The position numbers were made by a program, and so were the translations under genes. A DNA stretch of 44,700 bases from positions 1 through 44,700 of the forward strand of contig JAQBPV010000193.1 of assembly GCA_028287345.1 (NCBI GenBank). The letters are read 5' to 3'. Positions within the stretch are counted from its first letter, which is position 1; each line of letters opens with the position of its first letter. The notes under the pieces were generated by a model. It saw only the letters and a program-made list of their open reading frames with translations. It made no database searches and was not told the origin of the DNA. This document shows positions 1 through 44,700 of this stretch, piece by piece. The DNA is from Gemmatimonadota bacterium (GTDB taxonomy: Bacteria; Gemmatimonadota; Gemmatimonadetes; Gemmatimonadales; Gemmatimonadaceae).

Positions 1-80
1 GCCGGCCGCCGGTCGTGACCCACGAGATCGGGCATCAGCGTCTCGATGACGTAGCGGTCGAGCTTGAGCGACAGCGCCAT
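1..80 (-). CDS. 5' end of a probable small transcriptional regulator (partial)
   Basis: The minus strand opens an uninterrupted frame at an ATG (78-80) and runs off the left edge. The visible N-terminus reads MALSLKLDRYVIETLMPDL and then continues VGHDRRP. This soluble, helix-rich start resembles small winged-helix (MarR/PadR-like) regulators, but only 26 residues are visible, so the family is a guess. The gene is divergent from the VOC-fold gene that starts at 196, and a dyad-symmetric site (90-117) begins only 10 bases upstream of its start codon. That arrangement is typical of an autoregulated repressor controlling a neighbouring gene. No clear Shine-Dalgarno precedes the ATG; a TACTAT-like -10 about 15 bases upstream would give a very short or absent leader. 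Confidence 0.45.
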   Translation of the reverse strand, partial: MALSLKLDRYVIETLMPDLVGHDRRP

Positions 81-89
81 TGGAATCCT

Positions 90-117
90 GTGCTATAGTA
101 TCGATGACTATAGCCAC
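90..117. promoter_or_regulatory. Dyad-symmetric operator-like site between divergent genes
   Basis: The sequence has two CTATAG half-sites (93-98 and 108-113) arranged symmetrically about a central ATCGAT, flanked by GTG on the left and CAC on the right. The symmetry is imperfect by single-base insertions. The site overlaps a plausible -10 (TATAGT or TACTAT) for each direction. Its position suggests an operator bound by the dimeric product of the partial minus-strand gene, controlling both that gene and the VOC-fold gene. The function is inferred from position and symmetry only. Confidence 0.45.
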
Positions 118-195
118 GACTGCCCGCCTTGTCACGATCACCCAACTGTTGCCACATTGCGCGCCCGACCCACTCACCGCTCACCGACCGCCGCA

Positions 196-561
196 ATGAT
201 CAAGGCCATCAAGTTCGTTTCGCTGCCGACGCGTAACCAGGACAAGGCACTCGAGTTCTACACGAAAAAGCTCGGCTTCGTCGTCCACACGGACCAGCCC
301 TTCAATGACAAGCAGCGATGGATCGAGCTCCGCATCCCAGGCGCGGACACGGAGCTCGTGCTCTTCACCGCCGATGGTTGGGAGGAGCGCATCGGCTCCT
401 TCTTCAACTTCGCCTTCACCACCGACGACATCGACGCGACCTACGCCGAATTCCAGTCGAAGGGCGTAGAAACGCTCGGCCCTCCAAAGAAGGCCGAGTG
501 GGGAAGTTCACTGATGTTCAAGGACGTGGACGGCAATCAGCTACTTGTGTCGGGCCGATGA
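196..561 (+). CDS. VOC (glyoxalase/bleomycin-resistance fold) family protein
   Basis: The 121-residue product begins MIKAIKFVSLPTRNQDKALE and has the beta-alpha-beta-beta-beta layout of a VOC half-module pair: FYTKKLGFVVHTD after the first helix, then ELVLFTADG, a second module start SFFNFAFTTDDIDATYAEF, and the closing FKDVDGNQLLV. In metal-dependent family members the first strand carries His/Gln and the closing DGN segment is followed by Glu. Here those positions are Ser/Leu and Leu/Val, so a classical glyoxalase metal site is not evident and the protein may bind a small molecule or act on another substrate. I chose the ATG at 196 because a longer frame from 64 would run through the dyad site and adds an unconserved-looking N-terminus. 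It may be regulated by the divergent gene at 1-80. Confidence 0.75.
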   Translation: MIKAIKFVSLPTRNQDKALEFYTKKLGFVVHTDQPFNDKQRWIELRIPGADTELVLFTADGWEERIGSFFNFAFTTDDIDATYAEFQSKGVETLGPPKKAEWGSSLMFKDVDGNQLLVSGR

Positions 562-636
562 GACCAAAGGCATCACGGCGGTCGCATCAGCAAAAAAACA
601 CGAGCCGTGGCGCTCGGGACCTTCACGAGCGGTGAT

Positions 637-685
637 CAAATTCCAAAAAATTCACATGATTCAAGTCGATCAGTGGCTGTTTTTC
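637..685 (+). repeat. Solo end of an intergenic inverted-repeat element (copy C)
   Basis: The stretch CAAATTCC, then ATTCACATGATTCAAGTC, then CAGTGGCTGTTTTT matches one terminus of the full elements at 18193-18382 and 31986-32164. No second terminus is recognisable upstream to the stop codon at 561, so this is a solo end or a decayed copy. It lies between the convergent 3' ends of the VOC gene (561) and the barrel gene (697), and the T-tract faces the plus-strand transcript. The rest of the 562-696 gap shows no gene. Confidence 0.7.
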
Positions 686-696
686 TGCAGCCAGAT

Positions 697-1356
697 CTAG
701 AATGAAAAACGCAGCCCAGCACTCAGCGCGATGTTGTGCGTCGTTCCAGAGTTGACGTCGAACGACGTCGCTTCCTGGAAGTCGAACTTGCCGATGTAGT
801 CCTTCGCCATCAGCCGCAGTCCGACGTTCCGCCCCATCGCGATGTCTGCACCCGCGCCGATGTTGCCCGCGAGATTCGTCGCGGTCGTCGAGACCAGCGA
901 CTGGCTGATGTCGTAGTGCATTCCGCCGACACCCGCCTGAACGAACGGCGAGAACGTCGCGCCATAGGCCGACGTCACTGGAATGTCGAGCTGCAGGCCG
1001 GCATCGTAGAACACCATCGAGCTGTGCGCCACGGAGAGTCCGCCAAGGATCGGCACGCCGATCTTGATGTCGCTGGTCGCGGCGGCAAGGTTGCCGATCA
1101 TCGACACATTCGGTGCAATCTTCATCCCGAGCTGCGCACCGTAGATCGGCGCAGGCGCGTTGCTCAACGAAGTTCCAAGCGGTCCGGAGAGGAAGTCGCC
1201 GAACACCATGTAGCCCGCATACGGCGTGATGTCGAACAGCGGCGTGCTGGCGACAGGAGCGCGAGCTCCGCTGCGCGACTGCGCGAAGGATGCGGCGGGA
1301 GCGAATGAAAGAGCGCCGGCCACCAGGCCAGCGAGAGCGAACGACGCGGTGCGCAT
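697..1356 (-). CDS. Small outer-membrane beta-barrel protein (Opacity/OmpW-like)
   Basis: The 219-residue precursor begins MRTASFALAGLVAGALSFAP with a Sec signal peptide ending near ASFAQ. The mature part alternates hydrophobic and polar residues in short strands separated by Gly/Asn/Ser turns (ITPYAGYMVFGDFL, PFVQAGVGGMHYD, VGLRLMAKDYIGKFDF) and ends in an aromatic residue, NIALSAGLRFSF, the C-terminal signal that BamA recognises. The size and pattern fit 8-stranded barrels of the Opa/OmpW/OmpX type. I chose the start at 1356 because GAGGAG lies at a good distance upstream; the longer frame to 1425 has no such site. It lies 182 bases downstream of tamB on the same strand and probably has its own promoter. 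The function is unknown, perhaps small-solute permeation or surface protection. Confidence 0.75.
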   Translation of the reverse strand: MRTASFALAGLVAGALSFAPAASFAQSRSGARAPVASTPLFDITPYAGYMVFGDFLSGPLGTSLSNAPAPIYGAQLGMKIAPNVSMIGNLAAATSDIKIGVPILGGLSVAHSSMVFYDAGLQLDIPVTSAYGATFSPFVQAGVGGMHYDISQSLVSTTATNLAGNIGAGADIAMGRNVGLRLMAKDYIGKFDFQEATSFDVNSGTTHNIALSAGLRFSF

Positions 1357-1373
1357 TGAAGTCTCCTCAAGGG

Positions 1374-1399
1374 TGCGCCACGAGGAAGCACGTGGCGCA
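1374..1399 (-). promoter_or_regulatory. Hairpin in the 5' leader of the barrel gene
   Basis: TGCGCCACG (1374-1382) pairs perfectly with CGTGGCGCA (1391-1399) around an 8-base loop. On the transcript it ends a few bases upstream of the GAGGAG ribosome site of the gene starting at 1356. It could stabilise the mRNA or modulate access to the ribosome site, as is known for several porin mRNAs; this role is inferred. The remaining leader to 1538 shows no gene. Confidence 0.35.
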
Positions 1400-1538
1400 T
1401 CTCCTGAAGGCATGCGCGATACCAATTGCCAGCGCGCCGCGGCCGCGATCGTAACTCGTCGCAGTTGAACGGCTTACAGTTTTGCAGTGTCTCCGAGAGC
1501 GCTGCCGGACTGTCCTCGGCAGTGGACGATCCTGTCCC

Positions 1539-4500
1539 CTAGAATCGCCACTCGCGAATGAGGAACGCGCCGAACTGGCCGGTCCTCGCATAGACCTGTC
1601 CCGCGAGTGTCGGAGTCGCGAGAACGTACCGCGGACTGAAGCTCACCTCGAATCGCAGACCCTTCGCCGTGCGATGCGTCATGGAAATGCCTGGGGGCGC
1701 CCCGCCCAGCGTGCTGACGAACGACACGAAGGTGCGTGGATTCACGTAACGCCCGATCTCGACCTCCGTCGCCCTCAGGAAATCGCCGCCGTTCGACGCG
1801 AACACCGGAATGTCGCCCGGCGTGATGTTGAACACGTCGACGCCGAGCGAGCGCGCCGCGCTGCCCTTGATTTCGTCGAGCGCCACACCGATCGCGATGC
1901 CGGCGAGGCGACTGCCCGCCACGTTCAGCAGGTTGCCACCGGACGACGCCGTGAGCGACGTCTGGTTGAACTGCAGCAGCGTGCCCGACTTGTCACCGAA
2001 CGCGAGATAGCTCAAGAGGTCGCTCTGCGAGAGCGGCGGCTGCGCGTCACTCTCCAGCGAGATGCGTGGCGCTTCGAGCGTACCGCCCACCAGCACCCGG
2101 ATGTTCGTCACGCCATTCGTCTGCTTCACCTGATATTCCGCCGTGATCTGCAACGTAGGGTTGAGATCCGGTGTGCCGATGAACAGTGCCGACCCGCGCT
2201 TGATCTGGAAGCGCTTGCTCAGGAAGGTGTACTCGCCGCGGTCCGCGTCGACGACACCGGTGAGCGTGAGCGCATCACCAACCACCTTCACCTGCACCGG
2301 TCCGTCGGTGAAGACTTCCACGTTTGCGTCGCGCGAGCGCACCCACGTGTTGCGCTGGACGTTGAGGTCCACGTCCATCCGCAGGTTCCGGAACAGCGGC
2401 GACTCCGCGGGGAACAGCTCGCGCTGGATCTTGATCGCCGTGTCGACCACACTGAAGAGCGAAGGGTCGCCGGCGCCGATGACCTTCTTGCCACGTGAAC
2501 TGGGGATGTACAGCACGCCGTGCAGCACGCTCACGTTGCCGTGTACGTACGCGCTGTCCACCGGCCCCGAGACGTGCAGCGCAGCGTCGGCATGCACGTC
2601 GCCAGTCTCGTTGTTGAGGAGCTGCGCGTCGCTCGCCCTCAAGTCGAGCTCCAACGTCGGCGTGCGCCAGTTGCCCACCGCGACCGTACCGGACATGCTC
2701 ACCGGTCCGAGCGCCATGCCGGCGATCGAATCGATGTAGACGGTGTCGTTCGCCATTCGTACCGAGCCGTTCACGTGCTCGAAGTACGCACCGGTCTTGA
2801 CGATCTTGAAGTGGACGTCGCTCAACGTCACGTTGCCTTCGAGTGCGGGCTTCTTCAGCGTGCCGCCCACCGTGACATTGCCCAGCGCACGTCCGCCGAC
2901 CTCCGACACCGCGGACGTGAACTGTGGAATGAGGTCGAGTGGCAGGCTGTCCGACATCAGCTTCGCATTCACCGGCAGGTCGAGCAGGCGCGAGCCAGTC
3001 ACCCCCGACAGCGCGAGGTTGATGGGCACCGTGCCCTTGATGCTTGCCAGCGTCTTGCCCGTGGTGTCCGTCGCCGCGGCATCGGTCGTCAACTCCTTGT
3101 TCGCGTACGAGAAGGTGCCATGCACCTCCGGCACGGACGTTTCGTTGTAGGTGCCTCGCACGAAATCCAGCTTGCCGGCGATGCGCGGATCTTCCGCGGT
3201 GCCGGACACGTGCGCATCGAGATTGAGCCGCCCCGTCACCGGGAGGTCGCTCTGCAACAGCTCGGCGACGTTCTCCACGGCGAAGTCGGTGACCTCGAGA
3301 TCGAAGTTCGCCGTTCCCTTGGTAGGCAGCAGGCCGTTGGCGTAAATACGCCGGCCCGGCCCACTAGTGAGCTCGAGGTTCACGACTTCCACGCCCGCCG
3401 CGCCAAAACGAATTGTCGACGCATGCGTCGACTTCCACGTCGTCGAGTCGAAGCGCAGCGCGACATCCTTGAGCCGCAGCTCGTTGCGATCCCTGTCCAG
3501 CGTGAAGTCGCCCTCGAGCGAATAGTCGCGCTGCGAACCCTGCTTCACGGCGATCTTCATGGTGCCGTTCGGCGCCAGGTAGCTCAGGTCCGCCGAGAGG
3601 CTGTCGAACGCGAAGCCGAGAGCGCTGACCGTGTCGGCGCCAAGTGTCGCGCTGATCTTCGAGGTCTTCGTGCGCGCGTCGATCCAGCTGTACTTGGCCG
3701 ACAGATGCTTGGCCGAATTGCCCTGCACGACGAGCGACGTTCCCGTCGCATCGCCCTCGACGTTGAACCGCGTGATCGAACCGGTGATCGTCCCCTTCGC
3801 CTCCAGCTTGCCCGCGAGCATGTTCCTGGGGATCGCCGTCGGCGTGTCGGTCGGTACCTGGAGACGCACCGGCGGAAGATTCGCAATGGCGCGCAGCACC
3901 TCCGTGCGCTTGGCCGTCGCTGCCGAATCCGCCCGCGCCCGCCGTCTCAACTCCGCTGCCACCCTCGGCCTCGGCCGCTGCACCGCGGTATCGGCGGCCG
4001 TTGGCGTTGCGCCTGGAATGAACCGAGCGAATTTCTCGAGCGTGTCCACCTTGAGCGCATACGTCAGCGAGCCGGCGTGCGTCGAATCCAGTCCCATCTG
4101 TCCGGCGACATCGAGCGTTGCACCCGACCCGATCACACGCGCGCGCTCGATGGTCGCTAGTCCGTTGGCGAGCTTCGCCCGCAGCGAGACGGAATCAACC
4201 GCGATGGTGTCGAGCGAGGAGTTCACCAGGTCCAACGAAAGATCCGAATACATCGTCGCGGGCTTGAAGCCGCGACCGGCCGCGTGTCCCGTTCCATTCA
4301 GCGACGTTCGCGGTCCGAAGAGCACCACCCAGCTGAGATCGAGACGTGTGACGTCCGCGACGACATCGTAGCCAAGCTCCTTCGACAGGAAATCGATCGT
4401 TCCGCGCATCGCGAACTGACCGCCACCCGGCAGCGCGAGACGCGTATCGACCTGTAGCGCATCGATGGGCCCGTGTGCCTTCACCGGGCCGAACGCAACG

Positions 4501-6104
4501 CCCTTGAGCGGCAGCGATGGCGCGAACTTCGTCAGCTCCGCAAGCGCAAACGGACGCGCCTGCACATCGAGGTCGAGCGTCTGCCGCCCCGTCGTATGCA
4601 CCGACGCAACACCCACCGCACGCGACACGTTCTGGCCGTCCTGATGCACGATGTCGAGCCCAGAGGCATTGAGCTGCCCGTCACCCGAGCCGTTCAGCGT
4701 TGCCACTCCACTCAGCGTTCCGCCCACCGGCAGGAGCGGAAAGAGGATCTTCACGATGTCGATCTGCAGCGGCAAGAGACGTACGTGCAGGTTGCTCGCG
4801 CTGACGACGACCTTCTGCGTTCCGCGGAAGCCGACGATACCGTTCGCCATCACGCGACTGGTGCCGCGGTTGTAAGCGGCGAAGGTGATGTCGCTGCTGG
4901 CGAGGTTCAGACGCTTCAGCGTCCCACTGAACTTCGCGCTGCCGCTCACCACACCCTGTCTCGGCGACTTGTTCCCCGGCGCGACCGTCTCGATCAGTTT
5001 CGTCGTCACGCCGGTGAAGCGGACATTCGCATCGTGGAAGAAGACCGTGTCCGCGATCGTCACACCGATGTCGCCCATCAGGTGTGCGCCACCGGTGCGG
5101 ACGTCGGCTTCGCGAATGACGTAGTCCTGGGTGGTGCCCTTCCACTCGACGCGCAGCGCGAGGTTGCCGCCGCCTTCCTTCGGAAACTCCTTGTACAGCC
5201 AGTGGAAGTCGTCGAAGTTCGCCGGCGCGGCGGCGAGGCTGAGCTTCAGGTCGCCGTTGTTCAGGTTGTACACGCCGTCGCCCTTGAGCGATGACTTGGG
5301 CAGCTTCGCGGCGACTCCCTTCCACCAGAGTGAGTCGTCGTTGAACACGAAGTTGCCGGTCATCGCCGTGACGTGTGCGGCGGGCGGACGGAAGGGAAAC
5401 GCGTCCATGTTCATCGCCGCGACCTGCACGTAGCGCGTCTTGTATGCGGGGTCGGCCCAGCGAACGAGCGGCGCCTTCGCGTTCACGCGCTCGAGCGTCA
5501 CGACCTTCTGATATCCGCCGGGCACCTCGGCGATGTAGAGGCGCGAGCCGGCGCTCAGGGCATCCTTGATCAGGCTATCGCGCACGCGTGCGGATACCCC
5601 GGCGCGCGGGAGCCACGGCGAGCGCACGGTCACGAATCCATTGACGACCGTGACGTTCGTGAGCGTTACCCACGAGCCCCAGCCATGCGTCGTATCGCCA
5701 GGAGTGCGCGGTGTTGTCGGCCAGAGCACGCGATAGTTCCACTCGCCTCCGGGATAGCGCGCCGCGACCACGTCCGGGTGATAGAGCACCACGTCGTCGA
5801 AGTCGAGACGCGAGCCGAAGAAGTTGCGCAGCACGTAGCGCAGCTTGATCGAGTCGGCCTTGAGGAACGGGCGGTTCGCGCTGTCGGCGATGGACACCTT
5901 CACGAGCGTCGCACCACTCAACAGGTTGCCGTGCAGCGATTCGATCTTCACGATGCCGTGTGTCTGGCCCTGCAGGATGCCGAGCACGAACTTGCGTGCG
6001 CGCTCTCTTCCGAAATCCGTGTTCGTCATGATGAACGTGGCGATGACGGCGAGTATCGCGACGACGCTCAGGACGACGAGCAGACGGAAGAGGCGACGTA
6101 CCAT
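1539..6104 (-). CDS. tamB: TamB-type intermembrane translocation/assembly protein
   Basis: This 1521-residue protein has one N-terminal membrane anchor (LFRLLVVLSVVAILAVIATF, residues 5-24), followed by more than 1000 residues of repetitive amphipathic beta structure as in AsmA-like bridge proteins. It ends with the conserved TamB (DUF490) domain: FIGTPDLNPTLQITAEY, LSQSDLLSYLAFG and a terminal ALIREWRF-like segment (FGAFLIREWRF). TamB proteins span the periplasm, anchored in the inner membrane and contacting an Omp85 barrel. They assist outer-membrane protein assembly and, in current models, lipid transfer. The start codon overlaps the stop of the upstream Omp85 gene by one base (TGATG), so the two are translationally coupled and almost certainly function together. 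The length is at the upper end for the family (E. coli TamB is about 1260). A Pro/Arg/Ala-rich linker (around residues 700-730) is an insertion. Confidence 0.9.
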   Translation of the reverse strand: MVRRLFRLLVVLSVVAILAVIATFIMTNTDFGRERARKFVLGILQGQTHGIVKIESLHGNLLSGATLVKVSIADSANRPFLKADSIKLRYVLRNFFGSRLDFDDVVLYHPDVVAARYPGGEWNYRVLWPTTPRTPGDTTHGWGSWVTLTNVTVVNGFVTVRSPWLPRAGVSARVRDSLIKDALSAGSRLYIAEVPGGYQKVVTLERVNAKAPLVRWADPAYKTRYVQVAAMNMDAFPFRPPAAHVTAMTGNFVFNDDSLWWKGVAAKLPKSSLKGDGVYNLNNGDLKLSLAAAPANFDDFHWLYKEFPKEGGGNLALRVEWKGTTQDYVIREADVRTGGAHLMGDIGVTIADTVFFHDANVRFTGVTTKLIETVAPGNKSPRQGVVSGSAKFSGTLKRLNLASSDITFAAYNRGTSRVMANGIVGFRGTQKVVVSASNLHVRLLPLQIDIVKILFPLLPVGGTLSGVATLNGSGDGQLNASGLDIVHQDGQNVSRAVGVASVHTTGRQTLDLDVQARPFALAELTKFAPSLPLKGVAFGPVKAHGPIDALQVDTRLALPGGGQFAMRGTIDFLSKELGYDVVADVTRLDLSWVVLFGPRTSLNGTGHAAGRGFKPATMYSDLSLDLVNSSLDTIAVDSVSLRAKLANGLATIERARVIGSGATLDVAGQMGLDSTHAGSLTYALKVDTLEKFARFIPGATPTAADTAVQRPRPRVAAELRRRARADSAATAKRTEVLRAIANLPPVRLQVPTDTPTAIPRNMLAGKLEAKGTITGSITRFNVEGDATGTSLVVQGNSAKHLSAKYSWIDARTKTSKISATLGADTVSALGFAFDSLSADLSYLAPNGTMKIAVKQGSQRDYSLEGDFTLDRDRNELRLKDVALRFDSTTWKSTHASTIRFGAAGVEVVNLELTSGPGRRIYANGLLPTKGTANFDLEVTDFAVENVAELLQSDLPVTGRLNLDAHVSGTAEDPRIAGKLDFVRGTYNETSVPEVHGTFSYANKELTTDAAATDTTGKTLASIKGTVPINLALSGVTGSRLLDLPVNAKLMSDSLPLDLIPQFTSAVSEVGGRALGNVTVGGTLKKPALEGNVTLSDVHFKIVKTGAYFEHVNGSVRMANDTVYIDSIAGMALGPVSMSGTVAVGNWRTPTLELDLRASDAQLLNNETGDVHADAALHVSGPVDSAYVHGNVSVLHGVLYIPSSRGKKVIGAGDPSLFSVVDTAIKIQRELFPAESPLFRNLRMDVDLNVQRNTWVRSRDANVEVFTDGPVQVKVVGDALTLTGVVDADRGEYTFLSKRFQIKRGSALFIGTPDLNPTLQITAEYQVKQTNGVTNIRVLVGGTLEAPRISLESDAQPPLSQSDLLSYLAFGDKSGTLLQFNQTSLTASSGGNLLNVAGSRLAGIAIGVALDEIKGSAARSLGVDVFNITPGDIPVFASNGGDFLRATEVEIGRYVNPRTFVSFVSTLGGAPPGISMTHRTAKGLRFEVSFSPRYVLATPTLAGQVYARTGQFGAFLIREWRF

Positions 6105-8392
6105 CAGTACGCCTGGCCGATCGAGAGGTGCAGCGTGAACCGATTCAGCACGCTGCCGATGCCACTCGACGTTCCCACGGGCGAAAATCGTTTCGGAATC
6201 TCGAGCGGAATGATTTCGAGCTTTCCGTTGCGTACTACTTCCGTCACGACCGCAAGATTTTCCGCTCTCGACGGATTGAACCCGACGTCGACCCGAATGG
6301 GCCCGACCGCCGAGTAGTAGCGCACACCGAAGCCGGGCGTGATCGCTCCGGTACCGCGCACGAGATCCGCCAACGTTCGCACATTGCCGAGCGGATCGAG
6401 AACCTTCTCACCCACCGCCGCTCCATCGACGAACACCGCGCCGCCGAGGTTCTCGAGGAAGGGAAGTGGAAAACGATATTCGACGCTTCCTTCGATCAGC
6501 GACGTTCCGCCGAGCGGACGCGGCGTGAAGTTGTCATCCCCCAGGGGCTTCTTGTCCGGACCCGTGAGGTTGTTCGGAATGCAGAGCCGAATCGCATCGG
6601 AGTTGATGTCGCACGGCGCTCCGCTCGCCGTCACCGCGTTTGCCAGAAGCGCGCGCGGAATCGTCAGGATGCGCGGACCGAGCTGATTCTCGCCGTAGCC
6701 GCGGACCGACTGCGATCCTCCCGCATAGAACCGTTTGCGTGGATGCAGCACGGGCTCTCCGCCCGTGCCGGCACCACCGGCGAGTGGACGCACGAAGCCG
6801 AGGCGAAGATGCGATGCGAACACCGCGTTCTTCGCACCAAGCCGCGTGTACAGCGCACCCTCGGCGTATGCGCGGTTGTAGCGATAGTCGGAGACGGTGA
6901 GCGACGAGGCGTGCTCGAGCTCCGCGCGCGCCGTGTACCCACTCGTTGGTGCGAGCGGCTGGTCGGAGCGATCGACCTGCACCTGCGCAGTGAGCGGTGA
7001 CAGCCGCTGGTGTCCGCGCAGCGCACTGATCGTCGTCGTATCGCACACGCCGAAGTTGACGCAGAAGTACGGGCCACCCGCCTCCACGCGCGTCACCTCG
7101 AATCGGTACGACAAGCTCGCCGGCGCGCGGAAGGCAAGCGTGCGCGTGTACGTGAGGTTGCCTCCGTAGCCGCGATCGATCACCACCGCCGGCACGGCGC
7201 GCCGCTGCGCGAACACGCCGATCGCCAGCGCATTGCGTGGCCGCTGCAAAAATGCCGGCTGTCTGAGCTCTATGCTCGTCTGCCACGTGGGCTGCAGGAA
7301 ATCCACCGCATCGCCCGTCGTGGTGCTATCCTCGGCCACGCGCTTGAAGAGGCCTTTGCCGTTCAGGCTTCCCGCTCCGAGGTTTCCCGCCGTTGCACTG
7401 ATGTCGAGACGGCGCGCGCCGCCGAAAAGATTGTAGTGGGTGAATCGCCCTTCGGTCTGCAGGAAGTCCACCGTGTTGAAGCCACCGCCGATGCGCGCTT
7501 CGTGCAGCGGCGCTTCGCGCACGACCACGCTCACCGTCTTCACGCTGTCGAACGTCGGCGGCACCTCGAGCGCCGCGAGCTTGAACAGATTCGACTCGTA
7601 GAGATTCCGCTGGCTCTCGAGCACCGCGCTGCGGCGGAACACGTCACCCTGGCGAAAGCCGAGTGAGTTGAGCACAGTGCGTTGTGTCACCTGCTCGGTG
7701 CCCTGCACGACGATGTCGCCCACGGTGGTGAGGTGGTTCGGCACGAGTCGAATCTGCACGCGGGCCGTATGTGCTACCTCATCGATCACCGACGACGTAT
7801 CGACCAGCGCGTCGGCGTAGCCGAGCTCCCACAGTTCGTTCTGGAACTGCAGGCGTGTCGAGTCCATCTCGAACAGGTCGAAGGGGCGCCCCACCAGCAC
7901 CTGGTTGAGCTGTCCGACCTTCTTGCGTGAGATCAGCGTCGAGTCGTAGGTGATGTTGACGTCGGTGACGACCGTCGGCAGCCCCTCGGTGATACGAAAG
8001 ACGACCTTCACGTGCCGGTCGTCCAGCTTGACGATGCTCGTGTCCACCTGGGCCTCGCGATAGCCCTCGCGGTAGTAGAACACGCGAATGCGCAGCACCT
8101 CGCGCTTGAACTCCTGCCGGTTCAGGTAGTGCCGCTCGACGAACCCGCGGTACGGGAAGAATTTGCAGAACGGCGTCAGCACCATGCTGCGGCATCGCGT
8201 CGGCTCGGTGTAGATGTTGAGCGCGAGCTCTTTGAGGTCGATCGCCTTCGTCGCACCTTCGAATGCGACGGCCGAGACCTCTGGAGCTGGCTCCACGGTC
8301 GTGTGCACCAACTGGGCGGCGAGGTTGGGCGCAGCAAAGGCGCTCGCCACGAGGGCGAGCGCCAGACGCCCGAGACGGCGAGGCAAGTGCAT
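6104..8392 (-). CDS. BamA/TamA-type Omp85 outer-membrane assembly barrel
   Basis: The 762-residue precursor begins MHLPRRLGRLALALVASAFA with a signal peptide. POTRA-type repeats follow over roughly residues 30-350 (for example FRITEGLPTVVTDVNI and IRLVPNHLTTVGDIVVQGTE, then RRSAVLESQRNLYESNLFK). The rest is a 16-stranded-type Omp85 barrel with the family motif YGENQLGPR, the VRGYG element (GGSQSVRGYGENQLG), GTSLIEGSVEYRFPLPF and a late GFGVRYYSAVGPIRVDVGFN strand. Omp85 proteins insert barrels into the outer membrane. Because tamB is coupled directly downstream, this is best read as the TamA partner or a BamA/TamA hybrid rather than the housekeeping BamA. The ATG at 8392 follows a TGCTATAGAT sequence that could be an extended -10 giving a nearly leaderless message; upstream in-frame codons do not look protein-like. 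Cys residues near the N-terminus (RCRSMVLTPFCKFF) might form a disulfide. Confidence 0.88.
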   Translation of the reverse strand: MHLPRRLGRLALALVASAFAAPNLAAQLVHTTVEPAPEVSAVAFEGATKAIDLKELALNIYTEPTRCRSMVLTPFCKFFPYRGFVERHYLNRQEFKREVLRIRVFYYREGYREAQVDTSIVKLDDRHVKVVFRITEGLPTVVTDVNITYDSTLISRKKVGQLNQVLVGRPFDLFEMDSTRLQFQNELWELGYADALVDTSSVIDEVAHTARVQIRLVPNHLTTVGDIVVQGTEQVTQRTVLNSLGFRQGDVFRRSAVLESQRNLYESNLFKLAALEVPPTFDSVKTVSVVVREAPLHEARIGGGFNTVDFLQTEGRFTHYNLFGGARRLDISATAGNLGAGSLNGKGLFKRVAEDSTTTGDAVDFLQPTWQTSIELRQPAFLQRPRNALAIGVFAQRRAVPAVVIDRGYGGNLTYTRTLAFRAPASLSYRFEVTRVEAGGPYFCVNFGVCDTTTISALRGHQRLSPLTAQVQVDRSDQPLAPTSGYTARAELEHASSLTVSDYRYNRAYAEGALYTRLGAKNAVFASHLRLGFVRPLAGGAGTGGEPVLHPRKRFYAGGSQSVRGYGENQLGPRILTIPRALLANAVTASGAPCDINSDAIRLCIPNNLTGPDKKPLGDDNFTPRPLGGTSLIEGSVEYRFPLPFLENLGGAVFVDGAAVGEKVLDPLGNVRTLADLVRGTGAITPGFGVRYYSAVGPIRVDVGFNPSRAENLAVVTEVVRNGKLEIIPLEIPKRFSPVGTSSGIGSVLNRFTLHLSIGQAY

Positions 8393-8447
8393 GGCGGGCC
8401 AATCTATAGCAAAGGATGGGCCCGCGTGTGTTCGTCGGCTTCGGCCC

Positions 8448-10013
8448 CTACAGCCCCGAGAGCAGCGTGTCGTTGTTCGGCGTATTGGCGATGCGCTTGA
8501 TGAGCCACTCCATCCCCGACTGCGGCGGCATCTGGCCCAGCCCGCGACGTAGCGTATACACGTGCTCGAGCTGGTCGGGCCGGAACAGCTTTTCCTCCCG
8601 GCGTGTGCCACTCGTCGCAATGTCGATCGCCGGATAGATGCGCTTCTCGGCGAGCGAGCGGTCGAGCTTGATCTCGCAGTTGCCGGTGCCCTTGAACTCC
8701 TCGAAGATGATGTCGTCCATCCGCGAGCCGGTCTCGACGAGCGCCGTGGCGATGATCGTCAGCGAGCCGCCGCCGGACGTGGCCGCGACGGACCGCGCCG
8801 AGCCGAAAAACGCCTTCGGCTTGGCCATGGCCTGTGCATCGAGTCCACCCGACATCGTGCGACCAGTGCCGCGCTCCGCCGTGTTGTGCGCGCGTGCCAT
8901 GCGCGTGAGCGAGTCGAGCACGATCACCACGTCGCGGCCTGTCTCGACGAGTCGACGCGCCCGCTCGAGCACCATCTCGGTGACTTCCACGTGTCGTGCC
9001 GCCGGCTGATCGAAGCTCGACGCGATGACTTCACCAACGCCCCACGAAATCGCTTCGCTCACTTCCTCGGGACGTTCGTCCACGAGCAGGATGAGCAGGC
9101 TCGCTTCGGGGTGGTTGAGCGCGATGCCTTCCGTGATCGCGTGGAGCAGCGTCGTCTTTCCGGCGCGTGCCGGTGCCACGATGAGCGCGCGCTGGCCATA
9201 GCCGATCGGTGCGATGAGATCGATCGCGCGCCGAATGAGCTCGTTGCCTGCCTTGGCCGGACGTCCCGTTTCGAGATAGAGCTTTCGCTCCGGATACGTC
9301 GCGATGAGCGTGTTGAACTCGGGGCGGCGCACCGCGTCCGCCGGCGCACTGCTATTTACTTCGGTGACTTCGATCAGCGCCGTGCGGCCGCGCTGGTCGC
9401 GTCCTGTCGTGCCACGGACTTCATCGCTCTTGCGGAGCGCATGCTGGCGGACGAGGTGCGGCGGCACGTATGCATCGCCGGCATCGGCGAGATAGCTCGC
9501 CTGCGCTCGACGAATGAAGCCGCCGTCGCGCGACGGATCGAACCAGCCCACCGTCTCGCCTGTAGGGACGAGGACGATCGGTGCCGGTGGTGCGCCGACC
9601 TGAATCGGGCGCTCGCCAGTCGTGTTCTGTCCGGGTTCGCGACGTCCGCGTCCGCGGTTGCGACGTCCACGGCGTCCATTCTGCCCGTGCTGCTCGCGCG
9701 GGTGGGTGCCGTTGAATCCACCTTCGGGCCTGGTGCGCTCGACGGGTGGTGACGGAGGCGCGCTGGCTGCCGCGGCTTCACCGGTGTCGGTGTCGCGGGC
9801 GGCGCTTTCATCCGCCGGAGGTCGTTCGACCTCGCGCGGTGCGCGTGGCTCCGGTGGTGCCTCGGTCGCCGCGATTCGCTCCACCGGCGCCGTGTCTATT
9901 TCTGCGGACGCAGGTGATTCGCGATAAGGATTGTCCTCGCCACCATTCTCGGTGTCAGGACTTTTGGGGCGGGGTCCGCGGCCGCGACGTGGGGGACGCC
10001 GGCGTTCGTTCAT
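8448..10013 (-). CDS. rho: Transcription termination factor Rho with Arg/Gly-rich N-terminal extension
   Basis: Rho is the hexameric RNA helicase that ends transcription at untranslated, C-rich RNA. The 521-residue product keeps the ATPase core: P-loop APARAGKTTLL (residues 280-290), Walker B DVVIVLDSLTRMARAHN, the Q-loop region SGGGSLTIIATALVETGSRM and the R-loop segment FKGTGNCEIKLDRSLAEKRI. An RNA-binding OB fold precedes it (GETVGWFDPSRDGGFIRR, about 152-169; the usual GYGFLR motif is replaced by GGFIRR). The first ~148 residues are unusual. The typical Rho_N helix bundle is missing, replaced by a disordered Pro/Glu segment and an RG-rich patch (GRRGRRNRGRGRR, 113-125). The second codons are Arg-rich too. 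It sits upstream of the Omp85-tamB pair with a 55-base gap that may hold a separate promoter. Confidence 0.95.
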   Translation of the reverse strand: MNERRRPPRRGRGPRPKSPDTENGGEDNPYRESPASAEIDTAPVERIAATEAPPEPRAPREVERPPADESAARDTDTGEAAAASAPPSPPVERTRPEGGFNGTHPREQHGQNGRRGRRNRGRGRREPGQNTTGERPIQVGAPPAPIVLVPTGETVGWFDPSRDGGFIRRAQASYLADAGDAYVPPHLVRQHALRKSDEVRGTTGRDQRGRTALIEVTEVNSSAPADAVRRPEFNTLIATYPERKLYLETGRPAKAGNELIRRAIDLIAPIGYGQRALIVAPARAGKTTLLHAITEGIALNHPEASLLILLVDERPEEVSEAISWGVGEVIASSFDQPAARHVEVTEMVLERARRLVETGRDVVIVLDSLTRMARAHNTAERGTGRTMSGGLDAQAMAKPKAFFGSARSVAATSGGGSLTIIATALVETGSRMDDIIFEEFKGTGNCEIKLDRSLAEKRIYPAIDIATSGTRREEKLFRPDQLEHVYTLRRGLGQMPPQSGMEWLIKRIANTPNNDTLLSGL

Positions 10014-10530
10014 GCAGCTTGTGTCGGTCAGGGTGAATGATCGCGGGTCACGCTCGGCGCGCCCACGTACTACTCGTTCGTTGGTTCCGTCGCGGCTTCG
10101 CGGACGTGTGTGTCACATGTGTAAGCCGTGTGGCGACGAGCCACTCGGATCAGGAGATGTGACGGACTTTTGCGACGCGACTCGTTGCTTGTGCCTCGTA
10201 CGTCCGCCGGCGCGGAACCCACACGCGGGGCCAGACGATTGATCCTTCAAAGGGCGCGGCGCTTCTTTCGCCTTGTGCTCCCGTCACAGACGGGCCACTG
10301 GGATTGCCGCGGGTCTTTGCTCGACCAAGTCGGATGCGAATAACGCAATCGGACCGATCGGACGCATCGAGTATCGCCACAGACTGCGATTCGCGCAACC
10401 CGTCATTTCCGAAGTGCGAACTTCATGCCCTCAAAACCGCCCGTTTGATGCCCGGAGCGTTTCCAGCGCTGTCGCCCCGAGCGAAGTCGAGCGCCTGCTT
10501 CTCGACCCGCCCGGCCTACTCACCTACCCC
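10014..10530. other. Gene-free stretch holding the probable rho leader
   Basis: Between the rho start (10013) and the end of the HisKA gene (10531) there are 517 bases with no frame that looks like a real protein in base composition or ribosome site. A long untranslated leader upstream of rho is well known in other bacteria, where Rho terminates its own leader transcript. I see a short inverted repeat (GAAGT and ACTTC around a GCGA core, near 10410-10425) but no convincing terminator or structured RNA. Confidence 0.4.
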
Positions 10531-10998
10531 TCAGCCAACCTGATGTGCCGAATCACCCGCATTCAGCCGACGCGACAGCGTGACGAGGCGCCGGCACAAC
10601 TCCAGGATGCGGCTCACGGCCGCACGATGCTCGTCCGGCAGCTGCTCGAGCTCCAGCAACTGCGCCTCCGCCAGAAGTGCAGTGAGGGGATTGTTGAACG
10701 CGTGTTGCAGCGTCCGCGACGCGTCGCCGAGGACGAACTGCGACCGCACTCGTTGAAGTTCGCGCGCCGCAACCGCGCTGTCGCTGTCGTACCGCGCAAG
10801 CTCCGCCTGCTCGGCATCCTGGGGGCCGCGTTCGGCGAGGAGGGCACGAACGAGACGGTCCGAATCCACGCCAGGCAGCAACTGCGCGATCAGCTCACGC
10901 GCGAGCGTCAACGACGACGACGGCTCGGCCACTGCGAGTGGTGAGGCCCCCGTCGGCGCGCCTCCACCGCTGCCTTTCCCCGAGTAACTTTCGGCCAT
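10531..10998 (-). CDS. HisKA phosphoacceptor-domain protein without kinase ATPase domain
   Basis: This is a 155-residue protein. The C-terminal half carries a histidine-kinase dimerisation/phosphoacceptor helix pair. Its H-box LQHAFNNPLTALLAEAQLLE contains the His-x-x-Asn-Asn-Pro-Leu core typical of NtrB/HisKA proteins, followed by a second helix RRLVTLSRRL. There is no room for, and no trace of, the HATPase (N, G1, G2) boxes. It may therefore accept phosphate from another kinase, relay it, or act as a dimerisation or decoy module. The start at 10998 is supported by AGGGGAAGAG just upstream and removes a low-complexity Gly/Ser-rich extension. Its ATG shares the palindrome CATG with the divergent gene at 10997. 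A single-domain receiver at 11607-12032 is an obvious candidate partner. Confidence 0.65.
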   Translation of the reverse strand: MAESYSGKGSGGGAPTGASPLAVAEPSSSLTLARELIAQLLPGVDSDRLVRALLAERGPQDAEQAELARYDSDSAVAARELQRVRSQFVLGDASRTLQHAFNNPLTALLAEAQLLELEQLPDEHRAAVSRILELCRRLVTLSRRLNAGDSAHQVG

Positions 10999-11593
10999 GA
11001 TCTCTTCCCCTTCGCCCGATGTGAGCGTCGCATTCGCGGACGCCGTACAAGAGTATCGGCAGCAAGGCGACATCGCGTCACTACTCGACCGCATGAAGGC
11101 CCTTTCCATTGCGGCCGAGCCGGAAGTGTTGATCGCGGCGTCGGTGCCGTATCACGACCTGCCGGAAGTGGTGATACCCGTCTACGAGCGCGTCGTTGCC
11201 GCTCGTCCCGCTGACGCGCAATCAATGGTCATCCTCGCCAACGCCTATTGGCTGACGGGTCGCGGCGCGGACGTCGTGGGAGCGTTGGCCACTCGCGCCA
11301 TCGCAGCCGACGCGAACAATCGCGGCGCGTGGCATCTGTGGTCACTCAGCGAGTCCAATCCGCGCGCTCGTGTCGAGCGGTGGCAGCAGGTGGCGAAGCG
11401 TTTTCCGGCCGATCAACTCGCGCGTGCCGCGCTTGCTGACAACGCTGCGAGTCTTGCTGGTGCCGAGCACGATCCGCTCGCGCTCGATCTTGCAGTGCAG
11501 ACGTACGAAGGGTTGTGGGCTGAAGCGAGCCGCGACGAGGAGCGCCGTGCGCTCGAGGAGACGATCGCGAAGTTGAAGGGGTGGACGTTGTAA
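10997..11593 (+). CDS. TPR-like helical repeat protein
   Basis: The 198-residue soluble protein is made of helix-turn-helix repeats of TPR spacing: VVIPVYERVVAARPADAQSM, then ILANAYWLTGRGADVVGAL, ATRAIAADANNRGAWHLWSL and LDLAVQTYEGLWAEASRDEE. Such proteins are protein- or peptide-binding scaffolds; no enzymatic motif is visible. The ATG at 10997 overlaps the ATG of the divergent HisKA gene within a CATG palindrome. An in-frame TAA lies only four codons upstream, and no Shine-Dalgarno is apparent, so translation may be leaderless or may begin at a later codon (GTG at 11021 or ATG at 11092). It ends convergently 13 bases from the receiver gene. Confidence 0.65.
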   Translation: MISSPSPDVSVAFADAVQEYRQQGDIASLLDRMKALSIAAEPEVLIAASVPYHDLPEVVIPVYERVVAARPADAQSMVILANAYWLTGRGADVVGALATRAIAADANNRGAWHLWSLSESNPRARVERWQQVAKRFPADQLARAALADNAASLAGAEHDPLALDLAVQTYEGLWAEASRDEERRALEETIAKLKGWTL

Positions 11594-11606
11594 GACCTTC
11601 CTGCAG

Positions 11607-12032
11607 TTACGCGCTCTGATCCCGAATGTCGCGGGCGCGCCGTGGTGCGAGTGCCGCGACGGCGGTGATCAGCTCACGCAGCTCGAATGGCTTTCGCACC
11701 GAGGGGCACTTGCACGAGAGGATCAGCTTGTGCGCCTTCTCGGAGATGTCGCCCGTCATGAAGAGGGTCTGGTGGCGCAGGTGCGGGTGCGTGGCGGCGG
11801 CGAGCTCGAAGACAACGTCGCCGCGCGTGTCGGGAATGCGCAGGTCGATGACCATGACGTCCACGCGCTCCGCCGCGAGCATCGACAGCGCGGCGTCGCC
11901 CGACTGCGCCGTGAGCACGTCGTAGCCAGCGCGCGTCAGCGCGATCGACAGTGCGCGACAGATTGCCGGCTCGTCGTCCACAACCAGCACTCGTGTGCGT
12001 TCCGGCAACATTGCGCCCTCGGTCTCGCTCAT
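11607..12032 (-). CDS. Single-domain response regulator receiver
   Basis: The product is a CheY-type receiver with all phosphorylation residues: acidic pair in RVLVVDDEPAICRALSIAL, phosphoacceptor Asp in VDVMVIDLRIPDTRGDVVFE, Thr in TLFMTGD and Lys in PSVRKPFELREL. No output domain follows, so it should act through protein contacts or phosphorelay. It lies directly downstream of the AraC-type gene on the same strand. A longer frame starting at 12080 would overlap that gene's stop as ATGA, suggesting coupling, but it adds an Arg-rich tail. The start at 12032 (MSETEGAM) has purine-rich sequence upstream, so either is possible. The HisKA-only protein at 10531-10998 may be a phosphodonor or relay partner, by proximity only. 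Confidence 0.85.
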   Translation of the reverse strand: MSETEGAMLPERTRVLVVDDEPAICRALSIALTRAGYDVLTAQSGDAALSMLAAERVDVMVIDLRIPDTRGDVVFELAAATHPHLRHQTLFMTGDISEKAHKLILSCKCPSVRKPFELRELITAVAALAPRRARDIRDQSA

Positions 12033-12076
12033 CTCACCACGTTCCCTCGCACGATCGCGTCGTCGCGACTGCCACG

Positions 12077-12877
12077 TCATACAGGTTCAACCGCCTCGCC
12101 TTCAGGCTCCACGCGCCGCAGGTGATCCGCGAGAAGCCGCACGAACAACTCGGGTGGGACTTCGCGACGAATGTCCTTCGGCGCTCGTCCCGTCCATTCG
12201 AACAGCAGGTTGCTCAAGGTGTCCGGATCGGAGTAGCCCAGCTTGTTCGTGATTTCCTTCAACCTGCTTCCCGGCGTACGCAGCAGCGTGTACGCTCGCA
12301 GCAATCTCGCGCAGACGATGACGTGTCGAGGTTGCAGCCCTGCAGGCATCATGTGTCGATACAACGAGCGGGGTGCCATTCCCGCAAGTCGCGCCAGCTC
12401 CTGACTGTTCTTCACTCGTGCCGGAGAGCGGAACAACTGCTCCACGGCGCGGGCCACGACGACTGGCAGTGCGCGTAAGGGTACCGCCAATTCCTGCAAC
12501 ATCAACTCCGCCATCGGATGTGCCGGCACTCGCTCGATGAGGTCGAGGAAGCGCCTCGGCTCATCGTCGAAACGGTTGAGCACCACGTGCTGCACTCCTA
12601 AAGGCACCAACCGGACCACCTGTCGCATCGCCGCCGGTGACATGATCGTATAGACCACCACGGGAAGCGCCGGATGTCGCGCGATGAGCTCCTCGATCGG
12701 TTCGGCGAGCTGTCCGTCGCGCACTGAAGGGTCGACAATCAACAGGTCGGCCGCTTCGGAGCGCAGGTACGCGTTCAGTTCCGCCATGTCCGTCGCCGTA
12801 TCCAGGGAATGTGCGGTCCCCAGGACGAGACGGAGGTGTGCGAGGAGGTGGCGAGGCAGGAGAGCGACGACGTGCAA
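12077..12877 (-). CDS. AraC-type regulator with receiver-like N-terminal domain
   Basis: The 266-residue protein has two parts. Residues 1-120 have the strand/helix rhythm of a receiver fold (HVVALLPRHLLAHLRLVL, then EAADLLIVDPSVRDGQ, ALPVVVYTIMSP and GVQHVVLNRFDDEP), with Asp at the usual acceptor strand (IVDPS) but without the acidic pair and the conserved Lys, so it is a degenerate or pseudo-receiver. Residues 160-245 form an AraC double helix-turn-helix (KNSQELARLAGMAPRSLYRH and LKEITNKLGYSDPDTLSNLL followed by FEWTGRAPKDIRRE). The start is a TTG codon (12875-12877) with a weak ribosome site; a later start would cut into the first strand. It is divergent from the 44-residue lipoprotein gene and is followed by a phosphorylatable receiver gene. 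Confidence 0.8.
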   Translation of the reverse strand: MHVVALLPRHLLAHLRLVLGTAHSLDTATDMAELNAYLRSEAADLLIVDPSVRDGQLAEPIEELIARHPALPVVVYTIMSPAAMRQVVRLVPLGVQHVVLNRFDDEPRRFLDLIERVPAHPMAELMLQELAVPLRALPVVVARAVEQLFRSPARVKNSQELARLAGMAPRSLYRHMMPAGLQPRHVIVCARLLRAYTLLRTPGSRLKEITNKLGYSDPDTLSNLLFEWTGRAPKDIRREVPPELFVRLLADHLRRVEPEGEAVEPV

Positions 12878-12898
12878 AGCGAGGTGCCTGAAATGATT

Positions 12899-12928
12899 GG
12901 CGCAAAAACCCGGTTTTTTGTCACAAAA
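12899..12928 (+). promoter_or_regulatory. Paired GGCRCAAAA-type direct repeats upstream of the small lipoprotein gene
   Basis: GGCGCAAAA (12899-12907) and GTCACAAAA (12920-12928) are direct repeats 21 bases apart, about two helical turns. Between them lies a short palindrome, AAAACCCGGTTTT. The same pair of repeats, 19 bases apart, occurs upstream of the TPR gene at 14482. The spacing suits a dimeric or tandem DNA-binding regulator, for instance the AraC-type protein encoded next door. The remaining gap 12878-13010 shows no gene. Confidence 0.4.
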
Positions 12929-13010
12929 TGCCGGTTTACGCGCTTCACCGCGACCCTAGCCTTCGGGAGTCGGTTCGCACGGACCGTTTCTCACCCTACC
13001 GGAGTCGTCA

Positions 13011-13145
13011 ATGTCCCGCCGCCAGATCTCCCTCGTTGTCGTTACGATTGCCTCCTTGGTTGTGTCCGCTTGCGGTACTTCGCCGACCGCACCGCGTCAC
13101 GATGAGCCGATCGAGCGCACCGTAACGAGTGGTTCTGGCGGCTGA
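13011..13145 (+). CDS. 44-residue lipoprotein or exported peptide
   Basis: ATG at 13011 is preceded by GGAG at a good distance (13001-13004) and opens a 44-codon frame. The N-terminus (MSRRQISLVVVTIASLVVSA) is a positively charged start, a hydrophobic core and a lipobox VSAC, predicting cleavage before Cys21 and lipid attachment. The mature part is only 24 residues, GTSPTAPRHDEPIERTVTSG and SGG, acidic/polar and Gly-ending. It is convergent with the TPR gene (stop at 13160) and divergent from the AraC-type gene. The function is unknown. A mature peptide of this size beside a TPR protein could be a signal or a processing substrate, but nothing in the sequence proves that. Confidence 0.6.
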   Translation: MSRRQISLVVVTIASLVVSACGTSPTAPRHDEPIERTVTSGSGG

Positions 13146-13159
13146 TCGCCGATCGCGGG

Positions 13160-14482
13160 TCAGGTAGCTCCCGTCAGTTTTCGAATCTGCTGAAGTTCCG
13201 CTGCGATCCGACGTACGTCGCGCGGAATGTCGAAAGCCGTCGTGAGCTCCTTCTTCTGCTGAGGGGCTGAGTTCTCACCAAGCGCCTTCTCGCCGGCGAA
13301 CACGAGCTGATTGAAGGCGTGCTTTGTTGCGGTGCCAATCGCCCGCTCGAGCCAGACCTTCGCATCAGTGAAGCGCCCGAATAGCTGATAGCCGCGCCCA
13401 ACGTGTAGCTCGAACTGGGTACGGAGAATTGGCGGAAGTTCGGCGCCGGCGAGTTGTTGACGATAGCGCTCGAACTGGACTTCCACCGCGTCTTCTGCGG
13501 CGAGCTCCATCAAGTTGATCGTTGCCACCCACCGCTGCCACTGCTCGCGCGCCGTCGTTGCCAGGATGAGATGCGCATCGCGAGCAGCGGACTTGAGGCC
13601 AAGCATCGAGAAGGACGCAGCGAGGTCGCCAAGGATACGATCTCGCTCCGATTCGCTCACGCTGTCGTGCATCGCCTCGTACGCGAAGCGCACGGCGAGG
13701 TCGTACTGACCGCGGATGTGTGCGATGTGCGCGCGATCGTGGGTCGCCATCGAGCGCACTTCCAGCAGATTATGTTCGGCCGCGCGTGCGGCTGTCTCGT
13801 CGAGGATCGCGTCCGCAGCGGGAAGATTGCCTCGAGCGACGACGATCTTCGCTTCGCCGATGCGTGCGCGTAGCGTTCCAATCATGTCACCGGAGCGGTG
13901 TGCAAGCTCCGCGGCCGTGCTGAACGCGTCGGTGGCATCGGCGAACTCGCCGATTTCGCGAAGGCAGTGACCACGACGCAGCAGGGCGTTGACAGCGATC
14001 TCGCTCTCTTCCTCCGGATGCACGTGTGCGATGACCGTTTCGTACACGTCGGCCGCGAGAGCCCACTTGCCGTCGAGATCGAGCGAACGCGCGTACGCCA
14101 TCAGCCGCGGCGCGATGGCGTGCATGTCGCCGCCACGCGCCGTCGTCAATACGTCCAGGGCGCTCGTGAGGATTGCACGCGCCGGCATGCCGACGGGCAT
14201 CTCTTCGATCGCCGCGGCCACCGAGCGCACGCCCCACCCGTCAGCCGCGACCACCGCCGCGCCTTCTTCAATCCACGCATCAACGAGACGGAGGAGCACG
14301 AGTCCCGCGCTCACCGATCGCCACGATGGGTCAGTGTCTTCGAGTGAAGCAAGCTCCATGAAATACGGGAGGTGCCGCACACGTTCTTTTGAATCGAACA
14401 CCAGTAGTCTCCGAGGAGATTCAGCCAGAATACCCGACCAGCAATCACATGCGTGGAGTGTCGTTGCTTGTGTATCGACCAT
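13160..14482 (-). CDS. TPR-repeat protein, probable regulator
   Basis: The 440-residue cytoplasmic protein has at least six TPR-like helix pairs from about residue 130 onward, such as WALAADVYETVIAHVHPEEE, HCLREIGEFADATDAFSTAA, ARGNLPAADAILDETAARAA, RGQYDLAVRFAYEAMHDSV and GRGYQLFGRFTDAKVWLERA. The first 120 residues contain no recognisable DNA-binding helix-turn-helix (AWIEEGAAVVAADGWGVRSV is mainly helical). The architecture recalls peptide-sensing TPR regulators or transcriptional adaptors, but no specific family is recognised. The chosen ATG at 14482 has a weak ribosome site; ATG at the MELASLEDTD segment is an alternative. Upstream lie two TTTTGTGCC repeats shared with the lipoprotein promoter region, which suggests co-regulation with that gene. 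Confidence 0.7.
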   Translation of the reverse strand: MVDTQATTLHACDCWSGILAESPRRLLVFDSKERVRHLPYFMELASLEDTDPSWRSVSAGLVLLRLVDAWIEEGAAVVAADGWGVRSVAAAIEEMPVGMPARAILTSALDVLTTARGGDMHAIAPRLMAYARSLDLDGKWALAADVYETVIAHVHPEEESEIAVNALLRRGHCLREIGEFADATDAFSTAAELAHRSGDMIGTLRARIGEAKIVVARGNLPAADAILDETAARAAEHNLLEVRSMATHDRAHIAHIRGQYDLAVRFAYEAMHDSVSESERDRILGDLAASFSMLGLKSAARDAHLILATTAREQWQRWVATINLMELAAEDAVEVQFERYRQQLAGAELPPILRTQFELHVGRGYQLFGRFTDAKVWLERAIGTATKHAFNQLVFAGEKALGENSAPQQKKELTTAFDIPRDVRRIAAELQQIRKLTGAT

Positions 14483-14513
14483 CAAGGGGGTTTTTAGGAC
14501 AGAAACACCCCTG

Positions 14514-14541
14514 TTTTGTGCCGTTATCAACATTTTGTGCC
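14514..14541 (-). promoter_or_regulatory. Paired GGCACAAAA direct repeats upstream of the TPR gene
   Basis: On the minus strand GGCACAAAA occurs twice, at 14514-14522 and 14533-14541, 19 bases apart, with the nearer copy 32 bases from the start codon. The motif matches the pair at 12899-12928. The larger gap 14483-14819 holds otherwise only a GGGGTGTTTC/AAAACCCCC-rich leader and no gene that I can support. Confidence 0.4.
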
Positions 14542-14819
14542 AACGGTGTCGCGAATGTCGACACTTATCGGCAGAACGATGTGATGAAGCGCACAAAGAG
14601 TGACGTGCGCTGTACGGCGCACGCTCGCATGGACGATCACTGGCAGAGCTGAAGATCGGCGGCGAGAGCTGACCTGATCGCCATGCTCGGTGAGCCGAGT
14701 GGCGTGACGCCTTCCCGTGATGCGAAGAAACGCCGGCCGTTCGGTGGCCGCTCTCATGGGTCCATCGTCTGCGGATTTTACCGCAGACAATGGTCGCAGT
14801 CACCCAAGCGAAAGCGCTC

Positions 14820-15869
14820 CTACTTTCCCGCCCCCGCGACGAACCGGGTCTTGGTCGAATCGAGACGCGCCAACTGCTTCCGAGGATCGTCCCCAACAGC
14901 TTCGATCCGGTTGATGCTCTTGGCATTGAACGCCGGATCGTACGGACTCCGCGCCGGCCCGCCCGATACCTCGAGCACCGCATCGAACTTGTAGCTGTGC
15001 GTCTTCCCCGTCTTCGGGTCCGTCCAACTTCCCTGCCACGCCAGCGGACGATTCTTCGGCCACAATCCGTATGGCAACGCAATTGTCCGCACCTTGTAGC
15101 CCGGCACTGCCGAGTCGATCCCCATCGCGTTGCGGGCAATCTGCTCCTGCACCGCGGCGTCCGGATACTTGCTCAGCTGCATGTGCCATAGCGTGTGGTC
15201 ACACAGCTCGAAGCCCTGGTCCGCGAGCCACTTCACCTTCTGGAACCGCCACTCCCTCTTCTGTCCGCCCCACTTCGGGCCGTCGCCGAAGAAGTTGTGG
15301 CCTGCCGCGCCGCCGTTCAGCATGCAGAACGTCCCGCGGTTCTTCCAACCAGGATGCGTCTTCGCGAAGTCGAGCCAGATGCCGACCGCGCTCGTCGGAT
15401 CGATCTCCAGCTTTCCATTCTGCTCGAGATACCGGAACTGCGAATCCGACGCATCATCGAACACGAAGACGACAGGCGACATTCCCGCGGGCACATCGCT
15501 GAAGTCCTTGTCCAGCATCTGCGCGATGGTGATGGGCCGATACCCGCGCTTGTACGCCTCCTCCATGTCCGCGCGATAGCTCGCGGCGGTCCGCGTGTAC
15601 GCCGAGTTCTTGTCGCCGGCGATCACATGGTATTCGAGCACTGGGATCCGGCCCTGCAGGTTCGCCGGCGCAGAAGCGGACGTCGTCGCCGCTCCCGACC
15701 CTGCCACTGTCGACGGCGTCGCGCCGGAGCCAGCTGCGGCCGACGCGGGTACGGATCCACCCGCTGAATCGCGCGTGATGCCGGAGTCGGCGGCCTTCGC
15801 GGCAGGAGCTTCGCCCTTGGAGCACGCAGCAGCGCCAAGGAGCACGAGAGCGACAAAGCGACGATCCAT
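14820..15869 (-). CDS. Lipoprotein polysaccharide deacetylase (NodB/CE4 fold)
   Basis: The 349-residue precursor begins MDRRFVALVLLGAAACSKGE, with lipobox AAAC at Cys16. An Ala/Ser/Gly-rich linker follows to about residue 70. The rest has the carbohydrate esterase 4 motifs: motif 1 VVFVFDDASDSQ (catalytic and metal Asp pair), motif 2 HTLWH (metal His pair, H-x3-H), and the opening segment RIPVLEYHVIAGDKNSAYT common to exported deacetylases. These enzymes remove acetyl groups from peptidoglycan or exopolysaccharide at the outer face of a membrane. The gene is divergent from a class A penicillin-binding protein, which fits peptidoglycan as substrate. A GAAGG ribosome site precedes the ATG at 15869; the much longer upstream frame is a shadow of the PBP gene. 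Confidence 0.85.
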   Translation of the reverse strand: MDRRFVALVLLGAAACSKGEAPAAKAADSGITRDSAGGSVPASAAAGSGATPSTVAGSGAATTSASAPANLQGRIPVLEYHVIAGDKNSAYTRTAASYRADMEEAYKRGYRPITIAQMLDKDFSDVPAGMSPVVFVFDDASDSQFRYLEQNGKLEIDPTSAVGIWLDFAKTHPGWKNRGTFCMLNGGAAGHNFFGDGPKWGGQKREWRFQKVKWLADQGFELCDHTLWHMQLSKYPDAAVQEQIARNAMGIDSAVPGYKVRTIALPYGLWPKNRPLAWQGSWTDPKTGKTHSYKFDAVLEVSGGPARSPYDPAFNAKSINRIEAVGDDPRKQLARLDSTKTRFVAGAGK

Positions 15870-15971
15870 TTCTGGCCTTCGGGGTGACAAGTAGGAGAAA
15901 TCAGCGTTCACGGCCGGAAACCTGCTTCCGCACCAGCCGTACCAATAATTACACCTCTTCACATTCTGCCA

Positions 15972-18149
15972 GTGCTCTCCCAGCATCTTCGCGAGCGCTA
16001 CGCCTGGTTCCGCCGACGCCTCAAGCAAAGAGACGAGCCCGCTCGTGTCTGGCTTCGGCGGACGTGGAAGTTCGCGAGCGCACTGGCATTGCTGCTCGTG
16101 AGCGTCATCACATTCGACGCCTGGCTGGCGAGCTGCGGCTTCGAGGGATGCCCCACGAGAAGCGGCATCCGGGCGTTCCGGCCCGGCGAAGGCGGACGCA
16201 TCGTCGACCGCAACGACAAGTTCCTCGGCCGCATCGCCCTCGTGCGCCGAGTGAACGTGCCGATTCAGTCGATTCCACTGCACGTGCGGCAGGCGTTCCT
16301 CGCAACGGAAGATCGGCGCTTCTATCAGCACAACGGCCTCGATTGGCGTGGCGTCATTCGCGCGACGCTGAGCAACGTCCGCCACGGCGGCGTGCGCGAA
16401 GGATTCAGTACCATCACGATGCAGGTTGCGCGCAACTCGTTCCTCGTGAACAAGCGCTACGGCCGCACGCTGAGACGCAAGCTGATCGAGCTCCGTCTCA
16501 CTCGGCTCATCGAGAGCGAGCTCACGAAAGACCAGATCCTCGAGCTCTACCTCAACCTCATCTACCTCGGCAATGGCATGAACGGTGTCGAGGCGGCGAG
16601 TCGCGACCTGTTCGGCAAGAGCGTCGATAAGCTGTCGGTCTCCGAAGGCGCGATGCTCGCGGCGCTGCCGAAGGGACCCAGCGCATACACGCCGCGCGAT
16701 CACTATGACCGCGGACTTCGCCGCCGCAACCTCGTGCTCAGCCTCATGGCGCAGGAGGGCTACATCTCGCGCGCCGATGCGCTGCACGATGAAGAGCTGC
16801 CGCTGCGGATCGCGGAAGACGAGTGGCGCCCCGACCAGGGCAACGAGCCCTTGGCGCTCGACGCCGTGCGCGCGCTCATCGACTCGATTCGTCCCGATGC
16901 ACTCAAGGAAGGCGACGTCACTGTCTACACGACGCTCGACCTCGCGGCGCAGCGCGCGGCTGATCGCGCAGTGCTCAAGCAGACGACCGCAGTGACGCGC
17001 GAGACACAGTATGCCGGTTCGCGAGTGAAGGAAGCGGCTCAGGGCGCCCTGGTCGCGATGGATCCTCGGACGGGCGACATCCGCGCGCTCGTCGGTGGAC
17101 GCCGCAGCAAGCGTGGCTTCAACCGCGCGTTCAACGCGAAGCGACAGCCGGGTTCCGCGTTCAAGCCGTTCGTCTACGCCGCAGCAATGCGAGCGGGCAT
17201 GACGCCGGCGACGCTGGTCGATGATGAACCGGTCGAAGTGGCGCAGGGGCGCAACGTGTGGCGCCCGCAGAATTACGACGGCAGCTACATCGGCACGATC
17301 ACGCTCGCCAAGGCACTCGCCGTCTCATCGAATGCAGCGGCGGTGCGCGTGAGCCAGACGGTGGGAATTCCGAACGTCATTCAGGTTGCGCACAAGAACG
17401 GCATCACCAGCGAGCTTCCGAACTATCCCGCCATGGCACTCGGCGCAATCGAGGTGACGCCGCTGGAGCTCGTCGCGGCGTATGCTCCGTTCGGCAATGG
17501 TGGCCTCCGTGTGCATCCGCGTCTCGTGCGTCGCATCGAGGCGGCTGATGGAACGCTCTTGTGGAGCGCGGAGATCGCGCAGGCAGATACGGTGATGGAC
17601 GCGCGCGACGCCTATCAGATCACGTCGATGCTGCGCGGCGTCGTCGATGGCGGCACGGCAAAGACGATTCGCGATATGGGCGTCGAAGGTCCGGTCGCGG
17701 GCAAGACCGGTACGACCAACAACGCGGACGACGTCTGGTTCGTGGGTTACACACCGACGCTCGTTGCGGGCGTGTGGTTCGGCTACGACACGCCTCGCCC
17801 GATTGCACCGCACGCCTCCGGCGGGCATCTCGCGGCGCCGGCGTGGGCGGACTTCTATATGAATGGGTGGCGTGAGCCGGCCAGTTCGGCGGAAGGTTGG
17901 CCGGTGCCGCAGGGCATGACGATGCGTGTCATCGACCCGGGGAACGGAATGCTCGCGGGGCAGTGGTGTCCGGAGAAGAAGCGAGAGTTCTTCAAGCTGG
18001 GCACGGAGCCCACGGAAGTCTGCAACGTGCACACGGAGCCATCCGAAGAGCCGGTGTTCGACGAACCGCGCTCGATTCCGGTGCCGGATCCAATTCGCAA
18101 AGGCGTGGATGGCATCGGCAAAGTGCTGCGGAAGATCTTCAGATTCTAG
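15972..18149 (+). CDS. Class A penicillin-binding protein (PBP1-type transglycosylase/transpeptidase)
   Basis: This bifunctional enzyme polymerises and cross-links peptidoglycan. The 725-residue protein has a short cytoplasmic N-terminus and one membrane segment (ALALLLVSVITFDAWLA, about 38-54). The GT51 domain has ATEDRRFYQHNGLDW with the catalytic Glu, FSTITMQVARNSF, RKLIELRLTRLIE and LYLNLIYLGNGMNGVEAA. The transpeptidase domain has the three active-site motifs: SAFK (PGSAFKPFVYA) with the acylated Ser, SSN (SSNAAAVRV), and KTG (AGKTGTTNNADDVWFVGYTP). The C-terminus has two Cys (GQWCPEKK and EVCNVHTEP) that could form a disulfide, then a basic amphipathic tail. The start is a GTG with a poor ribosome site. 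The DNA up to the divergent deacetylase (15870-15971) must hold both promoters. Confidence 0.92.
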   Translation: MLSQHLRERYAWFRRRLKQRDEPARVWLRRTWKFASALALLLVSVITFDAWLASCGFEGCPTRSGIRAFRPGEGGRIVDRNDKFLGRIALVRRVNVPIQSIPLHVRQAFLATEDRRFYQHNGLDWRGVIRATLSNVRHGGVREGFSTITMQVARNSFLVNKRYGRTLRRKLIELRLTRLIESELTKDQILELYLNLIYLGNGMNGVEAASRDLFGKSVDKLSVSEGAMLAALPKGPSAYTPRDHYDRGLRRRNLVLSLMAQEGYISRADALHDEELPLRIAEDEWRPDQGNEPLALDAVRALIDSIRPDALKEGDVTVYTTLDLAAQRAADRAVLKQTTAVTRETQYAGSRVKEAAQGALVAMDPRTGDIRALVGGRRSKRGFNRAFNAKRQPGSAFKPFVYAAAMRAGMTPATLVDDEPVEVAQGRNVWRPQNYDGSYIGTITLAKALAVSSNAAAVRVSQTVGIPNVIQVAHKNGITSELPNYPAMALGAIEVTPLELVAAYAPFGNGGLRVHPRLVRRIEAADGTLLWSAEIAQADTVMDARDAYQITSMLRGVVDGGTAKTIRDMGVEGPVAGKTGTTNNADDVWFVGYTPTLVAGVWFGYDTPRPIAPHASGGHLAAPAWADFYMNGWREPASSAEGWPVPQGMTMRVIDPGNGMLAGQWCPEKKREFFKLGTEPTEVCNVHTEPSEEPVFDEPRSIPVPDPIRKGVDGIGKVLRKIFRF

Positions 18150-18192
18150 CCAGCGCTGTTACCGCGCACACACGTTCCCGTTTAGACGAAGC

Positions 18193-18382
18193 AAAGAAGC
18201 AGCAACTGACCGACTTGGATCATGTGAATTTGTTGGAATTTGCTCCGCGCAACCGTAAAGAGGCGCATCGCCCATCGGCCGAGGACATTGAAAATTACGC
18301 GCTGGCGAACGGAGCTCCGACTGCGCAGAGATGCAATTCGCTTTTCAATTCACATGATTCAAGTCAGGCAGTTGCTGTTTTT
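18193..18382 (-). repeat. Intergenic inverted-repeat element, full copy B
   Basis: The element is about 190 bp with imperfect terminal inverted repeats. One end reads AAAAACAGCAACTGCCTGAC then TTGAATCATGTGAATT on the minus strand from 18382. The other end, on the plus strand from about 18193, reads AAGCAGCAACTGACCGACTT then GGATCATGTGAATT. On the minus strand it is collinear with copy A (31986-32164) through internal blocks GCATCTCTGCGC, GGCGATGCGCCTCTT and GGAGCAAATTCCA. It has no coding capacity. It fills the gap between the convergent PBP gene (stop 18149) and DUF1501 gene (stop 18389), ending seven bases from the latter's stop. On the plus strand the long stem ends in TTTTT, as in a terminator. 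Confidence 0.8.
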
Positions 18383-18388
18383 CCGACT

Positions 18389-19666
18389 CTAGATAATCCC
18401 AAGCGCACCCTTCGCCGAGAAGCCAGGGAAGATCGAATCCATCTTCGTTGCGCCGAGATGCTTCGATGCCACTTCGGAGAACACCGAACGGAAGTCCGTC
18501 GTCAACGCGAGATCCCGGCCCTCATACAACTGCTCCGGCTCGAGTCCAGGCCACGTGCCGTAGACCTTTTTGCCCTTCACGTCTCCGCCGATGACGAACA
18601 GCGCACAGGCGTGACCGTGATCGGTTCCGCCGTTGCCGTTCTGCCGCACCGTGCGACCGAATTCCGACATCGTCATGATCGTCACGTCGGCCATGCGGTC
18701 GCCGAGGTCGGCCACCAGTGCCGCGATCGACTTCGCGAAGTCGTCCAGCCGGCCGGCAAGCTGTCCCGTCGACGCACCCTGATTCACGTGCGTATCCCAA
18801 CCGCCCACGTCAGCGAATGCGACCTCGAGGCCCACATCCGACTTGATCAGCTGCGCGATCTGCTTGAGCCGAGTGCCGAACTGTGAGTTCGGATAGCTCG
18901 CGCTATTCTGTGGGAGGTACTTCTGCGGATTCGCCGCCTTGAGAATCTTTACCGCCTCGAACATCTCACCGCCCGCTGCATGTACGACGTCGGCTGAGCC
19001 GGTGCGATAGAGCGCCTCGAGACGATCAGCCGCCGGTCCAGCGGCGCGCACGCTGAACTCATCGAGCGAATTCATGGCGATCGTCGGCGCAGGGCCTTCG
19101 AGCATGCGCGGCGTCTGCTGCGTCATCGCCACCGCGCGGAACGGCGACGGTTTCGCATCGTGTGCGCAGCTTGCCTCGCACGTGCCCTTCACCGCGAGAT
19201 AGCGATTGAGCCAGCCGTCGCGCGTGCCCTTCTGGTCGGGCGTGCCAGTCTCCATGTAGTCCTGCGCATCGAAGTGCGAGCGCGTCGCACTCGGACTTCC
19301 CACCGCATGAATTGGCGCGAGGATGCCCTGATCCCACAGGGGCTTCATCGGTGCGAGCGACGGATGCAGGCCGAAGAATCCATCGAGATCGATGGCGCCA
19401 GCCGGTCCCGCCGACAGCGCCGGACGCGGAATCGCGATGTTGGGACGCAGCCGATAATACGCTGCCTCACCATGCGGTACGACGACGTTCAACGCGTCGG
19501 CAGCACCGCGTTGAAAGAGACAGATGAGCGTCTTGCCACGCGCGCCCTTGAGCGCCGCGCCGTTGATCAACTCACTCCCGAACGCGGTTCTGCGAAGGAA
19601 GCTCGGGCTCAACCCCATCGTCACCACGGCGAGCGCACCAGACTTCATGAAGACTCTGCGATCCAT
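18389..19666 (-). CDS. DUF1501 family protein with Tat signal
   Basis: The 425-residue protein begins MDRRVFMKSGALAVVTMGLS, a twin-arginine signal (RRVFMK). It continues with the DUF1501 features FQRGAADALNVVVPHGEAAY, GIFAPIHA-like (GILAPIHAVGSP), AFADVGGWDTHVNQG, VTIMTMSEFGRTVRQNGNGG and TDHGHACALFVIGGDV. The fold belongs to the alkaline phosphatase/sulfatase-like superfamily, but family members have no established reaction. It is co-directional with, and 34 bases downstream of, the DUF1800 gene. The same gene pair recurs in many bacterial phyla and probably forms a periplasmic or surface assembly. The 3' end adjoins intergenic element B. Confidence 0.88.
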   Translation of the reverse strand: MDRRVFMKSGALAVVTMGLSPSFLRRTAFGSELINGAALKGARGKTLICLFQRGAADALNVVVPHGEAAYYRLRPNIAIPRPALSAGPAGAIDLDGFFGLHPSLAPMKPLWDQGILAPIHAVGSPSATRSHFDAQDYMETGTPDQKGTRDGWLNRYLAVKGTCEASCAHDAKPSPFRAVAMTQQTPRMLEGPAPTIAMNSLDEFSVRAAGPAADRLEALYRTGSADVVHAAGGEMFEAVKILKAANPQKYLPQNSASYPNSQFGTRLKQIAQLIKSDVGLEVAFADVGGWDTHVNQGASTGQLAGRLDDFAKSIAALVADLGDRMADVTIMTMSEFGRTVRQNGNGGTDHGHACALFVIGGDVKGKKVYGTWPGLEPEQLYEGRDLALTTDFRSVFSEVASKHLGATKMDSIFPGFSAKGALGII

Positions 19667-19700
19667 GATATGCCTCTATGTATGAGCGTGTCGCGGCGCG

Positions 19701-21698
19701 TCAGCGACGCTGAAATTCCGGGGCACCGATCGCCAGGCCGACGACCTGTGCCAATCCATTCACCTGCACCTGCTGACCCAGCGCGCGTGCCGCGCCAGGG
19801 CGCGGCGCACCGTTCCTGGCCGGCGCAATCTCGCGTCCGCGCATCGGCGCTTCGGTACTCGTCGCCATCGACGTCATGTTCATCGATGCACTGTCGGTCA
19901 CCACAGTCGCCGCGAGCTTCGCGGCGAGCGGATTCTCGCCACTCAACAGGATCTGTCGTGTATCGGGCGACGCCTGTCCGCCGAGGAAGGCACTCACCAC
20001 CGCGTCGACCTGCTGCTCACGCGTCGCGCTCTGCAGCCGTTCGGCGTCACTCCACTGCGAGACCGAAGCGCCGGGGAAACGTCCCGCCGCGAGGCCAAGC
20101 CCGAAGTTGATGCGGTTGAGAATCGCGCCGCTGTTCATCCATGCTTCGCCCGTCTCCGGCCAACCATTCGGCGCCTGGTGACCGAAGATCGGCGCACCGA
20201 GGAAACCGACGATCTGGGCGGAACGCATCGTGGTGTCCGGCTGTGCGCCGACCGCACGCAGTGCAGACGCCACGAGCTCGAAGGGACTTTTCACCTTGCT
20301 GCGGTACGCATTGCGGCTGAAGAACTCGGGGCTCGTCACGATGGTGCGCACCACTTCGCGGATGTCGCCATCGGTCTTCGTGAAAGTCTGTGCTGCGCGC
20401 TCGACGAGCTCCTTGGGTGGATTGTCGCTGACGAAGCGCGTCGCAAGCTTGCGCGCGATGAACCGCGCGGTCTGCGGGCTCCGCGCCACGATGTCGAGCA
20501 CTTCTTCTCCGTCCTCGACGCCGCGACCTGCCGGCAACACATGTCCGAGCACGGTCTTCTGCCCAGCGTCGTGGATCTGCGGATTGAAGGTGAATTCCGC
20601 AGCCTGCCGAGGATTCATCGTCCAACCCGTGAGCGCACGTGCCACCTCGATCACGTCCTGCTGCGTGTATCCGCCGTCGACACCGAGCGTATGCAGCTCG
20701 AGCAGCTCACGAGCATAGTTCTCGTTGAGGCCACGACGCTGACCCGCCTGCTGCACGCGCTGTTGCACGAGCTGCAGCCGCTGCTCAGGTGTCATCGCCT
20801 CCACTTGGCGGCGCTGCTCGGGGGTCATCTGCGCGGCGCGAGGAAGCTTGTCGAACTGCTCCATCGTCAGGCCGGTTGGTGCACCTCGCCCCGCAACGCG
20901 TCCGCGAGCGCCAGGGCGCTGCTGCCGAGCTGCGACGAGGGTCGGATGCAGCGAGTCCGCCGCGCTCTGCCACTGGTCAAGATAGAACAGCATCGCCGGA
21001 CTCTTCGCGACGGCGCCGAGCAGGTCGCGGAACTTGCCGAGTGCCTGGGGACGAATGACATCGCGGTCATACGCAGGAATGAGGATGCGAACGAGTCCCT
21101 TTCCGGCGAACACGGTGAAGTGGTTCTCCCAGAAATCCGTCATCACTTCCTGGAGCTGACGATCGCTCGCGACAGCGCGCGCGAGTTTCGCCGACTGCAC
21201 GTCGCCGAGGATGCGCTGGTTCTGGCGAAGCTGGTCGCGCAGCTGGGGGTTGTCGCGAAGCAACTCGGCCCGCATGTCCTTCTTCGCGCTCGTGTCGCCC
21301 TGCTGCGCCATCGACTTCTGCTGCTGGCGAACGGCGATCTGGCCCTGTTCGTACATGCCGACGAGCTCACGCGTCGGGCGACCGAGCATCTCATATGAAG
21401 CGACGATGCGGTCCGCGGCGCCGTCCTCGATGCGATCGGGGGCGAGTTGAAGCGCGATCCATTCGTCGACACCCATGGCGCGAACCTTGGCAACGTCGCC
21501 CGGCCGCGGCCCGAAGCCAAGCCGGTTGAGGACCTGCTGGACCTGCTGGTCGGCGGTCTGTTCGCGCGGCTCCGTGGGCGCCACGACGACGAGCGGCGTG
21601 GGCTGGTTGCCCGAGGGTGCGGTGCGGGGTGCGCTGGTCGAGCAGGCCGCCCCGAGCAGAAGCAGGGCGAGCGCAGAACGAGTGGATATCGAAATCAT
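19701..21698 (-). CDS. DUF1800 family lipoprotein
   Basis: The 665-residue precursor starts MISISTRSALALLLLGAACS with lipobox GAAC (Cys19). DUF1800 landmarks follow: VLNRLGFGPRPGDVAKVRAM near the N-terminus, MTDFWENHFTVFAGK, NYARELLELHTLGVDGGYTQ, DVIEVARALTGWT and FIARKLATRFVSDNPPKELV. A Gln/Arg-rich helical insertion (about 255-320) interrupts the middle. The biochemical role of the family is not established; it is usually found next to DUF1501, as here, and together they are exported. It starts 106 bases from the divergent large regulator gene at 21805, which could control it. The family assignment is secure, the function is not. Confidence 0.88.
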   Translation of the reverse strand: MISISTRSALALLLLGAACSTSAPRTAPSGNQPTPLVVVAPTEPREQTADQQVQQVLNRLGFGPRPGDVAKVRAMGVDEWIALQLAPDRIEDGAADRIVASYEMLGRPTRELVGMYEQGQIAVRQQQKSMAQQGDTSAKKDMRAELLRDNPQLRDQLRQNQRILGDVQSAKLARAVASDRQLQEVMTDFWENHFTVFAGKGLVRILIPAYDRDVIRPQALGKFRDLLGAVAKSPAMLFYLDQWQSAADSLHPTLVAARQQRPGARGRVAGRGAPTGLTMEQFDKLPRAAQMTPEQRRQVEAMTPEQRLQLVQQRVQQAGQRRGLNENYARELLELHTLGVDGGYTQQDVIEVARALTGWTMNPRQAAEFTFNPQIHDAGQKTVLGHVLPAGRGVEDGEEVLDIVARSPQTARFIARKLATRFVSDNPPKELVERAAQTFTKTDGDIREVVRTIVTSPEFFSRNAYRSKVKSPFELVASALRAVGAQPDTTMRSAQIVGFLGAPIFGHQAPNGWPETGEAWMNSGAILNRINFGLGLAAGRFPGASVSQWSDAERLQSATREQQVDAVVSAFLGGQASPDTRQILLSGENPLAAKLAATVVTDSASMNMTSMATSTEAPMRGREIAPARNGAPRPGAARALGQQVQVNGLAQVVGLAIGAPEFQRR

Positions 21699-21804
21699 TG
21701 AGGCCCGGGTCCGGTATGGTGTCCCTATGGAGACGCCCGCGGCGCGAATTGGTTAATGGCCGTCTTGCGCAGAGGGTAGGGCGAGGTCTACGGTACATTG
21801 CGCG

Positions 21805-24800
21805 ATGATGCGTTGGGCCGATGGTCGGCTCGTGGCGCCGCTGCCAATCCAATACCGCCCGTTGATCAACCCGCTCATTCCAGCCGAAGACTTCGCTCGC
21901 CACCTGACCATCGACGAACTCGCCGCGATTGCGAGCGCCGCCGCCGCGTCAGGACGAATTGCCATCTGCTCCGGACTCGCCGAAGGCCTGAGTGCCGTTC
22001 GGCTCGAGCTGGGCGACGTTCGTTCCGCCGCGCTCGTCCGAGAGCTCATGCTGTTCGTTCGCCGCAATCTTCGTGGCGTCGATGCGATGGCCATGGCCGG
22101 TGATGAGCTGATCCTCCTCATCGATACCACCGCGATGTCGGCGAGTGCGGTGGCGGAGCGGTTGCTCGCCGCGGTGCGCGCGCACGTCTTCTCCACGGGC
22201 GGTCCGGACGCGGCACATCGCTTCACGCTATCGATGGGCATCGCGGCGTCACCGGAGCACGGCACGTCGTTTCTGGCGTTGCTCACGGCAGCGCGGCAAG
22301 CGCGCTCGATCGCCGGCAGTGACGGATCAGCGCGGGCCTTCACTCCTCGCTCCGGCCTGCTCGATCTCACGCGCTTCGTCGGCCGTGCGGAGCCGCTCGC
22401 GCAGCTCACCGATGATCTGGACGACATGGTGCGCGGGGTTGGACATGTCGTGGCCATCGTAGGTGAGCGCGGCGTGGGCGCGAGCTCGCTCGTGCGCACG
22501 CTCGCGCCTGAGGTGCGCCTTCGTGGCGGTTCACTCGTCGCAGCAAGCTGCCGCGAGCACCGGTTGGCCGCACCCTATTCGCTCTGGAGCGAGGTGCTGC
22601 GCGCGGTGCGCCGCCTTCCAGTGAAGAGCACGCGCTTGTGGCGAGAGCTTCCAGCACTCGACCCAACCCTTGAGCGAGCCACCGGCGATGCGGCTCGCGG
22701 TGGGAGCAAGACACTCCTGCTCGAGGAGCTTGCCGACTACCTGCGACTCGCCGCACAGCAGCGTCCACTCACGCTGCTTCTGGAGAATCTCCAGTGGGCG
22801 GATTCTGCGTCATGGGATGCACTCGAGTATCTCATCACGCAGCTCGAGAGCGAACGCATTCTATTCGCGCTCACGTTCCAGAGCGGAACGGAGGACGATG
22901 TCTTCGAGCGGTGGAGTCACCTGGCGTCGCGGCCGCGGCATTCCGAGATCCGCCTGACGCACCTCACGCGCGACGACGTGAAGCGCTGGCTCGAATCGGC
23001 GATGCGAGCCGGCGAGCTCGCGCGTGATCTCCTGGCGTACGTCTATCGACATTCGGCCGGCAATCCACTCGTCCTCACGCATCTCATGCGCGATCTCGAG
23101 GAGAGCGGCCACATCGTGCATTACGAGGACGGGTGGCAGAGCAGCTCGGTGAGCGAACTGCCGGTCGCGGCGTCACTGGAGGACCTGATTGCGCGCCGCA
23201 TCGCGCGCCTGCCGGAGTCCGCGCGCGCCGTACTGGAAGCGGCGGCGGTGATTGGGCGAGAAGCGGAGGAAGCGCTGTTGCTCGAGAGCGCGATCGATAC
23301 GCCCGACACGCGCGAGGGGCTCGACCGATTGATCGATCGTGGCCTGCTCGTTCCCACGTACGATCGTGGCCGCGCCGCGTACGTCGTTGCCCACGATGAG
23401 GTGGCGCGTATCGCGCGGCTGCGTCTCGCGCCGGCGCGAAGTGTGGAGCTGCACGGTCGCATCGCGCGAGCGCTGGCCGCTCGCGAGAACTGTCCGTCGG
23501 CGGAGATCGCCGGCCACTTCGAGCTGTCGGACAATCGTTCCGAAGCACACCGCTATGCATTGCTTGCTGCCGACGAGGCGCTCGCCGTGCACGAGACGAG
23601 CGCCGTTGCGGAGCTCCTCGCCGTCGCCGAACGATGTGCGCCGGGACCGGCAGCACTTGCCGAGGTTCGCGTGCGCATGGCGTCTCTCGCGGAAGTGGCC
23701 GGACGCTACGAGGATGCCGAGTCGCTCTGCGATCAGTCGCTCGAGTGGTACTCGGCCCAGGGCGATCAAGTGCAGGCGTTGCGTCTCAAGCGTACTCGCG
23801 CCCTCGTGCGGATGAAGCGCGGACTCGCGGCGCGAGAAACGCTGACCGAGCTGCTGGCGTTGGAAGCGGAATCGAGTGCAGCGAATGAGGACATGGAACG
23901 CGCCGCCGTCCTCCTGCACATCGCGCAGATCCACTGGCGTTTGGGGGATCAGCACGCCGCCCAGCGTGTGGCGGAGGAAGCCGTCGTCATTGCGGAGCGT
24001 GGTGACGATGTCGTGCTGCTCGCGGATGCGTGCAATCGTCTTGCGGTGACGATTCAGCTGGAAAACGCGCCGCGCGCTCGCGAGCTCTTCGTTCGGGCGC
24101 TCGATATCGCGACGTCACTCGGCGATGCGTTTCGCCGTGTGCGCGGATTGAACAACATCGGCGTGCTCGAGACGATCTGCAACAACTCTGACGAAGCGTG
24201 GCGCGTACTCACCATCGCCGTGGAGCAGGCGCGCACGGCGGGCATCATCGAGTCATGGGGTCGCGCCGAATTGAACCTGGGAGTGCTCGCCGGACGCATC
24301 GGGAACTACGATGGGGCGCTGCGCGCATTCTCGGAGGCGTTGCGATTGATGTCCATGGTCCAGAACAGTGAGGAGCAGCTTTACGCGACGTACAACCTGG
24401 CCGACCTGCAGCGGGAGCACGATCACGCGCGGAAGGCTGCGGATACGTACGAGCTCGTGGTGGATCTCGCCGAGCGGATCGATCAGGTTCCGATTCAGGC
24501 TGGGGCGTTGGCGGGATTGGGGTTGTGCCGATTGGACCTGGGAGAGTACGAGGGAGCGAAGGACGCGATGGACAGGAGCGTCGCGCTCAGCGAAGGCCTC
24601 GAGTGGTTTCCGGGTCGCGAGTGCCTCGAGGCGCTGAAGCTGCATCTGCTGGTTCGTGACGGCGACTATGAGACGGCGGTGGCGATGCTGGAATCGTTCA
24701 TGAAGTTGGCGCACGTCACGGATATCTCCGCGGCGGCGTGGCTGATCGCGATGTTCGGGCTCGTGCTTCGTCCGTATGCCCCGGAGATGGTGGAGGCCGC

Positions 24801-24885
24801 GGTGAAGCGTTATGCGGGCCATCCGGAGGTGATGAGCACTCCGAAAATGAAGAGTCAGTTCGCTGTATTGATGCTTGACAGCTGA
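21805..24885 (+). CDS. Large signal-transduction protein: degenerate GGDEF, degenerate STAND-type ATPase, TPR array
   Basis: The 1026-residue protein has three regions. Residues 50-175 match a diguanylate cyclase fold (RELMLFVRRNLRGVDAMAM, RFTLSMGIAASPEHGTSFLA), but the signature is AGDEL (98-102) instead of GGDEF. Residues 190-560 look like a MalT/LuxR-type ATPase: the segment FVGRAEPLAQL precedes a P-loop GERGVGAS in which the essential Lys is Ala226, and the Walker B region reads LLLENLQWAD with Asn in place of Asp. Residues 580-1020 are TPR repeats (RYEDAESLCDQSLEWYSAQG, GNYDGALRAFSEALRLM). No DNA-binding domain is visible at the C-terminus. Both catalytic sites look inactive, so it is probably a ligand-binding scaffold or adaptor. 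It is divergent from the DUF1800-DUF1501 pair and followed by a lipoprotein gene. Confidence 0.78.
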   Translation: MMRWADGRLVAPLPIQYRPLINPLIPAEDFARHLTIDELAAIASAAAASGRIAICSGLAEGLSAVRLELGDVRSAALVRELMLFVRRNLRGVDAMAMAGDELILLIDTTAMSASAVAERLLAAVRAHVFSTGGPDAAHRFTLSMGIAASPEHGTSFLALLTAARQARSIAGSDGSARAFTPRSGLLDLTRFVGRAEPLAQLTDDLDDMVRGVGHVVAIVGERGVGASSLVRTLAPEVRLRGGSLVAASCREHRLAAPYSLWSEVLRAVRRLPVKSTRLWRELPALDPTLERATGDAARGGSKTLLLEELADYLRLAAQQRPLTLLLENLQWADSASWDALEYLITQLESERILFALTFQSGTEDDVFERWSHLASRPRHSEIRLTHLTRDDVKRWLESAMRAGELARDLLAYVYRHSAGNPLVLTHLMRDLEESGHIVHYEDGWQSSSVSELPVAASLEDLIARRIARLPESARAVLEAAAVIGREAEEALLLESAIDTPDTREGLDRLIDRGLLVPTYDRGRAAYVVAHDEVARIARLRLAPARSVELHGRIARALAARENCPSAEIAGHFELSDNRSEAHRYALLAADEALAVHETSAVAELLAVAERCAPGPAALAEVRVRMASLAEVAGRYEDAESLCDQSLEWYSAQGDQVQALRLKRTRALVRMKRGLAARETLTELLALEAESSAANEDMERAAVLLHIAQIHWRLGDQHAAQRVAEEAVVIAERGDDVVLLADACNRLAVTIQLENAPRARELFVRALDIATSLGDAFRRVRGLNNIGVLETICNNSDEAWRVLTIAVEQARTAGIIESWGRAELNLGVLAGRIGNYDGALRAFSEALRLMSMVQNSEEQLYATYNLADLQREHDHARKAADTYELVVDLAERIDQVPIQAGALAGLGLCRLDLGEYEGAKDAMDRSVALSEGLEWFPGRECLEALKLHLLVRDGDYETAVAMLESFMKLAHVTDISAAAWLIAMFGLVLRPYAPEMVEAAVKRYAGHPEVMSTPKMKSQFAVLMLDS

Positions 24886-25050
24886 TGCACTATTGACCGA
24901 ACGGACTTAGGTGCCATATTGGGGCAGGGCGATTCGACGCGAATGAACGGGAAGTGCCGTTTTTCGCGGTTATTCGTCTATATGACGGCGGCTGACCTTC
25001 GAGGACGGAGACCAGCGTCGCGAGCCCTCGCTATACCGGGAATTCGTTCA

Positions 25051-25743
25051 ATGCGCCGCACAAATTGGAAGACCGTGAGCACGCTGGTCACGATGGTAGT
25101 GATCGCTGGCTGTCAGGATAATCTCGTATCGGCCCCGCAGGCCTCGTCCTCATCTGCGCCGGTTTCGATGATGATGGCCCCGGAAGGAGCTCCCAGACTG
25201 AGCCTGCTGGGAAATGCCTCGAGCAACATGGACGTCGATTTCACCGTGAGCCCGAGCGGCGGCGTCTATTTCATCGGCAATCATGCCGTCGTCTTTCCGG
25301 CGCGCAGCATCTGCGATCCGGCGAAGAGCGGCTACGGCCCGGACACCTGGGACCGCCCGTGTGAGGCGATTTCGCAGCCGCTGACCATTCACGCCACGGT
25401 TCGTACGGCGAAGGCAGGCACGTGGATCGATTTCAGCCCTGCGCTTCGTTTCGTTCCGTCGACGAATGCGAACAAGTGGGTGTGGATCTACATGCACGCG
25501 CCGCAGGTCGTGGCGGCGAACGAGTTCTCCAAGTTCTCCATCCTCTACACGCCGCGGATTGGCGATGCCACGATCGACGAGGCAAAGTCCGATGCCACGC
25601 TTCGCACGTACATCGACACGTGGAGTGGTGCGTCGGCACGTCGCATCAAGCACTTCTCCGGCTACGCAATGTCGTCTGGACGCGCATGTGATCCGTCCGT
25701 CGAGCAGGATTGCTATCCGATTGCTGATGCCGGTCGCCCCTGA
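25051..25743 (+). CDS. Lipoprotein of unknown function
   Basis: The 230-residue precursor begins MRRTNWKTVSTLVTMVVIAG followed by Cys21, a clear signal with lipobox VIAGC. A Ser/Ala-rich linker leads to a compact domain with a beta-sandwich look: NMDVDFTVSPSGGVYFIGNH, AVVFPARSICDPAKSGYGPD, PLTIHATVRTAKAGTWIDF and HFSGYAMSSGRACDPSVEQD. Four Cys could form two disulfides. The GG-x-x-x-x-x-x-N-H-A-V-V-F-P pattern vaguely recalls ZU5-type domains, but I would not claim that. The start at 25051 is chosen because it begins the signal peptide; the frame extends upstream to 24919 without coding character. The gap 24886-25050 likely holds a promoter; nothing else is seen there. A strong terminator follows at 25767. 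Confidence 0.7.
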   Translation: MRRTNWKTVSTLVTMVVIAGCQDNLVSAPQASSSSAPVSMMMAPEGAPRLSLLGNASSNMDVDFTVSPSGGVYFIGNHAVVFPARSICDPAKSGYGPDTWDRPCEAISQPLTIHATVRTAKAGTWIDFSPALRFVPSTNANKWVWIYMHAPQVVAANEFSKFSILYTPRIGDATIDEAKSDATLRTYIDTWSGASARRIKHFSGYAMSSGRACDPSVEQDCYPIADAGRP

Positions 25744-25766
25744 TCCGTAGTCGTTGGGAATGAACA

Positions 25767-25805
25767 CGCAAACGCGCCCGCCAATCGGCGGGCGCGTTTG
25801 CGTTT
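25767..25805 (+). terminator. Strong intrinsic terminator after the lipoprotein gene
   Basis: A perfect 16-base-pair stem (CGCAAACGCGCCCGCC at 25767-25782 with its complement at 25787-25802) closes an AATC loop and is followed by TTT. It lies 23 bases past the stop codon at 25743. Confidence 0.85.
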
Positions 25806-25848
25806 AGAGCCACGACCAAATTCTCGAGCAAGGCGATAGCTTTCGCGC

Positions 25849-26376
25849 GTGATCGAATCACAGGGTTCAGAGCAGAATTTTCGTGCTGAGAGTGCTGTGG
25901 CGCACAAAGCATTGGTGACGCGTCTCACACTCGCGTGGGCAGCGAGCGTGATTACCGCGGCTGCGATTCTTGGCATGCTCCTTGGTTTGGGGAGGCGATA
26001 CAGCACTTTGTGGCGTCCGCTCAACGCCGCAGCACATACAGTGCTCGGCGCGCGCGCCGATGGTGTGTGGGGATACCAATCCGATGTGACGCCGGTAGGG
26101 TGTGCGGTGGTTCTAGTAGTGAGCGTCATGACGGGTTTCGTCATCGCGCTGCTCGCATCATCAGGTCGTACCCTTCACCGCGCGATGGCGACGTTTGGGA
26201 TAGTGCTCGTTGGCTATCTCGTGCATGTCCACATCGTCGCACGCACGCCCGGTGGGCTCGCCGCGTTGCTCTCCATTGGGGAGTTGCGCGCACTGTACGT
26301 AGCGGTGGCAATCGCGGTCTTCGTTGGTATGCGATATGCCTTTTCATCCCGTATTGGGACGACGCATACGCACTGA
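25849..26376 (+). CDS. Small integral membrane protein of unknown function
   Basis: The 175-residue product has four likely membrane segments: RLTLAWAASVITAAAILGML (about 25-44), CAVVLVVSVMTGFVIALLAS, MATFGIVLVGYLVHVHIVA and LYVAVAIAVFVGMRYAFS. The connecting loops are short, with a His-containing segment (VHVHIV) within the third helix. No family is recognised. The GTG at 25849 opens the frame; a second GTG near 25898 (before AHKALVTR) would remove the unconserved-looking N-terminus and is an alternative. It follows a terminator and so has its own promoter. The next 190 bases (26377-26566) lack a gene. Confidence 0.6.
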   Translation: MIESQGSEQNFRAESAVAHKALVTRLTLAWAASVITAAAILGMLLGLGRRYSTLWRPLNAAAHTVLGARADGVWGYQSDVTPVGCAVVLVVSVMTGFVIALLASSGRTLHRAMATFGIVLVGYLVHVHIVARTPGGLAALLSIGELRALYVAVAIAVFVGMRYAFSSRIGTTHTH

Positions 26377-26566
26377 CCCCCGGCGTCGTTCCAGAGATGG
26401 AACGCGCGCGTCACGCACACGTGACGCGTCGCGGGGAACTTCGACGAGATGACCGTGTTCGATCTCTCGGCCCTCCGGACTCGCCGGTGTCGCCGAAACT
26501 TCACGCCGAGCTCGCTCGTCGTTGATGTGCAGGGAAGTATCGCAGTACTCTTTCAGGAGGGGGGTT

Positions 26567-27112
26567 ATGGACGTCCTCGTGATGCTCGAGGAAAGCCCCG
26601 ATCACTCGCCGGTGCTGGCGCATGTGAATTCTGTTCCCTCGTCGCTCGCCTCTGAGCGGCCGGCGAGAGACATCGTGACGCTCTACGGCGTCCCGAGTGC
26701 AGAGTCGCTCGCGCTCGCCCTTGCAGCCGCGGTGGAATCCCACCGTACGGGTCGGGGGCACGACAATCTGGATGCCATTCGCCATCTCGGCGTGTGGGCA
26801 GAGCGGGGCGCGATTGGTGATGCCGCTTGGCGCGACGTGGGAACGGGACAACTCGTCACCCACGATCTCGAGATTCCGCTCGACATTCTCAACAGCACCG
26901 CTGGACATCTGCTCAGCGAGTGCGGTCAGCTCATCCGCCGGCTCGTTGCCGGCCTGTCGATGCCCGATTGGCCCGAAGGCGCACGCCGCGCCATCACCGT
27001 CTCGCTGAGCCCGGTCGTCGGACTCGCCGCTCCGGTGCTCGCACCTCTCGAGTCAATTCTCGACCGGCTCCGTGAAGCAGATGGAATGGCCTTCGACTAC
27101 GAGGGGGACTGA
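26567..27112 (+). CDS. Conserved-looking soluble protein of unknown function
   Basis: The 181-residue protein starts MDVLVMLEESPDHSPVLAHV with an excellent ribosome site, AGGAGG seven bases before the ATG, which decides the start against an upstream in-frame ATG at 26522. It is mostly alpha-helical and acidic, without signal peptide or membrane segments. Notable segments are LALALAAAVESHRTGRG, HLLSECGQLIRRLVAGL and LAPLESILDRLREADGMAF. I recognise no domain. It is separated from the following EF-G-like gene by a strong terminator and therefore is probably monocistronic. Confidence 0.65.
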   Translation: MDVLVMLEESPDHSPVLAHVNSVPSSLASERPARDIVTLYGVPSAESLALALAAAVESHRTGRGHDNLDAIRHLGVWAERGAIGDAAWRDVGTGQLVTHDLEIPLDILNSTAGHLLSECGQLIRRLVAGLSMPDWPEGARRAITVSLSPVVGLAAPVLAPLESILDRLREADGMAFDYEGD

Positions 27113-27155
27113 GACCACGGAACCTCATTCGTCAGAGTAGTGATCTGTACGAAAG

Positions 27156-27184
27156 CGGCCCACGCGAACAGCGTGGGCCGTTTT
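27156..27184 (+). terminator. Intrinsic terminator
   Basis: CGGCCCACGC (27156-27165) pairs perfectly with GCGTGGGCCG (27171-27180) across a GAACA loop and is followed by TTTT. It lies 44 bases after the stop of the unknown protein gene. Confidence 0.85.
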
Positions 27185-27276
27185 CCGTCTGATAGCCCGC
27201 TTGACACCTTCCGCGCCCCCGCGCATTTCCTACGCAGACCGTCTGCACCCTCCTCTTGCCACAGCGAGGTAGGCGA

Positions 27277-29382
27277 ATGCGTGAGTACCTGGGATCGGAG
27301 ATCCGCAACATCGCGGTGGTCGGACACGGAGGCAGTGGCAAGACCAGCCTGGTCGACGCCCTTGCCTTCGTGTCCGGCACGAGTAAACGGCACGGCAGCA
27401 TCGGCGAAGGCAGCAGCCTCACCGACACTGCACCCGAAGAACTGGAACGAGGTTACTCCATCAACCTCGGTTGCGCACACGCCGAATGGATGGACAGCAA
27501 GATCAACCTGCTCGACACGCCCGGCTTTCTCGACTTTCAGGGCGATGCCATTGCGGGACTCGCCGCGGCCGACGGAGCACTCTGCGTCATCGCTGCAACG
27601 TCGGGAGTCGAAGTGGGCACGGAGCGCATGTTCCGTGAAGCAGTGACCCGCGGTGATCCGGTGCTCTTCGTCGTGACGATGATGGACAAGGAGCACGCGG
27701 ACTTCGACGCGATCTACCAGCAGGTCAAGACGCGCCTGACGAACAAGGTCATCCCCATCGAAGTGCCAGTCGGGCAGGGCGTGGACTTCCACGGCATCGT
27801 CAACCTCTTCGACAAGAAGGCACACGTCTATTCGCGCGGCGCCAAGAGCGGTGCGTACGAAGAGACCGACGTCCCATCCGAAGTGCAGCCGCAGTTCGAT
27901 CGCTACTACAACGAGCTGATCGAAACCATCGCCGCCACCGACGACACGTTGCTCGAGCGATACCTGAACGGCGAGTCCATCACGCGCGATGAAGCCATTG
28001 CCGCAATGAAGGACGCGATGAAGCGCATGGAGCTCTTTCCCCTCTTCTGCGTCTCCTCCACTCACAACTATGGGACGCGCGCCGTGCTCTCGACCATCAT
28101 CGAGCTCATGCCGAACGCGTACGAGATGGAGGAGATACACGCCTTCAAGGGCGCCGAGGGTGACCACACCGTCGAGATCCACGCCGACGACGACGCCCCC
28201 TTCGCGGCGATCGTCTTCAAGACGCAGAGCGAGCCGCACGTCGGCGACGTGAGCGTGTTCCGCGTTCTCTCCGGATCGGTCCGCAACGGCGACGAGCTAT
28301 ACAACGCCACGCGCGACGTCGCGGAGAAACTGAATCACCTGGCCATCGTGCAAGGGCGCGACCGCATCGAGGTGCCGCGGCTGCATGCGGGTGACATCGG
28401 CTGTGTGGCGAAGCTGCGCAACACGCACACGAACGACACGCTCTCGACGCGAGCGCATCCCGTGCGCCTCCCACAGATCGCCTTTCCGGAACCGCTGGTC
28501 CAGATGGCCATCCATCCGACGAATCGCGCCGACGAGGAGAAGCTGCAGTCGGGATTGCACCGTCTGCACGATGAGGATCCGGCATTCGAAACGCACTGGA
28601 ATCCCGAGACGCACGAGACCCTCGTGACGGGCCTCGGCGAACGTCACCTGGAAGTGGCGCTGGCCAAGTTGAAGCGGAAATTCGGTGTCACCGCTGAGCT
28701 CTCGAAACCACGCATCGCCTATCGCGAAACGATTCGCGCGAAGGCCGAGGGGCAGGGGAAGCACAAGAAGCAGTCGGGAGGACGCGGGCAGTTCGGCGAT
28801 TGCTGGGTGCGCATCGCGCCGACGCCGCGAGGCGACGGCATCAAGTTCGAGGATCGCATCGTGGGTGGCTCGATTCCCAGCAAGTTCATTCCCGCGGTGG
28901 AGAAGGGAATCCAGGAGGCAGCAGAGCGCGGGGTGCTCGCGGGCTTTCCGCTCGTGGACTTCCGTGTCGAGCTGTTCGACGGCTCGTATCACACCGTGGA
29001 CTCGAACGAGATGTCGTTCAAGATGGCGGGCATCCAGGCCTTCAAGACCGTCGCGCCCAAGTGCAGGCCAGTGCTACTCGAGCCGCTCGACGAGGTGGAG
29101 ATCGTCACGCCCGAAGAATCGCTCGGCGATGTGCTCGGCGACCTGTCGTCGCGACGAGGGCACATCCTCGGCACGGAGGCACCGGACGACATCGTAGGTA
29201 CGCGAGTTCGCGCGGTCGTACCACAATCGGAGCTGCATCTCTACGCCAGTGCGCTGCAGAGCATGACGCATGGACGAGCGAGCTTCCGTCGCCAGTTCCG
29301 GGGTTATGAAGAGATGCCGAGCGAGGCGGCGCAGCGCGTCGTCGAGGAGGCGGCAAAAGCGCAGGCGGAGCACACGCACTAG
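27277..29382 (+). CDS. EF-G paralogue (translational GTPase, EF-G2-like)
   Basis: The 701-residue protein has the five-domain layout of elongation factor G. The G domain has G1 GHGGSGKTS (about 16-24), G3 DTPGFLDF and an altered G4, TMMD (134-137), where NKMD is usual. The effector region reads PEELERGYSINLG rather than EEKERGITI-type. Domains II to V follow: FKTQSEPHVGDVSVFRVLSG, SGLHRLHDEDPAFETHWNPE, GRGQFGDCWVRIAP and LSSRRGHILGTEAPDDIVGT. These match the second EF-G found in many bacteria (often called EF-G2), whose role differs from the housekeeping translocase. It is not within a str operon, which supports a paralogue. The ATG at 27277 has GAGG eight bases upstream; an in-frame TTG at 27256 is less likely. 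A hairpin terminator follows. Confidence 0.88.
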   Translation: MREYLGSEIRNIAVVGHGGSGKTSLVDALAFVSGTSKRHGSIGEGSSLTDTAPEELERGYSINLGCAHAEWMDSKINLLDTPGFLDFQGDAIAGLAAADGALCVIAATSGVEVGTERMFREAVTRGDPVLFVVTMMDKEHADFDAIYQQVKTRLTNKVIPIEVPVGQGVDFHGIVNLFDKKAHVYSRGAKSGAYEETDVPSEVQPQFDRYYNELIETIAATDDTLLERYLNGESITRDEAIAAMKDAMKRMELFPLFCVSSTHNYGTRAVLSTIIELMPNAYEMEEIHAFKGAEGDHTVEIHADDDAPFAAIVFKTQSEPHVGDVSVFRVLSGSVRNGDELYNATRDVAEKLNHLAIVQGRDRIEVPRLHAGDIGCVAKLRNTHTNDTLSTRAHPVRLPQIAFPEPLVQMAIHPTNRADEEKLQSGLHRLHDEDPAFETHWNPETHETLVTGLGERHLEVALAKLKRKFGVTAELSKPRIAYRETIRAKAEGQGKHKKQSGGRGQFGDCWVRIAPTPRGDGIKFEDRIVGGSIPSKFIPAVEKGIQEAAERGVLAGFPLVDFRVELFDGSYHTVDSNEMSFKMAGIQAFKTVAPKCRPVLLEPLDEVEIVTPEESLGDVLGDLSSRRGHILGTEAPDDIVGTRVRAVVPQSELHLYASALQSMTHGRASFRRQFRGYEEMPSEAAQRVVEEAAKAQAEHTH

Positions 29383-29407
29383 CCACAGCATCGAGCGCCG
29401 AGGCAAT

Positions 29408-29444
29408 GACAGGACCCGCATCCGAACAGGATGCGGGTCCTGTC
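29408..29444 (+). terminator. Long hairpin, probable terminator after the EF-G paralogue
   Basis: A perfect 16-base-pair stem, GACAGGACCCGCATCC (29408-29423) with its complement (29429-29444), closes a GAACA loop, the same loop as the terminator at 27156. No T-tract follows (GCTTCGG), so efficiency may depend on Rho or the hairpin may protect the transcript end. Confidence 0.65.
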
Positions 29445-29505
29445 GCTTCGGCTACATTTCAGCCCACGCGAAGCCGCGCGCTTCACTTCTCACGACCCAC
29501 AGTAC

Positions 29506-30276
29506 GTGACCCAGGACGACGTAGCCAGCGCCGACGCGCCGGCCGAGGAGCTTCCGCACGGTTGGTGTGACATCGTGGGACGCGGACGCATGGGCGGAGC
29601 CCTCGCCTCGGCGCTCGAGAACGCGGGCGTGCCGGTCCGCGGGCCGCTCGCACGCGGTGAGGATTCATCCGATGCCGCACTCGTGCTGTTGTGCGTTCCC
29701 GATCGTGAAATCGAAGCGGCCGCTGCGGCCATTCCACCTGGCCCCATCATCGGCCACGTGAGTGCATCAGCTGATTTGTCGCTGCTCGAGCCGCACGAGC
29801 GGTTCACGATGCATCCGCTCCTCAGCGTGGTCGGCGGCGGAACGAGGTTCGCCGGTGCTACCTGCGCAGTGGACGGCAGCACGCCGCGCGCGCTCGGAGT
29901 CGCCGAGGAGCTCGCGCGGCGGCTCGGCATGCGAGCGTGTGTCGTGCCCGCGCCGAAGCGTGCGCTTTACCATGCTGCCGCGTCGATCGCGTCCAACTAC
30001 TTGATCACCATCGAGTCCGTGGCGGAGCGATTGGCAAAAGAGGTCGGGCTCGATCGGAAGGCACTCATCCCGCTCGTGTGGGGAAGCTTCGAGCAGTGGG
30101 CGGCGCTCGGCGCGCGTGCTGCGTTGACCGGACCCATATCGCGCGGCGACGAGGGGACCGTCGAGCGGCAGCGGGCGGCGGTGGCTGCCGTTGCGCCCGA
30201 CCTGCTCACACTGTGGGACGCGCTGGCGGACGAGACGCGCAAGCTCGCCGCATCGCCAAGCGAGATTGCGTCGTGA
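29506..30276 (+). CDS. Rossmann-like/DUF2520 oxidoreductase of the pantothenate operon
   Basis: This roughly 256-residue protein has an N-terminal NAD(P)-binding fold (DIVGRGRMGGALASALENAG, GxGxxG), a core ALVLLCVPDREIEAAAAAIP, and a helical C-terminal domain (KRALYHAAASIASNYLITI, then WGSFEQWAALGARAALTGPI) typical of DUF2520 and of ketopantoate-reductase-like dehydrogenases. Its stop overlaps the panC start (GTGA), and panB overlaps panC, so the three are coupled. No panE is visible, so this gene is a candidate for the ketopantoate reductase step (ketopantoate to pantoate); DUF2520 genes also sit beside pan genes in other bacteria. The start is uncertain: GTG at 29506 is preferred because the ATG at 29431 lies inside the preceding hairpin. 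Confidence 0.78.
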   Translation: MTQDDVASADAPAEELPHGWCDIVGRGRMGGALASALENAGVPVRGPLARGEDSSDAALVLLCVPDREIEAAAAAIPPGPIIGHVSASADLSLLEPHERFTMHPLLSVVGGGTRFAGATCAVDGSTPRALGVAEELARRLGMRACVVPAPKRALYHAAASIASNYLITIESVAERLAKEVGLDRKALIPLVWGSFEQWAALGARAALTGPISRGDEGTVERQRAAVAAVAPDLLTLWDALADETRKLAASPSEIAS

Positions 30277-31130
30277 TCATCCTGCGCACTGTTGCCGAAT
30301 TGCGCGATGCGGTGGGTGCGGCGCGGCGTGAGGGCAAGCGCATCGGCCTCGTGCCGACGATGGGCGCCTTTCATCAAGGGCACCTCTCGCTCGTGCAGCG
30401 TGCGCGGGCGCGATGCGCATTCGTCGTCGTCACGCTGTTCGTGAATCCGACACAGTTCAATGAAAGCGCAGACCTTGCGCGGTATCCACGCGACGAGACC
30501 GGCGATGCGAAGCTCGTGGAGTCCGTGGGAGCGGACGTCCTGTTCGCGCCGTCGGTAGAGGAGGTCTATCCACGTGCCTACACAACGACGGTGGAGGTAG
30601 CGCCATTGGCGGAGCCACTCGAGGGGATCGTGCGCGGCACGCAGCACTTCAAGGGAGTAGCGACCGTCGTGACCAAACTGCTCAACATGGCTCAGCCTGA
30701 TGAGGCGTTCTTCGGTCAGAAGGACGCGCAGCAGGCGCTGATCATTCGCCGACTCGTGCGTGACCTCGATTTTCCCGTGCGCATCGAAGTGTGTCCAACG
30801 GTGCGCGAGCCTGACGGCTTGGCGATGTCGAGCCGCAATATGCTGCTCGACGACGAGTCCCGTCGTCGGGCGCCGGCGCTGTCGCGGGCATTGTTCGCCG
30901 TGTCTGATGCGGTTGCCCGCGGCGAGACAGACACCGAGGTCGCGATGGCGACAGGACGGTCCGTGCTCGCGGACGCCGGTATCGAGCCGGAGTACTTCGC
31001 GGCCGTCTCTGCAGAGACACTGGCGTCAGTGAATGTGATCGAGGGAGAAACGCTCGTGGCGATTGCAGCGCGATTCGGGAGTGTGCGGCTGATCGACAAC
31101 GTGATCGTCGGCGCGGGGAGCGCATCATGA
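30273..31130 (+). CDS. panC: Pantothenate synthetase
   Basis: PanC condenses pantoate and beta-alanine with ATP to give pantothenate in the cytoplasm. The 285-residue product carries the nucleotidyltransferase signature PTMGAFHQGHLSLVQRAR (HxGH), FVNPTQFNESADLARYPR, the pantoate-binding region ILTKLLNMAQPDEAFFGQKD-like (VVTKLLNMAQPDEAFFGQKD) and the second ATP motif LAMSSRNMLL (KMSKS-like). The length is normal. It starts with GTG that overlaps the TGA of the DUF2520 gene and ends by overlapping the panB ATG by four bases, so expression is coupled. Confidence 0.95.
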   Translation: MIILRTVAELRDAVGAARREGKRIGLVPTMGAFHQGHLSLVQRARARCAFVVVTLFVNPTQFNESADLARYPRDETGDAKLVESVGADVLFAPSVEEVYPRAYTTTVEVAPLAEPLEGIVRGTQHFKGVATVVTKLLNMAQPDEAFFGQKDAQQALIIRRLVRDLDFPVRIEVCPTVREPDGLAMSSRNMLLDDESRRRAPALSRALFAVSDAVARGETDTEVAMATGRSVLADAGIEPEYFAAVSAETLASVNVIEGETLVAIAARFGSVRLIDNVIVGAGSAS

Positions 31131-31972
31131 GCAGCCAGGCACTCGACAGGCTGACGGATTTGTATGCGCGCGGAGAGCCGATCGTGATGCTGACGGCGTA
31201 CGACACTCCGTCGGCGCGAATTGTCGTTGCGGGCGGTGTCGACGTCATCCTCGTGGGCGACTCGGCCGCGATGACCGTCTTGGGCTATTCGTCGACGCGT
31301 GAGATCTCGATCGACGAGCTGATCATGCTCACGAAGGCGGTTCGCCGAGGGGTGACGGAGATTCCGGTGATCGGCGATTTGCCATTCGGCAGCTACGAGG
31401 ACAGCGACGAGCAGGCGGTGCGATCGGCGCGGCGGTTCGTCGACGAGGCGGGCTGCGACGCCGTGAAGCTCGAGGGCGGCGGTGTGATGGTCCCGAGAGC
31501 GCGGGCGATCATTGCGGCAGGAATCCCCGTGTTCGGTCATGTCGGTCTGCTGCCGCAATCGGTTCGGACGCGCGAGGGATATCGAGCCCGCGGCCGGGAT
31601 CCTGAGCAGGCGTTCGGTATCATCGCGGACTCGGATGATCTGGCGGCGGCGGGGTGCAGCGCTCTCATCGTCGAGGCGGTGCCGGCGGCCGTGACGGAGA
31701 TCATTACGCAGCGTGTGAAGATTCCGGTGATCGGCATCGGCGCCGGGGCGGATACGGGCGGCCAGGTGCTCGTGTATCACGACCTGCTCGGCTTTACGCA
31801 GGGACGGCTCGCGCGATTCGTCAAGCAGTATTCGACGGCACACGAGAGTCTCGCGGAGGCGGTACGCGAGTGGTCAGCCGATGTCCGGGCGAAGCGCTAC
31901 CCCGCCGTCGAGCACACGTATCCGATCACGCCCGAGGCGTTGGCCGAGGTTCGGCAGCGGCTTGAGAACTAG
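31127..31972 (+). CDS. panB: 3-methyl-2-oxobutanoate hydroxymethyltransferase (ketopantoate synthase)
   Basis: PanB adds a hydroxymethyl group from methylene-tetrahydrofolate to 2-oxoisovalerate. The 281-residue TIM-barrel protein shows the family motifs MLTAYDTPSARIVVAGGVDV, the metal-binding LVGDSAAMTVLGY, DLPFGSYED, CDAVKLEGGG, PVFGHVGLLPQS and PVIGIGAGADTGGQVLVYHD. It starts within the panC stop (ATGA overlap) and is the last gene of the coupled DUF2520-panC-panB operon. The operon has no panD, so beta-alanine must be supplied from elsewhere. Intergenic element A begins 14 bases after its stop codon. Confidence 0.95.
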   Translation: MSSQALDRLTDLYARGEPIVMLTAYDTPSARIVVAGGVDVILVGDSAAMTVLGYSSTREISIDELIMLTKAVRRGVTEIPVIGDLPFGSYEDSDEQAVRSARRFVDEAGCDAVKLEGGGVMVPRARAIIAAGIPVFGHVGLLPQSVRTREGYRARGRDPEQAFGIIADSDDLAAAGCSALIVEAVPAAVTEIITQRVKIPVIGIGAGADTGGQVLVYHDLLGFTQGRLARFVKQYSTAHESLAEAVREWSADVRAKRYPAVEHTYPITPEALAEVRQRLEN

Positions 31973-31985
31973 AAAGTCCAACTAC

Positions 31986-32164
31986 AAAAACAGCAACTGC
32001 CTGACTAGAATCATGTGAATTTGTGGAATCGCATCTCTGCGCGATTCATCGATCTGTGCGCCGAGCCATCCAAGACTCTGTTTCTTGATGTTGCGGCAGC
32101 TGAGAGGCGATGCGCCTCTTGATGGCTCATGGAGCAAATTCCACAGATTCACATGATTCTAGTC
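31986..32164 (+). repeat. Intergenic inverted-repeat element, full copy A
   Basis: The element is about 179 bp. The left end is AAAAACAGCAACTGCCTGAC then TAGAATCATGTGAATT. The right end is its imperfect inverse, GGAGCAAATTCCACAGATTC then ACATGATTCTAGTC. It contains GCATCTCTGCGC and GGCGATGCGCCTCTT at the same relative places as copy B (18193-18382), which is on the opposite strand. The right end lacks the CAGTTGCTGTTTTT tail found in B and C. It sits between the convergent panB and kamA genes, before the hairpin at 32199. The fact that two copies share internal blocks as well as ends suggests a mobile (MITE-like) or structured-RNA element rather than a chance palindrome. Confidence 0.8.
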
Positions 32165-32198
32165 ATGGAAGTCGCCGCGGAGATGCTGGCCCGATAGT

Positions 32199-32235
32199 GA
32201 GAGAGAGCAGGTCCCGGTGGGACCTGCTCTCTCTC
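32199..32235. terminator. Bidirectional hairpin between panB and kamA
   Basis: GAGAGAGAGCAGGTCCC (32199-32215) pairs with its complement (32219-32235) in a 17-base-pair stem around GGT. It lies 13 bases past the kamA stop on the minus strand and 227 bases past panB on the plus strand. There is no clear T-tract in either direction. It probably ends kamA transcription and blocks convergent read-through. Confidence 0.7.
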
Positions 32236-32247
32236 TCTTCGCACCGC

Positions 32248-33444
32248 CTATCCGTTAGCGGATTTTCGATTTCGCGCCACGCGCTTCTTCTTCGCGGCCT
32301 TGCCGGCTTCGATCGGCACGACGTCCTTCTGTTCCGCCGCGATGCCGGGCATCTGCACGGGTATGGGCTGCTTCGGCTGCTTGTAGCTGAAGCGCTTACC
32401 CTCATAGTTGCGGAAGATCACTTCGTCGTCGGTGATCTCCTCGACGTACTCCGGTAGCAACGGCACCTTGCCACCGCCTCCGGGGGAGTCGATCACGAAC
32501 TGCGGCACCGCGAGGCCCGAGGTCCAGCCGCGCAGCGCCTGGATGATCTCGAGGCCCTTCTGGACCGTCGTGCGGAAGTGCTCGCCGCCCGCCACCTGGT
32601 CTGCCATATAGATGTAGTACGGCCGCACGCGCGCCTTGAGCAGCTCGTGCATCAGCTTCATCATCACGCGCGGATCGTCGTTCACACCCTTGAGCAGCAC
32701 CGTCTGGCAGCCGAGCGAAACGCCGGCGCGGCTGAGGCGGTCGAGTGAGGCGACTGCCGCAGGCGTCAGCTCGCTCGGGTGGTTGAAGTGCGTGTTCATG
32801 AAGATCGGGTGGTACTTCTGCACCATGTCGCAGAACTCGGGTGTGATGCGCTCCGGCAGGTGCGACGTGATGCGACTGCCCAAGCGGATGATCTCGATGT
32901 GCGGAATGGCGCGCAGCCGCTGGAAGATGTACTCCAGCCGGGCGTCGCTCAGCATCATCGGGTCGCCGCCCGAGAGAATGACGTCCCGAATCTCGGTGTG
33001 CTTCGCGAGATACTGGAACGCCGACTCGTACTCCTTGAGCGAGATCTTCTCCGGGTCGCCGACCTTGCGCCGCCGCGTGCAGAAGCGGCAGTAGCTGGCG
33101 CACACAGGGCTGACGAGGAAGAGGGCGCGGTCGGGATAGCGGTGCGTGATGTTCGGCACCGGGGAATCGCCGTCCTCGTCCAGTGAGTCGATCACGCCGT
33201 CGACGATCTCGAGCTCCTGGACGGAGGGAATGAACTGCTGCCAGTTCGCGTCCCCTACTTCCTTGATCTGTTCGAGCGATTCGCGCGTGATGCGCATCTG
33301 AAAGTTGTCGAAGGCCGGCTGCAGGGCCTCGACGTCGATCTCTCGCTCGGCGGCTTCCTCTCCAAACCGTTCGGCGACGTACGCCCGAAGCTGCTCGAGC
33401 GTGCTGATGCTGTCGTCGCGCAACGTCTTCTGCCAGTCACTCAT
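32248..33444 (-). CDS. kamA: Lysine 2,3-aminomutase (KamA-family radical SAM/PLP enzyme)
   Basis: The enzyme converts L-lysine to beta-lysine with an iron-sulfur cluster, S-adenosylmethionine and PLP. The 398-residue protein has the cluster motif CASYCRFC (Cys115, 119, 122), SGGDPMMLSD for SAM binding, NTHFNHPSEL, and PGGGGK with the PLP lysine at 326. By alignment from memory with the clostridial enzyme, the offsets are constant: Asp282 and Asp319 fall on the two aspartates that hold the lysine side-chain amine, and Arg124 on the carboxylate-binding Arg. This argues for lysine, not glutamate, as substrate. A Lys-rich tail (KAAKKKRVARNRK) is extra. The start overlaps the GNAT stop (ATGA). It is the last gene of the operon. 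An EpmB-type role in EF-P modification is less likely given the neighbours and length. Confidence 0.9.
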   Translation of the reverse strand: MSDWQKTLRDDSISTLEQLRAYVAERFGEEAAEREIDVEALQPAFDNFQMRITRESLEQIKEVGDANWQQFIPSVQELEIVDGVIDSLDEDGDSPVPNITHRYPDRALFLVSPVCASYCRFCTRRRKVGDPEKISLKEYESAFQYLAKHTEIRDVILSGGDPMMLSDARLEYIFQRLRAIPHIEIIRLGSRITSHLPERITPEFCDMVQKYHPIFMNTHFNHPSELTPAAVASLDRLSRAGVSLGCQTVLLKGVNDDPRVMMKLMHELLKARVRPYYIYMADQVAGGEHFRTTVQKGLEIIQALRGWTSGLAVPQFVIDSPGGGGKVPLLPEYVEEITDDEVIFRNYEGKRFSYKQPKQPIPVQMPGIAAEQKDVVPIEAGKAAKKKRVARNRKSANG

Positions 33445-33986
33445 CGCGTGGCTACTCCGCCCTCTCGTGTGGTGAGGCGTGTGGTGAGGATGATCCGGTC
33501 GTCCGCTGGCGCGTAGAAGTCGCGCACGCGCGCCGCCTCGACGTATCCACCCCGTGCGTAGAACTCTCTCGTGTGTTCGTAGTCGGGCCGCGACGACGTC
33601 TCAACGACGAGCAGTCGTGCGGCGCGGCCTCCGAGCTCATGCTCGACCCACTGCACCAGCGCGCGTCCCGCTCCGCGTCCCTGCGCCGCGGGATCCACGG
33701 CGAGCCAGTACAGATCGTACGTCCCCTCGGTCGCTGGCGTCGGCCCGAAGCACGCGTAGCCGAGGAGGTGTTCACGTTCGTCGAATGCTCCGACAAATTC
33801 GTAATCGGGAATTGCAAGAGCAGGTCCCTCAGTAGCTGTGCTCCTGTCGGGACGACCGAAATTGTCGAACGTCTCATCAAAGAGCTCGAGCGCGACCGCG
33901 ACTTCATCCGAGGAGAATGCCGCCGTCGCGATGAGCAGCTCGCTCACGCGCGCGCGATCCGCGGGTCTGAGGGGTGCGAGTCGCAT
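33441..33986 (-). CDS. GNAT-family N-acetyltransferase
   Basis: The 181-residue protein has the acetyl-CoA-binding core of GNAT enzymes: strand 4 and motif A DLYWLAVDPAAQGRGAGRAL (Q/RxxGxG/A as QGRGAG), then VQWVEHELGGRAARLLVVET and motif B REFYARGGYVEAARVRDFY. The N-terminal half (ELFDETFDNFGRPD) would form the acceptor site. In the operon it lies 6 bases after the second ATP-grasp gene and overlaps kamA (ATGA). It is a candidate to acetylate beta-lysine or a beta-lysine-containing product. AblB, the known beta-lysine N6-acetyltransferase, is a GNAT enzyme found next to an aminomutase (AblA), but this protein does not obviously belong to AblB. Confidence 0.85.
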   Translation of the reverse strand: MRLAPLRPADRARVSELLIATAAFSSDEVAVALELFDETFDNFGRPDRSTATEGPALAIPDYEFVGAFDEREHLLGYACFGPTPATEGTYDLYWLAVDPAAQGRGAGRALVQWVEHELGGRAARLLVVETSSRPDYEHTREFYARGGYVEAARVRDFYAPADDRIILTTRLTTREGGVATR

Positions 33987-33992
33987 CAGTCG

Positions 33993-35048
33993 CTACGCTC
34001 CGCCTGCTGGAAAGAGATCGAGATCGGAGATCTTGGTGGCGACACCGGAGAGGCGCTGCGCCTTCTCCCACCGTTCAGCCGTGGTGCCGCCATCGCGCGA
34101 ACGCTGGAGACCGAGCTCGCAGATGCGCCGCACGAGCGAGCCGTACTCGATGCCGGCCACGCGCGCCATGCGGGCGAGTCCAGCGTCGGGCGAGATGTCG
34201 GGGTTCGCATTCACCTCGAGGATCCACGGGCGGCCGCGCTCGTCGATGCGAATGTCGACGCGGCCGTAACCGGTGCCGCCGACGATCCGCCATGCGGCCA
34301 CGGCGACCTTACGCAGCTGCGACGCGACACTCGCCGGGAGACGCGCGGGACAGCGCGGCGCGGAGCCCAGGTCTTCGTCACAGCCATCTTCCCACTTGGA
34401 CCGGTACGTCACGATGCGCCACATACCCTTGGGCATGTGGCCGAAGTCGATCTCGGCAATTGGAAGCACGGCGTCGCCGAGGATGCCGACGTTGACCTCG
34501 CGGCCTTCGACGTAACGCTGGACGAGCACCTCGTCCCACCGGTCGAGCATGACGCCGACGCGTTCGGTGAGCGCGCGAGTCGTGCGGACGACGGAGCGCT
34601 GCTCGATGCCGATCGACGCGTCTTCAGCCGCCGGCTTGCAGATGGCGGGGAAGCCGACCGCGGGAATGGCGCCGCCCCGACGGACCACGGCGAACTTCGG
34701 CACCGGGAGACCAGCGCGCTCCAAGGCCGCGTTCACGACGTGCTTTCGCAGCGTCACGGAGGTCGTCCAGCTCGAGCGGCCCGTGTACGGGAGCGAGAGC
34801 AATTCCAGCACGGAGATGACCGGCGGCTCCAGCGCGGCGACGCCGTCGATCGACTCGCAGAGGTTGAAGACGAGGTCGACGCGAGCGCGACGGAGCTTGT
34901 CGATCCACTTCGCGTCGGGATGCACGGGCAGGCGGACGATCTCGTTCCCCTCGCTGGCGAGCGAGGCTTCGATTGCCTGGACCGTGCCGATGATGAGCTG
35001 GTCGGGCGACGCCGCGCTCGCGCCGTCGAAAAGGATGCCGATCTTCAC
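33993..35048 (-). CDS. ATP-grasp ligase, D-Ala-D-Ala ligase-like (second of the operon)
   Basis: The 351-residue protein begins VKIGILFDGASAASPDQLII at a GTG that overlaps the upstream ATP-grasp stop (GTGA). It shows the three-domain Ddl layout: FNLCESIDGVAALEPPVISV with LSLPYTGRSSWTTSVTLRKH (Ddl-like start), ATP-binding lysine segment FPAICKPAAEDASIGIEQRS, adenine-binding VLVQRYVEGREVNVGILGD, and metal-binding end GRVDIRIDERGRPWILEVNANPD (Asp, Glu, Asn; quoted in pieces GRVDIRIDERG and ILEVNANPDIS). ATP-grasp enzymes activate a carboxylate as acyl phosphate and join it to an amine. Relative to true Ddl the substrate loop differs (CDEDLGSAPRCPA), so D-Ala is not assured. The operon context points to a beta-lysine-containing product. 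Confidence 0.85.
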   Translation of the reverse strand: MKIGILFDGASAASPDQLIIGTVQAIEASLASEGNEIVRLPVHPDAKWIDKLRRARVDLVFNLCESIDGVAALEPPVISVLELLSLPYTGRSSWTTSVTLRKHVVNAALERAGLPVPKFAVVRRGGAIPAVGFPAICKPAAEDASIGIEQRSVVRTTRALTERVGVMLDRWDEVLVQRYVEGREVNVGILGDAVLPIAEIDFGHMPKGMWRIVTYRSKWEDGCDEDLGSAPRCPARLPASVASQLRKVAVAAWRIVGGTGYGRVDIRIDERGRPWILEVNANPDISPDAGLARMARVAGIEYGSLVRRICELGLQRSRDGGTTAERWEKAQRLSGVATKISDLDLFPAGGA

Positions 35049-36166
35049 GAGGCGCTCCCGTCGAGGGCGACGCCCTGACGGTCGGCGGCAGCGACGAGGC
35101 ACGCGCCGATCAAGCCGTCATAGCTGAGTCCAGCCGCGCGCGCCGCCTTGGGCAGGCACGAATTGTCGGCGACGTCGGGAAGAATACCAGGCAGCGGATT
35201 GACCTCGACGATATTGGCCCGCCCGTTCGCGTCGAGACGGACGTCGACGCGCGACCAGTCACGGCAGCCGAGCGCGTGATAGGCGCGCAGCACGACGTTC
35301 TCGATCTCGGCGCGGAGGCTGGCGCTGATCTTTGCCGGGCAGGAGAAGATGTCGAGTGGATTCTCGGGGCGATCCCACAGCCACTTCGCCTCGAAGCCGT
35401 AGATGGGCAGCGCGCCCGCCGGCAGCGACGCGAAGTTCATTCCGACGATGGGAAGGACCTGCGCACTCCCGCCGTTGCCGAGCACGCCGCAGGTGAACTC
35501 GGCGCCGGGAAGAAAGGTCTCGACGATCACTGGCTGGTCATAACGCTCGAGCAGATCGAGCACCACCGGGCCGAGGGAATCGGCAGACGAGACGAAGTTC
35601 TTCTCGGTGATTCCCTTGGACGATCCCTCGTGCACCGGCTTGGCGAACAGCGGGAGAGCCGGCATCGCAGAGGCGAGCGCGCGGAGATCTTCGCTGTTGC
35701 GGACGAGCCACCAGTCAGCCGTGGGGACTCCGTGCGCGCGGAGAATCTCCTTGGTGCGCGCCTTGTCGAGGCAGAGCGCGAGTGTGAACGGGTCGCTGCC
35801 GGAGTAGGGGACGCCGTAGAACTCGCAGATGGCGGGGACGTGCGCTTCGCGATTGGGCCCGCGAAGTCCTTCGGCGATGTTGAAGACGATGTCGGGTCGC
35901 GCGTCGCGGAGGGTCTGCGGGAAGTCGTCGGTGGCTTCGAGGCGAATGACGTCGCCGTAACGGGCGAGGGCGCTGGCGACGGCGTCGATGGTTTCGCGTG
36001 AGTCCCACTCGGCGTACTCGTCGTCGGGCGCGGCGGCCGGAGCGACGAGGGTGGCGAGGCCGCTGCCGCTACTGGGCGGCTCCTCGTCGGGGCGCGCCAG
36101 CTCGGCCGCGCTTTCCGCGGCAATGGGCTCAGGCTTTTGATTGTACGCGAAACCGATGCGCGTCAT
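35045..36166 (-). CDS. ATP-grasp ligase, D-Ala-D-Ala ligase-like (first of the operon)
   Basis: The 373-residue protein begins MTRIGFAYNQKPEPIAAESA. After a flexible Pro/Glu/Ala segment (residues 20-55) it has the Ddl-type modules FNIAEGLRGPNREAHVPAIC, FYGVPYSGSDPFTLALCLDK, the ATP-binding LFAKPVHEGSSKGI, VIVETFLPGAEFTCGVLGN and the metal-binding end DWSRVDVRLDANGRANIVEV then NPLPGI. It differs clearly from the downstream ATP-grasp (about a quarter identical by eye), so the two are unlikely to be redundant and may add two successive residues. The start at 36166 is supported by GGGATGGG upstream and by the loss of sense further out. It is the first gene of the four-gene operon; a promoter and palindrome lie in 36167-36363. 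Confidence 0.85.
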   Translation of the reverse strand: MTRIGFAYNQKPEPIAAESAAELARPDEEPPSSGSGLATLVAPAAAPDDEYAEWDSRETIDAVASALARYGDVIRLEATDDFPQTLRDARPDIVFNIAEGLRGPNREAHVPAICEFYGVPYSGSDPFTLALCLDKARTKEILRAHGVPTADWWLVRNSEDLRALASAMPALPLFAKPVHEGSSKGITEKNFVSSADSLGPVVLDLLERYDQPVIVETFLPGAEFTCGVLGNGGSAQVLPIVGMNFASLPAGALPIYGFEAKWLWDRPENPLDIFSCPAKISASLRAEIENVVLRAYHALGCRDWSRVDVRLDANGRANIVEVNPLPGILPDVADNSCLPKAARAAGLSYDGLIGACLVAAADRQGVALDGSAS

Positions 36167-36244
36167 CCCATCCCGGAGTGGTGTGCTGCGCTGCCGTGCT
36201 GCTCGTCGCGGACCGTGCACAATCCGGCATCGATCATCGCGAAG

Positions 36245-36260
36245 CGCCTTGGCCAAGGCG
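36245..36260. promoter_or_regulatory. Perfect 16-bp palindrome upstream of the ATP-grasp/KamA operon
   Basis: CGCCTTGGCCAAGGCG is self-complementary over all 16 bases. It lies 78 bases upstream of the first ATG of the operon and downstream of the promoter-like pair at 36313-36341, where a repressor would block elongation. It could also be a hairpin in the RNA, but it has no loop, which favours a DNA-binding site. Confidence 0.45.
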
Positions 36261-36312
36261 TCGAACTCCTACTACGCACGCGGGCAAATCGCACGCCACG
36301 TGCAACGCGCCG

Positions 36313-36341
36313 AAGATACGTCCACTGTTTTTTTCGCGCAA
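36313..36341 (-). promoter_or_regulatory. Promoter-like -35/-10 pair for the ATP-grasp/KamA operon
   Basis: On the minus strand TTGCGC (36336-36341) is followed after exactly 17 bases by TATCTT (36313-36318). The intervening sequence is A-rich. It is directed at the operon start at 36166, giving a leader of about 140 bases. The gap up to the thyX stop (36364) is short, so thyX read-through is also possible. Confidence 0.35.
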
Positions 36342-36363
36342 TGAAAAATATCAGTCGAGGCGA

Positions 36364-37140
36364 TCAGACTTTGTGGTAGCTGATCTTCGCCGCTTCGCGA
36401 CGATCGGTCGCCTCGTAAATCTCGAAGTCGGAGAAGAAGGCTGGCGCCTCGGCGGTGAGCACGCGGAGTACGGTGACGGCCATGCGGCGAATCTCGAGCT
36501 CGGCGCCTTCGCTGGAGCGGAGCTCGAGCATCGTGCGCCATGCGCGCGCATTGCCGGTGACGACGATCTTCGTCTCCGTCGAGTTGGGGAGGACGCCGCG
36601 TGCGGCTTCGCGAGCCATCTTCCGGCGGTGGACCTTGTCGGCCACCCAGCCGTAGCGCTCCATGAGCTGCGTCACGAGCGCGACGTAGGCGCCCTGCGCG
36701 CTCTCGATCTGCGTGCGCCACGCACTCTCGAGGAGCTCGTCGCCGGCAATGGCCGGCGGGACGACGAAGCACGCCTCGCTCTCGTCGACGTACCGCTGTG
36801 AGAGCTGCGAGTAGGCGAAGCCCGCCCGGTGGCGCACCAGCTCGTGCGTGAGCGAGCGGCTCACGCCCTCGAGGAGCAGCGAGTAGTTCGCGTGCTCGAG
36901 GACGCTGCCGTGTCCCTGCTTCTTGATGTTCTCGAGGTAGTCGCGTGTCGAGCGGTTCGCCGGATTGTGCTGGCTCATGTAGCAGAGCCGTCCGGCGAAC
37001 TCGGCGAGCCGCTCACCATCGGTGCTCTCACCCTGCCAGTGCACGGGCAGGTGCTCGGGCGTATTGAACGCGGGATGCGAGAGCACGGTGACTTTCGGCT
37101 CGTAAAACAGGCGCGGAGCGGAGGGAGCGGCAGCAGTCAT
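36364..37140 (-). CDS. thyX: Flavin-dependent thymidylate synthase
   Basis: ThyX makes dTMP from dUMP with methylene-tetrahydrofolate and reduced FAD. The 258-residue product has the signature RHRAGFAYSQLSQRY (RHR-x7-S), the substrate segment STETKIVVTGNARAWRTML and ELRSSEGAELEIRRMAV, and the helical core LEHANYSLLLEGVSRSLTHE. The length is normal. Nothing suggests a functional link to the neighbouring operon, apart from the common strand. A 124-base gap separates it from the upstream oxidase gene on the same strand (37141-37264), with a T-rich promoter-like region but no gene. Confidence 0.95.
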   Translation of the reverse strand: MTAAAPSAPRLFYEPKVTVLSHPAFNTPEHLPVHWQGESTDGERLAEFAGRLCYMSQHNPANRSTRDYLENIKKQGHGSVLEHANYSLLLEGVSRSLTHELVRHRAGFAYSQLSQRYVDESEACFVVPPAIAGDELLESAWRTQIESAQGAYVALVTQLMERYGWVADKVHRRKMAREAARGVLPNSTETKIVVTGNARAWRTMLELRSSEGAELEIRRMAVTVLRVLTAEAPAFFSDFEIYEATDRREAAKISYHKV

Positions 37141-37264
37141 TGGTAGGGAATCGAGGAAGGCAGAAACTTATTCGTGCACGGCGTTCACGAATAGTGTGCC
37201 CGGTCGGTCGCGCGCATTCGTTCCGTCGGCGGACTTCGCGCTCAACCCCGACTCCGTTGCTGCT

Positions 37265-38953
37265 CTATCGGCCTCGTTCCATGTTGGACTCCGCTTCGGC
37301 GAGAAGGTCGAGCCGAAACCGAGCGTAAGCGCGCCCGCGCTCTACTTCGGTCAGCGCCGCGCGAGCTGCTGGCGGCAGCGCGGGCAGAGCGGGATCGTAC
37401 TTCACGCGGTCGACCGCGCGCTCACCAGGCAACGGGACCTTCGCTCCTGGATTCAGCAGTGAGTCCGGATCGAACGCGCGCTTCACCGCCGCAAATCGCT
37501 CGAGTGTTGCAGTCGGCCACACGCGATCGAGCAACGGCGCACGGAGCCGACCGTCGCCATGCTCGCCCGACAGCGTTCCGCCCAACCTCGACGTGAGCGA
37601 CGTCACATCAGCGAGCAGGCCATCGACGCGCGCGCGCCAGTCGGGCTGCCGAACGTCGATGAGCGGATTCACGTGCACGTGCGCATCGCCGGCGTGGCCG
37701 AAGATCACCCCGCGAATGCCGCGCGCATCGAGCGCCGAGCGAACACCGCGCACGTAGTCGGCAAGATTTGCCGGAGGCACGCAGCCGTCCTCGATGAACT
37801 GCATCGACTTGAGCGCCGGGTCGAGCCGGCTCAGGATCGGACTCGCCGCGTGGCGCAGTTCCCACATCGCCTCCTCGGTGGGCAGGTCGAGCGCGAGCGC
37901 AACCGTCGTCGCGCCGGCGGCGAGGAACGCCGACTCGAGCTTTGCCGCGAGCCGCGCGCATTCGTCGACGGAGTTGCCTTCGACCTCGGCGAGCAACACG
38001 GCCTCCGCGTGCTCGGGCGCTGGTACGTGCGCGCCACCGCCGCGGGCGACATCGAGGAAGGTGCGGTCGAGCAGCTCACATGCGCTCGCGCCCGCGTCGC
38101 GCGCGGAACCCGCGGCCATGACCGCGGCGTCGAGTGTGTCAAAGGCGCCGAGGACGCTCGCGGTCGCCGCGAATGCGGGCGTGAGTTTGAGCTCGAGTCC
38201 GACGATCAGCGCGAGCGTCCCTTCGCTGCCCACGAGAAGATCTATCAGGTCTCCGGTTTCCGTATACACGGACAGCCCGTAACCCGACGACTCCTTTCGG
38301 ACGCCCGCATGTCGCGAGGGGGAGTGGCGCTCGGCCGCAACGAGCGCGTCCGCTTCCCCGAGAAAGCGGCGCACCGGCTCGACCTCGGGCGGCGGAGCGC
38401 CACGACGAACCTCGGCGCGCGAGCCATCGGCGAAGACGCAATCGAGGGCGTTCACCCAAGGACGCATCGAGCCATAGCGGAGCGTGTGCGCGCCGGACGA
38501 GTTAGTGGACGCCATTCCGCCCACGGTGCAGTAAGCGCCGCTCGATGGATCGACGGGAAAGCTCAAGGCCACCTTACGCGCCGCCGCATCGACCGCATTG
38601 CGCAGCACCCCTGGCTCGCAACGTACGGAGCGCGATTCGACATCGATCTCGTGCAGCGCGTTCAAGCGGCTCAGGTCCACGATCACGCCGTCACCGATCG
38701 CTCCGCCGGCCATGCTGCTGCCGGAGCCTCGTGGAATGAGCGGCACTCCTTCACGTGTCGCCCATTTTACCAGCGCGACAACGTCGTCCGCGTCGGCGGG
38801 CACTGCGACAGCGCGCGGGATGATCTGCGCAATGCCGGCTGCCTCGCTGTAGACAGCGCACGCGTCGGCGTCGTCGCGGTAGAGTCCGCGGAATCCTGTT
38901 GGGTGTACGGAGCTGATCATCAGCACGGGGGCATTACGGACCCGCCCTTGCAT
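37265..38953 (-). CDS. FAD-linked oxidase (GlcD/D-lactate dehydrogenase type)
   Basis: The 562-residue enzyme has the two-part structure of FAD-binding PCMH/C-terminal oxidases. The N-terminal FAD fold reads PRAVAVPADADDVVALVKWA, PLIPRGSGSSMAGGAIGDGV, VDPSSGAYCTVGGMASTNSS and LIDLLVGSEGTLALIVGLEL. The C-terminal part contains the catalytic and metal-binding GVIFGHAGDAHVHVNPLIDV and GTLSGEHGDGRLRAPLLDR. Such proteins oxidise 2-hydroxy acids such as D-lactate or glycolate and pass electrons to the quinone pool or a partner protein. No GlcE/F subunits or iron-sulfur domain are encoded here, so it may act alone like D-lactate dehydrogenases. The start may be 38953 or the ATG at 38920. It is divergent from the squalene synthase gene. 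Confidence 0.88.
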   Translation of the reverse strand: MQGRVRNAPVLMISSVHPTGFRGLYRDDADACAVYSEAAGIAQIIPRAVAVPADADDVVALVKWATREGVPLIPRGSGSSMAGGAIGDGVIVDLSRLNALHEIDVESRSVRCEPGVLRNAVDAAARKVALSFPVDPSSGAYCTVGGMASTNSSGAHTLRYGSMRPWVNALDCVFADGSRAEVRRGAPPPEVEPVRRFLGEADALVAAERHSPSRHAGVRKESSGYGLSVYTETGDLIDLLVGSEGTLALIVGLELKLTPAFAATASVLGAFDTLDAAVMAAGSARDAGASACELLDRTFLDVARGGGAHVPAPEHAEAVLLAEVEGNSVDECARLAAKLESAFLAAGATTVALALDLPTEEAMWELRHAASPILSRLDPALKSMQFIEDGCVPPANLADYVRGVRSALDARGIRGVIFGHAGDAHVHVNPLIDVRQPDWRARVDGLLADVTSLTSRLGGTLSGEHGDGRLRAPLLDRVWPTATLERFAAVKRAFDPDSLLNPGAKVPLPGERAVDRVKYDPALPALPPAARAALTEVERGRAYARFRLDLLAEAESNMERGR

Positions 38954-39030
38954 GTCGATACTGCCGAGTGCGGGTCCTTTACCGTCGGGTCGGGACGACA
39001 GGCGCTCTGTCTCGGAGTAAGTTCTTTACC

Positions 39031-40125
39031 GTGACGACAAGTCTAATGCCGGATACCGGCGAGCCAATGGATTCGCGCGCCGCGCTCGACGCGGCGCGAC
39101 TCGCAACCGCGGAGCGCTTCGCGCGCGACGTGCTTCCGTCCGTCTCGCGGACGTTCGCGCTGAGTATTCGCGTGCTGCCCGGCGCCCTCGGGCGTGCGGT
39201 GCTCGCCGCCTATCTGCTCTGCCGCATCGCGGACACCCTCGAGGACGAGCCGAACCTTCCTGCCGAAGCGAAGGCGCTGCTGCTCGACGAACTGGCGCTC
39301 TGCTTCGAGGACTCGTCGGCCGCCAACGGGTTTCCGTCACTCGTGGAAAACCTCACGGGCGAAGCGGCTCACGTCCGGCTCGCGCACAACACCGACCTCG
39401 TCTTCGTGCTCTACCGCAGCCTTCCGGTCGGAACGCAGATCCACGTCCGGCGCTGGGTGGGCGAGATGATCGCGGGGATGCGGAAGTTCGTCCTGCTGTA
39501 TCCTCACGGCATCCGCATCCAGAGCCTCGAGGAGTACAGGGAGTACTGCTATTACGTCGCCGGCACTGTGGGCTATCTCCTCACGGACCTCTGGCATGAA
39601 CACGCGCCGAGCATCGGCGACAGCCAGTACAAGGTGCTGCGCGAGAAGTGTCGCGCCTTCGCCGAAGCGCTGCAGACGGTGAATATCCTCAAGGACGTCG
39701 CGACCGACGCCGAGCACGAAAACTCGATTTACATCCCGGAAGATCTGCTGCGTCTGCACGGCAGCAGTCACGCGACCATTCTCGCACCGGAGCGGCTGCT
39801 CGGCACTCGGGAGGCGCTGGCGACGTTGGTGCAGCTCGCCTGGCACGATCTCGAGGGAGCGCGGAGCTATCTCCTGCTGATCCCTCGGCGCGCCGTTCCG
39901 ATCCGTCTGTTCTGCGTGCTGCCGCTGCTGTTTGCCTACGCGACGCTGCGCGACCTCACGCGCACGCCAACCGCCCTCGCTCGGCGCGATGTGGTGAAGA
40001 TCTCCCGCCGCGAAGTGAAGTCACTCACGCTCATCGGGTTTCTCGTCATCCTGAGCAACCGCGGACTGGGTTGGCTGGCCGATCGTGCGATGCGACGCCC
40101 GTTCGTCGTGGCGGGAGTTAGGTAG
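39031..40125 (+). CDS. Squalene/phytoene synthase family, single-enzyme squalene synthase type
   Basis: The 364-residue protein has the two Asp-rich motifs of head-to-head prenyl synthases: YLLCRIADTLEDEP (D-x-x-E-D) and LQTVNILKDVATDAEHENSI (D-x-x-x-D). The SRTFALSIRVLP opening and the motif YCYYVAGTVGYLLTDLW are those of squalene synthases that couple two farnesyl diphosphates and reduce the product. A C-terminal hydrophobic helix (LTLIGFLVILSNRGLGWLA) suggests membrane attachment, as in eukaryotic squalene synthase. This contrasts with the HpnC/D/E route, which uses two synthase-like proteins and an oxidoreductase. No hopanoid cyclase is in the window. The GTG at 39031 with GGAGTAAG upstream is favoured, though ATG at 39046 or 39067 is possible. 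Confidence 0.85.
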   Translation: MTTSLMPDTGEPMDSRAALDAARLATAERFARDVLPSVSRTFALSIRVLPGALGRAVLAAYLLCRIADTLEDEPNLPAEAKALLLDELALCFEDSSAANGFPSLVENLTGEAAHVRLAHNTDLVFVLYRSLPVGTQIHVRRWVGEMIAGMRKFVLLYPHGIRIQSLEEYREYCYYVAGTVGYLLTDLWHEHAPSIGDSQYKVLREKCRAFAEALQTVNILKDVATDAEHENSIYIPEDLLRLHGSSHATILAPERLLGTREALATLVQLAWHDLEGARSYLLLIPRRAVPIRLFCVLPLLFAYATLRDLTRTPTALARRDVVKISRREVKSLTLIGFLVILSNRGLGWLADRAMRRPFVVAGVR

Positions 40126-40134
40126 ACAGTGGCG

Positions 40135-40950
40135 TCAGGGCCTGCGTCCGCCCACGGCCGCCGCGAGCATGCTGATGAGCGACGGTGGACGACCCGCTTC
40201 ACCACGCTCCAGGCGGTCGAGCACCTGCTCGAGCGCCAACTGCGCCCGCGCAACGCTGCGCGCATGTGACGAGCGCGCGGCCGCGTAGCCGAGGGGTACC
40301 GCGATGAGCGCCGGCGCGACGATGGCGAAACCGGGAAAGGCCAGCACTGCCAGGATGCCGCCAGCGACGACCGACCCGCCGGTGAGCGCGATGTTCTGCT
40401 TCGCCATGACGGCGCGATAGCCGTCGAGCTGCGCGTCGAGTCGCACGAGGACACGATTCGCGTCGAGCGCGATTGCGGTGGCGCCGACGCTCGTGGCGCG
40501 CACGAGCGCATGTCCGCGACCGCTGATACCGCGTCGCATCACGCCCACGAAATCTCGGCGCGCCTCCCACACGATGCGCTCGCCGAAAGAGCGCTGCGGG
40601 ATGAGCGACTCCTCGCGCTGCATCCAGTCGTCGAGCGCCTTGAGCACCTGCTCCGGTGTGCCGCGCACCGTCCGCTCGGCCGCGGCGCCGGCCCCGCCAT
40701 AGAGAGTCGCGAGCAACCCGACATCGGAAACAGGAACGACACTTCTCGTCCGCTCCTCGGCCAACGCCTGGCGGAGATTGACCGGATCGAGTCCGACTTC
40801 GTTGGCGAGCGCCTCGAGCTGAGCTTCGGTGAGGCGGCCTTCAGGGTCGTTCGAGCTCGCGGACTGCAACTCGAGTGCGCGGGCCAGAATGCGGTCGACG
40901 GAGGCGCGGTCGATCGAGGTTGGAACGGGCGGGCGTGGAGAGTCGGTCAC
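40135..40950 (-). CDS. Hypothetical membrane protein with helical N-terminal domain
   Basis: The 271-residue protein (GTG start at 40950) has an N-terminal helical region with alternating acidic and basic residues (SVDRILARALELQSASSNDP, then GRLTEAQLEALANEVGLDPV), reminiscent of small helix-turn-helix or SHOCT-like modules. It continues with a mixed beta region (SFGERIVWEARRDFVGVMRR) and two membrane helices (NIALTGGSVVAGGILAVLAF and APALIAVPLGYAAARSS), then a short cytoplasmic amphipathic tail ending in GGRRP. No catalytic motif is visible. It ends 9 bases from the squalene synthase stop in convergent orientation and starts 112 bases from the symporter stop. The family looks widespread in environmental bacteria but has no name that I recognise. 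Confidence 0.6.
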   Translation of the reverse strand: MTDSPRPPVPTSIDRASVDRILARALELQSASSNDPEGRLTEAQLEALANEVGLDPVNLRQALAEERTRSVVPVSDVGLLATLYGGAGAAAERTVRGTPEQVLKALDDWMQREESLIPQRSFGERIVWEARRDFVGVMRRGISGRGHALVRATSVGATAIALDANRVLVRLDAQLDGYRAVMAKQNIALTGGSVVAGGILAVLAFPGFAIVAPALIAVPLGYAAARSSHARSVARAQLALEQVLDRLERGEAGRPPSLISMLAAAVGGRRP

Positions 40951-41062
40951 GGATCAAAGATAGCGCACTTGGTTGGCATCATCTCGGCAACGGCTATCGG
41001 CGGTGAGTCCTTGCTTTGGAAACCGAGCGGAGCGCGATCGCATCACGGAGAGAATCAGGTCC

Positions 41063-42379
41063 TTATCGATGCGATCCGTGAAATCCGCTCCCCTTCGTTT
41101 CGAGCCCAGGCGCATCGCCACTTTGCGGCGACTGGCGCCCCCCAACGATGGCCGCCGCGGCGAGATAGCCGGTCGCGTTCAGCGTCGTGAAGATCATGTC
41201 GGGCACGACGTCCACCGCCATCAGCAGGCCAACGCCCTCGGGCGGTACACCAACCGATGCGAGCATCGGCGCCAGAATGACGAGCCAGGAGTGCGGCACG
41301 CCCGGAGTGCTGACACTGAGGAGAATGCTCGCCACGAGAAGCGTGAGAATCTGCGTCCCGCCGATGTCGACGCCATAAAGGCGCGCGAGAAAGAGGGCAC
41401 CGGTGACCTTCGAGACCGGCGATGCGATCTTGAACGTCGACGCGGCGAGGGGCAGCACGAATCCGCTGATCGCCGGCGGCAGACGCAAGACTCGGTCGGC
41501 TCCGTCGATGAGAGCGGGTAGCGCAGCGAGCGATGATTGCGTGCCGAAGGCGACGACCTGTCCGGGCAGCAAAGCGCGCGCGAACTGCCGCATCGGAATG
41601 CCGGCCACGATGCGCACCACGGGATACAATAGGAGAATCATCCCGGTCGTGAGCACGAGCGTCGCCGCCATGTAGTAGCCGAAGGCGCCGGCGGCGGCTG
41701 CCCCGAGCCGGGCGGTCGTGGGCACGATCAGCGCGAAGACTCCGATTGGCGCCAGCGCGATCACCCACCGCACGAGCGTCAGCATCGCATCGGCGAGCGC
41801 GCGAAAAAATGTCAGTACCGGTTCGGCGGCCTCGGCCTTCATCCGCGACAGCGCCACCGCGAACAGCAGCGTGAAGATGATGAGTTGAAGCAGAGCGCCA
41901 CTCGTCGCGGCCTGGATGGGATTCGGTGGCACGAGCCCGATGAGCCACTCGCGCAAACCCGGAGTCGAACGGATTGCCGCCGTCGTCTCACTCGCCTTCG
42001 CGGCAACGCTGGCGCGCAGCGCGGCGCTCGTCGCCGGATCGATGGAGAGCCAGTGCATCGACCACGTGACGGCGATGGCCGAGTAGAGGCACGTGATGAT
42101 GAGCAGTCCAAGGAAGGTGAGCAGCGATTGTCTGCCGAGTCGGCCGACGGCCACCGTACTGCGGTCGGCTACGCTCGAGATGAGCAGCGACACGACGAGC
42201 GGAATCACCGTCATGCGGATCGCGTTGACCCACAGTACGCCGACCGGCTCGATGGACGTTGCCATCGCGAGGGCACTTGGGTCGCTCGATGCGGCGACGG
42301 CGACGCCGATGATCAATCCGAGAACAAGCGCGAGGAACACGCGGCCTGTCGGTGAGGCGACTATCGCTCGGAAACGCAT
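41063..42379 (-). CDS. Dicarboxylate/amino acid:cation symporter (DAACS family)
   Basis: The 438-residue inner-membrane protein has the topology of GltP/DctA transporters: eight membrane helices with two re-entrant loops. Typical pieces are GRVFLALVLGLIIGVAVAAS, VNAIRMTVIPLVVSLLISSV, the serine-rich hairpin VVAFGTQSSLAALPALID, SGFVLPLAASTFKIASPVSK (helix 7 region, in place of NMDGT-type), and the second loop DVVPDMIFTTLNATGYLAAA. The motifs are more divergent than in E. coli GltP, and the helix 7 NMDGT is replaced, so the substrate is uncertain. The ATG at 42379 is chosen because upstream codons are shadow sequence. It is divergent from the dehydratase gene; a common theme might be amino-acid uptake and catabolism. 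Confidence 0.82.
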   Translation of the reverse strand: MRFRAIVASPTGRVFLALVLGLIIGVAVAASSDPSALAMATSIEPVGVLWVNAIRMTVIPLVVSLLISSVADRSTVAVGRLGRQSLLTFLGLLIITCLYSAIAVTWSMHWLSIDPATSAALRASVAAKASETTAAIRSTPGLREWLIGLVPPNPIQAATSGALLQLIIFTLLFAVALSRMKAEAAEPVLTFFRALADAMLTLVRWVIALAPIGVFALIVPTTARLGAAAAGAFGYYMAATLVLTTGMILLLYPVVRIVAGIPMRQFARALLPGQVVAFGTQSSLAALPALIDGADRVLRLPPAISGFVLPLAASTFKIASPVSKVTGALFLARLYGVDIGGTQILTLLVASILLSVSTPGVPHSWLVILAPMLASVGVPPEGVGLLMAVDVVPDMIFTTLNATGYLAAAAIVGGRQSPQSGDAPGLETKGSGFHGSHR

Positions 42380-42494
42380 CGTGACGTGAAGCTCCGTTCG
42401 GCTGTGGACGTTCAACGATGCGACTTCGCACCCCGAGGCGCGAGGTCGTGCGCGCCATTGTGTCGCCGCGAGTCGGGCGATAGCGTGATCCTTC

Positions 42495-43445
42495 ATGGTG
42501 ACCCTGGAAGACATTCGCGGCGCGCACGCGCGCATTGGCGGCACGGTGCATCGCACGCCGGTGGTCGGTTCCCGTTCGCTCGCGTCGCTCTCCGGTGCGG
42601 CGCGACTGGAGCTCAAGTGCGAAAGCCTGCAGAAGACCGGCTCCTTCAAGGCGCGCGGTGCACTGAACAAGCTCGGTCAGCTCTCGCCGGAAGAGCATGC
42701 GCGAGGCGTGGTGACGGTATCGGCGGGGAATCATGCGCAGGCGCTGGCGTGGGCATCGCAGCAGACAGGTGTGCGCTGCACGGTGGTGATGCCCGCCGCG
42801 GCCGTGCGCTCGAAGGTGGACGCGAGCCGCGGCTATGGCGCCGACGTCATCCTGCACGGCACCAGCATGGACGCCTTTCAGCGTGCGCGCGATCTAGCGA
42901 GCTCGGAGGGATTCGTGTTCGTCCATCCCTTCGATGATGACCACATCATCCAGGGCACTGGCACGGTGGGGCTCGAGCTGCTCGAACAGACAGAGACGCC
43001 CGACGTCGTCGTGGTGCCAATCGGTGGTGGCGGTTTGATCGCTGGCCTGGCGGTCGCGATCAAGGAGTCCAATCCAGGGATCCGCGTGATCGGCGTCGAG
43101 CCGACGGCAGCGACGGTGATGCGGCAGAGCGTGGATGCGGGTAAGGCGTTGCGCGTGATGCCCGATCCGACCATCGCTGATGGGCTCAGTGCGCCGATGG
43201 CCGGCGAGCGGAACTTCGCGATCGTGCAGCGCTACGTGGACGACATCGTGCTCGTGACGGATGAGGAGATCATCCACGCGATGCAGATGCTGCTGTCACG
43301 CTGCAAGCTGCTGGCGGAAGGTGCCGGCGCGGCGGCCACGGCTGCGGTGCTTGCCGGGAAGATTCCGGTTGCCGGGAAGCGCGTCGTAACAGTGGTGAGT
43401 GGCGGGAATGTTGATCTGCAGCGGTTGAGCGGGGTGCTCGCCTAG
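42495..43445 (+). CDS. PLP-dependent threonine/serine dehydratase (short form)
   Basis: This 316-residue fold-type II PLP enzyme deaminates threonine or serine. It shows the PLP-lysine motif SLQKTGSFKARGALNKL, the phosphate-cradle PIGGGGLIAGLAVAIK, and SAGNHAQALAWASQQ (the asparagine loop). There is no ACT-type regulatory domain after about residue 310, so it is the catabolic TdcB or serine-racemase type rather than biosynthetic IlvA. A serine racemase would need the same residues, so the exact substrate cannot be called. The start ATG (42495) follows GATCCTTC; the divergent symporter gene shares the 115-base intergenic region. Intergenic element D begins 6 bases after the stop. Confidence 0.88.
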   Translation: MVTLEDIRGAHARIGGTVHRTPVVGSRSLASLSGAARLELKCESLQKTGSFKARGALNKLGQLSPEEHARGVVTVSAGNHAQALAWASQQTGVRCTVVMPAAAVRSKVDASRGYGADVILHGTSMDAFQRARDLASSEGFVFVHPFDDDHIIQGTGTVGLELLEQTETPDVVVVPIGGGGLIAGLAVAIKESNPGIRVIGVEPTAATVMRQSVDAGKALRVMPDPTIADGLSAPMAGERNFAIVQRYVDDIVLVTDEEIIHAMQMLLSRCKLLAEGAGAAATAAVLAGKIPVAGKRVVTVVSGGNVDLQRLSGVLA

Positions 43446-43450
43446 ACTGG

Positions 43451-43624
43451 GACACGGATCACACGGAAACTTCCGGATCTACACCGATTGTCCTCAGAGC
43501 GATCTACCGTCCTCGCACCAGTAAAGATTGACCTTTGACATTGCGCGTGGAGAGTCGCAACGCACCAGGAACGATCCGTGAAAATCAGGCAGTTTTCCGT
43601 GTTCATCCGCGTCAAGCAGTTTTT
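43451..43624. repeat. Intergenic inverted-repeat element D (second family)
   Basis: A 174-bp element has imperfect terminal inverted repeats: left end GACACGGATCACACGGAAAC (from 43451), right end, inverted, GACGCGGATGAACACGGAAA (from 43613). The right end reads on to AGCAGTTTTT on the plus strand, so it ends in a T-tract, like elements B and C. It has no coding potential. It sits between the convergent dehydratase (stop 43445) and the exported protein gene (stop 43635). The sequence is different from family A/B/C, but size, ends and position are alike. Confidence 0.65.
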
Positions 43625-43634
43625 CTTCGCGTCC

Positions 43635-44700
43635 TTATATCCCGCCGAGAATCACATCGAACTGCCGCGTGAGTGCATCGCGGATGGCATCCGGCATCGC
43701 AAACGCACTCGCGAACATCGCCTTCGGATCGGTCGGCGGAGTCCTGCCGGCGGCCTGTAGATAGAAGCGCATGTAACCCGGGACGGCAGTCGGAATCGTC
43801 CGCTCGAGTAACATCGCACCAGCGCGAACGGCGGCCACCTGCTCATAGCGCGACGTCACGCCCGCACGCTGGTCCGCGGGCGTCGTGTTGTCGGCGATCG
43901 CGGCGCTGGCAACGGCTCCGGTAACCTCGTGCGCGAACGCGTACAACACGATCTCGGCTTCGCCCACGTTCTCGGGCATCGGACCGGCGACAGCGTTGTC
44001 TGCCTTTCCGAAGTGCACCGTCCGTCCCTCGCCGCCGAGGGGCAAGGAGACGTACAGCTCACCGTTCTGCTGCTGTGTGTTGTTGAGGAATCGCTGCAGC
44101 GACGGACGCCACTGGCGTTGCCACAGCGAATCCGTGCGCGCCACGATCATCGCATGCGACCGCGACTCGCCAGTCCAGTAGTCGTGATAGAAGCGCCGGC
44201 TCTCGTCGTCCACAGCCTCGGTGAGCATCCGCAACCACTCGCGATCGCCGACGTTCTGAAACGCGGCGCCGAGTAGCCCGAAGTACGAGCGCAGGTTGGG
44301 ATCGTTCGAGTTGCCCGGGTTGCCATTGTTGCGAACGAACAGGTCGATCACCTGCTTCATCTGCTCCCAGGACGAGAAATAGAGCGGCAGGAACTGTCCG
44401 CTCGTGGCGAGCGACGGATTGTTGAGGATGCGATCGAGCAACTTGCCGCGATTGGTGTCGATCAACGACGCGGCGTTTTTCTGCCGCCTCACCGCGTTGA
44501 TGCGCTCGCGATACCCGCGACGGAAATAGGGCACCAGCGTGGTATCCGCATTCAGAAGCGCATAGCTGTGCAACCAGAGATCGACGTGCTCCTTCGTCCT
44601 CACCGGCCACGTCGTCTCGATCATCGGCGGCGTGACAGGCCTGGTCTGCGATCCGGTCGCCGGGCTGGGTGGCATACCGGGGCTCGCAGTGGCGCCAGCG
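43635..44700 (-). CDS. Exported protein of unknown function, 3' part only
   Basis: The open frame continues to the right edge without a stop, so the gene starts beyond the window; 355 codons are visible. Its visible N-terminal part is Ala/Pro/Thr-rich (ATASPGMPPSPATGSQTRPV), as in a linker after a signal peptide or lipobox. The main domain is helical and rich in aromatic residues, for example HVDLWLHSYALLNADTTLVP, PLYFSSWEQMKQVIDLFVRN, FYHDYWTGESRSHAMIVART and EIVLYAFAHEVTGAVASAAI. There is a His at AFAHEV that might bind metal (H-E), but HExxH is absent (HEVTG). No family is recognised. Confidence 0.6.
   Translation of the reverse strand, partial: AGATASPGMPPSPATGSQTRPVTPPMIETTWPVRTKEHVDLWLHSYALLNADTTLVPYFRRGYRERINAVRRQKNAASLIDTNRGKLLDRILNNPSLATSGQFLPLYFSSWEQMKQVIDLFVRNNGNPGNSNDPNLRSYFGLLGAAFQNVGDREWLRMLTEAVDDESRRFYHDYWTGESRSHAMIVARTDSLWQRQWRPSLQRFLNNTQQQNGELYVSLPLGGEGRTVHFGKADNAVAGPMPENVGEAEIVLYAFAHEVTGAVASAAIADNTTPADQRAGVTSRYEQVAAVRAGAMLLERTIPTAVPGYMRFYLQAAGRTPPTDPKAMFASAFAMPDAIRDALTRQFDVILGGI

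Follow-up and report, generated by a model that had tools for sequence, protein, structure and literature searches.

Among the described systems nearest to the locus studied here is the AblA/AblB pathway to N-epsilon-acetyl-beta-lysine, in which, as here, the gene of a KamA-type lysine aminomutase adjoins a GNAT gene. We saw ablA/ablB pairs in B. velezensis and Peptoclostridium, and those of P. carbinolicus are proposed as osmolyte genes (PMC3543383). In blasticidin S clusters, also as here, blsG lies near the gene of an ATP-dependent carboxylate-amine ligase, and by analogy this may be taken as a precedent for the pairing of an aminomutase with a ligase. The synthesis of N-acetylglutaminylglutamine amide uses a GNAT and an ATP-grasp enzyme to make a capped peptide solute, with no known aminomutase. 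Finally, Ddl has the fold and the ATP/Mg residues of both ligases described below.

How does the present locus compare with these systems? Set against AblA/AblB, it has two extra ligases, its GNAT is unrelated by the tests run, and its KamA scores under the AblA cut-off. BlsG differs in its arginine-type residues, and the ligase beside it belongs to the LAL_C2 family and is not Ddl-like. Compared with the synthesis of N-acetylglutaminylglutamine amide, the GNAT is separate here and no asparagine-synthase-like gene was identified. In the open-access literature searched, no description of the gene set was found; the ATP-grasp gene of PMC4001038 is a pyruvate phosphate dikinase and unrelated. Each of the enzyme types is known, and the combination appears to be new.

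Four coupled genes and their predicted enzymes

The window, that is the whole stretch of 44,700 nucleotides analysed from a Gemmatimonadota bacterium, carries the four genes on the minus strand in the order ATP-grasp 1 (35045-36166, 373 aa), ATP-grasp 2 (33993-35048, 351 aa), GNAT (33441-33986, 181 aa) and KamA (32248-33444, 398 aa). They come after a thyX-like gene at 36364-37140. In the window sequence the first two genes overlap by GTGA, a gap of six bases (CGACTG) separates ATP-grasp 2 from the GNAT, and the GNAT and KamA genes overlap by ATGA. The longest ORFs of the two ligases begin further upstream, at 36256 and 35102, and the starts conserved among relatives are ATG at 36166 for ATP-grasp 1 and GTG at 35048 for ATP-grasp 2. 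Pfam and NCBIfam assignments match the naming of all four genes. Thus the original prediction of four tightly coupled genes at 32248-36166 was confirmed in its ORFs, strand and three junctions. Directly past KamA, between it and a convergent panB-like gene, lies a perfect 17 bp stem with a 3-base loop (32199-32235, no strand assigned; fold -47 kcal/mol, z -7.6). It has no T-run, hence it was not called by the terminator scan, and it is a possible transcription end. A promoter scan found none, and an Rfam search for riboswitches over 7 sources (143,853 bases) found none either.

Both ligases take the Ddl fold in predicted models (mean pLDDT 85-87), and the nearest solved fold for each is Ddl, with Van-type ligases also among the nearest solved proteins. 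In ATP-grasp 1 the ATP/Mg residues K135, K176, R306, D308, E321 and N323 are kept in 117 of 117 relatives; those of ATP-grasp 2 are kept as well, except that E278 is Asp in 12 of 98. Fold and residues are therefore those of ATP-grasp ligases in both cases. Where they depart from Ddl is at its active-site tyrosine, which we take to be Y216 of E. coli. At the aligned position ATP-grasp 2 has W219 in 97 of 97 relatives, while ATP-grasp 1 (n=116) shows Trp in 53, Glu in 36, Arg in 22, other residues in 5 and Tyr in none. Among the best 25 of 34 and the best 25 of 37 matches, the two ligases fall below every Ddl cut-off, and a separate true Ddl above cut-off is encoded elsewhere in the window genome. 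Since the tyrosine is replaced and the genome has its own Ddl, both ligases would have another specificity. The evidence supports two putative carboxylate-amine ligases, as had been predicted, and these are distinct from the Ddl of the cell. A flexible segment, originally considered possible for ATP-grasp 1, is borne out at residues 15-47 (36026-36124, minus strand), where pLDDT is below 50 and the length varies among relatives. In two loci (L138 and L176) both ligases are fused as one ORF, each with two Dala_Dala_lig_C stretches. An ORF in L177 has the same length as the fused one in L176, and no KamA was seen in the stretches of L176 and L177.

KamA, by homology a radical SAM/PLP aminomutase, aligns over its full length with the solved lysine 2,3-aminomutase 2a5h (E 1.1e-102). 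Its R124, D282, D319 and K326, the residues singled out by the original prediction, stand opposite what we take to be R134, D293, D330 and K337 of that enzyme, with their roles assumed accordingly; the two aspartates presumably bind the side chain of lysine. Wherever an aligned letter is present, the four residues are invariant across the 98 KamA sequences taken from ATP-grasp 1 loci, the window included (97, 95, 96 and 96 sequences, respectively). The Fe-S cysteines, the PLP lysine, the arginine and both substrate-pocket aspartates expected of a lysine-type enzyme are all there, which supports assigning KamA to this type on its residues. Does this mean that free lysine is the substrate? The aspartate pair is kept in 11 of 16 comparators, including AblA types, EpmB and a KamA-like type, and is missing in five, including the arginine aminomutase BlsG (D/T). 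As EpmB is among those that keep it, the pair points to a lysine side chain and not to free lysine specifically. KamA reaches 414.6 bits against the AblA model TIGR03820, below the curated cut-off of 525.4; of the NCBIfam models, it passes that of the general KamA family and none of the specific ones. In a small and poorly supported tree, from which 2 of 27 chosen rows were left out, the KamAs of the clusters do not form one clade. The cluster KamA is the sole KamA match in the window genome, and a sole match was found in 9 of 12 genomes, those of Desulfuromonas having several.

The best solved relative of the GNAT is 2r7h (E 1.1e-27), named by its depositors a putative D-alanine N-acetyltransferase and perhaps, as we presume, itself from a Desulfovibrio cluster. 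No AblB model matched the GNAT at E 1e-3, and BLASTP against AblB of B. velezensis gave E 0.89. On these comparisons the GNAT is not AblB-like.

Conservation of the gene set

Are the genes conserved together? Among 298 Gemmatimonadota genomes, ATP-grasp 1 was found in 95 at 344 bits or more, the next match scoring 286 bits, and KamA in 85 at 393 bits or more. Both are present in 83 genomes, ATP-grasp 1 alone in 12 and KamA alone in two, so that KamA occurs in only 2 of the 203 genomes without ATP-grasp 1 (Fisher p 9e-58, a value that ignores shared ancestry). In 81 of the 83 genomes with both, the two genes lie on one contig, 1.1-2.0 kb apart. This adjacency goes beyond chance. In one of the two KamA-only genomes (G207), KamA is 259 bases from a contig end. 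The 12 genomes with ATP-grasp 1 and without a KamA match include three on single complete contigs (G125, G158 and G184), and therefore ATP-grasp 1 can work without KamA.

A wider search, with ATP-grasp 1 as query, returned 40 distinct loci from Gemmatimonadota, Bacteroidetes, UBA2214, Riflebacteria, Desulfuromonas, Lentisphaerae, Kiloniellaceae and planctomycetes. All four genes stand in the order of the window in 25 of them. Five have no detected GNAT, and one, at a contig end, has no KamA; L033 has ATP-grasp 1 and KamA only, L034 another gene order, L035-L038 the order KamA, ATP-grasp 1, ATP-grasp 2, and L039-L041 a distant ATP-grasp only. ATP-grasp 1 was matched in 69 of 294 genomes from the phylum of a Kuenenia genome at E 1e-60 or below (57 at 299 bits or more), and at E 1e-75 in 19 of 398 from that of a Kiloniellaceae genome and 103 of 297 from that of a Desulfuromonas genome. 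The scores are lower outside Gemmatimonadota, and the gene neighbourhoods were therefore checked. For this, 115 distinct loci of sufficient length were used, all chosen through ATP-grasp 1 and leaving out L001, L202 (the same place as L034) and L039-L041. KamA is present in 98 of them, ATP-grasp 2 in 97 and the GNAT in 66, the last count being partly limited by the profile. By group, KamA was found in 30 of 35 Gemmatimonadota loci, 29 of 34 planctomycete loci, 18 of 19 from Pseudomonadota, 17 of 23 from the Desulfuromonas phylum and all four others. It comes first in many planctomycetes and Pseudomonadota and last in Gemmatimonadota. At the profile thresholds used, nine loci (L033, L193, L195, L198-L201, L203 and L204) have KamA and ATP-grasp 1 only, not counting the frame-broken L037, the fused L138 and the deacetylase-bearing L115. 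Thus the core of the unit is KamA with ATP-grasp 1, while ATP-grasp 2 and the GNAT are found less uniformly. The original prediction had depended on the genes being conserved together, and both the adjacency in Gemmatimonadota and the 98 of 115 loci with KamA uphold this. At L132 and L134 a class-V aminotransferase takes the place of KamA beside the ligases; together with the KamA-less genomes, this indicates that the ligases may have other partners.

Do further genes belong to the unit? L034 and L172 each encode a fusion protein in which the part N-terminal to a GNAT of the cluster family holds a histone-deacetylase-family domain. This domain has its best solved relatives among the acetylpolyamine amidohydrolases, and an amidohydrolase-like gene lies within the cluster in L115, L133, L178 and L181. 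A match to both the GNAT and the amidohydrolase part occurs in one of 298 Gemmatimonadota genomes (G187), on a contig other than that of its cluster, and the window genome has no such partner at E 1e-30. The amidohydrolase-like domain is therefore accessory, and it was rejected as a general component. A survey for co-occurring transporters had been proposed with the original prediction; all-against-all BLAST clustering of the neighbours, which is noisy, showed no transporter conserved beside the cluster genes. It gave no general conserved neighbour either: the leading families proved to be ORFs antisense to the cluster genes, and those remaining are mostly confined to one phylum. A lysine/alanine-rich histone-like partner was dropped, as only two such ORFs were seen near clusters (L181 and L183), peptidoglycan-binding-like by eye.

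The possible product and its alternatives

What might the four genes make? We consider it probable, judging from the sequences, that they form a self-contained pathway for a small acetylated peptide containing beta-lysine. KamA would convert L-lysine to beta-lysine. ATP-grasp 1 would activate a carboxylate as acyl phosphate and join it to an amine, one of the two partners most likely being beta-lysine or acetylated beta-lysine. Where ATP-grasp 2 is present, its co-occurrence and the fusions suggest that it would make a second bond or add a second unit. The GNAT would acetylate an amino group, most likely on the beta-lysine side chain. In some lineages the amidohydrolase-like domain could take the acetyl off again, as in protect-ligate-deprotect chemistry. 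The product probably stays in the cell, and a solute or stress metabolite is the leading, if weakly supported, guess; neither the riboswitch search nor the look at neighbouring transporters lent a solute role any support. Much the same pathway had been proposed originally; its coupled genes, lysine-type KamA and two ligases stand, and the GNAT is not AblB-like.

Might the product instead be a secreted bioactive or metal-binding compound? The blasticidin S clusters, where blsG is accompanied by an MFS transporter besides the ligase, lend this some weight, as does a Thioflavicoccus plasmid on which KamA and a Ddl-like ligase lie near diaminopropionate/diaminobutyrate genes. However, the distribution of the gene set is wide and on the level of phyla, no dedicated exporter was seen beside the window genes, and the ligase linked to blsG is of another ATP-grasp family. 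We regard a secreted compound as unlikely.

Another possibility is that KamA and the GNAT alone make N-epsilon-acetyl-beta-lysine as AblA and AblB do, the ligases being unrelated neighbours. That pair is a known solute pathway and KamA resembles AblA, but its score is more than a hundred bits short of the AblA cut-off, the GNAT has no match to AblB, and KamA is more constant with ATP-grasp 1 than with the GNAT. This explanation seems improbable. We hold it equally improbable that the ligases act on the cell wall, making for instance a D-Ala-D-X end or a beta-lysine cross-bridge. Their nearest solved proteins, Ddl and the Van-type ligases, do point that way; yet no relative with an aligned letter has the Ddl tyrosine, the scores among the matches listed are below the Ddl cut-offs with a true Ddl elsewhere in the genome, and in an unsystematic look wall genes were seen beside the cluster in only some loci.

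Finally, KamA might serve the beta-lysylation of EF-P, given that EpmB is related to KamA and has these residues too. The EF-P tip reads TPGNLRA, with Asn at the place of Lys, in four distinct Gemmatimonadota genomes (G010, G013, G025, which G309 repeats, and G071), and those Bacteroidetes and planctomycete genomes that were read share the TPGN. G301 and G303 retain the Lys, and G299 carries one Arg and one Asn copy. Four EF-P rows showed no tip, and no EF-P turned up in the window genome, G016 or G428. EpmA is above cut-off in only one of 15 genomes, G301, where KamA, EpmA and an EF-P piece form a set of their own on contig C62 with the cluster on C37; G303 has sub-threshold EpmA pieces beside EF-P. 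EpmA together with a tip Lys is thus not the rule in the group examined, and with the Asn tip this makes EF-P an unlikely target there. A role of KamA in EF-P modification, on whose absence the original prediction had also depended, was rejected as very improbable indeed.

We return to the beta-lysine peptide. A bolder form of this proposal, possible but in our view rather doubtful, is that KamA and the paired Ddl-like ligases make a previously undescribed class of intracellular beta-lysine-based peptides, reversibly acetylated by the GNAT and the HDAC-family amidohydrolase, which would be a general metabolite in at least Gemmatimonadota, Planctomycetota, Pseudomonadota and the phylum of Desulfuromonas. 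The link between GNAT and HDAC family would then give some bacterial deacetylase-like proteins a small-molecule role. As a defined four-enzyme system, the set is open to expression and assay. If the pathway holds, it would be a new bacterial route of beta-lysine use, present in a considerable fraction of several environmental phyla, and it may account for a metabolite so far overlooked in bacteria of soil and sediment.

Regulatory and cysteine protein genes

Immediately upstream of the cluster, on the same strand, lies a thyX-like gene (window 36364-37140), and among the 40 distinct loci of the ATP-grasp 1 scan this neighbour is found at most Gemmatimonadota loci and is absent at those of other phyla. 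At loci L167-L171 in other genomes, genes for a histidine kinase and a sigma-54 activator, named by Pfam for L167 only, stand between ATP-grasp 1 and KamA; their place inside these clusters hints at regulated expression. A cysteine protein gene of the CxxCxxCC or DUF3109 type is inside or adjoining the cluster in 12 of the 34 planctomycete loci. The calls were made by Pfam in L109 (6083-6664), L121 (9384-10082) and L136 (4485-5054) and by similarity in the others, L139 solely via its own query.

Adjoining ORFs and a transporter gene

Two cluster-adjoining ORFs, L028 11663-12610 and L182 2088-3050, have a common WEWEYD-type motif as judged by eye. The latter shows a weak likeness, below the cut-off, to sugar-transfer ATP-grasp proteins, and is perhaps a third ligase. 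Divergent from KamA in L195 is a CstA-family transporter gene (3505-5565, Pfam), which ORFs in L204 and L138 resemble by eye.

KamA and ligase genes on plasmids

Plasmid pTHIMO01 of Thioflavicoccus mobilis (L218 5814-9038) carries KamA and a Ddl-like ligase; adjoining them are genes for a diaminobutyrate transaminase and for SbnA-like and ornithine-cyclodeaminase-like proteins, and the set is possibly a diamino-acid peptide variant. On a Sinorhizobium americanum plasmid (L222 4953-7412), an LAL_C2-type ATP-grasp ligase adjoins a KamA with substrate-pocket residues D/C; this is an aminomutase-ligase pair parallel to the cluster, from another family.
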